A stretch of 64,000 nucleotides of DNA from Halorubrum cibi. GTDB taxonomy: Archaea; Halobacteriota; Halobacteria; Halobacteriales; Haloferacaceae. The stretch spans positions 1 to 64,000 of the forward strand of contig NZ_FXTD01000007.1 in assembly GCF_900182635.1 (NCBI RefSeq). The letters run 5' to 3'. The number at the start of each line of letters is the position of its first letter. Within the stretch, counting starts at the first letter, position 1. The position numbers were made by a program, and so were the translations under genes. Shown piece after piece: positions 1-64,000 of the stretch. Under the pieces are notes generated by a model that was given only the letters and a program-made list of their open reading frames with translations, was not told the DNA's origin and made no database searches.

Positions 1-87
1 TTCTCAAACTGTTTCAGCAACGCCGACGCAGAAACTGCTGATGAGTGGCTCAGATCGTTCGCTTTCGCATGGAATCAGCTTATCTGA
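1..87 (+). mobile_element. C-terminal end of an IS6-type transposase (cut by window edge)
   Basis: Frame 1 is open from the first base to a TGA at 85-87 and encodes 28 residues ending in WLRSFAFAWNQLI. From memory of the family this matches the extreme C-terminus of haloarchaeal IS6-type DDE transposases (ISH14/ISH15-like). No start lies in the window, and no convincing terminal inverted repeat can be judged from the remaining end. It suggests that an insertion sequence abuts the aromatic-degradation island on its left side. Confidence 0.6.
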
Positions 88-151
88 ACACTACGTCCGC
101 CGGACAGGGTAATACTTTACGCGCGGGATTCGAGTAGGGACATATCTCAGC

Positions 152-649
152 ATGCGCGACGAATACGTCACGTCCGAGACCAACCTCCCGCCCGATCCCG
201 AACAGGGGGAGGTCAGCATTCAGGTGACCGACGCCGAGACGAAGGAGATCTTCAGCACGCGAGCGTACGTGAGTCGGGACGCCGCGGAGCTGTCCGACCC
301 GGTCCCGCTGACGGTCGTCAGCGGCCCCCACGAGAACACCGAGGAGCAGTGGTACATCGAGGTGTTGGAGACCGACATCGACGCGGAGGGGGTCGACAGG
401 GAGACGCTCGAACGGGTGATGGAGGAGACCGCCGAGGGCGCGAACGTGATCAACACGCGCTCCGACGAGGTGAAGACGCTCCTGGCGTATCTCGTCGAAG
501 CGGGAGTCTACTCCTCCATTTCGGAGGCCAGCCGCAAGGTGATGTACGAACACCTCTCCGAGCGCTACCCGGAACTCGTCAACGAGTACGTCGACCTGAA
601 GGTACAGCGCGAGCAACGCGAGTTGACGGGCGGGAGCGACGGCGGATGA
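152..649 (+). CDS. Small acidic protein of unknown function, first gene of the UbiD operon
   Basis: The gene encodes 165 residues, acidic, without signal peptide or membrane segment. I do not recognise the family. The N-terminal half is beta-like and polar; the C-terminal half (about residues 105-160) is helical, with a stretch YSSISEASRKVMYEHLSERY that could be a dimerisation or helix-turn-helix-like segment, but this is weak. Its stop overlaps the ATG of the UbiD decarboxylase gene (ATGA at 646-649), so the two are translationally coupled. A TATA-like AATACTTTA at 111-119 gives a leader of only about 10 nt. The coupling suggests an accessory role or subunit for the decarboxylase. Confidence 0.75.
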   Translation: MRDEYVTSETNLPPDPEQGEVSIQVTDAETKEIFSTRAYVSRDAAELSDPVPLTVVSGPHENTEEQWYIEVLETDIDAEGVDRETLERVMEETAEGANVINTRSDEVKTLLAYLVEAGVYSSISEASRKVMYEHLSERYPELVNEYVDLKVQREQRELTGGSDGG

Positions 650-2148
650 CGGTCGACGGCTTCCGCGGGTACCTCCGACGGATCGAGGCGCGGGACGAAC
701 TCGTACGCGTCGACGAACCCGTGTCGTGGAACCTGGAGGCGAGCGCGCTCACGATGCTCGCGAACGAGAACGACGGCCCCATCCCCTTCTTCGAGGCGGC
801 GGACGGCGCGCGGCTCGTGGGGGATCCCTACCGCGGCTCACAGCGCCGCCCGTGGGACCGGATCGCCCTCGGGATGGACATCCCTCCGGACGCCTCGAGC
901 CGGGAGTTCTACGACGAGACGATCCGGCGGCTCAAAGAGCAGCGGCCGCCGGAGACGGTCGATCGGACCGACGCGCCATGTAAGGAGGTGATCGAGACGG
1001 GCGAGGAGGTGGACCTGCTCGATTACCCGTGGCCGTACGTCCACGCGGGCGACGGCGGGCGGTACTCGAACCTCCACACGCTCGTGGCACCGGACCCCGA
1101 TTCGGAGTGGATAGACTACTCGTATCACCGCGTGATGGTCCACGACAGTCGGACCGCGAGCGTGCTCCTGCTCGCCGGCGAGCAGACGCCGAACCTCTTC
1201 TACTACAAGTACGAGCGGCGCGACGAGCCGATGCCGGTCGCCATCGTCGTCGGGGCCGACCCGGCGGTACAGTACAGCTCGGTGATGTGGATCCCGACGG
1301 GCAGAAGCGAGGTCTCCTTCGCCGGCGGTCTGAAGGGCACTCCGATCGACGTGGTGCCCTGCGAGACGAACGACCTCCTCGTCCCGGCCGACGCGGAGCT
1401 CGTCATCGAGGGCGAGATCGTTCCCGGCGTTCGCCGCGACGAGGGGCCATTCGGGGACTACTTCGGCTACATGCACGGGCCGCGGCGGTCGATGCCCGCT
1501 CTCGAGGTGACGGCGATCACCCGCCGGGCGGACCCGATCATCCCGTTCTGTGTCGAGGGAACGGGCGTGGGGCACACGGAGAACTCCACCAGCTCGATGG
1601 AGATCGGCTGTGTCGGGCCGGACGCGACGCTCGGGCTGCGCGCCGGCGGGTTCGACGTGGACCGCTGTGTCCCCTGGCAGTCGACGCCGCGGACCGTCTA
1701 CGTCATCTCGACCGACGCGACGGACCCCGGCGAGCTCCACGACCTGGCGAACTTCATCTTCACCACCTGGGGCATGCTCCACGTCGACTTCTTCGTGTTC
1801 GTCGACGGCGACGTCGACCCGCTCGACCAGCGCGCCGTGCTGGAGGCGCTCGCACTACACGCGGACCCCGACGAGGACTTCCACCAGTTCGGCGTCGCGT
1901 CGATGCCGAAGGTGCCGCTCAACATCTACCAGACGCCCGACGAGAAGGGGAACGCCCAGACGGGCACCTCGAAGGCGAAGACCGCCAAGGCGTACATCGA
2001 CGCCACCCGCGACCGCGACGACGACGCGGAGGCGGCCGCGGAGGTGGCCGACGAGGAGACGCGGTACTGGGCGCGGACCCTGCTCGTCGAGGCCGGCGCG
2101 AGCCCCGAGGGACTGCCGGGGATCGATCCGGCGGAGGTCGAGCCGTGA
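646..2148 (+). CDS. UbiD-family prenylated-FMN-dependent decarboxylase
   Basis: The 500-residue product has the full UbiD length. The family catalyses reversible (de)carboxylation of aromatic or alpha,beta-unsaturated acids using prenylated FMN made by UbiX (no ubiX in this window). The catalytic signature EGPFGDYFGY starts at E266; in characterised UbiD/Fdc enzymes the acidic pair and a conserved Arg surround prFMN. Here the second acid is Asp (D271), an accepted variant. The start is the ATG at 646 that overlaps the upstream stop; the reading frame stays open further 5' but that part reads as an off-frame shadow. It overlaps the next UbiD-like gene by 4 bp (GTGA), pointing to a heteromeric enzyme. 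The substrate is probably an aromatic acid, judged from the surrounding catabolic genes. Confidence 0.9.
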   Translation: MTVDGFRGYLRRIEARDELVRVDEPVSWNLEASALTMLANENDGPIPFFEAADGARLVGDPYRGSQRRPWDRIALGMDIPPDASSREFYDETIRRLKEQRPPETVDRTDAPCKEVIETGEEVDLLDYPWPYVHAGDGGRYSNLHTLVAPDPDSEWIDYSYHRVMVHDSRTASVLLLAGEQTPNLFYYKYERRDEPMPVAIVVGADPAVQYSSVMWIPTGRSEVSFAGGLKGTPIDVVPCETNDLLVPADAELVIEGEIVPGVRRDEGPFGDYFGYMHGPRRSMPALEVTAITRRADPIIPFCVEGTGVGHTENSTSSMEIGCVGPDATLGLRAGGFDVDRCVPWQSTPRTVYVISTDATDPGELHDLANFIFTTWGMLHVDFFVFVDGDVDPLDQRAVLEALALHADPDEDFHQFGVASMPKVPLNIYQTPDEKGNAQTGTSKAKTAKAYIDATRDRDDDAEAAAEVADEETRYWARTLLVEAGASPEGLPGIDPAEVEP

Positions 2149-3590
2149 CGACCCTCTCCGAGCACCTCGCCGACCTCCGGGAGCGGGACGACCTCCTCGA
2201 GATCGGGTTGCGGGTCCACTGGGACACCGAGGCGGCGGTCGTCGCGACGGAGGCGCTCGCACACAACTGCGCCGCGCTCCGGTTCGACGAGACCGCGGGT
2301 CGAGTCGCGTACGCGAGCGGCGTCTACGCCGGTCCCGATCAGATCTCCGGACGGGAGAACCGTCCGTGGCGACGGATCGCCGCCGGCCTCGGGCTCGGCC
2401 ACGACGTCGGCTGCGTCGACCTACTCGACGTGCTCTCGCGATGGGAGACGACCCCGCTCGCGGACGCGGTCTCTCTCGACCCGGCCGCCGACCGTGACGC
2501 CGGGGACGACCTCTACGCGCTCGGCCTCCCCGGCGTCGACGACGACGGGAGACAGGGGGTCACCCAGGGCATCGTCGCGGTCGAGCGCGACGACACCACG
2601 ACGTGGGCTCCGGTCCGGGGCACCGTTCACCGCGGCTCGACGCTCAGAGTGGTCGTTCCCCGCGCCGTCGGCGAGTGGTTCGAGGGCGGGCAGGCCGCGA
2701 GCGTGTCCCTCGGCGTCGAGGCCGCGACGCTCGTCGCCGCGCTTCAGGGGTGGACGCAGGACCGGACCGTCCCCGCCGTGCCCGAGCGTGCCGCCGGGCT
2801 CGCGGACGTCCCGCTCGCACGGGTCGACGGGCGGATCGTGCCGGCGAGCGCGGAGGTGCGGATCGACGGCGTCGCCGCCCCGACCGACGAGCCGGTGTCC
2901 GGCCCGGAGGCGACCTGGGAGCGGGCGACCGAGACCGCCACGCTCTCGTTCGAGGCCGAGGGGATCCGGCTCCGGGAGGACCCGACGGTACCGTTCGTCC
3001 CGCTCGGCGCGCCGCTCGCGGACGACGTCCACCTGATGAGCCTCGTCGAGGCGGCGACGCTGTACCGCCGCGTCAACGGCTACTGGGGGGTTTCGCCGGT
3101 GTCGTGGGTACAGCTCCCCGTCGAGAGCCGGCTCGGCCTCTGTCTCGTCTCGAGTGAGATCCTGTACGCCGGCTTCGACTGGCAGCTCGCGAACGCGCTG
3201 TTCTCGTTTTCCGACTACTTCGACAAGGTGCTCGTGTTGGACGAGTACGCGCGGCCGACCGACCTCGCCCGCGCGCTCGACGACATGTGGGTGAAGGCGC
3301 ACCCGGGCAACGACTGGGTGTTCAGCGACCCCAACGCCCCGGCGGCGACCGCGCCGGTCTACCGCCGTGACGGGGCGACCGGGTCGCGGCTGTACATCAG
3401 CGCCATCTGGGACCCCCGGTGGGACGAGGACTACATCGCGCCGCGGGTCACCTTCGAGTCCTCCTTCCCGGATGGCGTCCGCGAGTCCGCGCTCGAGCGG
3501 TGGGAGTCGCTCACGGCGGACGATGAACCCGAGGGCGGGCCGTCGTCGTCGGGGAGCGACGACCTCGCGTCCGGGGGTGACGGCGCGTGA
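2145..3590 (+). CDS. Divergent UbiD-family protein, partner of the upstream UbiD
   Basis: A GTG start inside the upstream stop (2145-2148) gives 481 residues. Overall length, the N-terminal LADLRERDDLLEI and the SGRENRPWRRIA block match UbiD folds, and the C-terminal region (GNDWVFSDPNAP, SRLYISAIWDPRW) matches UbiD C-termini. The catalytic EGPFG motif is not conserved: the corresponding segment from E249 reads EPVSGP. I infer a non-catalytic or altered subunit paired with the preceding intact UbiD; heteromeric UbiD-like subunits are known, for example in phenylphosphate carboxylase. It is followed by a metallo-beta-lactamase gene with another 4-bp overlap, so four genes form one tightly coupled operon. 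Confidence 0.8.
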   Translation: MTTLSEHLADLRERDDLLEIGLRVHWDTEAAVVATEALAHNCAALRFDETAGRVAYASGVYAGPDQISGRENRPWRRIAAGLGLGHDVGCVDLLDVLSRWETTPLADAVSLDPAADRDAGDDLYALGLPGVDDDGRQGVTQGIVAVERDDTTTWAPVRGTVHRGSTLRVVVPRAVGEWFEGGQAASVSLGVEAATLVAALQGWTQDRTVPAVPERAAGLADVPLARVDGRIVPASAEVRIDGVAAPTDEPVSGPEATWERATETATLSFEAEGIRLREDPTVPFVPLGAPLADDVHLMSLVEAATLYRRVNGYWGVSPVSWVQLPVESRLGLCLVSSEILYAGFDWQLANALFSFSDYFDKVLVLDEYARPTDLARALDDMWVKAHPGNDWVFSDPNAPAATAPVYRRDGATGSRLYISAIWDPRWDEDYIAPRVTFESSFPDGVRESALERWESLTADDEPEGGPSSSGSDDLASGGDGA

Positions 3591-4537
3591 CGGACGCGGT
3601 GCGCGTCGCCGTCGGAACGGGCTCGCCCGAGGGCGTCAACGGCGCGTACGTCCTCCCCGATGCGGGGGTCGTCATCGATCCCGGACCGCCGGGAGACGAG
3701 CCGTGGGCGGCGTTGTGCGCGGGGATCGACGACGCCGGCCTCACGCTGGCGGACGTCGACCACGTGCTCGTGACCCACTGGCACGCCGACCACGCCGGGC
3801 TGTCGACCCGGCTCGCCGAGGCCGCGGACGCCCGGATCGCCATGCACGCGGCCGACGCCCCGCTCGTCGCGTCGTACGCGGACGAACGCGCCCGCAGGCT
3901 CGAGCGCGACGCCGACGCGCTCCGCCGGTGGGGCGTGCCGGAGACGGTGCGGACCGCGCTCGTCGAGGCGGACCGCCCCTCGCCGCTTCCCGACGCGTAC
4001 GACGTCCGCGAGCTGTCAGACGGGGACGTCGTCGCGGGCGTCGAGACGCTCGCCACGCCCGGCCACACCGCGGGCCACGCCGCCTTCGCGTACCGGGACA
4101 CGCCCTTCCTCGGCGACCTACTGTTGCCGACGTACACGCCGAACGTCGGCGGGAGCGACACGCGGACCGACGACCCGCTCGCGGCGTACCTCCGCTCCGT
4201 CGACCGCGTCGACGACGCCTTCGACCGTGGCGAGCCCGGCCACGGGACGACGGTCGACGTGACGCGCGAGGCGGCGTCGGTCCGCGAACACCACCGCGAG
4301 CGCGCTCGACGGGTCGTCGACGCGCTTCCCGCGGCGGGCGCGGCCACGCCGTGGACGGTCGCGAAGCAACTGTTCGGCGAGATGGCAGGGATACACGCGA
4401 AGTTCGGCGCGGGCGAGGCGTCCGCACATCTCAGACGGCTCGAGGCGATCGGCGCGGTCGAACGCTGTGGGGACGACCCGGTCGAGTACCGGACCCGTCC
4501 CGGCGATCACGCCGTCGGCTCGAACTTGACGCCGTAG
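3587..4537 (+). CDS. Metallo-beta-lactamase-fold hydrolase with C-terminal winged helix (LACTB2-like)
   Basis: The 316-residue protein has the metal-binding motif HWHADH at residues 64-69, preceded by VLVTH, and later ATPGHTAGHA and FLGDLLLP segments expected for the second metal site. The last ~70 residues (PWTVAKQLF...SAHLRRLEAIG) look like the winged-helix tail of LACTB2-like proteins. Hydrolysis of a thioester or phosphoester is plausible; in this operon a CoA-thioester or lactone hydrolase for the decarboxylase product is my inference. The GTG start at 3587 overlaps the upstream stop. The 3' end overlaps the convergent thiolase-operon gene by 31 bp. Confidence 0.88.
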   Translation: MTDAVRVAVGTGSPEGVNGAYVLPDAGVVIDPGPPGDEPWAALCAGIDDAGLTLADVDHVLVTHWHADHAGLSTRLAEAADARIAMHAADAPLVASYADERARRLERDADALRRWGVPETVRTALVEADRPSPLPDAYDVRELSDGDVVAGVETLATPGHTAGHAAFAYRDTPFLGDLLLPTYTPNVGGSDTRTDDPLAAYLRSVDRVDDAFDRGEPGHGTTVDVTREAASVREHHRERARRVVDALPAAGAATPWTVAKQLFGEMAGIHAKFGAGEASAHLRRLEAIGAVERCGDDPVEYRTRPGDHAVGSNLTP

Positions 4538-5943
4538 CGGGGAACGCCCTCCTGCTCGTAGATCCGGCGGACCGTCGCCCGCACCTCGTCGCCGACGGCG
4601 ACGTCCGCCGGGTCCGCGTCCGTGACCTGCGCGGGGAGGCGGACGCGTCCCGCCTCGGCGTCGAGCTCGACGATCGCCACGGCGTACGCGCCGTCGCGCT
4701 GCTGGAGCTCCGCGAACTCCGGCGGCGCGCCGCCCTGGCCGATGACCGTCAGCGCGCGAACCGTCCCGGTCCGCGGGGCCTCGAACTCCTCGAACTCGAC
4801 CCGCGAGTGACACGACTGACAGGCCCCCTCCGGCGGGAACGAGACGCCGCCGCAGTCGGGACAGACGCCGGCGACGAGGCGGTAGCGCTGGTCCAGCGAG
4901 TGCCGCCAGTTCGGGAGGCTGACGTGCGCGCCGCCGCCGGCGACCTCGCCGTTCACGACGTACCCCCGCTCGCGGAGGTACGACGCGTAGTCGATCTCAG
5001 TCCCCCCCTCGAGATCGTCGATCCCCTCGACGTCGAGACCACCCTCGACCGCGACCGCGACCGCGGTGCCGCCGCCGAAGAAGGCCGCGAGCGAGCGGCC
5101 GCCGGCCTCCGCGTCGGCGTCTCCACCGTCACCGCTTTCGGCGTCGAGGGCGGCGAGCAGCCCGAGCGGGACCGTGGCGGCACCGGCGTCGCCGATCCGG
5201 TCGACGACGGTCCCCGCCGCGACCGCCTCGTTCGACACTGGGAGGTCCGCGGTCGCCCGATACGGGAACCGCCCGTCCGGCTGGTGGACCGCCGCGGCGT
5301 CGACGTCGGCCGGATCGAGTGCCAGCGACGACGCCGCGCTCGTGACGGCCTCGCGGATCGCGTTCCGCTGGTAGGTCGTGACGTCGAGCGACTCCACGTC
5401 GTGCCCGCCCCGCTCGCGGAACCGGACGCCGGGCGTCTCCTCGGTGTGCCAGGCGGTCTCCGTTACCGGCGCGGACGCGTCGTCGGCGACGACGAACGCC
5501 GCCGCGCCGGCGCCGAGCGGGTGGTCCCCCTCGGCCGGCTCGCCCTCCGGAGCGTCGGCGGCGACTACGAGGGCCGGCCCCTCGGCGTCGAGCGCCCGCG
5601 AGAGCGCCTCGGCCCCGGCCGCCGTGTGGCCGCCGACCGTCGCCGTCGCCACCGATCGGGGGAGGTCGAGCGCCCGCGCGAGCCGCGGGAGCAACTCGCC
5701 CTCCTCGGTCGGGGGCGTCGTCGTCGCCACGGTCGCGAGCGTCAGCTCGTCCCGGTCGACCGCGTCGCTCGAGAGCGCGCGCTCGGCCGCCTCGACGGCC
5801 ATCGTCAGGGCGTCCTCGTCGGCGGCGGGCACGGCCTTCCGCTCGATCCCGCTCGCGTGGCTCGTCCCCCACGCCTCCGCGATCTCGTCGCCCGGGAGCC
5901 GGAATCGGGGCACGTACGCCCCGGCGGCGGCGATCCCCCTCAC
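4507..5943 (-). CDS. HMG-CoA-synthase-like domain fused to DUF35 OB-fold/zinc ribbon, without catalytic cysteine
   Basis: The 478-residue protein has a thiolase-superfamily condensing domain (residues 1-~335) resembling archaeal HMG-CoA synthase (AAGAYVPRFRLPGDEIA start, HQPDGRFP around H220). It is fused to a DUF35 module with zinc ribbon C361-x2-C364-x10-C375-x2-C378 and an OB fold (TGTVRALTVIG...). No cysteine occurs before the zinc ribbon; the segment where the nucleophile is expected reads TATVGGHTAAG, so Cys chemistry is impossible while the His is kept. DUF35 proteins normally assist a partner thiolase, and the thiolase gene lies just upstream with a 4-bp overlap. I infer a structural or substrate-channelling partner of that thiolase, comparable in principle with the BbsA-BbsB thiolase of toluene degradation. 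Confidence 0.85.
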   Translation of the reverse strand: MRGIAAAGAYVPRFRLPGDEIAEAWGTSHASGIERKAVPAADEDALTMAVEAAERALSSDAVDRDELTLATVATTTPPTEEGELLPRLARALDLPRSVATATVGGHTAAGAEALSRALDAEGPALVVAADAPEGEPAEGDHPLGAGAAAFVVADDASAPVTETAWHTEETPGVRFRERGGHDVESLDVTTYQRNAIREAVTSAASSLALDPADVDAAAVHQPDGRFPYRATADLPVSNEAVAAGTVVDRIGDAGAATVPLGLLAALDAESGDGGDADAEAGGRSLAAFFGGGTAVAVAVEGGLDVEGIDDLEGGTEIDYASYLRERGYVVNGEVAGGGAHVSLPNWRHSLDQRYRLVAGVCPDCGGVSFPPEGACQSCHSRVEFEEFEAPRTGTVRALTVIGQGGAPPEFAELQQRDGAYAVAIVELDAEAGRVRLPAQVTDADPADVAVGDEVRATVRRIYEQEGVPRYGVKFEPTA

Positions 5944-7109
5944 GCCGACTCACCCCGTTCGAGCACGTGGACGGTGACGCCGCCCCCGCTTCCACCCACG
6001 TTGTGCGTCAGCCCGTACTGCGGGTCGTCGACCTGGACGTACGCCTCCCCGCGGAGCTGTTTGAACGCCTCGACGATCTGGCCGGTTCCGGTTGCGCCGA
6101 TCGGGTGACCTTTCGATTTGAGTCCGCCGCTCGTGTTCGTCGGCAGTTCGCCGTCGGGGTCGGTGACGCCCTCCCGGAGGAGCCGTCCGGCCTCGCCGCG
6201 CTCACAGAACCCCAGGTCCTCGTAGGCGAGCAGCTCGGCGATGGCGAAACAGTCGTGTACCTCTGCGAAGTCGAGGTCGTCGGGGCCGATCCCCGCCTGC
6301 TCGTAGGCCGCCTCGCCCGCGCTGACGCTCGCCGGAATGCTCGTCAGCGACTCGCGCTGGAACAGCCCGACCCGCCCGCTGGCCGCGCCCGCGCCGGCGA
6401 CCCGGACCGGCGCGTCGCTCGCCTCGCGGGCGACCTCCTCGCTCGCGACGAGCACCGCGCTCGCGCCGTCGGTCGTCGGACAGCAGTGATAGAGGTTCAG
6501 CGGGTCGGCGACGCTCGGCGCAGAGACCGCGTCCTCGAGCGAACACTCGAACCCGAGGTGCGCCTTCGGGTTCTTCGCCCCGTTCCCGTGGTTCTTCACG
6601 GCGACGCGGCTCAGGTCCTCGGCGGTCGTCCCGTACTCGTCCATGTGCGCGCTCGCCATCTGGGCGTACACCCCGGCGAACGTCGTGCCGCTCGTGCGCT
6701 CCCACTCGGTCTCGCCGCTGACGCCGAGCCACCACCTGGTGTGATCGGAGCTGGCGTCGGTCATTACCTCGTAGCCGCCGGCGAGCGCGACGTCGACGAC
6801 CCCCGACTTGACGGCGGTGACCGCCTGCCGGAAGGCGAAGCCGCTCGCGGCACACGCGTTCTCCACGCGCGTCGTCGGCACGCCGTGGAGCCCGAGGTGT
6901 TCGGTCACTGCGGGGCCGCTCAACCCGATCTGGCGGCCGCCGACGCCGAGGGTGCCGAGGTACGCCTCATCTATCGCTCCCGGGTCGAACTCGCCGTCGA
7001 CGCTGTCGAGCGCCGCGTCGAAGGCGTCGTCGAACAGGGAGAGGTACGTCTCCTCCGGAAACGAGCCGAACGACGACTGCCCGGCTCCGAGCACATACGC
7101 GTCTCGCAT
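5940..7109 (-). CDS. Thiolase (SCP2-type acyl-CoA acetyltransferase)
   Basis: The 389-residue protein has the nucleophile C86 in NACAASG, the KGHPIGATG histidine block, and a glycine-rich C-terminal NVGGSGGGVT loop. These non-decarboxylating thiolases cleave beta-ketoacyl-CoA with CoA to give acetyl-CoA. The first gene of a two-gene leftward operon, it overlaps the condensing-domain/DUF35 fusion by 4 bp. In the aromatic island it could release acetyl-CoA from the beta-ketoadipyl-CoA-like product (PaaJ role) or from an aryl-beta-ketoacyl-CoA. This inference rests on context only. Confidence 0.9.
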   Translation of the reverse strand: MRDAYVLGAGQSSFGSFPEETYLSLFDDAFDAALDSVDGEFDPGAIDEAYLGTLGVGGRQIGLSGPAVTEHLGLHGVPTTRVENACAASGFAFRQAVTAVKSGVVDVALAGGYEVMTDASSDHTRWWLGVSGETEWERTSGTTFAGVYAQMASAHMDEYGTTAEDLSRVAVKNHGNGAKNPKAHLGFECSLEDAVSAPSVADPLNLYHCCPTTDGASAVLVASEEVAREASDAPVRVAGAGAASGRVGLFQRESLTSIPASVSAGEAAYEQAGIGPDDLDFAEVHDCFAIAELLAYEDLGFCERGEAGRLLREGVTDPDGELPTNTSGGLKSKGHPIGATGTGQIVEAFKQLRGEAYVQVDDPQYGLTHNVGGSGGGVTVHVLERGESA

Positions 7110-7182
7110 GGGTCCCCGTTTCGGTCCGACAGTAAAAATCCATAGGGATCCGGTCCGCCGCCGACGACGCCGCTCGGACTCG

Positions 7183-8292
7183 TCAGGGCTCGCTCATGCG
7201 GAGGACCGGCTTGATGACCTCGCCGGCCTCCTGTTCTTCGATCGCCTTCTCGATGTCCTCGAAGTCGTAGTAGGTGACGAGCTCGTCGAACGGGAACTTC
7301 CCGGCGCGGTAGAGTTCGATCAGGTCGGGGATGAAGAGGTCCGGATTGGAGTTCCCCTCGATGACCCCCTTGACGTTCCGTCCGAACAGGACGTTGTTCA
7401 CGTCGAGTTCGACCTCGGTCCCGAGCGGCGGCGCGCCGACGACCGCGCAGTCGGCGTTCTGGCGCAGGCAGTCGACTGCCTGCCGGAAGACGTCCGTGTT
7501 CGCGGTCGTCTCGACGCTGTAGTCCGCCCCGCCGCCGAGGTGCTCGTGGACCGCGTCGACCGTGTCGTCGACGCTCGTCGGATCGATCGCGTGGGTCGCG
7601 CCGAGCTCGAGCGCCTTCTCGCGTCTGGACTCCATGAGGTCGACGGCGACGACGTCGGTACAGCCCTTCAGGTCCGCCGCCATGACCGCGCTCAGCCCGA
7701 CGGACCCGGTCCCGAACACGACGATGGAGGAGGCCGCCTGCGGGTCGAGCGTGTTGATGACCGCGCCCGCGCCCGTCTGGACGCCACAGCCGAGCGGGCC
7801 CAGGAGCTCGAGGGGAACGTCGTCGTCGACGGGGACGACGTTCCGCTCCGTGGCCAGCGCGTGGGTCGCGAAGGACGACTGGCCGAAGAACATCCCGCTG
7901 ACCGCCTCGCCGTCGTCGTGGATCGGCGAGGACCCGTCCGAGACGCGCCGTCCCGCGAAGTTGTGTGCGAAGAAGTCGTCGCAGTACGCCACGTCGCCCT
8001 CCCGGCAGTTCCGGCAGGTCCCGTCGTGATCGAAGGTGAGCACGACCCCGTCGCCGGGCTCGACCTTCGTGACCCCTTCCCCGACCGCCTCGACGACGCC
8101 CGAACCCTCGTGGCCCAACACCGCGGGCAGCGGGGTCGGGTAGTACTGGTCCCTGACGGCGATGTCCGTGTGACACAGCCCCGCGCCGACGACGCGGACC
8201 AGCACCTCCCCCGCCTGCGGCTCGTCCAGCTCCAGCGTCTCGATCTCGAACGGCCCGGACTCCTCCCGTACGACCGCGGCATCGATTTCCAT
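7183..8292 (-). CDS. Zinc-dependent alcohol dehydrogenase (MDR family, aryl-alcohol type)
   Basis: From ATG 8292 the product has 369 residues. Catalytic zinc ligands are C40, H61-E62 and C169; the Rossmann motif is GTGSVG. Overall it resembles benzyl-alcohol dehydrogenases (GLCHTDIAVRDQYYP, GPLGCGVQTGAGA). In the structural-zinc lobe the first Cys is replaced by Asp (D90), while C93, C96 and C104 remain. A start 15 bp upstream (8307) is possible, but a TATA-like CTTATG about 30 bp before 8292 and the family N-terminus favour 8292. It is divergent from an aldehyde dehydrogenase gene, so the pair probably oxidises an aryl alcohol through the aldehyde to the acid. Confidence 0.88.
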   Translation of the reverse strand: MEIDAAVVREESGPFEIETLELDEPQAGEVLVRVVGAGLCHTDIAVRDQYYPTPLPAVLGHEGSGVVEAVGEGVTKVEPGDGVVLTFDHDGTCRNCREGDVAYCDDFFAHNFAGRRVSDGSSPIHDDGEAVSGMFFGQSSFATHALATERNVVPVDDDVPLELLGPLGCGVQTGAGAVINTLDPQAASSIVVFGTGSVGLSAVMAADLKGCTDVVAVDLMESRREKALELGATHAIDPTSVDDTVDAVHEHLGGGADYSVETTANTDVFRQAVDCLRQNADCAVVGAPPLGTEVELDVNNVLFGRNVKGVIEGNSNPDLFIPDLIELYRAGKFPFDELVTYYDFEDIEKAIEEQEAGEVIKPVLRMSEP

Positions 8293-8305
8293 GTCCACAC
8301 GTACC

Positions 8306-8323
8306 ATGTGTGTAGTTGCACAT
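8306..8323. promoter_or_regulatory. Small inverted repeat ATGTG-N8-CACAT upstream of the alcohol dehydrogenase
   Basis: Arms ATGTG (8306-8310) and CACAT (8319-8323) flank eight bases immediately upstream of the chosen ADH start and overlap its TATA-like element. It lies in the 162-bp ADH/ALDH divergent region, so it could be a repressor site. The arms are short and chance is possible. Confidence 0.3.
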
Positions 8324-8423
8324 AAGCATTCGTCCGGTTCGCGTTCGGTTCACGTTCGCCATCGATCCCGTGGATGGCTCCCAACGATCGCCTCGGCCCC
8401 GTCCGGTTCCGGCGTCCACAGCG

Positions 8424-8430
8424 TTTTATC
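8424..8430 (+). promoter_or_regulatory. TATA box of the aldehyde dehydrogenase gene
   Basis: TTTTATC centred about 28 bp before ATG 8455, the spacing expected for a leaderless haloarchaeal transcript. Confidence 0.6.
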
Positions 8431-8454
8431 CGTCAAGGATAGAGCCCGAACCGC

Positions 8455-9906
8455 ATGAGCTACACCGGCCCGAGAGAGCTGTATATCGACGGCGAGTGGA
8501 CCGCGGCCGAGGACGGCGCGACGTTCGAGACCGAGGACCCCGCGACGGAGGAGCCGTACGCCGAGATCGTGGAGGCAGGCGAGGCGGACGTGGATCGCGC
8601 CGTCGCCGCCGCGGACGACGCGATGGCTCGCGACGGCGAGTGGCGGTCGCTCGACCCGCGCGAGCGCGGCGCACGCCTCCACGCGATGGCCGACGCCATC
8701 GAGGAGCGGGAAGACGAGATCGTCGCGGTCGAGTCCCACGACAACGGGAAGACCCCGTTCGAGGCCTCCCTCGACGTCGAGATGGTGATCGAGACGTTCC
8801 GCTACTACGCCGGCTGGACCGACAAGATCCAGGGCGACCAGGTCCCCGTCCCCGGCGACCGGCTGAACTACACCGTCCGCGAGCCCGTCGGCGTCACCGG
8901 ACACGTGATCCCGTGGAACTACCCGTTCCAGCTCGCCGGCCGGAGCCTCGCGCCCGCGCTGGCCTGCGGCAACAGCGCGGTGCTCAAACCGTCCAGCACC
9001 ACGCCGCTCTCCGCGCTCTACTACGCGGTCGCCGCGGAGGAGGCGGGGCTCCCGGACGGCGTCCTGAACGTCGTTCCCGGCCGCGGGAGCGTCGCGGGGA
9101 ACCGCCTCGCCGGACACCCGGACGTGGCACACGTCGCGTTCACGGGCAGCACCGGCGTCGGCAAGGGCGTGATGGAGCGCGCCGCCGCGAACGTGACCGG
9201 CGTTACGCTCGAACTTGGCGGGAAGGGCCCGAACGTCATCTTCCCCGACGCCGATCTCGACGCCGCGGCAGCGGGCTGTCACTACGGGATCTTCATGAAC
9301 GCCGGCCAGATGTGTTGGGCCGGCTCGCGGCTCCTCGTTCACGAGTCGGTCCACGACGAGGTCGTCGACCGCGTCGTCGAGCGCGCCGAGTCGACCCCGC
9401 TCGGAAGCGGCATCGACGACGACGGGCGGATGGGACCGACCGTCAGCGAGAGCCAGCAGGCGGAGGTGCTCGAGTACATCGAGAGCGGCAAGGAGGAGGG
9501 CGCGACGGTCGCCTGCGGCGGGGGCGTCCCCGACGACAGGGAGACCGGCCACTTCGTCGAGCCGACCGTCTTCACCGACGTGACGAACGACATGACGATC
9601 GCCCGTGAAGAGATCTTCGGGCCGGTGTTGTCCGTGATCGAGTTCGCCGACCGCGAGGAGGCGATCGAGATCGCGAACGACTCGCCGTACGGGCTCATGG
9701 CCGGGATCTGGACGAGCGACCTCGAGACGGCTCACAGCGTCGCCGACGCGCTCGAGTACGGCATGGTGAGCGTCAACGAGTACCCCGTCACGCAGCCGCA
9801 GACGCCGTTCGGCGGCTTCAAGGAGAGCGGGCTCGGCCGCGAGCAGGGGACGGAGGCGCTCCGCGAGTACACCCAGACGAAGAACGTCAACGTCAACCTG
9901 GAGTAG
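8455..9906 (+). CDS. NAD(P)-dependent aldehyde dehydrogenase
   Basis: The 483-residue class 1/2-type aldehyde dehydrogenase oxidises aldehydes to carboxylic acids. Visible features are the N-terminal LYIDGEW, the PWNYPFQLAGRSLAPAL block, the FTGSTGVGK nucleotide loop, the general base Glu in TLELGGKGPN, the nucleophile Cys in NAGQMCWAGSR, and the EIFGPVLSV and PFGGFKESGLGRE C-terminal motifs. It resembles betaine- and phenylacetaldehyde-dehydrogenase sequences, not the PaaZ-type ring-opening ALDH. Divergent from the alcohol dehydrogenase, it likely forms an alcohol-aldehyde-acid oxidation pair. Start chosen from the TATA spacing. Confidence 0.93.
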   Translation: MSYTGPRELYIDGEWTAAEDGATFETEDPATEEPYAEIVEAGEADVDRAVAAADDAMARDGEWRSLDPRERGARLHAMADAIEEREDEIVAVESHDNGKTPFEASLDVEMVIETFRYYAGWTDKIQGDQVPVPGDRLNYTVREPVGVTGHVIPWNYPFQLAGRSLAPALACGNSAVLKPSSTTPLSALYYAVAAEEAGLPDGVLNVVPGRGSVAGNRLAGHPDVAHVAFTGSTGVGKGVMERAAANVTGVTLELGGKGPNVIFPDADLDAAAAGCHYGIFMNAGQMCWAGSRLLVHESVHDEVVDRVVERAESTPLGSGIDDDGRMGPTVSESQQAEVLEYIESGKEEGATVACGGGVPDDRETGHFVEPTVFTDVTNDMTIAREEIFGPVLSVIEFADREEAIEIANDSPYGLMAGIWTSDLETAHSVADALEYGMVSVNEYPVTQPQTPFGGFKESGLGREQGTEALREYTQTKNVNVNLE

Positions 9907-9953
9907 GCCGGCTCCGACGGGGGGTCGAGACGTTCCTCGCCTCATTCTTGAAC

Positions 9954-9960
9954 CTTTATC
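9954..9960 (+). promoter_or_regulatory. TATA box of the acyl-CoA dehydrogenase gene
   Basis: CTTTATC centred about 30 bp upstream of ATG 9987, fitting a leaderless or near-leaderless mRNA. Confidence 0.55.
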
Positions 9961-9986
9961 CGGACTGCCCGCGCGTGTAGGGCCGT

Positions 9987-11141
9987 ATGAGCCTCATCGA
10001 GAGCGCGCTCACCGACGAGCATCGCGAGATACGGGACCGGGCCGCGGCGTTCGCGACCGAGGTCGTGGAACCGGCGGCCGACCGCATCGAACGCACCGAC
10101 GAGTTCCCGCGGGAGGTGATCGAGGAGGCGGGCGACCGGGGGCTGCTCGGGATCCTCCTCCCGGAGGAGTACGGCGGCGAGGGGTCCGACTTCCTCTCGT
10201 ACTGTCTCGCGGTCGAGCGGATCGCCGAGGCGTCGGGCGCGGTCGCCGAGACGATCCAGGGCCACACCTTCGCCGCGCTCCCCGTCGCCGAGTTCGGCAC
10301 GGACGACCAGAAGGAACGGTACCTCGAACCCATGGCGCGCGGCGAGACGGTCGGATCGATGCTGCTCACCGAGCCCGACGCCGGCAGTTCGCCGAGCGAG
10401 CTGTCGACCGTCGCGGTCGCCGACGACGAGGGGTACCTGCTCTCCGGCGAGAAGTCGTTCGGGACGAACGCGGGCGTCGCCGACCTCCACCTCGTCGTCG
10501 CCCGGAAGAAGCCCGCCCCCGAGGACGGACACGGCGTCAGCGTCTTCCTCGTGCCCGGCACCGACGACCGGGACGGGTTCGCGTTCGACCGCGTCGAGTT
10601 CATGGGGATGCGCGGCCACGTCACCGGCGACTCCACCCTCTCGGACGTGCGCGTCGCCGACGATGCGCTGCTCGGCGAGGTCGGCCAGGGCTTTCGGATC
10701 GCCATGGGCACCATCGACATGGCCCGGACCGGCCTCGGGGCGATCGGGACCGGCATCGCGCGCGCGGCCTTCGATCAGGCCATCGCGTACGCGGGCGACC
10801 GCGAACAGGGCGGCCAGCCGGTCGGGAACTACCAGGCGGTCCAGGTGCTCGTCGCGGACATGGACGCCGAGCTCGACGGCGCGCGCCACCTGGTGTACGA
10901 CTCCGCGAAGGCGATCGCCGACTGCGAGGGCGACACCCGGACCTCGAGCAAGGCGAAGTACGTCGCCAGCGAGGCCGCCGAGTTCGTCACGCGAAACGCG
11001 ATCCAGGTCCACGGCGGGAAGGGATACCGCACGGACCTCCCCTTGGAGCGGTACTACCGGGACGCGAAGATCCTGAGCATCATCGGCGGCACGACGGAAA
11101 TACAGAAGACGACGGTCGCGGGCGAGGCGCTCGGTCTCTGA
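9987..11141 (+). CDS. Acyl-CoA dehydrogenase lacking the usual catalytic glutamates
   Basis: The 384-residue flavoprotein has the full acyl-CoA dehydrogenase architecture: N-terminal helices, the substrate/FAD segment LLTEPDAGSSPSE (residues 127-138), the middle beta domain, and the C-terminal QVHGGKGY and TEIQK motifs. Expected reaction: alpha,beta-dehydrogenation of an acyl-CoA with electrons to ETF. The base is usually Glu in a YEGT loop, or in an LDLER helix for isovaleryl-type enzymes. Here the first position reads IGGT (G367) and the second DMAR (A246), so neither Glu is present. Either another acid serves, as the Asp in cyclohexanecarboxyl-CoA dehydrogenases, or the reaction differs. 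It follows the aldehyde dehydrogenase and converges on a crotonase gene. Confidence 0.88.
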   Translation: MSLIESALTDEHREIRDRAAAFATEVVEPAADRIERTDEFPREVIEEAGDRGLLGILLPEEYGGEGSDFLSYCLAVERIAEASGAVAETIQGHTFAALPVAEFGTDDQKERYLEPMARGETVGSMLLTEPDAGSSPSELSTVAVADDEGYLLSGEKSFGTNAGVADLHLVVARKKPAPEDGHGVSVFLVPGTDDRDGFAFDRVEFMGMRGHVTGDSTLSDVRVADDALLGEVGQGFRIAMGTIDMARTGLGAIGTGIARAAFDQAIAYAGDREQGGQPVGNYQAVQVLVADMDAELDGARHLVYDSAKAIADCEGDTRTSSKAKYVASEAAEFVTRNAIQVHGGKGYRTDLPLERYYRDAKILSIIGGTTEIQKTTVAGEALGL

Positions 11142-11150
11142 ATCGGGGCG

Positions 11151-11993
11151 CTACTCCTCGTCGGGCGCGCCCGGCTCCTTGTCGCCGAGTTCGACGCCGA
11201 GGAAATCGGGGTCGTGGTCGCCGAGGAAGGCGTCGACGCCCTCCTTCGCCACGTCGGAGCCGAGAAGCCGGTTCTGGAGCTCCCGCTCGTGTGCGAGCGC
11301 GTCCCAGAGCGGCAGTTCGAGCCCCTCGTTGACGGCCAGCTTGTTGTGGCCGACGGCCATGTGGGACTTCTCGACGATCTGCTCGGCGAACTCGCGGGCG
11401 GCGTCCTCGACCTCGTCGGGCGGGTGGATCTCGTCGAAGATGTCCCGCTCGGTCGCCTCCGCCGGCGTGAGCGTCTCGCCGGTGATCATCATCTTCAGCG
11501 CGGTCGACCGGTCGATGTAGCGCGGGAGCAGCTGGGTGCCCGCCTCGCCGGCGATGAGGCCGAGGTGGATCTCGGGCATGCCGACGTTGTAGCCGTCGTC
11601 GTCGCCGACGAACCGGAAGTCACACGCGAGCGCGAGCTCCAGGCCGCCGCCCATGCAGTGACCGTTCACCATCGCGATGAAGATGGTGTCCGTCGTCCGC
11701 ATCTTCATGATGATCTCCTTGCTCGTCTGGCTCGCGTAGCCGACCTGCTTGCCGGACTCGCTCTGGAGCTCCTTGATGTCGAAGCCGGTCGAGAAGAACT
11801 TCTCGCTCGCGCTGCCGAACAGCGCCGCGCGGACGCTCTCGTCGAACCGGACCGTCTCGACCACGCGCTGTAACTCGAGCAACACGTCGATGTTGTGCGC
11901 GTTCGCCGGCGGGCGGTCGAGGCGAATGGTTCCGACGTGGTCCTCCAGGTCAGTCTGGAAATACTCTAGATCCAGCTCGCTGAACGATTTCAT
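11151..11993 (-). CDS. Enoyl-CoA hydratase/isomerase (crotonase), candidate PaaG/PaaF
   Basis: Starting at ATG 11993 (MKSFSELDLEYF) gives 280 residues; the open frame continues 25 codons upstream with basic, non-family sequence, so I exclude it. Crotonase signatures: NGHCMGGGLELALACD with the first catalytic Glu, and MPEIHLGLIAGEAGTQLLPR with the second. Both acids of hydratase/isomerase chemistry are therefore present. It lies directly 5' to 3' after the paa epoxidase genes on the same strand with a 133-bp gap containing its own AT-rich promoter region. A role in isomerising ring-epoxide to oxepin-CoA (PaaG) or hydrating the ring-opened product (PaaF) is inferred from position. Confidence 0.88.
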   Translation of the reverse strand: MKSFSELDLEYFQTDLEDHVGTIRLDRPPANAHNIDVLLELQRVVETVRFDESVRAALFGSASEKFFSTGFDIKELQSESGKQVGYASQTSKEIIMKMRTTDTIFIAMVNGHCMGGGLELALACDFRFVGDDDGYNVGMPEIHLGLIAGEAGTQLLPRYIDRSTALKMMITGETLTPAEATERDIFDEIHPPDEVEDAAREFAEQIVEKSHMAVGHNKLAVNEGLELPLWDALAHERELQNRLLGSDVAKEGVDAFLGDHDPDFLGVELGDKEPGAPDEE

Positions 11994-12126
11994 ACGATCC
12001 ACCGATCGAATCCGTCGTATATGTATGTTCTCATTACGCTCGTTCGTGACGGTCGAAACGGCGCTCACACGCCGCTAACGGTGGAAGAAGGGCTGGCCGC
12101 CGCCGCGACGATCGCCGCGGCCGTCC

Positions 12127-12294
12127 TCACTCGCCGGGCTGTTTCCCGTCGTACTTGATCCGCTCGAAGACGGTGTGACAGCCGTTGCAGTAGTACTGCG
12201 TCTTCGAGATCTCGCTGCCGAACGCCGACTCCTTGTCGACGTCGGCCGACCCGCAGTGCGGACACTCGACGGTCGGGTCCTCGGAGTCGCTCAT
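12127..12294 (-). CDS. Zinc-ribbon protein equivalent to the C-terminal part of PaaD
   Basis: The 55-residue product has two CPHC/CNGC-type knuckles (CPHCGSADVDKESAFGSE... YYCNGCHTVFE). The pattern matches the C-terminal zinc ribbon of bacterial PaaD, which in those proteins follows a DUF59 domain. Here the DUF59 half is a separate gene and paaB and paaC lie between the two. The ATG at 12294 overlaps the paaC stop by one base (TGATG). Likely role: iron-sulfur or metal maturation of the phenylacetyl-CoA epoxidase together with the DUF59 protein. It is last in the paa operon. Confidence 0.85.
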   Translation of the reverse strand: MSDSEDPTVECPHCGSADVDKESAFGSEISKTQYYCNGCHTVFERIKYDGKQPGE

Positions 12295-13052
12295 CACTCG
12301 ATCGCGAACTCGGCGTTGCGTTCCCCGCGGATCTGGACGAGGTCCTCCGCTCTGACCCCGCCCTCCCCGACGCGGCGTCTGGTCTCGTCCCACGCGTCCG
12401 CGTCCGGCGCGTCCCAGTCGACACCCTCCAGCGAGACGTCCGTCTCGGCGAAGAGGTCGCGGTAGTGGTCGATGAACCGTTCCCTGACGTCCGCGACCGA
12501 CTGGTTCGTGAACCCGGCGTCCACGAGGGAGTCGTCGTCGAGTCCCTCGGGACCGACGAGCGCGAGCGCTGAGGGGATCGTCTCCTCCAGCGTGGACTGG
12601 AGCGTCTCCGGATTCTCGGCCGCCAGCGTCTCCAAGCGGGCGTCGTGGTACTCCAGGTGGAAGTACTCGTCCTCACCCATCTTCGTGATCATCCCCTCCA
12701 TGTCCTCGCGGTCGATCGCGTCGAGCATGTACCACGCCGCGCGGTCGATCGGGGCGATGGTGGCCATGTACGCCGTCCAGTCGCCGTCGATCGCGTCGAG
12801 ACACGAGGCGTTGGCGAACTCCTCCGGGTCGCGATCGCCCCGGAGCCAGTCGCCGTCGCGGCCCTGCGACTCCAGCTTGCGGAAGAGCTGTCGGACGTGG
12901 CCGACCTCCTCCTGGGCCGCGCTCGAGCCGCCGATGTCGTCCTCGAGCGAGGGGCCGGCGAGGCTCCACTGCGCGTAGCGGTGGCCCAACACGAGCTTCG
13001 TGTCCGTGATCGCCTGAACGTAGTCGACGGCCGCCGCGGGCCACTCGCTCAT
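12294..13052 (-). CDS. paaC: 1,2-phenylacetyl-CoA epoxidase structural subunit PaaC
   Basis: The 252-residue protein has the ferritin-like four-helix fold of PaaC (YAQWSLAGPSLEDDI, AQEEVGHVRQLFRKLE, EDEYFHLEYHDARLE). PaaC pairs with PaaA in the epoxidase core as the structural, non-catalytic subunit that converts phenylacetyl-CoA to its ring-1,2-epoxide. The start ATG 13052 overlaps the paaB stop by 4 bp; a long upstream open frame is off-family and excluded. Part of the paaA-D-B-C-zinc-ribbon operon. Confidence 0.92.
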   Translation of the reverse strand: MSEWPAAAVDYVQAITDTKLVLGHRYAQWSLAGPSLEDDIGGSSAAQEEVGHVRQLFRKLESQGRDGDWLRGDRDPEEFANASCLDAIDGDWTAYMATIAPIDRAAWYMLDAIDREDMEGMITKMGEDEYFHLEYHDARLETLAAENPETLQSTLEETIPSALALVGPEGLDDDSLVDAGFTNQSVADVRERFIDHYRDLFAETDVSLEGVDWDAPDADAWDETRRRVGEGGVRAEDLVQIRGERNAEFAIE

Positions 13053-13264
13053 TGTGGCACCTCCCGGCGGACGTTGCCGTGTTCGACCTCGAGCAGGTCC
13101 TCCTCGCGTACGACCGCGAGGTAGTTCCAGTCCTCCTCGTCGTAGGTGTTGTACGCGTACGTCTTCGCCAGCCGGTCGCTGTGGGCGCTGACGGTGCCGA
13201 GGTGAAGAGTGTCGTCTCCCTCGTTTCGCCGACCGAACACCGCGTACTTCGTCATTCCCGTCAT
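13049..13264 (-). CDS. paaB: 1,2-phenylacetyl-CoA epoxidase subunit PaaB
   Basis: The 71-residue protein (YAVFGRRNEGDDTLHLGTV... YAYNTYDEEDWNYLAVVRE) matches the small beta-rich PaaB subunit, shorter than the ~95 residues of bacterial PaaB. PaaB bridges PaaAC heterodimers. I place the start at 13264 because it overlaps the upstream stop (ATGA); an in-frame ATG three codons later (13255, MTKYAVF) also fits. It overlaps paaC by 4 bp. Confidence 0.9.
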   Translation of the reverse strand: MTGMTKYAVFGRRNEGDDTLHLGTVSAHSDRLAKTYAYNTYDEEDWNYLAVVREEDLLEVEHGNVRREVPQ

Positions 13265-13653
13265 AGGCTGATCCCCGAGTTGCGCATCTTCTCACGCACC
13301 GATTCCGTGAGCATGTCCTTCGACCACACCGGGTCCCAGACCACGTCGACGTCGACGGAGTCGACGCCGTCGACGACGCGCAGACAGCTCCGGACGTCGT
13401 TCTTGATCATGTCGTAGGCCGGACAGCCCATACACGGGAAGGACATCTCCACGTCGACGTGGCCGTCGTCGGCCGACACGTCGTAGACCATCGCCATCTC
13501 GACGAGGCTCACCGGGATGTGCGGGTCCGGTATCTCGTCGAGTTCCGCCCACAACCGGTCCTCGAAGGTCGAGGCATCGGACCGACGCCGCTCGACGAAC
13601 TCGCTTTTCCGGGCCGGTCCCGAGGTTCCGCCGGTTCGTTGTTTCGTCGACAT
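13261..13653 (-). CDS. paaD: PaaD N-terminal half: DUF59/MIP18-type metal-sulfur maturation protein
   Basis: The 130-residue product has a basic N-terminal extension and then a DUF59 domain (DEIPDPHIPVSLVEMAMVYD, MSFPCMGCPAYDMI with the conserved cysteines, VWDPVWSKDMLTE). DUF59 proteins act in iron-sulfur assembly; PaaD is needed for an active phenylacetyl-CoA epoxidase. Bacterial PaaD ends with a zinc ribbon that is absent here but encoded separately at 12127-12294. The ATG 13653 lies 2 bp after the paaA stop; it overlaps paaB by 4 bp. Confidence 0.88.
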   Translation of the reverse strand: MSTKQRTGGTSGPARKSEFVERRRSDASTFEDRLWAELDEIPDPHIPVSLVEMAMVYDVSADDGHVDVEMSFPCMGCPAYDMIKNDVRSCLRVVDGVDSVDVDVVWDPVWSKDMLTESVREKMRNSGISL

Positions 13654-13655
13654 CG

Positions 13656-14576
13656 TTACACCTGCACGCTCACTTCGCCGGACTGGATCATGTTCACGTA
13701 CTTCTCGTTGGCCGGTCCGCGGTTCCGCCAGCGGTCGATGACGTCGTCCCAGGAGATCGGCTCGTCGAAGCGCCACTCCTTGTTCTCCTGGTCGAACGCG
13801 ACCGGCATGTCGTACTCGAGGACGTACTCGTCGGCCTCCTCGTCGTAGTGGGCCGGCACGTCGAGGTCGAGCTCCTCCATCAGCGGGAGGGTCCGCGAGA
13901 GCCAGTCCTGTCTGAGCTCGTCGTTCGACTTGCCCTTGATGCGGTAGTCGAGCTGCTCGGTGTTGCGCTTCTGGTCGTCGGACATGCCGAACCACTCGAC
14001 GCCCATGGGGAACATCCAGTCGACGGCGTCCTGGAGCCGCTCGTGGGTCTTGTCGCTCTTGTTGGACAGCCGGCGCATCCAGGTCTCCCCGTGCCGGAGG
14101 TGGAACTGCTCCTCCTTCTCGACTTTCGTCAGCGCGCGCTTCCAGGGCGCGTACGACGTGTTCTCGTAGATGTCGCCGAGCAGGACCATCCCGGCGCGGT
14201 CGAAGATGCCGTGGGCGGTCACGAGCTCCGCGAAGTTCTCGAGGTGCTGGTCGAACCCGTACGTGTTCCGGAACTCGTGGGGTTCGCGCTCGTAGATCAA
14301 TTCTTGGCGGTCCTCGCCGAGGTCCTCGAGCAGGCGGTAGGCGATGTGGCCGTGGCCGAGCTCGTCCTGGACGACGCTGATACACGACGCGCGGGCGTCG
14401 ATCGAGGGCGCGTTCAGTGACTGGTCGTAGTAGGCGGGCGCGCTCATCAACTCGGTGTCCCCCGAGACGAGCAGGATCCGCTTGAGGGCCTTCTTGTAGC
14501 CCTCCGTCATCTCCTCCTCGGATTCGATCATCTTGCCGTTCTGAAGCTGCTTTTTCAACTGTTTCTCTGTAGGCAT
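13656..14576 (-). CDS. paaA: 1,2-phenylacetyl-CoA epoxidase catalytic subunit PaaA
   Basis: The 306-residue diiron oxygenase subunit has the expected carboxylate/histidine ligands: E72-x2-H75 in DELGHGH and E156-x2-H159 in EKEEQFHLRHGE, with E42 and E117 as likely partners. PaaA with PaaC forms the core that epoxidises the CoA-bound aromatic ring using O2 and reductant. First gene of the five-gene paa operon. A TATA-like ATTATAAT at 14612-14619 lies ~40 bp upstream, and a GTATAC-type palindromic sequence sits just beyond it, so regulation at this promoter is likely. Divergent from an acetyltransferase gene followed by a ferredoxin gene. Confidence 0.95.
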   Translation of the reverse strand: MPTEKQLKKQLQNGKMIESEEEMTEGYKKALKRILLVSGDTELMSAPAYYDQSLNAPSIDARASCISVVQDELGHGHIAYRLLEDLGEDRQELIYEREPHEFRNTYGFDQHLENFAELVTAHGIFDRAGMVLLGDIYENTSYAPWKRALTKVEKEEQFHLRHGETWMRRLSNKSDKTHERLQDAVDWMFPMGVEWFGMSDDQKRNTEQLDYRIKGKSNDELRQDWLSRTLPLMEELDLDVPAHYDEEADEYVLEYDMPVAFDQENKEWRFDEPISWDDVIDRWRNRGPANEKYVNMIQSGEVSVQV

Positions 14577-14627
14577 TGTCGGATCGACTGATTGACCGTT
14601 CGGAGGCCAGCATTATAATTGTTTTCT

Positions 14628-14647
14628 GTATACGATTCGCGTATCGA
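14628..14647. promoter_or_regulatory. Candidate operator upstream of paaA (GTATAC-type)
   Basis: GTATACGATTCGCGTATCGA lies about 9 bp upstream of the paaA TATA-like element (reading leftward), at the position of an activator or BRE-competing repressor. Its left half matches the GTATACGA half of three near-identical sites in 15764-16147; the right half is degenerate (CGTATCG rather than GTATAC). Confidence 0.5.
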
Positions 14648-14713
14648 TGACGCCTCTGGACGCCGATCCGTCGGTACTCCGTTCGGCTCCGTGAGAACCC
14701 GTCGACACGATCT

Positions 14714-14721
14714 TTTTTATC
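14714..14721 (+). promoter_or_regulatory. TATA box of the acetyltransferase gene
   Basis: TTTTTATC centred 27 bp upstream of ATG 14744, fitting a leaderless transcript that would also carry the ferredoxin gene. Confidence 0.55.
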
Positions 14722-14743
14722 AGTCGGGGACGACGGGGCGCAC

Positions 14744-15238
14744 ATGGCATACGAGGTGCGACACGCGACGAGCGAGGATGCGGAGGACCTGATCGAACTC
14801 TGGCACGGGTTCACCGATCACCTCTCCGAGTACGACGACCGGTACCGCCACAAGGAGAACGCGGACGAGCGCTGGATCCGCTACTTCGAGAACCAGCTCG
14901 TCGACTCCAAGTACGGCACCGTCGTCGTCGCGGAGGAGTCGTCGTCGGGGGAGCTGATCGGCGTCCTCGAGGCCCGCGTGATGGGCGATCACCCGATCTT
15001 CCGGCTCCAGGACCACGGCTACATCAACGGCCACTACGTCGACCCCGACCACCGCGGCCAGGGCGTCGGGAAGGCGCTCCTGGAGACGGCCGACGAGTGG
15101 TTCTCCGGGCCGCCCCACGAGGTGGAGTTCTTCCGCATCGACGTGCTCGAGGGCGACGACGAGGCCGCCGAACTGTACGAGGAGCTCGGCTTCGAGCCGG
15201 TCGAACACGTCTACGAGACGTCTGCGGGGAACCGGTAG
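14744..15238 (+). CDS. GNAT-family N-acetyltransferase
   Basis: The 164-residue protein has the acetyl-CoA-binding motif A (VDPDHRGQGVGKALLE) and the C-terminal AAELYEELGFEPVE block of GNAT enzymes. The substrate is unknown. It shares a promoter region with paaA and is followed after 6 bp by the ferredoxin gene, so it is embedded in the paa locus, though its role in aromatic degradation is not evident. Confidence 0.88.
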   Translation: MAYEVRHATSEDAEDLIELWHGFTDHLSEYDDRYRHKENADERWIRYFENQLVDSKYGTVVVAEESSSGELIGVLEARVMGDHPIFRLQDHGYINGHYVDPDHRGQGVGKALLETADEWFSGPPHEVEFFRIDVLEGDDEAAELYEELGFEPVEHVYETSAGNR

Positions 15239-15244
15239 AGCGCC

Positions 15245-15529
15245 ATGGTAGAGACGTACACGGTCGAGCTCGTCGACCGCGGGAAGACGATCGAGGTGCC
15301 GGCCGACAAGTCCATTCTGGAGGCGGCCGAAGAGATCGGCATCGACCTCCCCTACCAGTGTCGAATGGGCGTCTGCGGCGTCTGCTCGGCGAAGTGTGAG
15401 GGCGACGGCGAGGTCGATCAGACCGAGGGGATGTTCCTCTCCGACGGCGAGAAGGAGGAGGGGTACGTGTTGACCTGTATCGGTCGTCCCCTCTCGGATC
15501 TGAAGCTACAGACGGACGAGAGTCCCTGA
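15245..15529 (+). CDS. Plant-type 2Fe-2S ferredoxin, likely electron donor to the Paa epoxidase
   Basis: The 94-residue protein carries the cluster ligands C39-x4-C44-x2-C47-x30-C78, typical of plant-type and PaaE-domain ferredoxins. Bacterial PaaE fuses such a domain to an FAD/NAD reductase; no reductase domain is encoded in this locus. I infer that this stand-alone ferredoxin feeds electrons to PaaAC, with a reductase elsewhere. It lies 6 bp after the acetyltransferase stop. Confidence 0.9.
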   Translation: MVETYTVELVDRGKTIEVPADKSILEAAEEIGIDLPYQCRMGVCGVCSAKCEGDGEVDQTEGMFLSDGEKEEGYVLTCIGRPLSDLKLQTDESP

Positions 15530-15763
15530 AGTCTCCGACCGTTTCCGGATCGTCTTCTCCCGTTTCGACTCCGCCTCCCGACAGCCTTCGGTTCTTCTCT
15601 ACCCATCGAACTCCGGCAGGCGGGGTATCCCGTCGATCGATCCCGTGCGATGCGGGGCACGTCGTACTCCGGGATCTTCCCCTCTCCGTGTCGTCAACGT
15701 CTCACGTCGTGTATGCGTGGCGCTTCCATGGAGGTCCCGGACCGTGAGGCTCGTTCGATGTGT

Positions 15764-15781
15764 GTATACGATATTGTATAC
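15764..15781. promoter_or_regulatory. GTATAC-N6-GTATAC site 1
   Basis: GTATACGATATTGTATAC: two GTATAC hexamers 12 bp apart, i.e. about one helical turn, on the same face of DNA. Same architecture as sites 2 and 3. Confidence 0.6.
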
Positions 15782-15810
15782 AGAATTCGAATACGCCATC
15801 GGGGCAATTG

Positions 15811-15833
15811 TAACACGGGCTAAGTGTGTGTTA
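15811..15833. promoter_or_regulatory. TAACAC-N11-GTGTTA palindrome, copy 1
   Basis: Arms TAACAC (15811-15816) and GTGTTA (15828-15833). Over 25 aligned bases it matches copy 2 at about 19, including the spacer core CT-AGT, so the two are copies of one site type 49 bp apart. Confidence 0.5.
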
Positions 15834-15859
15834 TAACTGGGATCCGCGCGAGATCGTCG

Positions 15860-15882
15860 TGACACGGACTTAGTTCGTGTTA
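15860..15882. promoter_or_regulatory. TGACAC-N11-GTGTTA palindrome, copy 2
   Basis: Arms TGACAC (15860-15865) and GTGTTA (15877-15882), same spacing as copy 1. Could be a paired operator for a dimeric regulator different from the one reading the GTATAC sites. Confidence 0.5.
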
Positions 15883-15975
15883 CACTTGCGTGTCGGATCC
15901 CGTTCCGCCCAGATCCCGTCCGATATCCGTCCTCGAAGGACGATCGTTCACAGATCTCGCATCTCTCATAAATTC

Positions 15976-15993
15976 GTATACGATTACGTATAC
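15976..15993. promoter_or_regulatory. GTATAC-N6-GTATAC site 2
   Basis: GTATACGATTACGTATAC; with one flanking base on each side the two halves become identical 8-bp palindromes CGTATACG separated by 4 bp. The most regular of the three sites. Confidence 0.6.
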
Positions 15994-16129
15994 GGCCATA
16001 TCCGTGGCTTTAGGCCGTTTTAGGCGGCATTCTCTCGAAGATACGTGGCTCGAGAACGTGGATTCCATCGCCCGATCGAGCGTTCCGCGACGATCGTGTG
16101 CGATCGCCGACTCGTCGCTCGAGATCGGA

Positions 16130-16147
16130 GTATACGAGATCGTATAC
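16130..16147. promoter_or_regulatory. GTATAC-N6-GTATAC site 3
   Basis: GTATACGAGATCGTATAC, same 12-bp half-site spacing, 46 bp beyond the 3' end of the aryl-CoA ligase gene. Confidence 0.6.
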
Positions 16148-16192
16148 GCGCACCTGGCGGGCGAAACGAGAAAACGGCGGAACGAGAGCCGA

Positions 16193-17815
16193 CTACTCGC
16201 GCAGTTCCTTCCGGCGGATCTTGCCCGTCTCGGTCCGGGGCAGTTCCGTGACGAACTCGACCGCACGCGGATACTTGTACGGAGCCAGCGTGTTCTTCAC
16301 GTGGTTCTGGATCTCCTCGACGAGCTCGTCGTCGCCGGTCGTCCCCTCGGTCGTGACGACGAACGCCTTCACGATCTCGCCGCGCTGCTCGTGGGGCGCG
16401 CCCACGACGGCGACCTCGGCGACGGCCTCGTGTTCCTCCACGACGGCTTCGACCTCCGGGCCGGGGATGTTGTAGCCGCTGGAGACGATGAGGTCGTCCG
16501 CACGCGACTTGTACTCCAGCCGGCCGTCCTCCCGCTGGACGAAGATGTCGCCGGGGAACGACCAGCCGTCCTCGACCGCCTCGTCCTGCTTCTCCGGACG
16601 GTTCCAGTACTCGATGCCGGTCGGCCCGCGGACCGCGAGCATCCCCGGCTCGCCGCGCTCGCACTCCTCGCCGGTGTCCGGGTCGACGATCTTACACTCG
16701 TAGCCGGGAACCGGGAACCCGGTCGCCGTCGGGTCGACCTCGCCCTCGTGATGGTGGCTCACGAAGATGTGGAGCATCTCGGTGGTTCCGATCCCGTCGA
16801 GCAGCTTGATCCCGTATTCCTCGCGGAACTGCTCGAACGTCGTCGGCGTCAGCGGCTCGCCGGCGCTCATCCCGACCCGCAGCGAGGAGACGTCGTACTC
16901 GTCGGGCCCGTCGGGGAACTTCGCGAGCATCTGGTTGAACGCTGTCGGGATCGAACACAGCACCGAGATCCCGTGGTTCTCGACCGATTCGAGCAGGTCG
17001 CCCGGGCTCGCGTCCTGCGTCAGGCTCGTGCTCGCGCCGAACCGGAGCGGGAACGTGACGAGGTCGCCGAACCCGTACGCGAACGGCAGCGGCGGGTTGC
17101 CGCCGAACACGTCGTCCTCGGTCGGCTCGAGGCAGTACCGCGCGTACGTGTCCGCCGTCGCGAGCATCTGCCGGTGGGTGTGGATCGCCCCCTTCGGCCG
17201 CCCGGTGGTGCCGCTCGTGTACAGCATCAATGCGAGGTCGTCGCGCTCGGTGTCCGCGGCCTCGAGCTCGGGGCTCGCGGCGTCCATCAGCTCGTCGTAG
17301 CTGTGGTGGTCGTGTTCGATCCCGTTCCGCTCCGCCACGACGACGTCCTCGACGGTGTCGAGGTCGGGCAGCGCCTCGTCCACCTCGTCGAGTAGGTCGT
17401 CGTAGACGACGATCGTGGTCGCCTCGGCGTTGTTGACGATGTACCGAAGCTCCTTGGCGCGGAGCAGCTTCATCGAGGGCATGGCGACGGCCCCGATCTT
17501 CTGGACGGCGAGACACGTGATCACCGGCTCGGGGCGGTTCGGGAACCGCACCAGGACCCGGTCGCCGGACTCGACGCCGAGCTCCCGGAGCGCGTTGCCC
17601 ATCCGGTTGACCCGCTCTTGAAGCTCCTCGTAGGTGATCGTCTCGTCCTCGAAGTAGACGGCGACGTTATCTCCCCGGCCCTCGCGGACGTGGCGATCGA
17701 CGAGCTGGTCCGCGGTGTTGATCTCCCGAGGGTAGTGTGCCTCTGGGATCGGGTATACGTAATCCGGCGAGTCCGATTCGTCTGGCAGGTACTCCGTCGG
17801 GACGTTGGACTGCAT
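16193..17815 (-). CDS. Aryl-CoA ligase (benzoate/2-aminobenzoate-CoA ligase type)
   Basis: The 540-residue AMP-forming acyl-CoA synthetase has the P-loop YTSGTTGRPKG at residues 199-209, the GTTEML and YKSRADDLI motifs, and the C-terminal TGKIRRKE lysine. The PLPFAYGFGDLVTFPLRFGA region resembles 2-aminobenzoate- and benzoate-CoA ligases more than PaaK. It activates an aromatic acid to its CoA thioester, the first step before ring epoxidation. ATG 17815 is preferred over GTG 17833 because CTTAAAT at 17837-17843 lies at leaderless distance. The 3' end faces the palindrome-rich spacer. Confidence 0.9.
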   Translation of the reverse strand: MQSNVPTEYLPDESDSPDYVYPIPEAHYPREINTADQLVDRHVREGRGDNVAVYFEDETITYEELQERVNRMGNALRELGVESGDRVLVRFPNRPEPVITCLAVQKIGAVAMPSMKLLRAKELRYIVNNAEATTIVVYDDLLDEVDEALPDLDTVEDVVVAERNGIEHDHHSYDELMDAASPELEAADTERDDLALMLYTSGTTGRPKGAIHTHRQMLATADTYARYCLEPTEDDVFGGNPPLPFAYGFGDLVTFPLRFGASTSLTQDASPGDLLESVENHGISVLCSIPTAFNQMLAKFPDGPDEYDVSSLRVGMSAGEPLTPTTFEQFREEYGIKLLDGIGTTEMLHIFVSHHHEGEVDPTATGFPVPGYECKIVDPDTGEECERGEPGMLAVRGPTGIEYWNRPEKQDEAVEDGWSFPGDIFVQREDGRLEYKSRADDLIVSSGYNIPGPEVEAVVEEHEAVAEVAVVGAPHEQRGEIVKAFVVTTEGTTGDDELVEEIQNHVKNTLAPYKYPRAVEFVTELPRTETGKIRRKELRE

Positions 17816-17836
17816 CTGTGTGTCTATCCTCACGAT

Positions 17837-17843
17837 CTTAAAT
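17837..17843 (-). promoter_or_regulatory. TATA box of the aryl-CoA ligase gene
   Basis: Reads ATTTAAG on the minus strand, centred about 25 bp upstream of ATG 17815. Confidence 0.5.
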
Positions 17844-17938
17844 GGAATACTTAACGGTTGCTATCCGGTCATTTCTTCGGGAGAGCCGATCGCGTCGTCG
17901 CGAGAGCCGAGACGGTCTGTGCCGTCCCCGTGGCGCGT

Positions 17939-18709
17939 TCAGGTCCAGAATCCGTCGGGGTCGAACGTCCGGATCAGATCGAGTTCCTCCGCCGTCGGTT
18001 CCGGCGTCGTCGTCACCGGTCCCTCCCCGACCTCCGGCGCGGTCCGTACCTCCCACGGGAAGTCCGCGAGCATCGCCTCGCGGTCGACGCCGGGGTGGAC
18101 GCTCCGGAGGAACAGCTCGCCATCGGCGAACCCGAAGGTTGCCTTCGAGGTGACGAGCGCGTCGGGGCCGCCGCCCGGTGCCGGATGATTCTCCCGTCCC
18201 GAGCCGTCGTCGGCGTGTCCCGGGCTCGTGACGTAGTTCACCTCCTCGACGAACCGGCGGGACTCGTGTGGCATCAACAACACCGTTCGCCCGGCCATAC
18301 AGGCGATGTCGCAGGCCCCGCCGCTGCCGGGGAGCCGGATCTCGCGGTCGCCGGCGCGCACCCGGGTCGTGTTCAGGTTGCCGTATCGGTCGACCTCCGC
18401 CCCGCCGAGAAAGCCCACGTCGACGTCCCCGCGCTGGAGCCGGCTCATGATGTCCAACATCCCGGTCGTCGAGACCGCCCGATTCAGGTTCGGGAGGTCA
18501 CACATCGTGTGGATGAAGCCGTCCGCGGGGCCGTCCCGAACCACGCCGCTCTCGTAGACCGCCATCGAGTCGGGCGCGTGGGTGCTGACGGCGACCTGGA
18601 AGGCGATGAGCGGGAGCCGCATCCCCACGAACGCGGTGTCGCCGTCCTCGATCTCGGCGGCGGCCGCGCTCACCATCAGCTCCCGCGGCGCGTACGCCTC
18701 ACTGGCCAT
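17939..18709 (-). CDS. CoA-transferase family I, beta subunit (GctB-like)
   Basis: The 256-residue protein aligns by eye with glutaconate CoA-transferase subunit B: AFVGMRLPLIAFQVA near the N-terminus, the catalytic Glu E53 in VYESG, FLGGAEVDRYGNLNTTR, GSGGACDIACMA and HESRRFVEEVNYVTSPGH. Because E53 is retained, true CoA transfer is expected, unlike the related IpdAB hydrolases. It overlaps subunit A by 11 bp. An alternative activation route for an acid substrate within the island is likely. Confidence 0.88.
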   Translation of the reverse strand: MASEAYAPRELMVSAAAAEIEDGDTAFVGMRLPLIAFQVAVSTHAPDSMAVYESGVVRDGPADGFIHTMCDLPNLNRAVSTTGMLDIMSRLQRGDVDVGFLGGAEVDRYGNLNTTRVRAGDREIRLPGSGGACDIACMAGRTVLLMPHESRRFVEEVNYVTSPGHADDGSGRENHPAPGGGPDALVTSKATFGFADGELFLRSVHPGVDREAMLADFPWEVRTAPEVGEGPVTTTPEPTAEELDLIRTFDPDGFWT

Positions 18710-19595
18710 AGCGCACCTCCGCGGCGACCGTGGGCTCGGTGATCGACAGGTCCGCGTCGACGCCTCGCATGTACTCCTCGCGGTCGTCGACCCCGTAGAC
18801 CCACTCGTCGGCCCACTCATCGAAGGCCGCCTGCGTGTCCGTCGCGCCGTGATAGCGCAGGTAGTACTCGTTGTCGCGGTTGTAGTGGCCCGCCACGGGC
18901 GATGGGTGTGCGCCCCACGGACACTCGACCACCGCTGACACCTGCTCTCTGGTGATCGCGGTCCGGCTCGGGTCGCTGTGGATGGTCTCCGGGTCGACGA
19001 CTTCCTCCGCGGTCACGAGCACGTTCTCGGCCGCGCCGACCGCCGGGCCGACGATCCCCGTGTTCCCCCACAGGTGGACGTCTCCTTCCGGGCTGGCCCG
19101 CTGGGCGTGGACGATCGCCCAGTCCGGCTCGATCGCCGGGACGTACGCCACCTCCTCCCCGCCGAAGGGGTCGGTGCCGGCCTCGAAGCAGTCGCTCTCG
19201 GCGAAGACATCGCTCCCGAGAAGCGACCGGGTGGGGAGGAACGGAACGCCGAGCGCCCCCGCCCGTAACGCGAGCGCGATGCTGAAGTTCGAGTGGTTCT
19301 CGACGTCGATCTCGTCGTTCTCGACGGCCTCTCGGAATCGATAGCCGGTGCCCGCGCTGACGTTCCCGACCCACGCTGCCCGGACCCGCGAGACCGCCCC
19401 GCAGCCGATCAGCTGGTCGAAGAGGAGGTCGCTTATCGGGCCGATCAGCGTGAGGTCGTCTACCCCCTGCCGGGCGAGTTCGTGTCCCGCCGCGAACGGG
19501 ATGGCGTGTTCGAGCGCGAGGCCAGTCGCGACGGAGCTCCCCGGCGGGATCCGCGACACCGCATCGGAGAGTGACTCCGAGGATTCTGCTGACAT
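18699..19595 (-). CDS. CoA-transferase family I, alpha subunit (GctA-like)
   Basis: The 298-residue alpha subunit has the CoA-binding segment IPPGSSVATGLALEHAIPFA, then GAVSRVRAAWVGN and PFGGEEVAYVPAIEPDWAIVH, ending with YLRYHGATDTQAAFDEW. It forms a heterodimer with the overlapping beta subunit. The promoter TATA (19619-19627) is placed for a leaderless transcript and lies back-to-back with that of the ABC importer operon, suggesting co-regulation of uptake and activation. Confidence 0.88.
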   Translation of the reverse strand: MSAESSESLSDAVSRIPPGSSVATGLALEHAIPFAAGHELARQGVDDLTLIGPISDLLFDQLIGCGAVSRVRAAWVGNVSAGTGYRFREAVENDEIDVENHSNFSIALALRAGALGVPFLPTRSLLGSDVFAESDCFEAGTDPFGGEEVAYVPAIEPDWAIVHAQRASPEGDVHLWGNTGIVGPAVGAAENVLVTAEEVVDPETIHSDPSRTAITREQVSAVVECPWGAHPSPVAGHYNRDNEYYLRYHGATDTQAAFDEWADEWVYGVDDREEYMRGVDADLSITEPTVAAEVRYGQ

Positions 19596-19618
19596 GTGCT
19601 CTCACGTCTTCGATCATG

Positions 19619-19627
19619 TTATATAAA
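19619..19627 (-). promoter_or_regulatory. TATA box of the CoA-transferase operon
   Basis: TTTATATAA on the minus strand, centred 27-28 bp upstream of ATG 19595. Confidence 0.6.
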
Positions 19628-19671
19628 TCCCGACGGCGCCGGCGGTCCCGCCGATTATCTGTAACGAAAAA

Positions 19672-19677
19672 TATATA
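19672..19677 (+). promoter_or_regulatory. TATA box of the Liv-type importer operon
   Basis: TATATA in an AAAAATATATAC context, 28 bp upstream of ATG 19702; about 45 bp from the divergent CoA-transferase TATA. Confidence 0.6.
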
Positions 19678-19701
19678 CGGAGCTTCGACGAGAGTGTGGA
19701 T

Positions 19702-20946
19702 ATGTCTCACGACCCAGGGACCAGTACGGGCAGTCGAGGATCCACGAACCGTTCGGTGTCGACGACGTCGCGCCGCCGGTTCCTCGTCAGCGGTGCCGCG
19801 GCGGGGGCGACGGCGCTGGCCGGCTGTGCCGGCGGCGGCGGCAGCGACACTCTCACCGTCGGCCACGTGTTGCCGACCTCGGGGACGTACGCGCTGCTCG
19901 GCGAGAGCATCATGAACGGCTTCGACCTCTACCTCCAGCAGAACGACGGACAGCTGGGCGGCTACGAGGTCGAGACCGTCCAGCGTGACACCGCCGGAGA
20001 GACCGACACGGGCGTTACGATCACCAACGAGTTCCTCGTACAGGAGGGCGTCGACGCGCTGGTCGGTCCCGTCTCGAGCGCGGTCGCGATCGCGATGATG
20101 CAGACGGTTCAACAGGAATCGAGCGCGATCTGGCTCAACGCCAACGCGGGCGACTACCGCGTCACGCAGGACGGCTGTATGGATCTCCACTTCCGGACTT
20201 CCTTCAACGACTGGCAGACGTCGGCCCCGCTGGCCCAGTGGGTGTACGAGAACGTCGCCGACAACGTCGTGTTGTCGTACGCGGACTACGCCTTCGGGCA
20301 GAACTCCAAGAACTTCTTCCAGGAGGCGTTCGAGGAGGCCGGCGGCGAGGTCGTCGGCGAGGTGGCCGCCCCGCTCGGCACCGACGACTACTCGCCGTTC
20401 CTCGGCGACATCGAGAGCAGCGGCGCCGACGCCGCCTTCTCCTTTTTCGCCGGCAGCGACGCGGTCAACTACATCTCGCAGCTCAGCGACTTCGGCCTCG
20501 ACGACGAGCTCACACAGACCGGCAGCGGCTTCCTGCTCTCCGAGGACACCCTGCCCGCACAGGGCGAGGCCGCTCTCGGCAAGTACTCGCTGCTTCACTA
20601 CACCGCGACGAAGGAGACGGACCGGAACCAGACGTTCGTCTCGAACTACAGCGAGGAGCACGACCGCCAGCCGAACGTGTACGCCTGTCAGGGGTACGAC
20701 TCCGCACAGGCGCTCGACATCGCGGCGTCCAACGCGGACTCGACGGACGCGTCCGACCTCGCGTCGGCGCTCTCGGGCGCGGAGCTCGACAGCCCGCGCG
20801 GGGAGTTCAGCTTCGACCCCGACACGAACGAGCCGCTCCAGAGCATGGACGTCCGGGAGGTCGTTCAGGGCGACGACGGCGTGGAAAACGAGGTCGTCGC
20901 GACCATCGACGACATCGAACTCCCCGATTGGGGCTGCTCGCTCTAA
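19702..20946 (+). CDS. ABC importer substrate-binding lipoprotein (branched-chain amino acid/aromatic acid type)
   Basis: The 414-residue protein starts with a Tat signal (SRRRFLVSGAAAGATALAGC) ending in a lipobox whose Cys is C42, so it is exported folded and lipid-anchored. The mature part begins TLTVGHVLPTSGTYALLGE, typical of periplasmic-binding-protein family 6 (LivJ/amide/aromatic acid binders). ATG 19702 fits the TATA spacing; a GTG two codons upstream is less likely. First gene of the importer operon inside an aromatic-degradation island, so an aromatic or aryl-alkanoic acid ligand is inferred. Confidence 0.92.
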   Translation: MSHDPGTSTGSRGSTNRSVSTTSRRRFLVSGAAAGATALAGCAGGGGSDTLTVGHVLPTSGTYALLGESIMNGFDLYLQQNDGQLGGYEVETVQRDTAGETDTGVTITNEFLVQEGVDALVGPVSSAVAIAMMQTVQQESSAIWLNANAGDYRVTQDGCMDLHFRTSFNDWQTSAPLAQWVYENVADNVVLSYADYAFGQNSKNFFQEAFEEAGGEVVGEVAAPLGTDDYSPFLGDIESSGADAAFSFFAGSDAVNYISQLSDFGLDDELTQTGSGFLLSEDTLPAQGEAALGKYSLLHYTATKETDRNQTFVSNYSEEHDRQPNVYACQGYDSAQALDIAASNADSTDASDLASALSGAELDSPRGEFSFDPDTNEPLQSMDVREVVQGDDGVENEVVATIDDIELPDWGCSL

Positions 20947-21012
20947 GTCGATGGTGGGGCCATGGGACCGGTACGGCGACCCGACCGCGTCCGCACACGG
21001 GGGCGATCCCTG

Positions 21013-21891
21013 ATGTTCGTCGAGTTCTCGAGCGTCCTCAGAGCGACCATGCTCGGCGTCCAGCTCGGGATGACGCTCGCGCTCGTCGCCGCCGGACTGA
21101 CGCTCATCTTCGGCATGCTCGACGTGATCAACTTCGCGCACGGCTCGCTGTACATGATGGGCGCGTACCTCGGCGTCACCGTCTCCGCCCAGTTCGGGAG
21201 CTTCTGGCTGGCGCTCCTGATCGCGCCCCTCGCCGTGGGCGTGATCGGCGCGGTCATCGAGGTATTCGGGCTTCGCGCGCTCTACGGCCGGAACCCGCTG
21301 TATCACATCCTGTTGACGTTCGGTCTCGCGGTGATGATCCAAGGACTGGTCGTCGAGATCTGGGGCGGGCAGTCGCTCCGGATAGAGGCGCCAGCGTCGC
21401 TCGCGGGCACGGTCCAGCTCGGGCCGGTGGAGTACCCGGTGTACTGGCTGTTCGTGCTCGCGATCAGCACCCTGCTCATCGCCGCGGTCTGGCTCATGAT
21501 CGACCGGAGCGACCTCGGCATCCTGATGCGCGCGAGCGCGCACGACACCGAAATGGTCGACGCGCTCGGCATCGACGTCTCGAAGGTGTTCACCGGCGTC
21601 TTCGTCTTCGGCGCGGTGCTCGCGGGGGTCGCGGGCGTCCTGTTGGGTGCCTCCCGCTCCGTCAACCCCGGCATGGGGTTCGGCGTCATCATCGAGACGT
21701 TCGTGATCGTCGTCATCGGCGGGCTCGGGAGCTTCAAGGGCGCGGTCTACGCCGCGCTCGCGGTCGGACTCGTCACCGCCTACGGGGCGCTCATCGCGCC
21801 GTCCGTCACGGACATCTTCCTGTTCGCCATGATGGCGGTCGTGCTGATGATCAGACCGAACGGCCTGTTCGGCGCCACGGAGGCCGCGTAG
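21013..21891 (+). CDS. livH: Branched-chain-type ABC transporter permease LivH
   Basis: The roughly 292-residue protein has about eight hydrophobic segments and the LivH signatures LTLIFGMLDVINFAHGSLYM near the N-terminus and IETFVIVVIGGLGSFKGAVY near the C-terminus. I choose ATG 21013 (MFVEFSSVLRATM); an ATG 17 codons upstream (20962) would add a basic leader not typical of the family. It is followed immediately, with no spacer, by livM. Confidence 0.9.
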   Translation: MFVEFSSVLRATMLGVQLGMTLALVAAGLTLIFGMLDVINFAHGSLYMMGAYLGVTVSAQFGSFWLALLIAPLAVGVIGAVIEVFGLRALYGRNPLYHILLTFGLAVMIQGLVVEIWGGQSLRIEAPASLAGTVQLGPVEYPVYWLFVLAISTLLIAAVWLMIDRSDLGILMRASAHDTEMVDALGIDVSKVFTGVFVFGAVLAGVAGVLLGASRSVNPGMGFGVIIETFVIVVIGGLGSFKGAVYAALAVGLVTAYGALIAPSVTDIFLFAMMAVVLMIRPNGLFGATEAA

Positions 21892-22971
21892 ATGAGCCTC
21901 CTCGACGCCTTCGATCCGCGTGAGACCGGGTCGAGCACCGACGGGATCCTCTCGAACCGGGGTCGCTTCGGGATACTCGCGTTGATCGCCGCGCTCGCGG
22001 TTCTGGGGCCGGTCGCGTCGGCGGTTCGGCCGTTCTGGCTGTACCTGCTGATCCAGATCCTCGTGTTCGCGCTGTTGGCGCTCAGCCTCGACTTCGTCTT
22101 CGGGTACGCCGGTCTGCTGTCGTTCGGCCACGCGGCGATGTTCGGGACGGGCGGGTACGCCGCCGCGCTGTTGATCACGCACGTCACCGCCAACGCGCTC
22201 GTCGTGTTGCCGGCGGCGGTCCTCACCGGCGTCGTCGTCGCCGCCTTCATCGGCTGGTTCAGCGTCCGCGCCCGCGGGATCTACTTCGCGATGCTGACGC
22301 TGGCGTTCGCGCAGATCTTCTACGTCATCGCCTTCGCGGACCTGCCGTCGACCCTGCTCGGCGTGGAGACCGTCACCGGCGGCGACAACGGGATCGTCGG
22401 GCTCGCGACGCTCGAGACGTTCGGGCTGCTCGACCTCTCCAACCGGATGAACTACTACTTCCTCACGCTCGGGCTGGTCGCCCTGTCGCTTCTGGCCATC
22501 GTTCGGCTCGCGAACTCACCGTTCGGCCGCGTGCTTCAGGGCGTCCGCGAGAACGAGGACCGGATGGCGTTCATCGGATACGACGTCCGCCGATACAAGG
22601 TGATCGGGTTCGCGATAAGCGGCGGGTTCGCCGGACTCGCCGGCGGCCTATACGTCCCGTTCCAGAGCCTGGCTCAGCCGCAACTGCTCAACTGGACCTT
22701 GAGCGGCGAGCTCGTCGTGATGTTGCTTCTCGGCGGGCTCGGAACCCTGTGGGGCCCAATGCTCGGAGCTGGCGTCGTGGTGCTGCTCGAAGAACAGCTC
22801 AGCGGCTTCGCGGCTTGGGAAGTGATCCTCGGGTCCGTCTTCGTCGTCGTCGTGATCTTCGCGCCCCGGGGGATCGCGGGCGCGCTGGTCTCCCTGTGGG
22901 AGGACCCCGAGGACGCGATCGGAAACGTTCGGGACGCGTTGGCGAACTACCGTGAGAAGGTGATGAAATGA
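21892..22971 (+). CDS. livM: Branched-chain-type ABC transporter permease LivM
   Basis: The 359-residue second permease has about nine hydrophobic segments, LSLDFVFGYAGLLSFGHAAMFG, MLTLAFAQIFYV, and the ATPase-contacting EAA-like loop RVLQGVRENEDRMAFIGYDV. The ATG follows directly after the livH TAG and the end overlaps livG by 4 bp, so the transporter genes are translationally coupled. Confidence 0.92.
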   Translation: MSLLDAFDPRETGSSTDGILSNRGRFGILALIAALAVLGPVASAVRPFWLYLLIQILVFALLALSLDFVFGYAGLLSFGHAAMFGTGGYAAALLITHVTANALVVLPAAVLTGVVVAAFIGWFSVRARGIYFAMLTLAFAQIFYVIAFADLPSTLLGVETVTGGDNGIVGLATLETFGLLDLSNRMNYYFLTLGLVALSLLAIVRLANSPFGRVLQGVRENEDRMAFIGYDVRRYKVIGFAISGGFAGLAGGLYVPFQSLAQPQLLNWTLSGELVVMLLLGGLGTLWGPMLGAGVVVLLEEQLSGFAAWEVILGSVFVVVVIFAPRGIAGALVSLWEDPEDAIGNVRDALANYREKVMK

Positions 22972-23720
22972 GCGACCCGCTGCTCCGCACCGACTCCGTG
23001 ACGAAACGCTTCGGCAAACTAACCGCCGTCAGCGACGTGTCGCTGTCGATCCCGGAGGGGGGAATCAGCTCGATCATCGGTCCGAACGGGGCCGGCAAGA
23101 CCACGCTTTTCAACCTCTTCACCGGCAAGCACGCGCCGACCGAGGGCTCGATCGAGTTCCGCGGCGAGGAGATCGGCGGGCTCTCCCCTCACGAGATCGT
23201 CTCCCGGGGGATCGTCAGGTCCTACCAGATCACGAACTTCTTCTCGGAGCTCTCGGCGCTCGAGAACGTCCGGCTGGCGACCCAGGCGGACCGGACCGGG
23301 TTCGGTCCCGACGACTTCCTGCGGCACCACGCCTCGCTCTCGGACGCGGCCGACGAGGCGGAGGCGGTGTTAGAGCGGGTCGGTCTGCTCGACGTCGCCG
23401 ACCAGACGGCGGCGAACCTCGCGTACGGGCAGCGTCGACACCTCGAGATCGGGATCGCGCTCGCGACCGACCCGGACCTCCTGTTGATGGACGAGCCGAC
23501 CGCCGGGATGGGCCCGGAGCAGACGAACGCGACCGTCTCGCTCATCGAGGACATCGCCGAGGACGCGACGGTCGTCCTCATCGAACACGACATGGACATC
23601 GTCATGAACGTCTCAGAACGGATCGCCGTGATGAACAAAGGCGAACTGATAGCCCGCGGAACGCCGGCGGAGATCAGTGAGAACGAGGCGGTCCAGCGCG
23701 CCTATCTGGGGGGTGAGTGA
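22968..23720 (+). CDS. livG: ABC transporter ATPase LivG
   Basis: The 250-residue ATPase has Walker A GPNGAGKTTLFN, a signature loop LAYGQRRHLEIG, Walker B LLLMDEPTAGM and the switch His in LIEHDMD. The C-terminal tail GTPAEISENEAVQRAYLG is typical of LivG. ATGA overlap with livM. Confidence 0.93.
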   Translation: MSDPLLRTDSVTKRFGKLTAVSDVSLSIPEGGISSIIGPNGAGKTTLFNLFTGKHAPTEGSIEFRGEEIGGLSPHEIVSRGIVRSYQITNFFSELSALENVRLATQADRTGFGPDDFLRHHASLSDAADEAEAVLERVGLLDVADQTAANLAYGQRRHLEIGIALATDPDLLLMDEPTAGMGPEQTNATVSLIEDIAEDATVVLIEHDMDIVMNVSERIAVMNKGELIARGTPAEISENEAVQRAYLGGE

Positions 23721-23721
23721 G

Positions 23722-24435
23722 ATGTCAGAGTTGCTCTCCGTCGACGGGATAGACACCTACTACGGCGAGAGTCACGTCCTGTTCGACGTGTCGCTCTCGG
23801 TCGACGCCGGGGAGGTCGTCGCGCTCGTCGGCCGCAACGGGGCCGGCAAGACCACCACGCTCCGGAGCGTGATGTGTCTCACCCCCGCGGCCGAGGGGAC
23901 GATCGAGATGGACGGCGAGGAGATACAGGACCTCGACCCGCACGACGTGCGCCAACGCGGGATCTCGTGGGTCCCCGAGGAGCGCCGGGTGTTCGGCGGC
24001 CTGACGGTCGCGGAGAACCTGCGGCTGGCCGCCCGTGGCGGCGAGGAGGACCGCACGACGCAGATCGAGCGGGTCTACGAGCGGTTCCCCCGACTCGACG
24101 AGCGTCGCGACCAGCACGCGGGCACGATGAGCGGCGGCGAACAGCAGATGCTCGCGATCGCCCGCGCGCTCGTCGGCCCCGAGACCGACCTGCTGCTCCT
24201 CGACGAGCCGAGCGAGGGGCTCGCACCCCAGATCGTCGAGGACGTGGCGGACATCATCCGGGAACTCAACGACGAGGGGGTCACGGTCCTCCTCGTCGAG
24301 CAGAACGCCGAGATGGCGCTCGGGCTGGCCGACCGCGCGTACGTCATCGAGACGGGCGAGGTGGTCCACGAGTCGCCCGCGACGGAGCTGTTGAACGACC
24401 GCGAGGCGATGGAGACCTACCTCGGGGTGAAGTGA
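23722..24435 (+). CDS. livF: ABC transporter ATPase LivF
   Basis: The 237-residue ATPase has Walker A GRNGAGKTTTLRS, signature MSGGEQQML, Walker B LLLLDEPSEGLAP and VEQNAEMAL as in LivF. It starts 1 bp after the livG stop and is followed 1 bp after its own stop by a crotonase gene, linking uptake and catabolism in one transcription unit. Confidence 0.93.
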   Translation: MSELLSVDGIDTYYGESHVLFDVSLSVDAGEVVALVGRNGAGKTTTLRSVMCLTPAAEGTIEMDGEEIQDLDPHDVRQRGISWVPEERRVFGGLTVAENLRLAARGGEEDRTTQIERVYERFPRLDERRDQHAGTMSGGEQQMLAIARALVGPETDLLLLDEPSEGLAPQIVEDVADIIRELNDEGVTVLLVEQNAEMALGLADRAYVIETGEVVHESPATELLNDREAMETYLGVK

Positions 24436-24436
24436 C

Positions 24437-25228
24437 GTGTCGACCGACGACTATGACTTCGAGACGGTCGACGTCGCCGTCGAGGACGGCGTCGCCACGA
24501 TCCGGCTCGCGAATCCGCCCGTGAACGCGATCAGCCAGTCGATGCGTGCGGACCTCTCCGAGGCGGTCGCCGTCCTCGACGAGCCCGAGGTCGACGCCGG
24601 GGTCGTCGCCGGCGACGCGGACGTGTTCTCGGTCGGGGCCGACGTCGGGCTCTTCGAGACGGCCCGCGAGTGGACCACCGCCGAGTTCCGGACGAACTCC
24701 CGCGTGCTCGGCCGTGCGTTCGAGCGGATCGAGACGACCGAGACGCCCGTGCTCGCCGCGATCGAGGGAACGTGCGTGGGCGGCGGGCTCGAGCTCGCGT
24801 TGGCGTGTGACGTCCGGATCGCGGCCCCGGACGCCACGCTCGGGTTTCCCGAGCACAACATCGGGCTCATCCCCGGGCTCGGCGGCTGCTCGCGGTTCGT
24901 CCAGCTCGTCGGCCCCGGCCGGGCGAAGGACCTGATCTTCAGCGGCGAGCTGATCGACGGCGAGCGCGCCCGCGAGATCGGGCTCGTCGAGCGCGTCGAG
25001 GCGGATCCCGAGGCGGCCGCGAGCGAGTACGCCGCGGACCTGGCCGACGGCCCGACGCAGGCCATCGGCCTGACGAAACGCGTGATAAACGAGGCTCGCG
25101 ACAGCGACCTGCGAACCGCGGGGGTGCTCGAGTCGCTCGCACAGAGCACGCTCCTGCGGACGGCCGACCACGAAGAGGGCGTCGACGCCTTCCGTGCGGA
25201 CCGCGACCCGGACTTCTCCGGGGAGTGA
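24437..25228 (+). CDS. Enoyl-CoA hydratase/isomerase (crotonase)
   Basis: The GTG-started 263-residue protein has the oxyanion-hole segment VFSVGADVGLF, GTCVGGGLELALACD with the first catalytic Glu, and FPEHNIGLIPGLGGCSRF with the second. It follows livF directly and probably acts in beta-oxidation of the imported acyl-CoA or of the ring-opened product (PaaF/PaaG roles). Which of the three crotonases in the island has which role cannot be told from sequence alone. Confidence 0.88.
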   Translation: MSTDDYDFETVDVAVEDGVATIRLANPPVNAISQSMRADLSEAVAVLDEPEVDAGVVAGDADVFSVGADVGLFETAREWTTAEFRTNSRVLGRAFERIETTETPVLAAIEGTCVGGGLELALACDVRIAAPDATLGFPEHNIGLIPGLGGCSRFVQLVGPGRAKDLIFSGELIDGERAREIGLVERVEADPEAAASEYAADLADGPTQAIGLTKRVINEARDSDLRTAGVLESLAQSTLLRTADHEEGVDAFRADRDPDFSGE

Positions 25229-25299
25229 CGGGACCGGACCGTCCCCTTTCACCGCGATAAATGGAAAGACGCAAGCGAGCCCGCGGCGATCCGGATCCC

Positions 25300-25785
25300 A
25301 TGAGCGAGGACGCGGACGCCGTCTATTTCGAGGACGTGGAGCCGGGGACCGTCATCGACTGCGGGAGCACGGCCGTCACCGAACGCGACGTGGTCGAGTT
25401 CGCCGAGGAGTTCGATCCCCTTCCGATGCACACCGATCCGGACGCGGCCGCCGAGGGTCGGTTCGGCGGGCTCGTCGCCAGCGGCTACCACACGCTCTCG
25501 CTCTCGGTCCGACTGCTCGTCGAGGCGGTCCGGCGGGACCGCGCGGTGATCGCGGGGCTCGGGATCGACGACGTGCGGTGGCACGCGCCGGTCCGCCCGG
25601 GCGACGAGATCGGCGTCGTCGACGAGATACTCGACACCCGACCCTCGGAGAGCGACCCGGAGACCGGGATAATCCACGAGTCGATCACGGTCACGAACGA
25701 CGCCGGTGAGACGGTGTTGACTCTGGAGAACCACGAACTGATCGAACGGCGCGAGCGCGCGGACGAGACGGGAGAACCGGCGTAG
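25300..25785 (+). CDS. MaoC-like (R)-specific enoyl-CoA hydratase
   Basis: The 161-residue hot-dog-fold protein has the hydratase motif FDPLPMHTD (Asp and His for catalysis) followed by FGGLVASGYHTLSL, and the VRWHAPVRPGDEIG segment. It hydrates enoyl-CoA or, in PaaZ, the oxepin ring. Bacterial PaaZ fuses a MaoC domain to an ALDH; this free-standing MaoC could supply the oxepin-CoA hydrolase function. ATG 25300 preferred over 25261, whose extra 13 residues are basic and off-family. Confidence 0.85.
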   Translation: MSEDADAVYFEDVEPGTVIDCGSTAVTERDVVEFAEEFDPLPMHTDPDAAAEGRFGGLVASGYHTLSLSVRLLVEAVRRDRAVIAGLGIDDVRWHAPVRPGDEIGVVDEILDTRPSESDPETGIIHESITVTNDAGETVLTLENHELIERRERADETGEPA

Positions 25786-25821
25786 TCGGCGGTGTCGTGC
25801 GAATTCGTGCGACCGAACGAG

Positions 25822-26652
25822 TCAGCGCCCCTTCCACTCCGGCTCGCGGTCCTCGAGGAACGCGTCTATGCCCTCGTCCTTGTCCGCGGTCGCGAACAGT
25901 TGGGCGAACAGCTCGGCCTCGTAGTCGATCCCGGTCTCGAGGTCCATGCGTTCGCTCGCCTGGACCGCGGTCTTCGCGAACTCGAGGGCGACCGGGCTCT
26001 TCTCGGCCATCGACCCGGCGAGGTCGTAGACGCGGTCGTCGAGTTCGTCCGGCGGATACGCCTCCTCGACGATCCCGACGTCGGCGGCCTCCGCCGCGTC
26101 GAGGAGCTCGCCCGAGAGGATCAGCTTCATCGCCTGTCCCGTCCCCACGAGCCGGGGAAGCCGCTGGGTGCCGCCGCCGCCGGGGATGATCCCGAGGTTG
26201 ATCTCCGGCTGGCCGATCTTTCCCCCTTCGGCCGCGATCCGGACGTCACACGCCAACGCGAGCTCGAGCCCGCCGCCGAGCGCGTGTCCGTTCACGCGGG
26301 CGATGACCGGCTTCGGACAGTCCGCGACGTGTTCGAAGACCCTCGGTCGTTCGCTCGCCTCGCGCTGTTCGAGCGCGTCACGTTCGCGGAGCTCGGTCAC
26401 GTCCGCGCCGGCGACGAACGCGCCGCTCTCGACGTCGCCGGTCAACACGACGACCCGGACCGCGTCGTCGTCCGCGACCGCGTCGAGGACCGCGATGAGG
26501 TCCTCCCGAAGCTCCGCGTTGAGCGCGTTTCGCGCCTCGGGCCGCGAGAGCGTCACCGTCGCGACCCCCTCGACGCGGTCGCCCACCGACACGGACAGGG
26601 TCTCGCTTTCTGCCGCCGCCGACTCGGTCGCCGTCGACGTTCCCGCCATCAC
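25822..26652 (-). CDS. Enoyl-CoA hydratase (crotonase)
   Basis: The 276-residue crotonase has SRPEARNALNAELRE, the oxyanion loop AFVAGADVTEL, NGHALGGGLELALACD and GQPEINLGIIPGGGGTQRLPR, so both catalytic Glu residues are present. The first ~20 residues are a Ser/Thr/Glu-rich extension. It overlaps the 3-hydroxyacyl-CoA dehydrogenase gene by 4 bp; together they perform hydration and oxidation steps of beta-oxidation (PaaF/PaaH roles). Confidence 0.9.
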   Translation of the reverse strand: MMAGTSTATESAAAESETLSVSVGDRVEGVATVTLSRPEARNALNAELREDLIAVLDAVADDDAVRVVVLTGDVESGAFVAGADVTELRERDALEQREASERPRVFEHVADCPKPVIARVNGHALGGGLELALACDVRIAAEGGKIGQPEINLGIIPGGGGTQRLPRLVGTGQAMKLILSGELLDAAEAADVGIVEEAYPPDELDDRVYDLAGSMAEKSPVALEFAKTAVQASERMDLETGIDYEAELFAQLFATADKDEGIDAFLEDREPEWKGR

Positions 26653-27533
26653 TGCTCACCCCAGTCGCCGCTCACGCCGACGACCTCACCGTCCTCCCAG
26701 ACGTAGAACCCCTCACCGGACTTCCGCCCGAGCTTGCCGGCCCGGACCTTGCGCTTGAGCAGTTGCGGCGGGCGGAAGCGCTCGCCGAGCTCCTCGCGGA
26801 GGTACTCGAGGATGTCCAGCCGCACGTCGAGTCCGACCACGTCACACAGCTCGATCGGACCCATCGGATGGTTGTAGCCGAGCTCCATCGCGGCGTCGAT
26901 GTCCTCCGGCCCCGCGACGCCCTCCTCGAGCATCCGGATCGCTTCGACGCCGACCGCGACGCCGAGCCGCGAGGAAGCGAACCCGGCCGAATCGGTGACG
27001 GTCACCGGCTCCTTGTCGATCGCCTCGACGAACTCCGTCGCCGCTTCCAGCGTCGCGTCGTCGGTCTGCTCGGCGACGACGATCTCCACGAGCCCCATGA
27101 TGTGGACGGGGTTGAAGAAGTGGAGGCCGATCGCCCGGCCGGGCCGGTCGAGGACGCTCGCGATCTCGGTGATCGAAAGCGAGGAGGTGTTGGTCGCGAT
27201 CACCGCCTCCTCCGGCGCGTTGGCAGCCACCTCCTCGAACGTCTCGCGTTTCAGATCCATCCGCTCGGGGACCGCCTCGACGACGAACGACGCGTCGCCG
27301 ACGGCGTCGGGAAGCGAGGTGGTCGTCTGGATCCGCTCCAAGGTCGCTGCCTTCTCCTCGGCGGTCAGCTTGTCCCGGTCGACGCCGCCTTGGAGGTTCG
27401 ACTCGATCGCGTCGACGCCCGACTCGAGGATGGATTCCTCGATGTCACGGATCGTCACCTCGTATCCCGCCATCGCGGCGACCTGTGCGATACCGTGGCC
27501 CATGGTCCCGGCTCCAAGTACGCTTACACGCAT
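26649..27533 (-). CDS. 3-hydroxyacyl-CoA dehydrogenase
   Basis: The 294-residue protein has the NAD-binding GAGTMGHGIAQ at the N-terminus, TNTSSLSITEIA, the catalytic His/Glu in IGLHFFNPVHIMGLVEIV, and AMELGYNHPMGPIELCDVVG with a C-terminal LKRKVRAGKLGRKSGEGFY. It oxidises (S)-3-hydroxyacyl-CoA to the ketoacyl-CoA. First gene of a two-gene leftward operon with the crotonase. Confidence 0.93.
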   Translation of the reverse strand: MRVSVLGAGTMGHGIAQVAAMAGYEVTIRDIEESILESGVDAIESNLQGGVDRDKLTAEEKAATLERIQTTTSLPDAVGDASFVVEAVPERMDLKRETFEEVAANAPEEAVIATNTSSLSITEIASVLDRPGRAIGLHFFNPVHIMGLVEIVVAEQTDDATLEAATEFVEAIDKEPVTVTDSAGFASSRLGVAVGVEAIRMLEEGVAGPEDIDAAMELGYNHPMGPIELCDVVGLDVRLDILEYLREELGERFRPPQLLKRKVRAGKLGRKSGEGFYVWEDGEVVGVSGDWGEQ

Positions 27534-27659
27534 CGTTCACATCGTGAGTAACCACGTACATTAGCGTATCGAGTCGGGAAGTCCACGAACGGTGAGCACG
27601 CGACGAAGTGAGGTGAACGTCGAAGCGGGCAGAGGAGCGATCCCTGTAGTGGTCGTTGA

Positions 27660-28544
27660 TCAGTGGAGCCGTCCCTCCAGAACTGAACTCACGCGTCCGC
27701 CGACTTCGACGTCGATACCCTCCGGTCCCTTCGACGCTCGAAGCCGGAGGAGCGAGGGGCGTCCCATCTCGTAGCCCTGTTCGACGGTGACCTCGATATC
27801 GTCCGTGTCGAAGTAGTCGTGTTCGACGAGATAGGCGGCGAGACACCCGTTCGAGGAGCCCGTCGCGGGGTCCTCCGGGACGCCGGAGCAGTCGGCGAAG
27901 ACGCGGACGTGTAGGTCGTTGTCCTCGGACGTCTCGGTGGAGAACACGAGCACGTTCACGTTGCCGTGGGAATCGATGAGCCGGTCGTAGTACGGTTCCA
28001 GTTGCGTCTCGGCTCGTCGGACGGCATCGAGGGAGTTCAAGGGGACGACGACGGTGGGAAGACCGGTCGAGACGAGCTCGATCGGATGGGAATCGTCGAC
28101 CTCCGATACGTCGAGACCGAGGATCTCCGCGAACAGCTCCGGGGGGAACTCGTCCTCGAAGGTCGGCTGGATCTGACGCATCCAGTAGGTCTCGTCGCCG
28201 TCGTGGTCCTCGACCCAAACGGGGATCTCGCCGACGCCGAGGTTCAAGACGACTTCCTCCGGGAGGTCGTCCCGGAGGTGTTCGCGGATGACGAACGCCG
28301 TTCCGAGCGTCGGGTGGCCGGCGAAGGGGATCTCCTCGGCGGGGTCGAAGATCCGGACGTCGTATCCGTTCTCCGTCGTGTCGGACGATTCGATGAACGT
28401 CGCTTCGGAGAAGTTCGTCTCGCGGGTGAACGCGAGCATCTCGTCGGTGGAGAGGTTCGATGCGTCACGGACGACCGCCAGTTGATTCCCCGTGTACTTC
28501 CCCTGTGCGAACACGTCCACGAAGTGGACTCGGTTGGTCGACAT
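27660..28544 (-). CDS. PhzF-family isomerase/epimerase
   Basis: The 294-residue protein shows the PhzF fold: FVDVFAQGKYTGNQLAVV start, the catalytic Glu E47 in NFSEATF, the FAGHPTLGTAFV block and DPATGSSNGCLAAYL in the second half. Characterised members isomerise small molecules by proton transfer; the substrate of this one is unknown. Start at ATG 28544; the longer upstream frame is not family-like. The gene marks the right side of the catabolic island. Confidence 0.88.
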   Translation of the reverse strand: MSTNRVHFVDVFAQGKYTGNQLAVVRDASNLSTDEMLAFTRETNFSEATFIESSDTTENGYDVRIFDPAEEIPFAGHPTLGTAFVIREHLRDDLPEEVVLNLGVGEIPVWVEDHDGDETYWMRQIQPTFEDEFPPELFAEILGLDVSEVDDSHPIELVSTGLPTVVVPLNSLDAVRRAETQLEPYYDRLIDSHGNVNVLVFSTETSEDNDLHVRVFADCSGVPEDPATGSSNGCLAAYLVEHDYFDTDDIEVTVEQGYEMGRPSLLRLRASKGPEGIDVEVGGRVSSVLEGRLH

Positions 28545-28998
28545 TTGCGCCCATCGATTCGGGGCATCCCAATATCTGTAGCGGTTCCGGCGGGTGTACC
28601 ATGTCGGTCTCAGTGATCGAGATAGGCGAAGGAGTGGGCGATCGATTGCGGTGGCGTCGCCGGCGACCGCGAACCGCCCGCGAGGGACGCGGCGAGTGGA
28701 ACGAGCCGCGAGGCTGGGGAGGCGTGAGGTGCGGGGCTGTGCGGGGTGGGATTCAAAGGGGCAGTCGCGAGGACGAAGCCTGACGACGCAAGGACCGCAG
28801 GAGCGAACATAGTGAGCGACGAGGACCACAGCGAGTCACGCGAGTCCTCGCGACTGGGGCTTTGGTGATGTTCGCTCCACCAGCAACGCACTCGTTCTCA
28901 TCAGCCCGATCTCTCACGAAACAACCGTCCAACAAGCAGTCGAAACATATCGGTTGATTCACCCACAGAAACGCAAAAACATCCCCGCGTGATACGTT
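28545..28998. other. 454-bp intergenic region with an inverted-repeat element
   Basis: No credible gene: the open frames are Arg/Ser-rich and off-composition. About 28640-28960 resembles, from memory, a sequence that recurs between genes in haloarchaeal chromosomes; its core is the inverted repeat at 28754-28864 listed separately. Confidence 0.6.
28754..28864. repeat. Inverted-repeat element with 21-bp arms
   Basis: Left arm 28754-28774 and right arm 28844-28864 match at 18 of 21 positions, including a perfect 13-bp core CAGTCGCGAGGAC / GTCCTCGCGACTG. The 69-bp interior is rich in GAGCGAACAT/AGTGAGCGAC-like purine repeats. It would form a long stem if transcribed. No transposase or target duplication is evident. 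Confidence 0.6.
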
Positions 28999-29400
28999 CT
29001 ACGACCCCGACCCGCGTCCACAGACTAAGACCGGCCGCTCGGTCCCGAGGATCACGTCCTGGGTGACGCTGCCGAAGAGCGCCTTTCCCGTCGGCGAGCG
29101 CTTCCGTCCGCCGACGCAGATCTGGTCGACGTCCTCCCGTTCGGCGTGTTCGAAGATCTGCGTCGCCGGGTCGCCGCTGGTCTCCTCGGCGTGCACCGTG
29201 ATGCCGCGCTCCTCCAGTCGTTTGATCGCCTCGCGGGCCGACTCGACCTGCGTGACCGACGCGCCGGTCGGGTTGTCGGTGAACACGTGAAGGAGGTGGA
29301 CGACGACCTCGTCGGAGGCGTCCGCGATCTCCCCGATCGCGTCGATCTGCGCGCCGACTCCGTCCGCATCCTCGTCTATGGCCGCCAGGATCTCGTACAT
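28999..29400 (-). CDS. Universal stress protein (UspA family)
   Basis: The 133-residue protein has the N-terminal ILAAIDEDADG strand and the ATP-binding motif GGRKRSPTGKALFGSVTQDVI (G-2x-G-9x-G-S/T pattern approximately kept), so an ATP-binding USP dimer is expected. It stands alone, with the inverted-repeat region downstream and an AT-rich spacer upstream. Confidence 0.92.
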   Translation of the reverse strand: MYEILAAIDEDADGVGAQIDAIGEIADASDEVVVHLLHVFTDNPTGASVTQVESAREAIKRLEERGITVHAEETSGDPATQIFEHAEREDVDQICVGGRKRSPTGKALFGSVTQDVILGTERPVLVCGRGSGS

Positions 29401-29861
29401 ACCCCCCGTTTTCGGGCCTACCCAATAATGGTTACCGGCGATCCCCGTCGTGTGAGGTTCCGCGATCCGAAGACCCGATCGCCCTCAACGACCGACCCGC
29501 CCGTTCCCGACTCGGTCCGAGAGCGAATCGAACGACCGTCGATACTGTGGACACGTCGCGATCAATAATATAAGAAAGATTTTACTTCTTTAGAACACAC
29601 GTATTATCGATATTTCTCTGATCGCTGTGGGAAACCACTATTCGATACTTTTCTCGTTCATATCGGATTTCTATCTATATAATAGAAGAAATTCGAACGA
29701 ATAGTCGATGAAAACGTAATAGGATCACAGCTCATTTTATTCAGCTATAGACTAATAAGCTATATTTAATATATTGAGATTTGATGATTATCGAACCGTC
29801 AGATCGGCGCTGACGCTCGAAAAGTGAAATAACGGAAGGGATCGGTCGTCGTCGGTCGCGA
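29401..29861. other. 461-bp spacer with an AT-rich core (about 29560-29800)
   Basis: The core has long A/T runs (for example TATTTAATATATTGAG) in a genome that is otherwise strongly GC-rich. It lies upstream of the stress-protein gene and downstream of rps3ae. An 8-bp inverted pair ACTATTCG / CGAATAGT is present at about 29637 and 29698. No coding potential seen. The 3' part may terminate the ribosomal operon. Confidence 0.6.
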
Positions 29862-30503
29862 CTACTCGTCGACCGCGACGTCGTCGGCGTCGACGTCGAC
29901 CGCGGCCTCCTCCTCGGCGGCGATCTCCTCGGGACGCGCCTCGAGGGTCAGCTTCTGGACCTCGACGCGGCGCAGCGGGTAGATCGTCTTCGCGTCGGCG
30001 TAGACCGCCGACGAGAGGTTGCCGTCGACGATCGCGTCGACGAACGACTCGAAGGTCCGCTCCTCGGCGGCGGCGTGGACCTTGTCGATCATGACGCGGC
30101 GGATCGCCTTCTCCTGGGACCGGTCGGCCTTCTTCGTCGTCAGCGCGACCGGCTGGACGCGGATCCGGTAGTCGTCGGTCGTCACGACCGTGATCGACGC
30201 CTCGACCTTCGAGGCGCCGCGGCGGACGAGAGAGCGCAGGTAATCGCGCGTCAGCTCGTACTTGATGAACTCGGTGTAGGCCGTGTCACTGCCCACGTCC
30301 GTGATCTTGAACGTGAGCTTCGTGTTGTTCGCGCTGGAGTCGCCCGTGAGTTCGCCGAGCGTGGTCGTGATCGTGCGGCCGATCACCTGATCGGGCTCCT
30401 CGGCGAGCGTCTCGCCGAGTTCCGCGCGGTCGAACTGTTCGGGTGCCAGTACGTCGTACCAGCGTTTCTGTTCTCTGCTCTTGGAAACTGATCGTTCGCT
30501 CAT
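29862..30503 (-). CDS. rps3ae: 30S ribosomal protein S3ae (eS1)
   Basis: The 213-residue archaeal/eukaryal-type S3ae has KRWYDVLAPEQFDRAELGE at the N-terminus, TRDYLRSLVRRGASKVEA and IYPLRRVEVQKL near the C-terminus, with an acidic haloarchaeal tail. It is last in the rps15 / RecJ-like / pcc1 / rps3ae operon and overlaps pcc1 by 4 bp. Confidence 0.97.
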   Translation of the reverse strand: MSERSVSKSREQKRWYDVLAPEQFDRAELGETLAEEPDQVIGRTITTTLGELTGDSSANNTKLTFKITDVGSDTAYTEFIKYELTRDYLRSLVRRGASKVEASITVVTTDDYRIRVQPVALTTKKADRSQEKAIRRVMIDKVHAAAEERTFESFVDAIVDGNLSSAVYADAKTIYPLRRVEVQKLTLEARPEEIAAEEEAAVDVDADDVAVDE

Positions 30504-30892
30504 GTGTTGGTGTCCGTGTGTCGTGTGTCCGTGTCGGTGTCTCGTGTCTCCGCCCCGTCGGCGGTCGATTCGTTACCGACCGCCCCGTCGGCGGTCCTCT
30601 CGCCCGCGGTCCGGTGTTCGTTTGCCCGCTCGATGACCCGCTCCGCGACCCGCAGGTTCACCACGTAGTCGTCGACGGTCGAGCGCAGCCCACCCGTCGT
30701 CGGTCGCTCGATCCGGCAGTCGATCGTGTCGCCGTCGACGCTGACCGCCATCGAGTCGGTGTCGTCGGGCGCGAGCGCGGCTGCGACGAGTTCGGCGTCG
30801 GCGTGGGTCGTCCGGACCGCCGCGGTCCGGGTCCCGTCCGTCGAGACGGCCGGGACCCCCTCGTCGTCCGCGACCGCGTCGTCGCCCGTCAT
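30500..30892 (-). CDS. pcc1: KEOPS complex subunit Pcc1
   Basis: The 130-residue protein has the Pcc1 core THADAELVAAALAPDDTDSM... VDDYVVNLRVAERVIER; Pcc1 dimerises KEOPS, which makes t6A in tRNA. Position between RecJ-like and S3ae genes is the usual haloarchaeal order. The last ~30 residues are a low-complexity Thr/Asp tail encoded by GTGTC-like repeats at about 30503-30545 and overlap the start of rps3ae; this tail is probably dispensable. Confidence 0.85.
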   Translation of the reverse strand: MTGDDAVADDEGVPAVSTDGTRTAAVRTTHADAELVAAALAPDDTDSMAVSVDGDTIDCRIERPTTGGLRSTVDDYVVNLRVAERVIERANEHRTAGERTADGAVGNESTADGAETRDTDTDTRHTDTNT

Positions 30893-32052
30893 AGCGCCCC
30901 CCGGAGCGCGGCCAGCGCGTCCGTCGGATCCCCGTCGACGGCGATCCCGCCGCGGGTTCCGTTCCCCCAGCCGGCGCCGCCCGCCTCGCGGGCGGCCGAC
31001 CGGCAGGCGTCGCCGATCCCGTGATCCCCGGTCGCGGCCGTCGCGAGCGTCCCCGACGACTCGTCGAGGGCGATCGCGACGGGCTCCGGCGACCGGAAGT
31101 CCCGGAGTATTCGGGCGACCGTCGGGAGCACGCTCGCCGACGCGTCGACGCGGGCGACGATACAGCCGTCGTACCGACCGGTCGTCGCGGCGTCGACCGC
31201 GCGGTGGGCGGCGGTCCCGTGGGAGCGCCAAGCGTCGACGGCGGCCGTCCGGAGATCGTCTCCCGGATCGGCCGCGAGCGCGAGCGCGACGCCGGTCCCC
31301 GGCTCCTCGCGTGCGAGGGCCTCGAGGACGTCGGCGTAGCCGCCGATCGTCTCGAACGGAGCGGTCGCACCCGCGTCGAGCGCGTACGGCCGGAGCGCGC
31401 GCTCGACCGCCGACGCGCTCCGCGTGCTCGCGTCCTCGGCGGTGGCGACGTCCACGGCGACGAGCGAGGCCAGTCGCCGGTGTGCGTCCGCGTCGAGCTC
31501 CGCCGGGAGCCCGAGCGCCGCGAGGGCGGCCCGCGTCGCCTCGACGTCGCCGGAGTACGGCGTCCGGAGCAGCGTCGAGGCCGCGATCCCGTCCGCGAGG
31601 TCCGCGGTCGGAATCGCGACGCCGGGTCGTCGCGAGACGAGCTCGGCGCGTTCCGCGGCCTCGAGCGCGTCGCCCGAGCCGTCGGTGCCGGGCACGGAGC
31701 CCGCGGCGACGACGCCGGCCAGCGCGATCGCCGGATCGGGCTCGACGCCCAACTCCCGGGCGACCGCGAAGGCGGTCGTGCTCGCGGGCCGTCCCGCGCA
31801 GGGCACCGCGTGTGGACCTCGGTCGGCCCCGAGGACCACCGCGACGTCGTCGCCGGCGGCGTCGGGGACGGGGTCACGCGCGATCCGGACCTGAAACGGC
31901 ACTCCGCGCTCGCGAAGGGCGCGAGCGAGCGTCCCGGCGGCCGCGAGCGCGTCGCCGTCGTCGGTCGCGACGAGCCGGACGAACGGCGCGTCGGCGAGGA
32001 CGCTGGCGAGCGCGTCGGGCGCGGGTGCGGAGTCGGTGATCGTCTCGGTCAC
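30889..32052 (-). CDS. RecJ/GAN-like DHH-superfamily protein without a DHH motif
   Basis: The 387-residue protein has RecJ-like organisation (VRLVATDDGDALAAAGTLARAL near the start; a glycine-rich C-terminal GWGNGTRGGIAVDG like DHHA1). The DHH triad expected after the second strand reads ADRGPHA and no other DHH occurs, so nuclease activity is doubtful. Archaeal relatives associate with replication proteins (GAN/Cdc45-like). It lies between rps15 and pcc1, overlapping pcc1 by 4 bp. Confidence 0.78.
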   Translation of the reverse strand: MTETITDSAPAPDALASVLADAPFVRLVATDDGDALAAAGTLARALRERGVPFQVRIARDPVPDAAGDDVAVVLGADRGPHAVPCAGRPASTTAFAVARELGVEPDPAIALAGVVAAGSVPGTDGSGDALEAAERAELVSRRPGVAIPTADLADGIAASTLLRTPYSGDVEATRAALAALGLPAELDADAHRRLASLVAVDVATAEDASTRSASAVERALRPYALDAGATAPFETIGGYADVLEALAREEPGTGVALALAADPGDDLRTAAVDAWRSHGTAAHRAVDAATTGRYDGCIVARVDASASVLPTVARILRDFRSPEPVAIALDESSGTLATAATGDHGIGDACRSAAREAGGAGWGNGTRGGIAVDGDPTDALAALRGAL

Positions 32053-32110
32053 GGGTGAGTCGGTGGGATCGGGCCTCTGTGGTCGTTACCGGATTCGGGT
32101 CGGCGCGGCG

Positions 32111-32578
32111 TTACTCCTCGAGGAGTTCGGCGGCGTTCTCGTAGGTGTAGACGAAGTCCTCGTCGATCTCGTCGCCGCGGTAGTAGTCCGCCAGCCGGCG
32201 GATCTTCGATTCCGTGTTCTGGAGCGCGCGCTTGTTCTGGTGGTCCTGGCCGTTCTCGGCCATGTGCTCGCGCAGGCGGACCGCGCGGGCCAGCAGGTTC
32301 CGCAGGTCCTCGGGCAGGTCGGGGTCGGCGTCGTGTTCCTCGAGGATCTCGGTGATCTTCTTACCGGTGGCGAGTTTGACGTCGGGGACCGGGACGCCCT
32401 TGACGCCCTCGTCGCGCAGCTTGATCCCGATGACGCTCGGGTCCTCGCCCTGCTCCGCCAGTTCGACGACGCGGGACTCGATGTCCTCGGCGTCGACGTC
32501 GCTCCACTCCGGGTTCTCGTCCGTCGCCGGCTTGTCCGAACCGGACGAACCGCGACGGCGCGTGTGCATTCGTGCCAT
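32111..32578 (-). CDS. rps15: 30S ribosomal protein S15 (uS15)
   Basis: The 155-residue archaeal-type S15 starts MARMHTRRRGSSGSDKP and carries DPSVIGIKLRDEGVKGVP and the RNA-binding helix LNLLARA-like LRNLLARAVRLREHM... DHQNKRALQNTESKIRRL. First gene of the ribosomal/KEOPS operon. A 7-bp-stem hairpin (32644-32661) lies in its upstream region and could belong to a long leader. Confidence 0.96.
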   Translation of the reverse strand: MARMHTRRRGSSGSDKPATDENPEWSDVDAEDIESRVVELAEQGEDPSVIGIKLRDEGVKGVPVPDVKLATGKKITEILEEHDADPDLPEDLRNLLARAVRLREHMAENGQDHQNKRALQNTESKIRRLADYYRGDEIDEDFVYTYENAAELLEE

Positions 32579-32930
32579 TGGTTGAGTTGGAACGGCACAA
32601 CCGCGAGTACGTGACCGCACCCCGCGCGACGCGGCTCTCGGAGCGCTCGCAAGCGCGAGCGGTTCCGGTGAGCGCCCGAAACCGGACGTCTCGGCCGCGT
32701 CGTCGGAGCGACGGTGCACCGCTACGTTCCCAAGCCGTGGGTGAATAGGCCCCGGCGCGTCGGATCCGCAGCTGTGCTGTTCCCGTTCGACCGGTCGACG
32801 GCCGGACTCTTAAGCGTGTTCTTGTCGAGTTCACGCGGTCTCGCCCGGAGTCGGCGGCGGTGGGGTCCCGTCGACGGAAAGCAGCCCTTAAATTCTCGCT
32901 GTGAGATCGGTTCGTAGGTGAGAGTACCTC
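32579..32930. other. 352-bp divergent promoter region between rps15 and nhaC
   Basis: No gene seen. It holds a CGCTCGC-AAGC-GCGAGCG hairpin (32644-32661), possibly in an rps15 leader, and TATA-like CTTAAAT at about 32886-32893 for nhaC. The nhaC start has an upstream GGTGAG (about 10 nt before ATG 32931), a Shine-Dalgarno-like sequence that is unusual here because most genes look leaderless. Confidence 0.5.
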
Positions 32931-34469
32931 ATGACAGACCGACCAGACGGTGAGGATCCGTCCGCGTCGATGGGCGCCGCCGGCGGTTCGAAGACCGAAC
33001 CGCGGATCAGCTTCTACGGCGGGAAGTGGGCGAGCACGGTTCCGCTCGGCTTCTTCATCCTCTGGGCCGTCTTCCAGAGCGGCGTCCTCGGCATCGGCGA
33101 CACGAACGGGCTGGTGATCGGGGCGTTGATCGGAACGATCCTCGGGTTGTTCTTCGTGCGCGGCGACTGGAAGACGTACGCGGACACCATCTTCGAGGGG
33201 ATGACCCAACGCGTAGCCGCGACGGCGATCGTCGCGTGGCTGTGGGCGGGCATGTTCGCCGAGACGCTCCAGGTCGGCGGCTTCGTCGAGGGGCTAATCT
33301 TCGCCGCCGACGCGCTCAACGTCGGCGCGGCGACGTTCCCGGCCGCCGCGTTCGTCCTCTGTGGCCTGCTCGCGACCGGGATCGGGACGGGGTACGGGGC
33401 CACCGTCGCGTTCGTGACGCTCTTTTTCCCGGCGGGCGTCCTCATCGGCGCGAACCCGGTGTTGCTCTTCGCGGCGATCCTCTCCGGCGCCGTCTTCGGC
33501 GACAACCTCGCGCCCGTCAGCGACACGACGATCGTGAGCGCAGTGACGCAGGACGCGGACATCGGCGGCGTCGTCGCCTCGCGGTTCAAGTACGCGATCG
33601 TCGCCGCGGTGCCCGCCTTCATCGCCTACCTGATCATGGGTTCGGTGCTGTCGGGCGCGAGCCTGGAGGGCGCCGCGGCCCTCCGTGACACGGCGACCGC
33701 GCCCGGTTTGGTCCACCTGATCTCGATGGGTGTCGTGATCGCCACCGCCGTCGCGGGGCGACACATCGTCGAGGCGATCTCCTGGGGTCTCGTCGTCGCG
33801 GTCGGCTTCAACCTCGCGCTCGGGCTCTCGTCCGTGAGCGATATTCTCGTGTTCACCGTGACCGAGGCCGGGACGTTCACCGCGCTGCCGTTCGTCGCGG
33901 TCGGCGACACGGCGGGCGTCGGCGGGAGCCTCTACGCCGGTGCGATCGGGTTCTTCCCGCTCATCGTGTTGACGCTCCTCATCGTGTCGATGGCGCAGAT
34001 CATGATCCGCGGCGGCGGCTTCGCGGCGATCCAGGAGTTCCTCTTGAACTCCGTCGCGACCACCGTCCGCCGGGCCGAGGTGACGATGGTGCTCGGCACC
34101 GCCGCGATCAACGGGATGATCACGATCAACACCGCAGCCGAGATCGCGATCGCGCCGTACATCGCGCGGATCGGCGAGAAGTTCAACATCAACGGCTACC
34201 GACGGGCGAACATCCTGGACGCCAACACGTCGGCGCTCGGCTACATCTTCCCGTGGGCCGGCGGCGTCCTCGTCGGCTACCAGGTCATGGTCGGGCCGAA
34301 CGGACTCGGCGCGGAGTACGGTCCGGAGATGGTCGTCAACCCGATCGAAGTCGTGCCGTACGTGTTCCACGGTTGGTTCCTCGTGATCGTCTTCCTGGTG
34401 GCGGCAGTCACCGGGTTCGGGAGGGAGTACGTTCCCGATCGGACCTCCGGGGAGGTGTCGCGCGCATGA
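32931..34469 (+). CDS. nhaC: Na+/H+ antiporter, NhaC family
   Basis: The 512-residue protein has about 12 hydrophobic segments after a polar N-terminus, with the family signature FGDNLAPVSDTTIVSA (about residues 190-205) and a second conserved block NTAAEIAIAPY near residue 405. It expels Na+ in exchange for H+, important in high salt. A small soluble protein gene overlaps its 3' end by 4 bp. Confidence 0.93.
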   Translation: MTDRPDGEDPSASMGAAGGSKTEPRISFYGGKWASTVPLGFFILWAVFQSGVLGIGDTNGLVIGALIGTILGLFFVRGDWKTYADTIFEGMTQRVAATAIVAWLWAGMFAETLQVGGFVEGLIFAADALNVGAATFPAAAFVLCGLLATGIGTGYGATVAFVTLFFPAGVLIGANPVLLFAAILSGAVFGDNLAPVSDTTIVSAVTQDADIGGVVASRFKYAIVAAVPAFIAYLIMGSVLSGASLEGAAALRDTATAPGLVHLISMGVVIATAVAGRHIVEAISWGLVVAVGFNLALGLSSVSDILVFTVTEAGTFTALPFVAVGDTAGVGGSLYAGAIGFFPLIVLTLLIVSMAQIMIRGGGFAAIQEFLLNSVATTVRRAEVTMVLGTAAINGMITINTAAEIAIAPYIARIGEKFNINGYRRANILDANTSALGYIFPWAGGVLVGYQVMVGPNGLGAEYGPEMVVNPIEVVPYVFHGWFLVIVFLVAAVTGFGREYVPDRTSGEVSRA

Positions 34470-34732
34470 GCGCGCTCGACAAGTTCCTCGCCGGCTGGTC
34501 GTTCAGGAGTTCGACGCCCGACTACGAACCGGGCGACACCATCGAGGTGATGGTCACCGGCGAGAAGGGCGGCGAGGCGACCGCCCGTATCGGCGACTCG
34601 ATACTCCGGATCGAGGGCGCGCCGGACGACGCGGTGGACACCCGCGTGCTGGTCGCGGTCGAGACGTGGGACGGGTCGACCCACCGCGGAACCGGGACGT
34701 ACCGGGAGACGGTCGGCGGGAGCGCCTTCTGA
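34466..34732 (+). CDS. Small TRAM-like beta-barrel protein coupled to nhaC
   Basis: The 88-residue protein (EPGDTIEVMVTGEKGG... ARIGDSILRIEGAPDDAVD) has the spacing and residues of a TRAM/OB-like RNA-binding barrel, preceded by a short helix LDKFLAGWSFRSS. Haloarchaea have a family of such single-domain proteins of unknown role. It overlaps nhaC (ATGA), so it is co-translated with the antiporter. Confidence 0.75.
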   Translation: MSALDKFLAGWSFRSSTPDYEPGDTIEVMVTGEKGGEATARIGDSILRIEGAPDDAVDTRVLVAVETWDGSTHRGTGTYRETVGGSAF

Positions 34733-34833
34733 GTTCCCTCGCGGGGGTCTCCCGCGTCGGCCGCCGTCTCTGCCACCGCCTCCGTCGACTCCGTCACCTC
34801 CGGCGCCTCCGCCGCCGCGTCGGACCGGGTTGC

Positions 34834-34840
34834 TTTTTAA
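34834..34840 (+). promoter_or_regulatory. TATA box deciding the GTG start of the PHP gene
   Basis: TTTTTAA centred 27 bp upstream of GTG 34863. An ATG at 34830 lies upstream of this box and would not be on the transcript. Confidence 0.6.
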
Positions 34841-34862
34841 GACGACTCCCGAAGGGAGAGCC

Positions 34863-35552
34863 GTGCTATCGGTCGAGTTGCACTCCCACTCGGCGCTGTC
34901 CCACGACGGGCGTGACCCGGTCGACCTCCTCTTGGAGCAGGCGGCCGCGGTCGGTCTCGACGCGCTCGCCGTCACGGACCACGACGAGATCGACGCGAGC
35001 ATCGAGGCGGCCGAGAAGGCCCCCGAGTACGGGATCGTCGGGATCGTCGGGATGGAGGTCACCTCCGCGGCCGGCCACGTGCTCGCGTTCGGGATCGACG
35101 AACTCGTTCCCAGCGGACTGCCGTTCGACGAGACGCTCGACCGGATCCGCGAGGCCGGCGGGATCGCGGTCGTCCCCCACCCCTTCCAGAAGACCCGTCA
35201 CGGGGTCGCCGCGCACGTCTCCGAGGACCAGCTCGCGAGCGCCGACGCGATCGAGGTGTACAACTCCCGACTCTTCACGGGCCGTGCGAACCGCCAGGCC
35301 GAGACGTTCGCCGTCCGTCGGAACCTCCCGATGACCGCCGGCAGCGACGCGCACATCTCCGAGATGGTCGGTCAGGCGGTCACCGAGGTCGGCGCGGACG
35401 AGCGCTCGGCCGACGCGATCCTCGAGGCCGTCGCAGACGGGCGGACCAGCGTCGTCGGGAAACGCACGCCGTGGCGCGTCTCGCTCCGCCAGTTCGCCGG
35501 CGGGGCGAAGCGCCGGGCGCTCCGGACGATCGGCGGGCTGCGACGGTCGTGA
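34863..35552 (+). CDS. PHP-domain metal-dependent phosphoesterase
   Basis: The 229-residue protein shows all PHP metal-ligand motifs: LHSHSALSHDG, VTDHDEID, GMEVTS, VPHPF and AGSDAH. Relatives include histidinol-phosphatase and nucleoside-3',5'-bisphosphate phosphatase types; the substrate is unknown. It is followed after 10 bp by the asparagine-synthetase-like gene. Confidence 0.88.
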   Translation: MLSVELHSHSALSHDGRDPVDLLLEQAAAVGLDALAVTDHDEIDASIEAAEKAPEYGIVGIVGMEVTSAAGHVLAFGIDELVPSGLPFDETLDRIREAGGIAVVPHPFQKTRHGVAAHVSEDQLASADAIEVYNSRLFTGRANRQAETFAVRRNLPMTAGSDAHISEMVGQAVTEVGADERSADAILEAVADGRTSVVGKRTPWRVSLRQFAGGAKRRALRTIGGLRRS

Positions 35553-35562
35553 GGTCGACCCG

Positions 35563-36768
35563 ATGACCGCCGATCGCGAGGGCGGACGCGTCGATGGTCG
35601 CCTCCGGGGCGCGTCACCGGAACTCGTCGCCGAGGCGATCCGCGATCGGGACCCGCTTCCGGGAACTCGCGGGTTCGCCGGGGTGCTGTCGAGTTCGCCG
35701 CCGTCCGTCGTCGAGAGCGGAGGGCCCGACGGCGGGGGACGAGTCCTCGTCCGCGACGTCCTCGGCCGCCAACCGCTGTTCGTCGAGGCCGACGCGGCCG
35801 ACCCGACCTGCCCCGAGTCGTGGAGCTTCGACCGAGCCGATCTCCGGCACCCGGCACCGATCCCGGCCGGGTCGGTCGTGTCGGCGACGGAACGCGATCT
35901 CCGCTGGTCGCTCCCGACGCCCGCCGCCTCGGACCCCGAACCCGCTCAGGCGGCCGTCGACGCCGCGATCGAGGGGACGCTCGCCGACCTCGCCGCCGAG
36001 GACGCAGCGCTCTCGACCGACCGGCTCGCCGTGGCGTTCTCCGGCGGGGTCGACTCGGCGCTCGTCGCGAGCGCGGTCCCGGACGCGCCGTGTTACGTCG
36101 CGGGCTTCGAGGGGTGTCACGACGTCGCTGCCGCGCGCGCGGCCGCGACCGCGATGGGTCTGGACCTGCGGGTGGTAAAGCTCTCGCACGACGACCTCCG
36201 GCGGGCGATCCCCGAGGTCGCGTCCGCGACCGGTCGAGAGAACCCCATGGACCTCAACATCGCCGTCCCGCTGTACCTGACCGCCGAGGCGGCCGCGGCC
36301 GACGGGATCGACCGACTGGCGGTCGGCCAGGGCGCCGACGAGCTGTTCGGGGGCTACAGCAAGGTCGTCGAACCCGCTGACGACGACCGAGTCGAGGCCG
36401 ACACCGTCCGGGGCGCACGGACCGAGACGGTTCGGACCCTCCCCGAACAGCTCGAACGCGACGTGCTAGCGCTGCGGGCCGCCGGGGTCGAACCGGTCGC
36501 GCCGCTGCTCGACGACCGCGTCGTCGACGCCGCGCTCCGGCTGCCGGGCGAGCTGCTCGCTACGGCCGAGGATCGGAAGGTGGCGCTCCGGCGCGCCGCG
36601 ACCGGACGCCTGCCGGAGGCGGTGTACACGGCGGACAAGAAGGCGGTTCAGTACGGCACGTACGTCTCGCGGGAGATCGACCGGCTGGCGCGGCGGAACG
36701 GGTTCAAGCGACGGATGGAGAACCACGTCGGTCAGTACGTCGCCTCGCTGCTCGAGGGCGACGTCTGA
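35563..36768 (+). CDS. Asparagine-synthetase-like protein lacking the glutaminase nucleophile
   Basis: The 401-residue protein has the ATP-pyrophosphatase P-loop VAFSGGVDSALVAS and GQGADELFGGYSK of the asparagine synthetase C-terminal domain. The N-terminal ~130 residues keep a reduced glutaminase-like sheet (RDVLGRQPLFVE) but there is no Cys at position 2, so glutamine cannot be the direct ammonia source. An ammonia-dependent amidation or adenylation role is inferred. It ends near a strong hairpin (36788-36807). Confidence 0.82.
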   Translation: MTADREGGRVDGRLRGASPELVAEAIRDRDPLPGTRGFAGVLSSSPPSVVESGGPDGGGRVLVRDVLGRQPLFVEADAADPTCPESWSFDRADLRHPAPIPAGSVVSATERDLRWSLPTPAASDPEPAQAAVDAAIEGTLADLAAEDAALSTDRLAVAFSGGVDSALVASAVPDAPCYVAGFEGCHDVAAARAAATAMGLDLRVVKLSHDDLRRAIPEVASATGRENPMDLNIAVPLYLTAEAAAADGIDRLAVGQGADELFGGYSKVVEPADDDRVEADTVRGARTETVRTLPEQLERDVLALRAAGVEPVAPLLDDRVVDAALRLPGELLATAEDRKVALRRAATGRLPEAVYTADKKAVQYGTYVSREIDRLARRNGFKRRMENHVGQYVASLLEGDV

Positions 36769-36787
36769 GTCCGAACCTCGCCGAAAA

Positions 36788-36807
36788 ACCGGCCCGTGCG
36801 GGCCGGT
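36788..36807 (+). terminator. Hairpin after the asparagine-synthetase-like gene
   Basis: ACCGGCCCG-TG-CGGGCCGGT, nine-base-pair arms, 20 bp after the stop codon. Archaeal termination mainly uses T-runs, which are absent here, so it may stabilise the 3' end rather than terminate. Confidence 0.45.
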
Positions 36808-36845
36808 CCTGACCAAGCCGCGCGTCGGAGTACCAGTCCTGCGGC

Positions 36846-36869
36846 CGACGCCCGATCGATCGGGCGTCG
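36846..36869. repeat. Perfect 24-bp palindrome
   Basis: CGACGCCCGATC followed by its exact reverse complement. Could be the bidirectional end signal of two convergent genes or a protein-binding site. Confidence 0.5.
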
Positions 36870-37070
36870 TGAAAACGAAAGTCCGGTATCGTATAAAATA
36901 CGCGCAGTGGTGACAAATATGACCACCCGAAAGGAGTGGGATTCAGAGATCCTCCAGAGACATGCGATCGTTTCGGGACGAACGTCAGATACCGCCTCCG
37001 GATCCGGATCGAAATTCGACGCTTCAGCGACGCGTGGCGTCCTCCGGAACCGACCGCTCCCGTCCTCGAG

Positions 37071-37769
37071 TTACCTGACCAGGTACGGATCGCTGCCGGC
37101 GATGAACCGGCCGAGGTCGGTCTCGCGTCGGAAGTCGGTCGAGCGGAGCCGACGGAGCGCCTCGACCAGCTCGTCGGCGTCGCCGTCGTCCCACTCGGCC
37201 GGCTCCTTGATCGGGAGGACGAGCCAGCCCGACCCGAGCAGCTCCTCGCCGTGGAGCGCGTCCATGTCGACCTCGGTCTTCCACGCGCGGGCGGTGTACT
37301 GCCGGAGGACGTGGTCGGTCGCCTTCGCGCCGACCGGGAGGAGGACGTGTGCCGCGATCGCCCTGAGCTCCGCGTCGAAGTACCGCTCCATGTCGTCGTA
37401 GGAGGCCGCGGTCGGCTCCCCGTCGGGCAGACACATGTGGAGGTACGAGAGGAACGTTCGATCCGTCGACACCCGACCGGGATCGTCGTCATCGCTCCCG
37501 GGTCCCGACGAACCGTCGCCGTCGGCGTCGTGCGGGCCGTCGTCCTCGACGACTTCCGTGAGGAGGCCGGCGTCGGTCAGTGCCTCGAGAAACGCCGCGG
37601 ACCACGGCTCGCCGGTGAAGGGGATCCGCTCGTCGACACCGCCGTGGACGCCGGGGTGGTCGCCGATCACGTGGAAGTCGGCGTTGGCGTCGCCGTATCC
37701 CGGAACGAACGTTGGACAGTCCGGCCGCATTCCGAACGGGTTGCGCGTGCGGTCGGTGACGTTCTTCAC
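37071..37769 (-). CDS. Uracil-DNA glycosylase superfamily protein
   Basis: The 232-residue protein begins, after a GTG start, VTDRTRNPFGMRPDCP and has the UDG-superfamily pieces FHVIGDHPGVHG (motif I) and LLPVGAKATDHVL with a late hydrophobic WLVLPIKEPAEW. The family removes uracil or other bases from DNA. An Asp/Gly/Ser-rich insertion (about residues 85-110) is a halophilic linker. Stands alone. Confidence 0.8.
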   Translation of the reverse strand: MKNVTDRTRNPFGMRPDCPTFVPGYGDANADFHVIGDHPGVHGGVDERIPFTGEPWSAAFLEALTDAGLLTEVVEDDGPHDADGDGSSGPGSDDDDPGRVSTDRTFLSYLHMCLPDGEPTAASYDDMERYFDAELRAIAAHVLLPVGAKATDHVLRQYTARAWKTEVDMDALHGEELLGSGWLVLPIKEPAEWDDGDADELVEALRRLRSTDFRRETDLGRFIAGSDPYLVR

Positions 37770-38105
37770 GGAATCCGGTAGGAACGCGACCCGTAATAGC
37801 CCGTTCGATACCGGACCGCGCCGGCGGGCGACTGCGCCGCGGCGTCGATGCCGAGGCCAACTGATCCCGACCGAGAACCCCCTCGAGAGCCGCCGCAGGT
37901 AGGCGCATGCGTACCGAGGGATTCTCATAAGTTATGGAAACGAGTCTGGTTCGACCGGCTTGGGATACGCCGCGATAGCGATCCGGCGACGAACGTTCAA
38001 CGGATCCGAAACGTTCGATCGAATCGCTAGACTGCGCCGGGGTGAACTCTCCGCACCGGTCACAAAGTATATATACGCCCCTCGACTGCGGACCATCGAA
38101 GACCC
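37770..38105. other. 336-bp divergent intergenic region
   Basis: Holds promoters for the glycosylase gene (left) and for the small protein at 38106 (AGTATATATA at 38066-38075, leaving a ~7-nt leader). No coding sequence recognised. Confidence 0.5.
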
Positions 38106-38279
38106 ATGTTCGACCGCATCCGCACGGCGGCCCTCTTCGGCCTCCACCAGGCGACCGTTGCCATCGGGATCTCCGCGTTCCCCGTGGCCGTCTTCGCCCG
38201 CAAGCAACTCGGCGTCAACATCCCGGTCCACCGGCTCGTCGAGACCACCACCGAGGCCATCGAGGCCGCCGAGGAGTAA
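38106..38279 (+). CDS. 57-residue single-span membrane protein upstream of psmB
   Basis: ATG at 38106 to TAA at 38277 encodes a short protein with a hydrophobic stretch TVAIGISAFPVAVFA (about residues 17-31) between a basic N-terminus and an acidic C-terminus. A clean TATA box precedes it and codon use matches real genes. Function unknown; it lies 156 bp upstream of psmB on the same strand. Confidence 0.7.
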   Translation: MFDRIRTAALFGLHQATVAIGISAFPVAVFARKQLGVNIPVHRLVETTTEAIEAAEE

Positions 38280-38403
38280 TCAGAGCGCACGCTTTTCCGA
38301 GGTTCGTCCGACCCGACTCCCGCGAGCCTTCGCTCCGATCGTCCCCCGCGTTTCCACCCCGGAAATGACCGTCGGAACCGGCGGCCGGTCCCCGAAGGGT
38401 TGC

Positions 38404-38410
38404 CTTTATC
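38404..38410 (+). promoter_or_regulatory. TATA box of psmB
   Basis: CTTTATC centred 29 bp upstream of ATG 38436. Confidence 0.55.
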
Positions 38411-38435
38411 AGCGCGAGGGGCCAACTGGGCGGTA

Positions 38436-39167
38436 ATGCGAACACCGACCGACGATCTCTCCGACGGGGCGTCCCTCGAACTCGGCCGCGACCAGCCGGT
38501 CTTCGGGCCGGAGCTCGGCGAGTTCGAACACAGCGAGCGCCGCGCCGCACAGGCCGACGGCGAGGGCGAGATGAAGACCGGAACGACGACGGTCGGCATC
38601 CGCACCGCCGGCGGCGTCGTGATGGCCACGGACATGCGCGCCTCCCTCGGCGGGATGGTCTCCTCGAAGGACGTCCAGAAGGTCGAGCAGATCCACCCCC
38701 GCGGCGCGCTCACCATCGCCGGCTCCGTCTCCGCCGCACAGAACCTCATCTCGACGCTCAAGGCCGAGACCAACCTCTACGAGGCCCGCCGTGGCAAGGA
38801 CATGTCGATGGAGGCGCTCTCGACGCTCACCGGCAACCTCCTCCGCACGGGCGCGTTCTTCATCGTCCAGCCGATCCTGGGCGGCGTCGACGACGAGGGA
38901 GCCCACATCTACTCCATCGACGCGCTCGGCGGTACCACCGAGGAGGAGTACACCGTCACCGGCTCCGGCTCGCAGTACGCCCTGGGTGTCTTAGAACAGG
39001 AGTACCACGACGACGTCACCGTCGACGAGGCGAAGACCATCGCCGCGAAGGCGATCCAGTCCGCCGTCGAGCGCGACCTCGCCTCGGGCAACGGGATCAA
39101 CGTCGCCGTCGTCACCGACGAGGGCGTCGACATCACCCGCCACAAGGACTTCGACGGCCTGCTGTAG
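38436..39167 (+). CDS. psmB: 20S proteasome beta subunit
   Basis: The 243-residue precursor has a 49-residue propeptide that is cleaved autocatalytically before T50 (KTG/TTTVGIRTAGG), exposing the nucleophilic threonine. Downstream SSKDVQKVEQIHPRGALTIAG and TVTGSGSQYALGVLE carry the conserved active-site surroundings. It forms the catalytic rings of the archaeal proteasome. The propeptide length equals that of the Haloferax enzyme. Confidence 0.97.
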   Translation: MRTPTDDLSDGASLELGRDQPVFGPELGEFEHSERRAAQADGEGEMKTGTTTVGIRTAGGVVMATDMRASLGGMVSSKDVQKVEQIHPRGALTIAGSVSAAQNLISTLKAETNLYEARRGKDMSMEALSTLTGNLLRTGAFFIVQPILGGVDDEGAHIYSIDALGGTTEEEYTVTGSGSQYALGVLEQEYHDDVTVDEAKTIAAKAIQSAVERDLASGNGINVAVVTDEGVDITRHKDFDGLL

Positions 39168-39237
39168 ACGCCGATCCCGTCTCCTCCCCTTCTCACTATT
39201 GCGTAGCGCCTCCAACGTCTCCGCCTTCACGTTCCTT

Positions 39238-39981
39238 TCAGGCCCGCTCGACGTCCTCCTCGGGCGGCCGGATCCCGTCGCCCCAGTAGAAGTGCGGGCC
39301 GAGGAGGAGGTAGCCGCCGGAGAGGAACAGCAGCGCGAACGCGAACCCCTCGCCGATCCACGGGGGGAGCGCGGTCGTGAGCGCGTGCGCGACCGGCGTC
39401 ACCACCACCGCCGCCTGGACGAACCCCATCACGAGCGCGTCCTGCGCGTGGAGGTCGGGGTACGTCACCGTCGACCCCATGAGCACCGCGAAGACGGCGG
39501 TCGCGACGACGAGCGGGATCGGCGCGGTGTAGCCCGCTAACACCGCGGCGGCGAGGACCGTCGCCGCGAGCGTCGTCGGGACGCCGACGGTCTCGCGGCT
39601 CCCGCTGTCGTAGGCCGTGTACAGCCCGAGGCGGGCGACCGCCATCGCGACGAAGAGCGCGGCGGCTCCGAGCCCGCCGGCGACGAGGACCGCTCCCGCG
39701 GCGGCCGGGTCGTCGCCGAGGACGACGACGGAGACGAGGGCCGCGGGGGCGACGCCGAAGGAGGCGACGTCCGCGAGCGAGTCGAGGTACGGTCCCGCCG
39801 GCGTCGATCCCCGGTGTCTGGCGACCACCCCGTCGAGCCCGTCGGCGATGGCGGCCAACAGGATCAGCCGGGCCGCCAGGGCGGCGTCGACGGTGGCGGC
39901 GACGACCGCGAGGAAGCCGACCGCGGCGTTGGCCACGGTGACCGCGTCGGCGAGACCCAACCGACCGACCCGCAGAGACAT
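39238..39981 (-). CDS. CDP-alcohol phosphatidyltransferase (archaetidylserine-synthase-like)
   Basis: The 247-residue membrane protein has the CDP-alcohol phosphotransferase motif DGLDGVVAR...G...D...D (around residues 47-72, ending LDSLADVASFG as in phosphatidylserine synthases) and about seven hydrophobic helices. It attaches serine or another polar head to CDP-archaeol in membrane lipid synthesis. The start ATG 39981 is divergent from the stomatin gene. Confidence 0.85.
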   Translation of the reverse strand: MSLRVGRLGLADAVTVANAAVGFLAVVAATVDAALAARLILLAAIADGLDGVVARHRGSTPAGPYLDSLADVASFGVAPAALVSVVVLGDDPAAAGAVLVAGGLGAAALFVAMAVARLGLYTAYDSGSRETVGVPTTLAATVLAAAVLAGYTAPIPLVVATAVFAVLMGSTVTYPDLHAQDALVMGFVQAAVVVTPVAHALTTALPPWIGEGFAFALLFLSGGYLLLGPHFYWGDGIRPPEEDVERA

Positions 39982-40072
39982 ACCGGATCGGTCGACGACC
40001 CCGCTTTTAGGGTTTGTTATCCGCTCGGCGTCGGTCGACGCTCGGACTTCCCGAGGTCGGTCCGCGGGCGAA

Positions 40073-40080
40073 CTATTAAG
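40073..40080 (+). promoter_or_regulatory. TATA box of the SPFH protein gene
   Basis: CTATTAAG centred 28 bp upstream of ATG 40104. Confidence 0.55.
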
Positions 40081-40103
40081 CGTCCGATGACCTAACCTGT
40101 GGT

Positions 40104-41240
40104 ATGGACCCACTTCCCCTCCAAACCGGTTTCGGACTGGTGAGCGTCGGCCTCCTGTTTCTCATGTTGGTGGTCGTCACGCTCTGGCAGTCCATCGAGA
40201 TCGTCGACGCCTACGACAAAGAGGCGCTGACGGTGTTCGGCGAGTTCCGGAAGCTGCTCGAGCCGGGCATCAACTTCATCCCGCCGTTCGTCTCGCGGAC
40301 GTACGCGTTCGACATGCGGACGCAGACGCTGGACGTGCCCCGCCAGGAGGCGATCACGCGTGACAACTCGCCGGTGACCGCGGACGCGGTCGTCTACATC
40401 AAGGTGATGGACGCGAAGAAGGCGTTCCTCGAGGTCGACGACTACAAGAACGCCGTCTCGAACCTGGCACAGACCACGCTCCGTGCCGTCCTCGGCGACA
40501 TGGAGCTCGACGACACGCTGAACAAACGTCAGGAGATCAACGCGAAGATCCGCCGCGAGCTCGACGAGCCGACCGACGAGTGGGGGATCCGCGTCGAGAG
40601 CGTCGAGGTGCGCGAGGTCAACCCCTCGAAGGACGTCCAGCAGGCGATGGAGCAACAGACCTCCGCGGAGCGGCGGCGGCGCGCGATGATCCTCGAGGCG
40701 CAGGGGGAACGGCGCTCGGCGGTCGAGCAGGCCGAGGGTGACAAGCAGTCGAACATCATCCGCGCGCAAGGGGAAAAACAGAGTCAGATCCTCGAGGCGC
40801 AGGGAGACTCGATCTCGACCGTGTTGCGGGCGCGGTCCGCCGAGTCGATGGGCGAGCGCGCCATCATCGAGCGCGGCATGGAGACGCTCGAGGAGATCGG
40901 CAAGGGCGAGTCGACGACGTTCGTGCTCCCGCAGGAGCTCACGAGCCTCGTCGGCCGCTACGGCAAGGCCCTCTCCGGCTCGGACGTCCAGCAGATGGAC
41001 GGCCTCGAGGGCCTCGAGTTCGACGAGGACACCCGCAAGATGCTCGGGCTCGACGACATCGACGAGATCCTCGGCCAGATCGACGAGGCGGCCCAGATGG
41101 ACGTCGAGGAGCTCGAGAAGGAGGCCGAGGCGGTCAAGTCCGGCGACGCGGGCTCGAACATCAAGTCGGCGGACGAGGTCATCCAGGAGATGGACGAGGA
41201 GGTCCCCGACGGCGAGGTCGAGCCGCCCGAGGAGAGCTGA
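40104..41240 (+). CDS. SPFH/band 7 (stomatin-prohibitin) membrane protein
   Basis: The 378-residue protein has an N-terminal membrane helix (residues ~10-28), the band 7 domain with stomatin-type AFDMRTQTLDVPRQEAITRDN and VREVNPSKDVQQAMEQQTSAERRRRA, then a long coiled coil rich in Glu/Gln/Lys and an acidic C-terminal tail. Such proteins scaffold membrane microdomains. Stands alone without an NfeD protease partner in the window. Confidence 0.92.
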   Translation: MDPLPLQTGFGLVSVGLLFLMLVVVTLWQSIEIVDAYDKEALTVFGEFRKLLEPGINFIPPFVSRTYAFDMRTQTLDVPRQEAITRDNSPVTADAVVYIKVMDAKKAFLEVDDYKNAVSNLAQTTLRAVLGDMELDDTLNKRQEINAKIRRELDEPTDEWGIRVESVEVREVNPSKDVQQAMEQQTSAERRRRAMILEAQGERRSAVEQAEGDKQSNIIRAQGEKQSQILEAQGDSISTVLRARSAESMGERAIIERGMETLEEIGKGESTTFVLPQELTSLVGRYGKALSGSDVQQMDGLEGLEFDEDTRKMLGLDDIDEILGQIDEAAQMDVEELEKEAEAVKSGDAGSNIKSADEVIQEMDEEVPDGEVEPPEES

Positions 41241-41306
41241 ACCGCCGATCCGACCGTTTTCGACCCGAACGAAGCGCTTTTGCCGGGCGATCGCGTACCA
41301 CGGAGC

Positions 41307-41909
41307 GTGACTGAAGAGGTCGACGAACGGAAACGTCGGACGCTGCGGCGGTTCGCCGCCGTCGGAGCGGCCGCCCCGTTCGTCGGGAGCGCGAGCGCCG
41401 CGGACGACACCAACGAGACCCGGGAGGCGATCCGCGGGTACGTCCCGTCTACGCCGGGCGCGCACTTCTCGAAGCTCCGGGACGACCTTCGACTCGGAAC
41501 GGGCGAGGCCCAGCACCACCTCCGGAGGCTCGAGGAGGACGGCGAGATCGAGTCGGCCAAGGACGCCGACTACCGCCGGTACTTCCCCGCGGGGCGGTTC
41601 GACGGCCTCGACAAGCGGGCGCTCGGCTACCTCCGACGGGAGACGCCGCGCGGGATGATCCTCGCGCTGCTCTCGGACCCCGACGCGACCGGCGCGGAGC
41701 TCGCCGACGACCTCGGCGTCTCCCGACCGACGATAAGCGCCGCGGCGGGCGAGTTGGCCGCGGCCGGCCTCCTCGACCGAAGCGAGGGCTACGAACTGAC
41801 CGAGCCGGAGCGACTGTTGACGCTCGTCGTGCGGTACGCCGATTCCTTCGACGGCGACGCGGTCGCGTTCGCCGACGAGGCGGCCGCGCTCGTCAAGTAC
41901 GACCCGTAG
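41307..41909 (+). CDS. Winged-helix regulator with a Tat-signal-like N-terminus
   Basis: The GTG-started 200-residue protein contains two winged-helix units: residues ~45-100 (HFSKLRDDLRLGTGEAQHHL) and ~112-185 (LLSDPDATGAELADDLGVSR). Before them, residues 8-32 read KRRTLRRFAAVGAAAPFVG followed by SASA and an acidic segment, which looks like a Tat signal with an AxA cleavage site. A DNA-binding protein should stay inside, so the segment may instead be a membrane anchor. TTTT-rich box ~28 bp upstream supports this start. Confidence 0.78.
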   Translation: MTEEVDERKRRTLRRFAAVGAAAPFVGSASAADDTNETREAIRGYVPSTPGAHFSKLRDDLRLGTGEAQHHLRRLEEDGEIESAKDADYRRYFPAGRFDGLDKRALGYLRRETPRGMILALLSDPDATGAELADDLGVSRPTISAAAGELAAAGLLDRSEGYELTEPERLLTLVVRYADSFDGDAVAFADEAAALVKYDP

Positions 41910-41958
41910 ACCGCGACGACGACGCAGTCGCCGACGTCTCCGGTCGGTCGCGGCGCGA

Positions 41959-42213
41959 TCAGGCCGTCACCATCCACGTCGTGCCCGACGAGTAGCCCCA
42001 CTTCTCGACGTCGAGCTCGGCGGCCGCGTCGGCGACGGCACCCATGTTGGCGCCGACCTCCTTCGCGGAGAGGCCGAGCTCCTCGGCGATCAGCCGCGAT
42101 TTGAAGTAGGTTCGGTCGTCCGCGTTGGTCCGGAGGTACTCGAGGATACGGGCCTGTTTCTCCGAGAGGCCGGCCGGTTCGACCGCGATCGGTTCCGCGC
42201 GTGCCGTGCTCAT
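41959..42213 (-). CDS. Small helix-turn-helix protein (haloarchaeal, unknown role)
   Basis: The 84-residue protein has a helix-turn-helix-like LSEKQARILEYLRTNADD... SRLIAEELGLSAKEVGANMG and ends KWGYSSGTTWMVTA. It resembles a conserved haloarchaeal one-domain family without known target. ATG 42213 is supported by TTTTGA ~29 bp upstream; 42225 is an alternative. Confidence 0.78.
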   Translation of the reverse strand: MSTARAEPIAVEPAGLSEKQARILEYLRTNADDRTYFKSRLIAEELGLSAKEVGANMGAVADAAAELDVEKWGYSSGTTWMVTA

Positions 42214-42377
42214 GTCACTACGCATGAAGGGTACCCTCAAAAGCCGGTTGGTAGACCGAGTTAACACCGCCACGTCGTGCGGTTTCGACGCGATATCGGG
42301 TCGTCCACCCCTCGCCGACGGGGCGTTCCGGTACGAAGTCCGAATCGGGGAGGACCCCGTTCCGGGAGAGTCCGTCG

Positions 42378-42896
42378 TCAGTACAGATCGGATACGAACG
42401 GTCCGAGCGCGCCGGCGACCGCGGCGGCGAGCGCGTCGGCGCGGTCGAGGCTCCCGTCGGTCAGCGCGCCGGCGGCCCCGCCGCGTCGCGCGACGCCCGT
42501 GGTGTCGAGCAAGTCGTCCATCACCGGTCCCAGCTCCGCGCCCGCCTCGACGCGGGCCGCGACGTCGTCGGGGAGCCGGAGGCTCGGACCGGCGCCGCGA
42601 CCGACGCGGTCGCCGTCGTCGACGGCCGCCCACATCACGAGAAAGAGCCCGTCGGCGCCCTCGAACCGGGCCACGCCGCCCTCGAGACCGACGCCGAGGT
42701 CGTACTCGTCCGCCTCGAGGACCGCCGCGGCGCGGTTCTCCGCGCCGGCGACGGTCTCGGCGTGGCCGGTCGGCTGCTCGCTCACGCGGGAGGGGACCGA
42801 GACGGACTCGATCGATTCGACGGTTTCGTTCGTCTCGAGCGCGCGTTCGACCGCGCGTCGTTTCACCGGATTGCCGCTGCCGACGCCGACTCGCAT
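42378..42896 (-). CDS. Inosine/xanthosine triphosphatase (DUF84/YjjX family)
   Basis: The 172-residue protein starts MRVGVGSGNPVKRRAVERAL and has SEQPTGHAETVAGAENRA and LGVGLEGGV as in YjjX. The family hydrolyses non-canonical purine triphosphates (ITP, XTP) to protect nucleic acids. It ends near the divergent small HTH gene and starts 20 bp before the next leftward gene's stop, so it may be co-transcribed with the binding protein upstream. Confidence 0.88.
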   Translation of the reverse strand: MRVGVGSGNPVKRRAVERALETNETVESIESVSVPSRVSEQPTGHAETVAGAENRAAAVLEADEYDLGVGLEGGVARFEGADGLFLVMWAAVDDGDRVGRGAGPSLRLPDDVAARVEAGAELGPVMDDLLDTTGVARRGGAAGALTDGSLDRADALAAAVAGALGPFVSDLY

Positions 42897-42916
42897 ACGG
42901 CGACTCCGTCGCGGAC

Positions 42917-43687
42917 TCACGAATACCCTTCGACGCCGAACAGCCCCGCGAGCCGCTCGATCCCGTCGATCAGCGCGGGGCTCGGCTGGTTCAGGAGCGA
43001 GTCGTCGATCACGTGGACCGGCGCGTCGATCCACTCCCTGTCGGCGACGGTCGCGGGGTCGACCCGGTCGCCGCGCCCGCAGACGTGGACGACGACGCGG
43101 TCGGGATCGGCGGCCGAGACGGTTTCGGGATCGACCTCGCGGGAGCGCTCGCCCGCCTCGAGAAACGGGTAGCGGCCGCCGGCGGCCCGAACCGCGTCGG
43201 GGACCCAGTTGCCCGCGGCCATCGGCGGATCCGACCACTCCTCGCAGTAGACCACGGGACGGTCCGCGGTCGCGTCGCCGGTCGCGTCCCCGATCGCCTC
43301 GAGCCGCTCGCGCGCGGCGGCCGCCAGTTCCGCGCCCGCGTCCGGCCGATCGACCGCCGCGCCCGTCTCCCGGAAGCCCTCGATCACGTCCTCGAGCGTG
43401 GCTGGCTCGCGGTGGTCGACGGCGAGTCCGCGCTCCCGGCAGTCCTCGGCGAGGTCGGCCTGAAGTTCGTCGCTCGTGAACACGACGTCCGGATCCAGCG
43501 CCGCGACACGGTCGAGAGAGGGGGTGAGCCAGCCCCCGACGGGGACGGGGTCGGTTCCGTGTGCGGATCCCGCGTTCGACGGGGGAGCACAGTGGTGGGT
43601 GACGCCCACTAGGCACTCGGCCGCCCCGAGCGCGGAGAGGGTCGCGGTCGCGCTCGGGGCGAGCGAGACGACGCGGGGAGCGGTCAT
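42917..43687 (-). CDS. BtuF-like periplasmic-binding-fold protein without signal peptide
   Basis: The 256-residue protein has the class III binding-protein fold (RVVSLAPSATATLSALGAAE start, LDPDVVFTSDELQA, YCEEWSDPPMAAGNWVPD). Typical BtuF proteins bind cobalamin outside the cell, but here no signal or lipobox exists. A cytoplasmic corrinoid- or metal-chelate-binding role is possible. The gene lies upstream of the DUF84 gene. Confidence 0.8.
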   Translation of the reverse strand: MTAPRVVSLAPSATATLSALGAAECLVGVTHHCAPPSNAGSAHGTDPVPVGGWLTPSLDRVAALDPDVVFTSDELQADLAEDCRERGLAVDHREPATLEDVIEGFRETGAAVDRPDAGAELAAAARERLEAIGDATGDATADRPVVYCEEWSDPPMAAGNWVPDAVRAAGGRYPFLEAGERSREVDPETVSAADPDRVVVHVCGRGDRVDPATVADREWIDAPVHVIDDSLLNQPSPALIDGIERLAGLFGVEGYS

Positions 43688-43885
43688 CGGTGACGGGTTC
43701 GCTCCCGTCGCTCGAAAACGTTCGGATCGCGTGGGGGCGCCGGATCCCCTCGCGGTCCGTCGTGATCGATCGTGTTCATTCGTCGTCGTCGCGGCGACAC
43801 GTTCCGGGTCTTTTAAGTTACGTTCGCCCGTCTATCGGACAAGACTGCTCCCGGGCGTTCTCGATTACCCGGGAGACAGAGAGCT

Positions 43886-44857
43886 ATGACCGAACGACTA
43901 CATACCAGGGGGAGTCGCACCCGTGGGGAGACGGAGGAGGAATCGGAGAGCACCGACGAGACGCTGAGCTGTCCGGAGTGTGACGGCCAGGTCATCAACG
44001 ACGAGGAGCACGGCGAGACGGTGTGTGCGGACTGCGGGCTCGTCGTCGAGGCCGACTCGGTCGACCGCGGGCCGGAGTGGCGCGCGTTCGACTCACGCGA
44101 GAAGGACGAGAAGTCCCGCGTGGGCGCGCCCACGACGAACACGATGCACGACAAGGGCCTGTCGACCAACATCGACTGGCGCGACAAGGACGCGTACGGC
44201 CGCTCGCTCGGCGCGCGCCAGCGCCAGAAGATGCAGCGGCTCCGCAAGTGGAACGAGCGGTTCCGCACGCGCGACTCGAAGGAGCGCAACCTGAAGCAGG
44301 CGCTCGGCGAGATCGACCGGATGGCGAGCGCACTCGGGCTTCCCGACAACGTCCGCGAGACCGCCTCCGTCATCTACCGCCGCGCGCTCGACGAGGACCT
44401 CCTCCCCGGCCGATCCATCGAGGGAGTCTCCACGTCGTGCGTGTACGCCGCCGCCCGGATGGCCGGCGTCCCGCGCAGCCTCGACGAGATCGCCGACGTC
44501 TCACGCGTGGAGAAGGCCGAGATCGCCCGGACGTACCGCTACGTCGTCCGCGAGCTCAAACTGGAGGTCAAGCCCGCCGACCCCGAACAGTACGTGCCGC
44601 GGTTCGCCTCCGACCTGGAGCTCTCCGAGGAGTCGGAGATGCGCGCGAAGGGCCTCCTGAAGAATGCCAAGGAGAAGGGCGTCCACAGCGGGAAGTCGCC
44701 GGTCGGCCTCGCGGCCGCCGCCGTCTACGCCGCCGCCCTCCTCACCAACGAAAAGACGACGCAGGCCGCAGTCTCGGAGGTCGCGGACATCTCCGAGGTC
44801 ACCATCCGCAACCGCTACCACGAGCTGCTCGAGGCCGAGGACGGCCTCGTCGCGTAA
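43886..44857 (+). CDS. tfb: Transcription initiation factor IIB (TFB)
   Basis: The 323-residue factor has a zinc ribbon C29-x2-C32-x14-C47-x2-C50, the B-finger/linker region (VGAPTTNTMHDKGLSTNIDW), and two cyclin-like repeats (ALGEIDRMASALGLPDNVRE, KSPVGLAAAAVYAAALLTNE) with a recognition helix SEVTIRNRYHEL. It recruits RNA polymerase to TBP-bound promoters and contacts the BRE. Haloarchaea have several TFB paralogues. Confidence 0.97.
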   Translation: MTERLHTRGSRTRGETEEESESTDETLSCPECDGQVINDEEHGETVCADCGLVVEADSVDRGPEWRAFDSREKDEKSRVGAPTTNTMHDKGLSTNIDWRDKDAYGRSLGARQRQKMQRLRKWNERFRTRDSKERNLKQALGEIDRMASALGLPDNVRETASVIYRRALDEDLLPGRSIEGVSTSCVYAAARMAGVPRSLDEIADVSRVEKAEIARTYRYVVRELKLEVKPADPEQYVPRFASDLELSEESEMRAKGLLKNAKEKGVHSGKSPVGLAAAAVYAAALLTNEKTTQAAVSEVADISEVTIRNRYHELLEAEDGLVA

Positions 44858-44898
44858 ACGCGCGACCCGAAACGCCACGTCCCGACCGCGTCTACCTC

Positions 44899-45300
44899 AT
44901 GACTCGCTCACGCGACCTCCTCTCCGGCGTCTCGCTCGTCCTCGTCGCCGGCTGGTTTCTCGTCATCACGGGTGCCGGCGGCGGCCGAGCGACGCTCGTC
45001 GTCGCCAGCATCGGCTGCGGCGTCGCGGGCGTCGCGTACCTGCTCGCCGCGGCGGACGTCGATCCCGCCGTCGCCGACCGCGATCTCACGCCCGACCGCT
45101 TCCGCGCGGTCGCGACCCTCGCGCTCGCGGGCTCGATCCTCGCGCTCGGACTCGACGGCGTCGCCGACGGCCCCGACGCGCTCTCCGTCGTCCTGATCCT
45201 CGGCGGTCTCCTCGCGATCGCCGCCGGCTGGCTTCGACTGCGTCGCGTCGGGCGCGTCGAGGCCGACAACGAGGAGCCTCGGTCGGACGGGGAGAGTTAA
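44899..45300 (+). CDS. Four-helix membrane protein of unknown function
   Basis: The 133-residue protein has four hydrophobic segments (about residues 7-25, 31-50, 67-85, 93-111) and an acidic C-terminal tail. I do not recognise a family. It lies 41 bp after tfb and 25 bp before aroD, all on one strand. Confidence 0.7.
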   Translation: MTRSRDLLSGVSLVLVAGWFLVITGAGGGRATLVVASIGCGVAGVAYLLAAADVDPAVADRDLTPDRFRAVATLALAGSILALGLDGVADGPDALSVVLILGGLLAIAAGWLRLRRVGRVEADNEEPRSDGES

Positions 45301-45325
45301 CTCCCCCACCGTCGAAGTGCCGGAC

Positions 45326-46030
45326 ATGTTCGAGGAGTTCGTTCTCGCGGCGAGCACCGCCGACCTGTCCGCGGAGCCGCGCGCCCGCGATGCGGCAGAC
45401 GCCGTGGAGTTCCGCATGGACCTCGCCGAGGACCCGCTGGACCAGCTCGCGGCCTACGACGGGGCGCTCCCGCTCGTCGTCACGAACCGCGCGGACTGGG
45501 AGGGCGGCGAGGCCGACGACCTCGGCCGGTACGACGCGCTCGCGGAGGCGATCGCGCACGACTCGGTCGTCGCGGTCGACGTCGAACTCGCCGCGTTCCG
45601 GGGGAACGCGCCGCCCGGCGAGCACTCGCACGCGACCGCCCTGCGATCGAGCGCCCGCGAGGAGGGGGTGTCGGTGATCGCCTCCGTCCACGACTTCGAG
45701 TCGACGCCGGGAGTCGGGGCGCTCGTCGACCTGCTCGCGGACGCGGCGAGCGAGGGCGACGTGGGGAAGCTGGCGACCACCGCGAACGGCCGGGAGGACG
45801 CGCTCGCGATGCTGCGCGCGACCCACGAGGCGACCGCTGCGGGCCGCCGCGTCGCGACGATGTGTATGGGCGAGCCGGGTCGCCACACCCGCGCGGTGGC
45901 CCCGGTGTACGGCTCGCGGATCGGGTACGCTCCGGTCGATGCGGCGGACGCGACCGCGCCCGGACAGTACCCGCTCGCGACGCTCCGCGGGTTGGTCGAC
46001 GGGTTACTGGAGGAGGGGACCGAGTCGTAG
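45326..46030 (+). CDS. aroD: 3-dehydroquinate dehydratase, type I
   Basis: The 234-residue enzyme dehydrates 3-dehydroquinate in the shikimate pathway. The Schiff-base lysine K148 (GDVGKLAT) and the general base H122 (ASVHDFESTP) are visible, with substrate-binding EFRMD near the N-terminus. ATG 45326 is preferred to GTG 45317 because TTAACT ~28 bp upstream gives a leaderless spacing. Confidence 0.95.
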   Translation: MFEEFVLAASTADLSAEPRARDAADAVEFRMDLAEDPLDQLAAYDGALPLVVTNRADWEGGEADDLGRYDALAEAIAHDSVVAVDVELAAFRGNAPPGEHSHATALRSSAREEGVSVIASVHDFESTPGVGALVDLLADAASEGDVGKLATTANGREDALAMLRATHEATAAGRRVATMCMGEPGRHTRAVAPVYGSRIGYAPVDAADATAPGQYPLATLRGLVDGLLEEGTES

Positions 46031-46035
46031 GCGAC

Positions 46036-47640
46036 TCAGTCGTGCCGGAAACAGCGCGATCCCGTAAAGGCCATCGCCATGCCGTGTTCGTCGGCGGCGG
46101 CGACCACGTCCTCGTCGTTGACGGAGCCGCCGGGCTGGATCACGGCCTCGATGCCGGCGTCGGCCGCCTCCTCGATCGCGTCCGGGAACGGGAAGAACGC
46201 GTCGGAGGCCATCACCGCGCCCTCGGCCGACTTCCCGTCGGCGTCCTTCTCGGCTTTCATCGCCGCGAGCGTGACGGCGTCGACGCGGGAGACCTGCCCC
46301 ATGCCGACGCCGACCGTCTCCGTGCCGGTCGCGAACAGGATCCCGTTCGACTTGACGTGTTTGAGCGTCCGCCAGGCGAACAGCATCGTCTCGACCTGTT
46401 CCTCGGATGGTTCACGCTCGGTGACGAACTCGAGGTCGTCTGCGGTCGGTGACTGGCGGTCGCGCTCCTGGACGAGCCGCCCGCCCACGATCGGCTTCTC
46501 GACGAACCGCTCGGAGAAGCGTTCCTCGCCCTCCCCCAGCGGGCCGACGTCGAGCACGCGGAGGTTCTTCTTCTCCGTGAGCACGTCGAGCGCGCTGTCG
46601 GTGTAGCCGGGCGCGACGACGACCTCCTTGAACGACTCCGCGATCGCCTCGGCGGTGTCGGCGTCACAGCGGCGGTTCAAGGCCACGATCCCGCCGAACG
46701 CCGACTTGGCGTCGGTTCGGAGCGCCCGGTCGTACGCGTCGGCGAGGGTGTCGCTCGTCGCGCAGCCGGCGGGGTTGGTGTGTTTGATCACGGCGGCGGC
46801 CGGCTCGTCGAACTCCTTTATCAGCCCGAGCGCGGCGTCGGCGTCGTTGTAGTTGTTGTACCCCATCCCTTTCGAGCCGGGGTTCAGCCCGGTCGCGCCG
46901 ACGACGCTGGCCTCCTCGCAGGCGGGGTCCGCGTACAGCGCGGCGTCCTGGTGGGGGTTCTCCCCGTAGCGCAGCGCGTCGGCGCGGTCCTCCGAGACGA
47001 ACCGCCGGGCCGGGAAGGAGCCGCCGGTGTCGCCGTCGATCCGGACCGATCGGGGGACTCCCTGCTCGTCGGTCTCGATGTCGACGTTCCCCTCCGCGAA
47101 CCACCGGATCGCCCGCGGGTACGCGGTGAACTCCGCCTCGTGGAGCACTCGTTCCTTCAGCGACGCGGCGTCGTCATCACCGTAGACCGGGACCGGCTCC
47201 TGGGTGAGTATCGGGCCGTCGTCGACGGCCTCGGTGACGACGTGGACGGTACAGCCCGTCGTCTTGACGCCCGCCTCGAGCACCTGCTCGTGGGCGTCGG
47301 TGCCGGGGAACGCCGGCAGCAACGACGGGTGGACGTTCAGGGTCGTCGGGGCAGTAGCGAGGAACTCCTCCGTGAGCACGCGCATGTACCCGTCCAGACA
47401 GACGACGTCGAAGTCGTAATCCGAGAGTCGATCGAGGATCCGGCGCTCGTGGCTCTCTCGTGACTCGCCCTCCTCGCGGGCGACGACCTCGGTCGGGATC
47501 CGGCGCTCGGCGGCGGCCTCGATGACCGGTGCGCCCTCGCGATTTGTTAACACGACGGACAGATCCGCGCCGCCCGGCGCGGCGTCGGCGATGTGTCGCA
47601 GGTTCCGTCCCCGATTGCTGGCGAGTCCGGCGATCTTCAT
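46036..47640 (-). CDS. purH: PurN-PurH fusion: GAR formyltransferase plus AICAR formyltransferase
   Basis: The 534-residue fusion has an N-terminal PurN domain (IAGLASNRGRNLRHI, NVHPSLLPAFPGTDAH with the catalytic His, VDDGPILTQ) to about residue 190. The AICAR transformylase domain of PurH follows (LRYGENPHQDAALY, IKHTNPAGCA, AFGGIVALNR, IQPGGSVNDEDV). The IMP cyclohydrolase (MGS-like) part of bacterial PurH is missing, consistent with archaea using a separate PurO. Both formyl-transfer steps of purine synthesis are thus on one chain. Divergent from purB. Confidence 0.93.
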   Translation of the reverse strand: MKIAGLASNRGRNLRHIADAAPGGADLSVVLTNREGAPVIEAAAERRIPTEVVAREEGESRESHERRILDRLSDYDFDVVCLDGYMRVLTEEFLATAPTTLNVHPSLLPAFPGTDAHEQVLEAGVKTTGCTVHVVTEAVDDGPILTQEPVPVYGDDDAASLKERVLHEAEFTAYPRAIRWFAEGNVDIETDEQGVPRSVRIDGDTGGSFPARRFVSEDRADALRYGENPHQDAALYADPACEEASVVGATGLNPGSKGMGYNNYNDADAALGLIKEFDEPAAAVIKHTNPAGCATSDTLADAYDRALRTDAKSAFGGIVALNRRCDADTAEAIAESFKEVVVAPGYTDSALDVLTEKKNLRVLDVGPLGEGEERFSERFVEKPIVGGRLVQERDRQSPTADDLEFVTEREPSEEQVETMLFAWRTLKHVKSNGILFATGTETVGVGMGQVSRVDAVTLAAMKAEKDADGKSAEGAVMASDAFFPFPDAIEEAADAGIEAVIQPGGSVNDEDVVAAADEHGMAMAFTGSRCFRHD

Positions 47641-47663
47641 GTCCGATCTCTCCGACCGATCGC

Positions 47664-47671
47664 GTTTATCC
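47664..47671 (-). promoter_or_regulatory. TATA box of the purN-purH gene
   Basis: Reads GGATAAAC on the minus strand, centred 27 bp upstream of ATG 47640. Confidence 0.55.
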
Positions 47672-47742
47672 GTTACGGTCGTCTTCGGATGAATATACAC
47701 GATCGAGGATAGGTTAACGACGTTGTCGCCATCAGCGGCACG

Positions 47743-47754
47743 AGTGTATACACT
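47743..47754. promoter_or_regulatory. Perfect 12-bp palindrome AGTGTATACACT between the purine genes
   Basis: Located in the 168-bp region between divergent purNH and purB, about 30 bp upstream of the purB TATA. A half-site TATACAC also occurs at about 47695. Position suggests a shared operator for purine control. Confidence 0.4.
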
Positions 47755-47778
47755 TCTGTGGGTACCGTCATCGACACG

Positions 47779-47786
47779 CTTTTGCG
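47779..47786 (+). promoter_or_regulatory. TATA box of purB
   Basis: GCTTTTGC centred 27 bp upstream of ATG 47809; it supports this start over the ATG at 47758. Confidence 0.5.
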
Positions 47787-47808
47787 CGCGCCATGGACAC
47801 TCGCGGAC

Positions 47809-49257
47809 ATGACCGACGACCCGATCCCCGGACTCTCACGCTCGGACCCCCTCGCGGCCGTCTCCCCGCTCGACGGTCGGTACGCCGGACGAACCGCTCC
47901 CCTCTCGCCGTACGCGAGCGAGGCGGCGCTCATGCGGGCGCGGACCCGCGTCGAGGTGGAGTACCTGATCGAGCTGGCCGACCTCGGGGCGACGCCGATC
48001 GCGGTCGACGGCGCGGAGGCGGCGGCCCTGCGCGACCTCCACGAGTCCTTCTCGGCGGAGGACGCCAGGCTGATCAAGGACCTGGAGGTCGAGGGCGCGG
48101 CCGGATACGCCGCGACCAACCACGACGTGAAGGCGATCGAGTACTTCCTGCGGGTGCGACTGGAGGAACTGGCCGAAGGCGGGACGCTGGAGGATCCGGA
48201 GCGGCTGTTCCCGTGGATCCACTTCGGGCTCACGAGCGAGGACGTCAACAACCTCGCACACCGGCTGCTCGTCGGGCCGGCGGCCCGCGAGGTGCTCGTG
48301 CCCGCGATCCGCGAGGTGCGCGACGCGCTCGTGGAACTGGCCCACGAGCACCGCGACACGCCGATGCTCGCGCGGACGCACGGCCAGCCCGCGACGCCGA
48401 CGACCTTCGGCAAGGAGATGGCCGTGTACGCCGCGCGGCTCGGTCGGACGCTCGGCCGCGTCGAGGACGCGGTCGACGACCTCTCCGGCAAGCTCGCCGG
48501 GGCGTCCGGTACCTACGCCGCCCACGTCGCCGCCTACCCCGACGTCGACTGGCCGGGCGTCTCCCGCTCCGTCGTCCGGGGGCTCGGACTGGACCACACG
48601 CCGCTCGCGACGCAGGTGAATCCGTGTGACGACCTCGCGGCGCTCTTCGACGCGTTTCGAGGGGTGAACGACGTCCTCCTCGATCTCGACCTCGACGCGT
48701 GGCTGTACGTCTCGGATCGCTACCTCGGGCAGCGCGCCGTCGAGGGCGAGACCGGCTCGTCGACGATGCCGCACAAGGTGAACCCGATCGACTTCGAGAA
48801 CGCCGAGGGGAACCTCTCGAAGGCGAACTCGGACCTGACGTTCCTCGCCGACTACGTCACGACCTCGCGGCTCCAACGCGACCTCTCGGACTCGACGGTG
48901 AAACGCAACGTGGGGGCCGCCTTCGCCCACTGCCTGATCGGCTACTCGAAGACGGCCGACGGGCTCTCGAAGGTGGTCCCGAACGAGACGGTCATGCGCG
49001 AGGAGCTGGAGGCGACTCCAGAGGTGATCGGCGAGGCGGTCCAGACGATCCTCCGGCGCGAGGGCGACACCGACGCCTATGAGCGCGTCAAGGAACTCAC
49101 TCGCGGCTCGCGGGTCACTCTCGAGGACTTCCGCGCGCTGTTCGACGACCTCGACGTCGACCCGGCCGTCCGCGAGGAGCTACGGGAGCTGACCCCCGCG
49201 GGTTACACCGGGATCGCCGCCGAGCTCGCGGACGGGGTCGCCGTCGACGACGAGTAG
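47809..49257 (+). CDS. purB: Adenylosuccinate lyase
   Basis: The 482-residue enzyme cleaves SAICAR and adenylosuccinate in purine synthesis. It carries the fumarase/aspartase-superfamily signature SSTMPHKVNP (residues 317-326), the catalytic His region ARTHGQPATPTTFGKEMAVY, and the N-terminal AVSPLDGRYAGRTAPLS typical of the E. coli-type enzyme. Divergent from purN-purH. Confidence 0.95.
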   Translation: MTDDPIPGLSRSDPLAAVSPLDGRYAGRTAPLSPYASEAALMRARTRVEVEYLIELADLGATPIAVDGAEAAALRDLHESFSAEDARLIKDLEVEGAAGYAATNHDVKAIEYFLRVRLEELAEGGTLEDPERLFPWIHFGLTSEDVNNLAHRLLVGPAAREVLVPAIREVRDALVELAHEHRDTPMLARTHGQPATPTTFGKEMAVYAARLGRTLGRVEDAVDDLSGKLAGASGTYAAHVAAYPDVDWPGVSRSVVRGLGLDHTPLATQVNPCDDLAALFDAFRGVNDVLLDLDLDAWLYVSDRYLGQRAVEGETGSSTMPHKVNPIDFENAEGNLSKANSDLTFLADYVTTSRLQRDLSDSTVKRNVGAAFAHCLIGYSKTADGLSKVVPNETVMREELEATPEVIGEAVQTILRREGDTDAYERVKELTRGSRVTLEDFRALFDDLDVDPAVREELRELTPAGYTGIAAELADGVAVDDE

Positions 49258-49278
49258 GCCGACGGCGTTCCGGGGGTA

Positions 49279-49665
49279 CTACTTCTCGACGAACTCCACG
49301 AGCACCCCGCCGGTCGACCGGGGGTGAAGGAACGCGACTTCGTGACCCCACGCGCCGAGGCGCGGCTCCTCGTCGACGAGGTCGACGCCGAACTCGCGCG
49401 CGCGGTCGAGCGCCGCGGGGAGGTCCTCGGTCGCGAGCGCGACGTGGTGGATCCCCGGTCCCTCGCGCTCGAGGTAGTCGCGTATCGTCCCGTCGGCGAC
49501 CGGTTCCAGCAGCTCGAAGTGGCCGCCGCCGTCGAGTTCGAGGAAAACGACGCGCATTCCCTCGAACGTCTCCTCGTGGGCGACCGGCGCGTCGAGGAGC
49601 CCCGAAAACGAGTCGGCGAGTCCGGCGGCGTCACGCGTGGCGACGCCGACGTGATCGAATCGCAT
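49279..49665 (-). CDS. mce: Methylmalonyl-CoA epimerase
   Basis: The 128-residue VOC/glyoxalase-fold protein has metal ligands expected at H5 (MRFDHVGVA), GHFELLEP, GIHHVAL and VLVEFVEK. It interconverts (S)- and (R)-methylmalonyl-CoA. The mutase large subunit is encoded about 1 kb away on the same strand, with an unrelated channel gene between them. Confidence 0.92.
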   Translation of the reverse strand: MRFDHVGVATRDAAGLADSFSGLLDAPVAHEETFEGMRVVFLELDGGGHFELLEPVADGTIRDYLEREGPGIHHVALATEDLPAALDRAREFGVDLVDEEPRLGAWGHEVAFLHPRSTGGVLVEFVEK

Positions 49666-49792
49666 GCCGGACCGTGGGGCGTCAGCGACTTATAGCCGAC
49701 CGCCGCGACCGCCGTGATCGAGCGGACCGCCGCGACGGAGATCGGCCGGACGGAAGGCTTTGGGTGCCGGCGAACGAAGGGGCACGCGAGTC

Positions 49793-50596
49793 GTGTCCGA
49801 TCAGAACGCCGACCAGCCGACCGAACAGAAGACTTCGAGGAGCATCCTCGATACGATCCTCGACGGCGCGCTCCACGAGATGAACCGTGAGCGGTCGGGA
49901 CTGCTGCTCTCGGGGCTGTCGGCGGGCCTCGACATCGGGTTCGGCCCGCTGATGATGGCCGTAGTGTTGACGCTCTCGCCCGCCGGGTTCGGCGATCTCA
50001 CGACCGAGCTGCTGTTGGCGAGCGTCTACTCGATCGGGTTCATGTTCGTCATCTTGGGCCGGTCGGAGCTGTTCACCGAACACACCACGCTGGCGGTGAT
50101 CCCGGTCCTCGACGGCCAGGCGTCGCTCCGCGACCTGGGCCGGCTGTGGGGGCTGGTGTACGTCGGCAACCTCGTCGGCGGGCTCTGTTTCACCCTGCTC
50201 GTGATCCTGTTGATGCCGGAACTCGGCGTCGTGACGCCGGCGGCGTTCGAGACGATCGCGTTGAAACTCGTCACCCACGACCTGCCGTGGCTGTTCGTCG
50301 GCGGCGTCTTCGCCGGCTGGCTGATGGGCCTCCTGGCGTGGCTGATCACGGCCGCACAGGAGACGACGAGCCGGCTGATCCTCGTGTTGATCGTCACCGG
50401 GACCATCGGTCTCCTCCATTTACCCCACTCGATCGCGGGCAACGTGGAGGTGTTGTTCGGGCTGTTCATGTCGCCCGCGATCACCCCGATCGACTACGTC
50501 GGGTTCCTCGTGCTGGCGACGGTCGGAAACGCCTTCGGCGGCGCGGTCTTCGTCGCGCTGTTGAAGTACGGACACGTCGTCCGCGGCGCGAACTGA
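49793..50596 (+). CDS. Formate/nitrite transporter family channel (FNT)
   Basis: The GTG-started 267-residue protein has about six hydrophobic helices and FNT-like segments (LLLSGLSAGLDIGFGPLMM, FMFVILGRSELFTEHTTLAV, AHG-like HDLPWLFVGG, GNAFGGAVFVALLKYGH). FNT channels pass small monovalent anions. The YfdC-like subgroup is a possible match. It sits between mce and the mutase gene on the opposite strand. Confidence 0.88.
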   Translation: MSDQNADQPTEQKTSRSILDTILDGALHEMNRERSGLLLSGLSAGLDIGFGPLMMAVVLTLSPAGFGDLTTELLLASVYSIGFMFVILGRSELFTEHTTLAVIPVLDGQASLRDLGRLWGLVYVGNLVGGLCFTLLVILLMPELGVVTPAAFETIALKLVTHDLPWLFVGGVFAGWLMGLLAWLITAAQETTSRLILVLIVTGTIGLLHLPHSIAGNVEVLFGLFMSPAITPIDYVGFLVLATVGNAFGGAVFVALLKYGHVVRGAN

Positions 50597-50648
50597 GGGG
50601 GTTCGGCGTCCCGTCCGATCGCGGGACTCGCCGCCGCCCAGTCGACGC

Positions 50649-52325
50649 TCACCGATCGGGGCTGTACTCGCCGAACTCCTCGCGGAACACGTCGGAGACC
50701 TCCTGGACGGTCGCGTACGCCTTCACCGCGTCGACGATCGGGGGCATCACGTTCGCCTCGCCGCGAGCCGCCTCCCTGACGGCGTCGAGCGCGGCCTCGA
50801 CCGCCTCGTCGTCGCGGTTAGCCTTGACCTCCTCGAGCCGCTCGCGCTGTTCGGCCTCCTGTTCGGGATCGACCTCCTCTAAGTCCATCTCGGGCTCCTC
50901 GTCCACCCGGAACTCGTTGACGCCGACGATCACGCGCTCGCCCTCCTCGATCTCGCGCTGGCGCTCGAAGGCGACGTCCTGGATCTGTCGTTGGACCCAC
51001 TGGCTCTCGACCGCCTCGAGCGCGCCGCCGCGGCGGTCGATCTCCTCGATGATCTCGAACGCCTCCTCCTCGATCCCGTCGGTGAGGCTCTCGACGTAGT
51101 AGCTCCCGGCGAGCGGGTCGATCGTGTCGGCCGCGCCCGACTCGTGTGCGAGGATCTGCTGGGTGCGCAGGGCGGTCCGCACCGACTGCTCCGTGGGGAG
51201 CGCGAGCGCCTCGTCCTTCCCGTTCGTGTGGAGGCTCTGGGTCCCCCCCAACACCGCCGCGAGCGCCTGGTAGGCCACTCTGACGACGTTGTTCTCGATC
51301 TGCTGGGCGGTCAGGGTGGAGCCGCCGGTCTGGGTGTGGAACTTCAGCTGTTTCGACTTGGGGTTCGTCGCGTCGAACCGCTCGTCCATGATCTCGGCCC
51401 ACATCCGGCGGGCCGCGCGGAACTTTGCCGCCTCCTCGAAGACGTTGTTGTGGGCGTTAAAGAAGAAGGAGAGCTGGGGGGCGAACTCGTCGACGTCGAG
51501 GCCGGCGTCGAGGGCGGCCTCGACGTACTCGATCCCGTTCGCGAGCGTGAACGCCACCTCCTGGGCGGCCGTCGATCCAGCCTCGCGGATGTGGTACCCC
51601 GAGATGGAGATGGTGTTGAATCCCGGCACCTCCTCGGCGCAGAACGCGAAGATATCGGTTATGAGCCGCATCGAGGGCCCCGGCGGGTAGATGTAGAGGT
51701 TCCGCGCGACGTACTCCTTCATGATGTCGTTCTGGATCGTCCCACGCAGTTCCGATCTCGGGACACCCTGCTGATCGCCCATCGCGACGTACATCGCGAG
51801 CAGGACCGCGGCGGGCGCGTTGATCGTCATCGACGTGGAGACCGAATCGAGTGGGATGCCGGAGAAGACGGTCTCGAAGTCGTCGAGCGTGTCGATGGCG
51901 ACCCCCGACCGGCCGACCTCCCCCTCGGCCATCGCGGCGTCGGAGTCGTACCCCATCTGCGTCGGGAGGTCGAACGCCATCGAGAGCCCCGAGGAGCCCT
52001 CGTCGATGAGGTAGCGGAACCGCTCGTTGGTCTCGGCGGCCGTGCCCATCCCGGCGTACTGTCGCATCGTCCAGAGCCGGCCGCGGTGCATCGTCGAGTA
52101 GACGCCGCGGGTGTACGGCTCCTCGCCGGGGAAGCCGACGTCCTCGCGGTAGTCGTGATCGGCGACGTCGGCGGGGGTGTACAGCGGGTCGACCGACTGG
52201 CCGCCGGTGTCGGTCGTGAACTCCGCCTCGCGCTCCCCGAACCGGTCGACGGTGTCGCCGTAGGTTCCCTCCTCCCAGGACTCCTTCGCCTCCCGGATCT
52301 CGGCCAGCTCCTCGGGGTCGTACAT
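50649..52325 (-). CDS. mcmA1: Methylmalonyl-CoA mutase large (catalytic) subunit
   Basis: The 558-residue TIM-barrel subunit has [56 protein letters not shown] and [18 protein letters not shown]. No B12-binding domain follows, so the cobalamin subunit must be encoded elsewhere, as usual in archaea. With mce it converts propionyl-CoA-derived methylmalonyl-CoA to succinyl-CoA. Confidence 0.95.
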
Positions 52326-52421
52326 TACCTACACCGTCGTCCGAGCACGACTTAACGGTTGACCCGGGACGCGGCGAGCGCCCCCGACTCACGCGGCGAC
52401 CGCGCCCGACCTCGCCCGCGT

Positions 52422-53366
52422 TCAGTACTCCAGCACGCCCGCGTACCGATCGACCGCGATCACGGCGGCCGCGCCGCCGACGGCCGCGGCCGCGAACAGC
52501 GGGAGAGCGCTCGTCCACGTCCCGCCGGACTCGGCGAGCCGCATCGAGACTTCGATCACCGGGGCGCGGAGCGCGCCGACGATCAGGCTCACGAGGAACG
52601 CGAGCGTCGCGGCGCGGGCGGCCTCGAGCGCGCGTCGAACCGCGTGTGCGATCGTGAACAGCCCGACGACTCCGCCGGCGAGAAACGTCGCGATCGGCGG
52701 GATGGTTCCGGCGATCGCGGCGGTTCCTTCGCCCGCGGCGGCCGCCGCGATCCCGTCGATGAACGCGCCGAGCGTCCCCGACATGAACTCGTACTGGCCG
52801 AGGACGACGAGCAGCAGCGATCCCGAGAGCCCGGGCAGGACCATCGCGCTGACCGCGATCGCCCCCGAGAGAAAGACGACCGGAAGCGCGTGATCGAGCG
52901 CGGTCGCGCCGTACCCCGACGCGAGAAACGCCGCGAGGAAGCCGCAGACCGCCGCCGCCTTCCTGCCCGTCGTCTCCAGATCGACCGCACCGTAGAGTAC
53001 GAGCGCGGAGGCGGCGATCAGCCCGAAGAAGAACCCGTAGGTCGCGACGGGAAACGCCGAAAGGAGTTCGTCGACGAGGCTCAACACGAGGACGACCGCG
53101 GTCCCGATCCCCGCGCCGAGGACGGCGAGGAAGCCGCCGTCGACCTCGCGAAACGCGGCCCGCGCGTCCGCGCGAGCGCTCGGGTGGACCCCGCCCAGCA
53201 CCCGCGCGATCCGGTCGGGACCGATCGCGGTCACCGCCGCGATCAGCCGCTCGTAGATACCGACGACCAGCGCGATGGTGCCGCCCGAGACGCCCGGGAC
53301 CGCGTCGGCGGTCCCCATCGCCAACCCCTTCAGATATATCGCGAGCCAGTCCCGAGCGTCCGCCAT
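52422..53366 (-). CDS. DUF368 membrane protein, candidate dolichyl-phosphate transporter
   Basis: The 314-residue protein has about nine hydrophobic segments and the DUF368 signature repeated in each half: ADAVPGVSGGTIALVVGIYE (residues 20-39) and PGLSGSLLLVVLGQYE. Bacterial DUF368 proteins (PopT) return undecaprenyl phosphate across the membrane. Here the gene begins 6 bp after the aglB stop on the same strand, so both are almost certainly co-transcribed. I infer recycling of dolichyl phosphate released by AglB on the outer face. Confidence 0.9.
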   Translation of the reverse strand: MADARDWLAIYLKGLAMGTADAVPGVSGGTIALVVGIYERLIAAVTAIGPDRIARVLGGVHPSARADARAAFREVDGGFLAVLGAGIGTAVVLVLSLVDELLSAFPVATYGFFFGLIAASALVLYGAVDLETTGRKAAAVCGFLAAFLASGYGATALDHALPVVFLSGAIAVSAMVLPGLSGSLLLVVLGQYEFMSGTLGAFIDGIAAAAAGEGTAAIAGTIPPIATFLAGGVVGLFTIAHAVRRALEAARAATLAFLVSLIVGALRAPVIEVSMRLAESGGTWTSALPLFAAAAVGGAAAVIAVDRYAGVLEY

Positions 53367-53372
53367 CGCGGA

Positions 53373-56300
53373 TCAGGGTTCCACGGAGACGTACTCGGGC
53401 GCGGTGAGTGCGGCGCTCGACTCGTTCGTCTCGTTTCCTCCGTCGGAGCCGCCGTCCCCGGAGCCGCCCGACTCGTCACCGACCGGGCATTCGGGATCGC
53501 CGGAGGGACAGTCGACGATCTCCTCCTCGAGTTCGACGGTCGTGGCGGCGTCGTTCTCGCCGATCACCTGTCCCTCGGTGACCTCGACCTGTCCGACGTT
53601 CCGGGTCGTGTAGAGGTCCTCGTCCGTCGTCGTCCCCGTCGTGACCTCGTAAGGGCCGGTCGCCCGCACGCTCGTGTTCGTGTACCCCTCCTCGGGACCG
53701 AACTCGTCGTAGCCGGTCGTCGAGTACGGAACGGTGAACTCGAATTCACCGTTCGAGTCCGCGGTCGCGTACTGCGTGTACTCGAAGGTCGCGCCCGAGG
53801 GCTTCTCCATCTCCACCGTCGCCCGGACTTCCTCGCCCGGCTCCGCGCCGCTCCCCTCGATCGTCGCGCCGGGGACGCGCTCGAACGTCTTCACCCAGTC
53901 GTCCTGATATGCGGCGAGCACCGATTCGCCGAGGACGTCCTGGAAGCTCACGCCGAGCTGCTGGAGCACCCCGACCTGTCCCGCGGAGGCGGAGCGTCCC
54001 TGCGATTCGGTGGCGTGAACGAGCCGGTGGTGCTCGAGCGCCTCGACGCGCTCCGAGGGAAGCCCGCCGATCCCGCCGACCTGGGCGCTTCCGTCCTCCT
54101 CGACGTACTCACGGGCCGCGGAGACGTTCTCGAACTGGCGGACCATCGTCCTCGGGTCCTCCGGAAGCACGGCGAGTTCGACCTGCTCGCCGCTCGCGGT
54201 TTCCGCCGCCTGCGTGTCCCAGTCGACGACGACCGGTTCGGGCTCCACCGCGCTCCCGTGGTGTTCGTACAGCCGGATCATCTGGCTCTCGTGGTACCGC
54301 TGGGTGTTCACTTGCATCACCGTGCCGAACCCACCCTGCTGGGTCTGCTGGTAGAGGACGCGGTTGAAGTCCCGCCGCGTCACGTTGCCCGCGTCGTAGA
54401 ACGTCACCGGCGCGCCGAACTTCGAGTTCGGCGAGGCCATCTGCCGGTCGACCATCACGTACCGGGTGTGTTCACCCTCCGTGCTCTGGCTCGCGAGCAC
54501 CTCCCGTCCGGCCTCCTCGCTCGGCGCGAGCAGGTAGTTCGCGGCCTCGACGGCGTTCTGCTGGAACGGGTTCGCGTTCGGGATCCGTTCCGCACGGGTG
54601 GTGATCCAGTGGCCGTAGTCCCACCACGACTGGACGCCGTAGGCGCCCTCCGGGTACTCGAAGTCGCCGTCGGCGGGACGCTCGTAGGTGCCGTAGTACT
54701 CCATTGGGTTGTCGGCGCCCTCGAGCTCGCCCGGGTGCGGCGTCTCGTCGTTCATCCACTGGAGGCTCTCGTCCCACTCGACCACGCTGCCCGGACCGGT
54801 CGAGTTACCCGCGGTCCACACCGGCGTGGCGACCCCCACGAGCGGCACGAGGAGGACGGCGAGCACCGCGAGTGCGGTCAGGACCTGCCACCCCTCGATC
54901 TCGCGAAGCGCATCGAGCGAGGAGAGGTCGATCGCGTCGAACGTGACTTGAAGGAAGTACGCCGCGCCGACCGCGACGACCACCGCGAGGTAGTAGTTGA
55001 AGCGGGCCTGGGTGAATGCGGCGCTCCCGATGAACGCGGCCCACACGACGAAGTACAGCTCCTCCGCGTCGTACTCGACGAGGAACGTCGCGCCGACGAG
55101 GAACGCCGCGGCGATGACGAGCCCGACCACCTGCCAGCTCACGCCGACGACCCCGCCGAGCGCGTCGTACAGCTGGGGCACCGCGTAGACGGAGCCGACG
55201 ACCGCGAGCGCGGCCGGGATGTAGAGCGTGTGGTTCGGGTCGTCGGAGCGGTACAGCGGACGCGCGACGACGTAGAGGACCGCCGCGAGCGCGAGGAAGA
55301 AGGCGAGGCCGTACTGACCGAGGACGAAGTCGGCGAAGGAGGCGTTCTGGAGCGGCGGCTGCCCCTCGCCGATGGTGCGGAACGTGGCTCGGGCGCTGAA
55401 GCCGACGAAGTTCAGGAGGTTACGCGAGAGCGTCGACCACAGCGACGGGAGCGCGAGCCACAGGAAGCCGGCAGAGGCGACGATCAGGCCGCCGACTGCT
55501 GGCGGGTAGGTGTCGGGAGTCAGATCGTCGCGCGCCTCCCACTGGCGGGCGAGCCACGCGAGGAAGATCGCTCCCACGGCGACGCCAAGGGGGAGAATCA
55601 CCTGGAGGAGCGAGTAGTCCGTTACTGCGAACGAGAACGTGTCAAGAGGAACGAGCTGCATCAGCCCGGTGACGCCCATCGCGACCGCGCCGGCGAAGGC
55701 GATCGGCTCCGGACTCCTTCCGTGGTAGGTGTCGCTCGTGATCTTGATGGCGAGGTAGACGCCGGTAAAGCCGACCATCAGAATGCCGGGCTGCCACGTC
55801 CAGATGTAGAGGCCGAGTGCCACGCCCGCGGCCGCGGCGTACGCGGCGGGTCGGCGGAGGGCGTCCCAGTCGCGGTCGACGAGGAGTTCCCAGACCGGTG
55901 CCTCGCGCTCCGCGACCGCGAAGGCGACGAGGAACGCGAGGACGGCGACCGACTGGAAGAACACCTCGGCCGCGCTGTGGTCTGGGAAGCCGACCAGCGA
56001 GTAGCTGAAGAACGTGCCCGGGAGGAGCGCGAGCACGCCGGACGCCACGAGGGCGGCCGGTCGGTCGACGAACCGGCGCGCGATGAAGAACGTCGGCACC
56101 GCGACGAGCGCCCCCGCGATGGGGGCCATGACCAGCATGACTTCCTCGGTGCCGCCCATGATCGGACCGGCGATCCAGATGCTGACCGCCATGATGTGGT
56201 CCCATAGAGTACCGAACTGGCCGGCTTGGACGCCGAACGGGAATCCCGTCCACGGGTCGAACTCGAGGGTACTCGGCCAGTTCTCGAGGAGATAACTCGT

Positions 56301-56495
56301 CTCGCGGAGGTGGTACCACGGGTCGTTCCCGCGGAAGTAGACCTCGCCGTCACGGACGAAGTTCCCGTACGATCGGAGTCGAGTCCACAACATAAACGCG
56401 AAAACGCCCGCGATGACTGGGACGTGGTACCAGCGTTCGAGGAGGTCGAGCGGGGACTTCTCGTCCTCCTCGGCGGTATCCGTTCGTTCGCTCAT
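53373..56495 (-). CDS. aglB: Archaeal oligosaccharyltransferase AglB
   Basis: The 1040-residue STT3/AglB protein transfers lipid-linked glycans to Asn in Asn-X-Ser/Thr on the outer membrane face. It has about 13 N-terminal membrane helices with GNDPWYHLRE in the first external loop, the catalytic-site motif WWDYG at residues 624-628, and a large C-terminal soluble domain ending in a Ser/Gly/Asp-rich tail. It is the first gene of an operon with the DUF368 protein and is divergent from an AglG-like glycosyltransferase. Confidence 0.96.
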   Translation of the reverse strand: MSERTDTAEEDEKSPLDLLERWYHVPVIAGVFAFMLWTRLRSYGNFVRDGEVYFRGNDPWYHLRETSYLLENWPSTLEFDPWTGFPFGVQAGQFGTLWDHIMAVSIWIAGPIMGGTEEVMLVMAPIAGALVAVPTFFIARRFVDRPAALVASGVLALLPGTFFSYSLVGFPDHSAAEVFFQSVAVLAFLVAFAVAEREAPVWELLVDRDWDALRRPAAYAAAAGVALGLYIWTWQPGILMVGFTGVYLAIKITSDTYHGRSPEPIAFAGAVAMGVTGLMQLVPLDTFSFAVTDYSLLQVILPLGVAVGAIFLAWLARQWEARDDLTPDTYPPAVGGLIVASAGFLWLALPSLWSTLSRNLLNFVGFSARATFRTIGEGQPPLQNASFADFVLGQYGLAFFLALAAVLYVVARPLYRSDDPNHTLYIPAALAVVGSVYAVPQLYDALGGVVGVSWQVVGLVIAAAFLVGATFLVEYDAEELYFVVWAAFIGSAAFTQARFNYYLAVVVAVGAAYFLQVTFDAIDLSSLDALREIEGWQVLTALAVLAVLLVPLVGVATPVWTAGNSTGPGSVVEWDESLQWMNDETPHPGELEGADNPMEYYGTYERPADGDFEYPEGAYGVQSWWDYGHWITTRAERIPNANPFQQNAVEAANYLLAPSEEAGREVLASQSTEGEHTRYVMVDRQMASPNSKFGAPVTFYDAGNVTRRDFNRVLYQQTQQGGFGTVMQVNTQRYHESQMIRLYEHHGSAVEPEPVVVDWDTQAAETASGEQVELAVLPEDPRTMVRQFENVSAAREYVEEDGSAQVGGIGGLPSERVEALEHHRLVHATESQGRSASAGQVGVLQQLGVSFQDVLGESVLAAYQDDWVKTFERVPGATIEGSGAEPGEEVRATVEMEKPSGATFEYTQYATADSNGEFEFTVPYSTTGYDEFGPEEGYTNTSVRATGPYEVTTGTTTDEDLYTTRNVGQVEVTEGQVIGENDAATTVELEEEIVDCPSGDPECPVGDESGGSGDGGSDGGNETNESSAALTAPEYVSVEP

Positions 56496-56597
56496 TACAC
56501 GGGAACACTCCGAAAACGTCCATAAGCCTTGTTATAACTGGTCGACGGCGAAGGGAGGTCAGAATGTTTATTCATCCACCTCCGAAACCATTGACCG

Positions 56598-57536
56598 ATG
56601 AAGGTCTCCGTCGTCGTCTGTACGTACACGATGGACCGCTACGACGTGTTCACGGAGGCCGTCGAGAGTGCGCTCTCTCAGACGTACGACCCGATCGAGG
56701 TCGTGTTGGTGATCGACGGGAACCCCGAGGTGTACGAGCGGACGGTCGCGAACTTCAGCGACCGCGAGAACGTCGTGATCCACGACAACGAGGAGAACCG
56801 TGGAATCTCCTACAGCCGGACGAAAGGCGCGGAGTTGGCCTCCGGCGAGATCGTCGCGTTCATCGACGACGACGGCGTCGCGGAAGAGGACTGGATCGAG
56901 TCGCTCGTCGAGGTGTACGAGACGACCGACGCGATCGCGGTCGGCGGTGACGTGCGACCGAACTGGCAGGGTGACCGTCCGGACTTCTTCCCCGAGGAGT
57001 TCTACTGGCTCGTCGGCTGCGTCGAACCCGATTTCGCCGAGGACGGCGAGGAAGTCCGGAACACGTACGGATCGAACATCTCGTACCGGCGCGAGCAGTT
57101 CCTCAACGTCGGCGGATACGATCCGAACACCGGACGAAAGGGGGATAAACACTTACAGGCGCATGAAGCACCGGTAGGAATCCGGCTATTGGAGAAGTTT
57201 GGGAAGGGGATGGTGTTCACGGAGAGCGCGATCGTCCACCACAAGCTGTTTGAGTACCGCGGCGAGTTTCGGTGGTTAGTGTTTCGGTCCTTCTGGCAGG
57301 GCTACTCCAAGCGCGTGATGGACCTACTGTACCCGGACGCACCCGACGACAAGGGAGACTACCTGAAGTGGTTGCTAGCGGATAGGATTCCGCGACGGCT
57401 GGAGGGGTTGATTCGGTCGCCGTCGTGGGGCGCAATAACGCAACTGGCCGCGATCGGCGCGTTTACCGGAGCGGTCGGGTTGGGATATCTGTACGCAATC
57501 GCGACACCGAACCTCGTCGAGAAGGCGAATCAATAG
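56598..57536 (+). CDS. AglG-like glycosyltransferase family 2
   Basis: The 312-residue GT2 enzyme has the N-terminal VSVVVCTYTMDRYDVF, the DXD-type metal site D90-D91-D92 (FIDDDGVAEEDW), and a hydrophobic C-terminal segment (about residues 280-302). It resembles Haloferax AglG, the glucuronosyltransferase that adds the second sugar to glucosyl-dolichyl phosphate. The first ~180 codons are GC-rich; from about 57130 codons such as TTA, CTA, GTA and ATA become frequent, a shift that continues into the following AT-rich spacer. Confidence 0.88.
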   Translation: MKVSVVVCTYTMDRYDVFTEAVESALSQTYDPIEVVLVIDGNPEVYERTVANFSDRENVVIHDNEENRGISYSRTKGAELASGEIVAFIDDDGVAEEDWIESLVEVYETTDAIAVGGDVRPNWQGDRPDFFPEEFYWLVGCVEPDFAEDGEEVRNTYGSNISYRREQFLNVGGYDPNTGRKGDKHLQAHEAPVGIRLLEKFGKGMVFTESAIVHHKLFEYRGEFRWLVFRSFWQGYSKRVMDLLYPDAPDDKGDYLKWLLADRIPRRLEGLIRSPSWGAITQLAAIGAFTGAVGLGYLYAIATPNLVEKANQ

Positions 57537-57849
57537 TCGATTACTACGGATAGCATCGTAGATTTGAAAAATATTTGATCAACTGAATCACTCGTGTACT
57601 TATTGACGTTTCTGCCTGTCGGAAGTCGTACAGAAAATCTGAATTAAACTCCGAATTTCTTGTCTTCGCGTTCTCTGTTATCGTCAACCTCGAATATACC
57701 TGTAAACCACCAATACAAATACAAAAAACCGTGAGGTAGATTTTTTCATGGTAACGGGAATATCTGATCTCAAAAAATCCTCGGATTTGGACATCTCTCT
57801 GATACGTACTCAACAAGACTTATCACTCGATTCGGGCTACGTCGTGGCA
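57537..57849. other. 313-bp AT-rich spacer
   Basis: Strongly AT-rich with no credible gene; an 87-residue open frame on the minus strand lacks family features. Contains the promoter of the next gene at its right end. Confidence 0.55.
57818..57824 (+). promoter_or_regulatory. TATA box deciding the start of the nucleotide-sugar dehydrogenase gene
   Basis: ACTTATC centred 29 bp upstream of ATG 57850; it excludes the ATG at 57748. Confidence 0.55.
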
Positions 57850-59130
57850 ATGTCTACTGATGACGACACGCCGCGGGTCGGCGTCGTCGGACTCGGCTAC
57901 GTCGGTCTCCCTCTGGCGCTCGCGTTCACGCGGGCGGGATACGAAGTCGTTGGCGTCGACATCGACACGGAACGGATCGACGCGATTCGAGACGGTCGCT
58001 CGTACGTGACCGACGTCTCGGATGAAGACGTGGCGGCTGCGCTCGACGGGGGACTTCAGGTGACGACCGAGTACGAAGCACTGAGCGACGTCGACGGCGT
58101 GTCCATCTGTGTACCGACGCCTCTCCGAAAGACAGGACAGCCGAACCTCTCGTACGTCGCGGATGCGACGGAACGACTCGCTAAGGTTCTCCCGGACGGA
58201 TGTACCGTGATCCTCGAAAGCACGGTCTACCCCGGCGCAATGGAGGACCTGGTCGTGCCGACGTTGTCCGAGAACGGGAAGACGATCGGTGAAGACGTAT
58301 ACGTCGCGTTCTCTCCCGAACGTATCGATCCGGGCCGAGAGGACTACACACTCACGGAGATACCGAAGGTACTGGGTGGAGTGACACCCTCCTGTGGCGA
58401 TCACGCGATGGCGCTGTACGAGGGCGTGTTCGATGAAGTCGTCCGAGTCGAATCCTCGACCGAGGCCGAACTGGTGAAGCTCTTGGAGAACACGTTCCGC
58501 GCGGTCAACATCGGTCTGATAAACGAGATCGCGATGATCGCGAACGACCTCGATGTCGACATCTGGCAAGTCGTGGAGGCCGCTTCGACGAAGCCCTACG
58601 GCTTCATGCCGTTCTATCCGGGACCGGGACTAGGGGGCCACTGTATCCCGATCGATCCCCTGTACCTGTCGTGGAAGGCGGGCCAGCAGGGCATCCAGAC
58701 GCGCTTTATCGATCTGGCGGATCAGGTGAACCGAGAAATGCCAGTCCACGTCGTCCGCCGAGTGAACGGACTGCTCAACGAGAAGGGATTGGCGGTGTCA
58801 CAGTCGTCGATCTTGATCGTCGGGGTCGCGTACAAACCGGACGTATCTGACGTCCGAGAGTCGCCGGCGTACGACGTGATGGGCTTGTTAGAGGAACGCG
58901 GCGCGAAGATCTCCTATCACGACCCGTACGTTCCGGAATTCGAGGTCGAAGGTGAGACGTACGAATCCATCGAATTAACGGAACAGATACTCAGACGCGC
59001 CGATTGTACACTAATTGTGACCGATCACGACGTGCTCGATCTGGATTCGATCGTAGATCATGCCCCCCTAGTGTTCGATACACGAAACGCTACGAACGGT
59101 CATGACGCTACGCACGTCCATCATCTCTGA
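57850..59130 (+). CDS. Nucleotide-sugar dehydrogenase (UDP-HexNAc 6-dehydrogenase type)
   Basis: The 426-residue enzyme oxidises a UDP-sugar to the uronic acid using NAD+. It shows the Rossmann loop GVVGLGYVGLPLALAFTRAG, SPERIDPG, and the nucleophile C265 in GPGLGGHCIPIDPLYLSWK. The last block is typical of WbpA/WecC-type enzymes acting on UDP-N-acetyl sugars rather than AglM-type UDP-glucose dehydrogenase. It supplies a uronate for the N-glycan built by neighbouring genes. Base composition is less GC-rich than in the core genome. Confidence 0.92.
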   Translation: MSTDDDTPRVGVVGLGYVGLPLALAFTRAGYEVVGVDIDTERIDAIRDGRSYVTDVSDEDVAAALDGGLQVTTEYEALSDVDGVSICVPTPLRKTGQPNLSYVADATERLAKVLPDGCTVILESTVYPGAMEDLVVPTLSENGKTIGEDVYVAFSPERIDPGREDYTLTEIPKVLGGVTPSCGDHAMALYEGVFDEVVRVESSTEAELVKLLENTFRAVNIGLINEIAMIANDLDVDIWQVVEAASTKPYGFMPFYPGPGLGGHCIPIDPLYLSWKAGQQGIQTRFIDLADQVNREMPVHVVRRVNGLLNEKGLAVSQSSILIVGVAYKPDVSDVRESPAYDVMGLLEERGAKISYHDPYVPEFEVEGETYESIELTEQILRRADCTLIVTDHDVLDLDSIVDHAPLVFDTRNATNGHDATHVHHL

Positions 59131-59148
59131 TCCGAATAACATCCCGAT

Positions 59149-60066
59149 TTAGTCGACGTTGTGGGGTGGTGTACTGTCGCCATTTCGTCCACGGCCCTCA
59201 CCGGCGACGAGTTCCAGGACGTAGCCGAGCCCGCGACATCCGAGAAAGAGATATCCAAGCAAGACAAAGACCAGTCGCTCTCGTGTATTGAGCTCAGAAG
59301 CACCCGTCTGCTGGCCCGAACCCGAAGGACGCGGGGGTATCCCCGGTCGTCCGTATCGGTTCGGATAGTACCGTTGAAGCTGACAAAACCCACGTCCAAC
59401 GCGGATCTCCTTTTTGATCTGGCTTCGGAGCGACGTTCGCGCCGGATGATATACTCGAGTGTCGGGTGTAAATTTGATCTCGCGGCCGGAAGCGACGACA
59501 CGATTTCCGAACTCCGCGTCGCCACCGGAGATCAATCGATGATCGAAGAGACCGACGTCCTCGAACACATCTCGGCGGACGGCGATACAGCCTCCACCAC
59601 CGAAATCGCGTTCCTTTGCATACACTTCGATCGGAAAACTGGTATGTGCGTTGTATCGTGCGACGAGCGTGTCTCGACCCTCAGGAACATACACTTCTAC
59701 GTCATACGTGAGATACTCCGTGCCATGTATCTCACTAACAATGGTTTCGAGCCAATCGGAGTCTGCCGTGATGTCGGCGTCAATGAAGACGAGAACGTCT
59801 CCTCGTGCCCGCGCTATTCCAGTATTCCGGGCCGCATACGAACTCTGTATGTCGTCTTCAACGGCGACGAAGACGCGACCGTGTTCATCCGCGTATTCAT
59901 GGGCCACGTTACGGGTATCATCCGTGGAGTCGTTGTCGACGATGATGATCTCTACACTCTCTAACAGATCTTGTTGTAGTATGGATTCGACCGTCTCGCT
60001 CAATCCACATGGATCGTTATAAACGGGGATTATCACAGATACAAGAGAACGATCCGTCTCTGACAT
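59149..60066 (-). CDS. Glycosyltransferase family 2
   Basis: The 305-residue GT2 enzyme has VSVIIPVYNDPCGLSETVES, IIVDNDSTDDT, NTGIARARGD and the metal site D96-A-D98, with GGDAEFGNRV as the likely catalytic base region. One hydrophobic segment lies near residues 270-285. AglE-like function is possible. It converges on the dehydrogenase gene with an 18-bp gap and shares its lower GC. Confidence 0.88.
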   Translation of the reverse strand: MSETDRSLVSVIIPVYNDPCGLSETVESILQQDLLESVEIIIVDNDSTDDTRNVAHEYADEHGRVFVAVEDDIQSSYAARNTGIARARGDVLVFIDADITADSDWLETIVSEIHGTEYLTYDVEVYVPEGRDTLVARYNAHTSFPIEVYAKERDFGGGGCIAVRRDVFEDVGLFDHRLISGGDAEFGNRVVASGREIKFTPDTRVYHPARTSLRSQIKKEIRVGRGFCQLQRYYPNRYGRPGIPPRPSGSGQQTGASELNTRERLVFVLLGYLFLGCRGLGYVLELVAGEGRGRNGDSTPPHNVD

Positions 60067-60573
60067 CGTTCACAACAGAGATGACCTCCCGTAAATAAGC
60101 AGCAGATCTCGATGTGCGGCTGACACGGTCTCTTCTGACTACTAAAAGGTAATTACGCTTCCAACTCCGCGTTCAACACATCTGAACGACGGTCGAAGCT
60201 CGTTGTAGATCACACGGGCCCATCCGATTGAATTCCGTAATTTATCCGGACATGTAGTGTGACGGCATCACACACGGAAATTCCAACACGTCTGGCTCTT
60301 CGATCGAGGGGCTTCTTGAAACGTTTCCCGTAATCCACCTCGGTACCATTCCATGTCCGCGTCTTCAGTCCCGAAATACGGCGGACTTGAGGGAGAAACA
60401 CTCATGGCATCCGTCTAACTACTACTACACATGATGACTGCCGATGGGTTGTTTCCGATCACCATCGCCCTCGACGATCCCAAAGGCGAACGACGATGGA
60501 CGGTCGGGCGAGAACGCTCTTCGCGTGGATCTCGGATCGTTCAAATCGAAGACGAGGGAATCCTCGCTTCACG
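60067..60573. other. 507-bp lower-GC intergenic region
   Basis: Separates the glycosylation genes from the beta-propeller receptor gene. A 63-residue open frame at 60210-60401 (minus) ends RRVGISVCDAVTLHVRINYG and may be a fragment of something once coding, but I cannot identify it. No RNA gene seen. Confidence 0.5.
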
Positions 60574-63147
60574 ATGAATCGGGACCGCTTCCGCCGGCGA
60601 ACCCTCCTCCGGGGCGTAGCTGGGACGCTCTCGGCCGCCGGAGTCACTCTCACCGGCATCGGCGGATCGACGTCGACCGCCTCGGCGACGAATCACGTAC
60701 CGGACCGGATCGTCTGTGTCGGCTCCGACGACGGGTCGATATACGCGATCGACGCCGCGACCGGAGACTCCGTCTGGCGGTTCACGGAGCCCGGAGACGC
60801 GGTCTCCTCCTCGCCGACCGTCGTCGACGGTGTGGCCTACGTGGGATCCGCTGACGGGTCGCTGTACGCGGTCGACGCGGCCGACGGATCGGCCGTGTGG
60901 TCCTTCGAGGTTGATGACGGTGAGAACGGGGGAATCGTCTCCTCACCGACCGTGATCAACGACCGGGTGTTCGTCGGCGCCAGCTCCGGCGCGGTCGTCG
61001 CGATCGATCGGAGCGAGGGAACGGAGGCGTGGCGCGTCTCCTCGCCGGCCGTCGTCTCCTCGCCGGCGGTCGACGGAGAGACGCTCTACGTTGGCACGGA
61101 GACGGGAGAGATCCTCGCGCTCGCAACCTCCGACGGGACGGAGCGGTGGCGGATCTCGGCTCCGGAGGACGGGATCTCCTCGTCGCCGGCGGTCGTCGAC
61201 GGGACGCTCTACGTCGGCTCGTTCGACAACCGGCTGTACGCGGTCGACGTCGAGGCCGGCGAGACGACCTGGAGTACGGACCTCGAAAACGTCGTGTTCT
61301 CCTCGCCGACGGTCGTCGATGGGACCGTCTACATCGGCAGCGTCGGCGTCGGCGTCGGCCTCCACGCGATCGAGGCCGCGACGGGCGACACGCGGTGGAC
61401 GACCGACGAAGTCGCCGGCGTGGTCTCCTCACCGACGGTCGTCGACGGAACCGTCTACGTCGGCTCCGTCGACGGATCGCTGTACGCGCACGACGCCGAG
61501 AGCGGCGAGCAGGCGTGGTCACGGAACACCGGCGATCAGATCAACTCCTCGCCGACGGTCCGGGAGAAGACGGTCTTCGTCGGGAACGCCGCCGGCGCAG
61601 TGTACGGGTTCGGAGTCGACGACGGCGAACGGCAGTGGCTCTTCGACGAGCCCGGAGACGCGGTCTTCTCCTCGCCGACCGTCGTCGACCTCGCCGGCGA
61701 CGGCCACGGCGTCGGATCGCGGACCTCGCTCGGGACGCTCGGACACCACCACGCGGCGGCGGGCGTCGAGTTCGAAGGAGATAGCGACTCCTCGGGCGGA
61801 TCGGCCGACTCGACCGACTCAACGGATTCGTCCGGGTCGACGGGATCGGACGACTCCACGAGCACCGACGGGTCAACGGACGGAAGCGGAGACGGTGGTT
61901 CCGGACAGACCCCACCGCCGTCGACGGACGGTTCTGGCTCGTCGGGGCTGACCGGCCACGTTCCCACGGTCGGACTCCTCGGCGCGGCCGGCGGGATCAC
62001 GGTCGGTGCGCTCGCAGCGTATCGATTCCTCGGGGGGAGTTCGGACGGGACGGCTTCGGGATCGGATCCGGGATCCCAGTCGAGACGATCGTCGGCAACC
62101 GATTCGGCGAACTCGGCAGGTGCCACGGACACCGTCGAACCGGAGGATCGAACTCCCGAAAGCGACAGGACGGAGGGCGCAGACACCGATGCCGAACCGG
62201 CGTCGTCCGCGTCAACGGGTTCCTCCTCGACCGCGTCCGCGAGCGGTTCGACCGAGTCGAAAGCCGACACGGAATCCGGCGAGGACGTCGAGTCCGGAGG
62301 CCGGGACGGAGCCGAGGACGTGAGCGAATCCGTGGGTGGCGTCGATACCGACGGTGCGGACGGGAGCGCGTTGCTCGCGGGGGTGAACGAACTCTCGTCG
62401 ATCGAACCGATCGGGTCGGTCGGGCCGCTCGCCGCGTACGCCGTCACCGACGAACGGATCGACGGCGGCGACGGACGGGTTCTGGCGCTTCCGGACGCCG
62501 CGGGGGAGGAGGACCTCGCGGGTCGGTTCAGTTCCGTCGCCACCGACTGGGGCAGCGTCAGCCACTACGACGGGATCGCCACGGTGTACGGGTTGGGAAC
62601 CGAGCCGTACCCGTGGGTGCTCACCGACCCGATCGAGGACGCCCCAACGCTCGGCGAGCACCTCGACGACCCGCCGACCGACCCCGCGGCCCGGCTGTCG
62701 CCGGTCGTCGACGCCGCCGAGGCGATGTCGCAGGCCAGCCGGTACACGGTCAGACACTACTACCTCTCGCCGGAGACGGTCCGCGTCGTCGGATCGGGTG
62801 CGGAGCCGACCGGGATCGTCGACGACTGGGGGATCGGTTCGGTGCCGGACACGCCCGAACACGGCACGCGTGCGGCCTCGCCGTACACCGCGCCCGAACA
62901 GCTCCCCGACTCCGAGGAGCCGCTCTGGCGGGGGAAACCCGACACGTACGCGCTCGGCGCGCTCGCGTACCACGCCGCGACGGGGAGCCCGCCCGCGGAC
63001 CACCGTCCCACGAAGCCGAGCGAACACGCCGGCGTCCCGTCGTCGATCGACCGCCCGATAACTCGCGCCATCGACCCGGACCCCGACGAGCGGTACGACT
63101 CGATCGGCGAGTTCGCGCGAGTCCTCAGGCTGGCGGTCTTCGACTGA
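60574..63147 (+). CDS. Tat-exported beta-propeller / membrane / pseudokinase receptor
   Basis: The 857-residue protein reads in order: Tat signal (RFRRRTLLRG, residues 5-14, AxA at ~36-38); PQQ-type beta-propeller repeats (about eight, each SSPTVVDGTVYVGSxDG, residues ~45-375); a Ser/Asp/Gly linker; one membrane helix (residues ~463-487, VPTVGLLGAAGGITVGALAA); a second long Ser/Glu linker (to ~595); and a protein-kinase fold (606-855). In the last, DWG (751-753) replaces DFG, APE (773-775) is kept, HRD is HYY (728-730), and the VAIK lysine is missing (RVLALP). Not expected to phosphorylate. The ATG at 60574 was chosen because the Tat signal follows directly; a start at 60496 would hide it. 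Alternative: an intracellular scaffold anchored outside-in. Confidence 0.86.
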   Translation: MNRDRFRRRTLLRGVAGTLSAAGVTLTGIGGSTSTASATNHVPDRIVCVGSDDGSIYAIDAATGDSVWRFTEPGDAVSSSPTVVDGVAYVGSADGSLYAVDAADGSAVWSFEVDDGENGGIVSSPTVINDRVFVGASSGAVVAIDRSEGTEAWRVSSPAVVSSPAVDGETLYVGTETGEILALATSDGTERWRISAPEDGISSSPAVVDGTLYVGSFDNRLYAVDVEAGETTWSTDLENVVFSSPTVVDGTVYIGSVGVGVGLHAIEAATGDTRWTTDEVAGVVSSPTVVDGTVYVGSVDGSLYAHDAESGEQAWSRNTGDQINSSPTVREKTVFVGNAAGAVYGFGVDDGERQWLFDEPGDAVFSSPTVVDLAGDGHGVGSRTSLGTLGHHHAAAGVEFEGDSDSSGGSADSTDSTDSSGSTGSDDSTSTDGSTDGSGDGGSGQTPPPSTDGSGSSGLTGHVPTVGLLGAAGGITVGALAAYRFLGGSSDGTASGSDPGSQSRRSSATDSANSAGATDTVEPEDRTPESDRTEGADTDAEPASSASTGSSSTASASGSTESKADTESGEDVESGGRDGAEDVSESVGGVDTDGADGSALLAGVNELSSIEPIGSVGPLAAYAVTDERIDGGDGRVLALPDAAGEEDLAGRFSSVATDWGSVSHYDGIATVYGLGTEPYPWVLTDPIEDAPTLGEHLDDPPTDPAARLSPVVDAAEAMSQASRYTVRHYYLSPETVRVVGSGAEPTGIVDDWGIGSVPDTPEHGTRAASPYTAPEQLPDSEEPLWRGKPDTYALGALAYHAATGSPPADHRPTKPSEHAGVPSSIDRPITRAIDPDPDERYDSIGEFARVLRLAVFD

Positions 63148-63227
63148 ACGACCGCCGTACGTCGACGGCACGGTCTCCGGCGGGTTCGATTTGATATCGG
63201 TATCGATATCGAGAATAGATGGAAAAA

Positions 63228-63236
63228 TGATATATC
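63228..63236 (+). promoter_or_regulatory. TATA box of the lipoprotein gene
   Basis: TGATATATC centred 29 bp upstream of ATG 63261. Confidence 0.55.
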
Positions 63237-63260
63237 TGGCGGCGGAAAAGGTGTCTCCGT

Positions 63261-63938
63261 ATGCCATCACGTCGTCGATTTCTGGTTGCGGGGGCCACGG
63301 CGGGGACGATCGCCCTCAGCGGGTGTACCGATGCTGTCGAGATCGCGACCCAAGAAGAGATCGAGCGGTCCGCGGAGCCAGCCGAGCCGGCCGAATCGAG
63401 CGTCGAGGAGACCGGCTTCGAGGAGGTTCGAAACGAGACGATCGTCGTCGAGGAGGAGTTCGAGGAGTTCGGCCAGCGTCGCGAGTTCACCGCGCGCACC
63501 GAGGTCCGTGCGTATCTCCGGGAGATACGATCCGACCTGACCGGCCAGGAGCAGTCGGTGTTCGCCGTCGTGAGCACGCCCGGCGTCTCCGCGGCCGGCC
63601 AACAGCTCAGCCCGCTCGCGAACATGGACGAGGAGGAGCTGATCGACGAGGCGCGCGACGAGATCAGCGCCGAGTACGAGGGCGAGATCCGCGACCCCGA
63701 ACTCGACGAGACGATCGAACAGGAGGTGTTCGGCGAGACCACCGAGGTGAGCGTCTACGAAGCGACAGTGATCCTCCCCGACGGCACCGAGGAGCGGGGA
63801 TACATCCACCTCACGATCGTCGAGCGCGGCGAGGACGTGGTCCTCGTCGCCGGCGCGTACCCCGCCGAGGTCGAGGGGGAACGCGAGCGGATCGAGCGGC
63901 TGTTCGAGTCGCTGGAGGTCGAAGAGTCGGGAGAGTGA
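63261..63938 (+). CDS. Tat-exported lipoprotein (DUF6517-like)
   Basis: The 225-residue protein has a Tat signal (SRRRFLVAGATAGTIALSGC) with lipobox Cys C22. The mature part is acidic with a beta-rich core (FGQRREFTARTEVRAYLRE, VSVYEATVILPDGTEERGYI, VVLVAGAYPAE), matching from memory a haloarchaeal family of surface lipoproteins without known function. It lies 113 bp after the receptor gene on the same strand but has its own promoter. Confidence 0.85.
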   Translation: MPSRRRFLVAGATAGTIALSGCTDAVEIATQEEIERSAEPAEPAESSVEETGFEEVRNETIVVEEEFEEFGQRREFTARTEVRAYLREIRSDLTGQEQSVFAVVSTPGVSAAGQQLSPLANMDEEELIDEARDEISAEYEGEIRDPELDETIEQEVFGETTEVSVYEATVILPDGTEERGYIHLTIVERGEDVVLVAGAYPAEVEGERERIERLFESLEVEESGE

Positions 63939-63950
63939 GAGGAGTGAGAG

Positions 63951-64000
63951 TTAGAAGTCGATGTTGATGTCCTGCGTCGTGGTTTCTCCCGAATCGACCT
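63951..64000 (-). CDS. C-terminal end of an unidentified leftward gene (cut by window edge)
   Basis: The minus strand reads ...VDSGETTTQDINIDF followed by TAA (63953-63951). The frame runs off the window. The acidic, Thr-rich end fits a haloarchaeal protein, but 15 residues do not identify it. Confidence 0.5.
   Translation of the reverse strand, partial: VDSGETTTQDINIDF

Follow-up and report, generated by a model that had tools for sequence, protein, structure and literature searches.

Operators of the CopG, ParD and VapB type, bound by ribbon-helix-helix (RHH) proteins, consist of short palindromic boxes that recur at intervals of roughly one helical turn. In bacterial looping systems, as exemplified by the GalR and lac operators, a promoter-near site and distal sites are bound by one protein. 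The bacterial phenylacetate pathway is controlled by PaaX and PaaR. For the IclR-family regulators of bacterial aromatic catabolism (PcaR, PcaU, PobR and HmgR), operators are described by the consensus groups GKTYCRYW3-4RYGRAMC and TGRAACAN1-2TGTTYCA (PMC8222616). A literature search covering titles and abstract openings returned neither GTATAC operators nor any regulatory protein or operator site for the phenylacetate (paa) islands of haloarchaea.

We analyzed a stretch of 64,000 nucleotides from Halorubrum cibi (the window), which begins at the first base of contig NZ_FXTD01000007.1 (C7 in our genome comparisons, where the genome itself is G000). A spacer between two converging genes of the window carries a conserved composite operator-like module, which is real, and we infer its mechanism and its binders from sequence. 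It would have control of the paa pathway in common with PaaX and PaaR, as these are generally described, although its motifs and probable regulators appear unrelated to theirs. What we observe directly are the individual sites, their linkage to the paa island, their retention while the surrounding sequence has diverged, and a core length fixed in three species. On balance, we consider it probable that the spacer is a composite two-regulator control module of the phenylacetate/aryl-CoA island that works together with a box at the paaA promoter, probably from a distance.

Genes in the window were called by codon usage. The island is ordered as paaA, a divergently oriented GNAT acetyltransferase, a ferredoxin, the spacer and a converging CoA ligase (Table 1). 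As the spacer is bounded by two 3′ ends, the three GTATAC sites within it (A1, A2 and A3) are upstream of no called gene. The spacer is the longest of the 10 convergent spacers in the window, which have a median length of 42.5 bp. It had been described as gene-free, and indeed no open reading frame with a positive coding score is found within it; an Rfam search of the spacer gave only matches far below the gathering scores. On these grounds, we rejected a hidden gene or a known RNA.

Table 1. Coordinates of the features of the paa island and its control module in the window (strand "." for features without orientation).
Feature	Position	Strand	Remarks
165-aa protein, RHH-like C terminus	152..649	+	candidate A-box binder or UbiD partner
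paaA, 1,2-phenylacetyl-CoA epoxidase subunit	13656..14576	-	NCBIfam TIGR02156 E=6e-38, under model cutoff
paaA TATA-like element	14612..14619	-	ATTATAAT
Putative paaA-promoter A box	14628..14645	-	GTATAC-N7-GTATC, just upstream of the TATA-like element
GNAT acetyltransferase gene	14744..15238	+	Pfam PF00583; divergent from paaA
[2Fe-2S] ferredoxin	15245..15529	+	Pfam PF00111, TIGR02008
Gene-free spacer, 663 bp	15530..16192	.	between converging 3′ ends of ferredoxin and CoA ligase
A1	15764..15781	.	GTATAC-N6-GTATAC, exact; conserved in G038 and Halobellus captivus
A1 third box	15789..15794	+	GAATAC, 7 bp past the second GTATAC
B1′ palindrome	15811..15833	.	TAACACGGGCTAAGTGTGTGTTA; exact TAACAC-N3-CTWAG-N3-GTGTTA
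B2′ palindrome	15860..15882	.	TGACACGGACTTAGTTCGTGTTA; same form, with TGACAC
A2	15976..15993	.	GTATAC-N6-GTATAC, exact
A3	16130..16147	.	GTATAC-N6-GTATAC, exact
Benzoate-CoA-ligase-type CoA ligase	16193..17815	-	PF00501; TIGR02262 above cutoff

The three A sites are where the original prediction had placed them, and they are unique. A search of the whole genome (3,176,020 bases in 35 contigs, ~99% complete) found exact GTATAC-N6-GTATAC at A1, A2 and A3 only and no match to a reversed control pattern, compared to about 0.018 exact matches per genome expected from base composition. The proposal that the sites are spaced for binding on one DNA face is not supported by their start distances, which at 10.5 bp per turn correspond to 20.2 turns between A1 and A2 (212 bp) and 14.7 turns between A2 and A3 (154 bp). 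The 6-bp spacing within each site, thought to be invariant, is so for A1, A2 and A3 but is either 6 or 7 bp across species: exact pairs upstream of paaA comprise 34 with N6 and 30 with N7, ruling out a strict N6 spacing, and the GTATAC boxes are thus 12 or 13 bp apart from centre to centre. Two elements had been missed, namely the GAATAC box that follows A1, with the same extra box in both other spacers of the putative Halobellus group, and two 23-bp palindromes (B1′ and B2′) between A1 and A2. The convergent orientation of the genes on either side had also escaped notice. Three boxes in a row are found in g12, f9 and Halobellus, where g and f denote our genus and family labels.

Comparisons across haloarchaea tie the A motif to paaA. 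We examined 47 islands, consisting of all paaA homologs found with at least 74% identity: 24 among 170 genomes of the family, and 23 from outside it. The out-of-family islands came from 36 genomes picked among 85 class-level matches of protein 152–649 and were, thus, found through that protein. Three further islands, with a paaA of ~62% identity (G087, G058 and G032), were left out of these counts, and scans of them detected no GTATAC pair. An exact pair with 6- or 7-bp spacing is located at most 2.6 kb upstream of paaA in 36 of the 47 islands, a number that rises to 42 when one mismatch is tolerated; the remaining five (four of g25, one of f3) contain no pair even at one mismatch. The whole genomes of the 47 paa-bearing species contain 93 exact N6 or N7 pairs, of which 64 are within 2.6 kb upstream of paaA. 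With only four matches to the reversed pattern in the same genomes, a general genome motif is ruled out. Within the family, the N6 pair is present in 21 of 148 genomes; it is beside paaA in 12 of the 22 sampled genomes that have a paaA of at least 74% identity, and it occurs in nine of the 126 sampled genomes lacking a close paaA. The proposed scan of the genome and of related haloarchaea thus finds the motif clustered beside paaA and rare elsewhere. Frequent occurrence without a link to promoters had been named as evidence to the contrary; the motif is infrequent, but the three A sites of the window are indeed not promoter-proximal. Based on these comparisons, the GTATAC sites look like putative protein-binding sites tied to the paa island.

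Eight of the nine pairs in genomes without a close paaA precede a vapB-type antitoxin gene and the ninth is in G024. The vapB-type genes were recognized by their start (MSKSIRV) in the flanking sequence; those of G013, G105 and G077 were translated, and the G105 protein was scanned and matched VAPB_antitox. In other haloarchaea, GTATAC-N6-GTATAC is located just before vapB-PIN operons (L181, L183, L369 and L371), and in L179 it overlaps the called start. The antitoxin is likely to regulate its own operon through the pair preceding vapB. In G024 (L128), GTATAC-N6-GTATAC occurs three times with a period of exactly 126 bp, and we take this to be probably a tandem repeat in coding sequence. The A boxes resemble CopG/ParD/VapB operators in being short, palindromic and about one turn apart, in addition to sharing this pair with haloarchaeal vapB genes. 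Unlike these operators, they are not associated with a toxin-antitoxin operon, extend over 384 bp and have another palindrome between them. No vapB-PIN pair, as would accompany a VapB operator, is present among the called genes beside the A sites of the window.

The module is constrained in both letters and length. The block from A1 to A3 has the same length, 384 bp, in the window as in H. captivus, with 76 of 88 box positions identical compared to 141 of 296 (48%) for the remainder. Start distances are nearly unchanged between the two (window/H. captivus: A1–A2, 212/213; A2–A3, 154/153; A1–B1, 47/47; B1–B2, 49/49), and the A1–A3 distance from start to start is 366 bp in three of three Halobellus-group species, whereas the two outer segments of the spacer differ in length by tens of bp between the window and H. 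captivus. This pattern looks like selection on letters and length, and speaks against conservation of an RNA or a protein sequence. The sites could alternatively represent the promoter or operator for a small RNA or very small protein that lies unannotated within the spacer, for which the unusual length of the spacer (663 bp) and the fact that a protein gene directly follows the sites in g6 and g28 could be cited. However, we regard this as unlikely, given the 48% identity outside the boxes between two species of the group, the lack of a positive-scoring open reading frame and the lack of an Rfam match near gathering score.

In most lineages, the module is located behind the ferredoxin gene, between converging gene ends, in many genera and several families. 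In g6 and g28, it immediately precedes an enoyl-CoA-hydratase or hydroxyacyl-CoA-dehydrogenase gene, and in G001 the GNAT-ferredoxin pair is inverted such that the boxes are upstream of GNAT. As its content is maintained while its place varies, action at a distance would be favoured. Because g6 and g28 have the sites before an enoyl-CoA-hydratase-type gene, the module could also be read as a relic, with operators that remained after the loss of an enoyl-CoA-hydratase operon still found behind the ferredoxin gene in other genera. We think this very unlikely, since every one of the six GTATAC boxes has been retained at its spacing although the rest has diverged, and since the module is found in gene-free convergent spacers across many genera and several families.

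Two variations in arrangement were also observed. An extra amidohydrolase-like gene (assigned by eye; fragments only in L199) between paaA and GNAT in L197 and L199 shifts the module to ~2.1 kb from paaA. Three g35 genomes contain a further A-B-A module (at ~4.2–5.2 kb of L360, L361 and L365) between the 3′ end of an acyl-CoA-dehydrogenase gene and a PAS-MCP chemoreceptor-like gene. In two of them, a single contig carries both this module and paaA, ~21–27 kb apart.

The second motif differs between lineages. As a pair, TAACAC/TGACAC-N3-CTWAG-N3-GTGTTA (B′) is found in only three of 167 family genomes (G000, G038 and G153), in each case within this spacer; two further genomes contain a single match each. 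In other lineages, the equivalent position between A arrays is occupied by ATTACA-N3-RTAY-N3-TGTAAT (B; ATTACA-N10-TGTAAT). An exact B or B′ palindrome is present in 22 of the 47 islands, and in more when one mismatch is allowed. As at least two motifs are present, there are probably two regulators; the original view of the sites as operators for one regulator of the aromatic pathway holds in its link to the paa island, but probably not in the number of regulators.

The palindromes might instead work as RNA, as a hairpin or as a bidirectional terminator of two converging transcripts, and a location between 3′ ends would suit a terminator. The segment 15804–15889 folds into a long, near-perfect hairpin (−43.7 kcal/mol, z −7.1). 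However, a palindrome present in two copies will pair as a matter of course, and the fold in H. captivus is much weaker (−25.2 kcal/mol). Furthermore, the number and spacing of B palindromes vary between lineages, the GTATAC letters are fixed rather than co-varying, and the GTTTAC-N6-GTTTAC direct-repeat variants that also exist are unable to form a stem. A role as RNA is thus very unlikely, and we favour the reading of the palindromes as protein-binding sites of the composite control module.

Genome-wide, B occurs 1 to 35 times in 28 of the 29 genomes searched, and its reversed pattern never. An IclR-family gene adjoins B in 13 of 28 fetched loci; nine of these assignments are supported by Pfam (all nine proteins scanned) and four were made by eye (L316, L317, L318 and L325). 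Three of the 28 loci are the paa modules themselves, and in two f7 islands, which are near Halobellus by paaA, an IclR gene adjoins the module. B-type palindromes at L301, L313 (G000:C4:228757), L320 and L323 adjoin genes that we take to resemble RdfA (rod-determining factor) and an SMC-like partner. The archaeal B resembles the bacterial IclR operators in being palindromic and connected with aromatic regulons, and it adjoins IclR genes. It differs from the consensus groups given in PMC8222616 in its form (TTACA-N10-TGTAA), and from the operators described there in being sandwiched between arrays of a second motif. That the IclR family works in haloarchaea is indicated by XacR, a member required for activation of xacE in Haloferax volcanii, as outlined in PMC10448506.

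The window's B′ does not conform to the TTACA-N3-RTAY-N3-TGTAA consensus, and the sole B match of this genome is located elsewhere. The f7 IclR regulator has no close ortholog in the window's genome (best E 3.2e-45), and we therefore rejected that protein as the regulator in Halobellus. Thus, B′ is probably the site of a different regulator.

A candidate for binding the A boxes is encoded near the start of the window. Within the family, protein 152–649 was found in 24 of 167 genomes, and these are exactly the genomes with a paaA of at least 74% identity. Outside the family, 36 class-level matches were tested, of which 23 are high-scoring with paaA and 13 low-scoring without it. It therefore accompanies close paaA homologs in 24 of 24 family islands and in 23 of 23 tested out-of-family islands, the latter having been selected through this protein. 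Its C terminus gave six weak PDB profile matches, four of them to ParD or CopG-type antitoxins (E 0.056–0.31), the best being ParD (E=0.056). A Pfam scan of the protein returned no significant match, profile comparison of the C terminus with the VapB set gave a probability of 0.6%, and a single-sequence AlphaFold model (pLDDT 42.8) was too poor for a fold search. An exact A site precedes the gene of a homolog in G097 and G112, and the operator-like pair before vapB genes is in line with an RHH binder; such a site is seen upstream of the homolog in only two of the 24 family genomes, the window's own upstream region being cut by the contig end. Furthermore, the gene is followed by two UbiD genes, even at loci that lack paaA, and its product may thus be an enzyme partner. 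Binding of the A boxes by this RHH-like protein, which would be compatible with the control module, is possible but doubtful. The earlier statement that no regulator gene is encoded within the island is uncertain, given a 165-aa protein with an RHH-like end, closely related copies of which occur in all 47 islands, but which may be an enzyme partner.

The arrangement of a 165-aa protein of unknown family followed by two UbiD-type genes, the second divergent in sequence, is found at 152–3590 in the window and in L372, L373, L377 and L378, and is conserved across haloarchaea with and without paaA. In G231 (L378:7300–7317), an exact GTATAC-N6-GTATAC is located behind a low-score version of this trio, between converging gene ends.

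The degenerate copy noted at the paaA promoter, near the TATA-like element, is real, but its spacing is 7 rather than 6. GTATAC occurs at the same place in 28 of the 47 islands, 14–16 bp from the TATA-like element where this was matched, in contrast to the three A sites of the window between converging 3′ ends. The other 19 islands lack this box, and some of them retain the module in the convergent spacer. In the mechanism that we propose, one oligomerising protein (regulator A) would occupy GTATAC boxes 12–13 bp apart from centre to centre, and a second protein (regulator B), probably of the IclR type in most lineages, would occupy the palindromes between them. Regulator A would also bind GTATAC-N7-GTATC at the paaA promoter, about 1.1–1.5 kb away, and the module and this box could cooperate, probably through DNA bending or looping. 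Such distal action would permit the location of the module between convergent genes. We infer the binding itself, the identities of the binders, the direction of control and the loop, the last from position only. As in the GalR and lac operators, promoter-near and distal sites would serve one putative protein. Unlike these, the system is archaeal, its distal sites are between convergent genes and its loop is proposed from position.

More tentatively, the locus might represent an enhancer-like, position-tolerant archaeal module, in which two regulators bound to a rigid A-B-A array in a convergent spacer would act over 1–2 kb on the paaA promoter, and possibly on its neighbours, via a loop to the matching box. 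The module provides precisely located sites in a conserved architecture, along with candidate regulators. Should its action prove to be distal, it would be a clean, naturally occurring example of archaeal transcription controlled over a long range.
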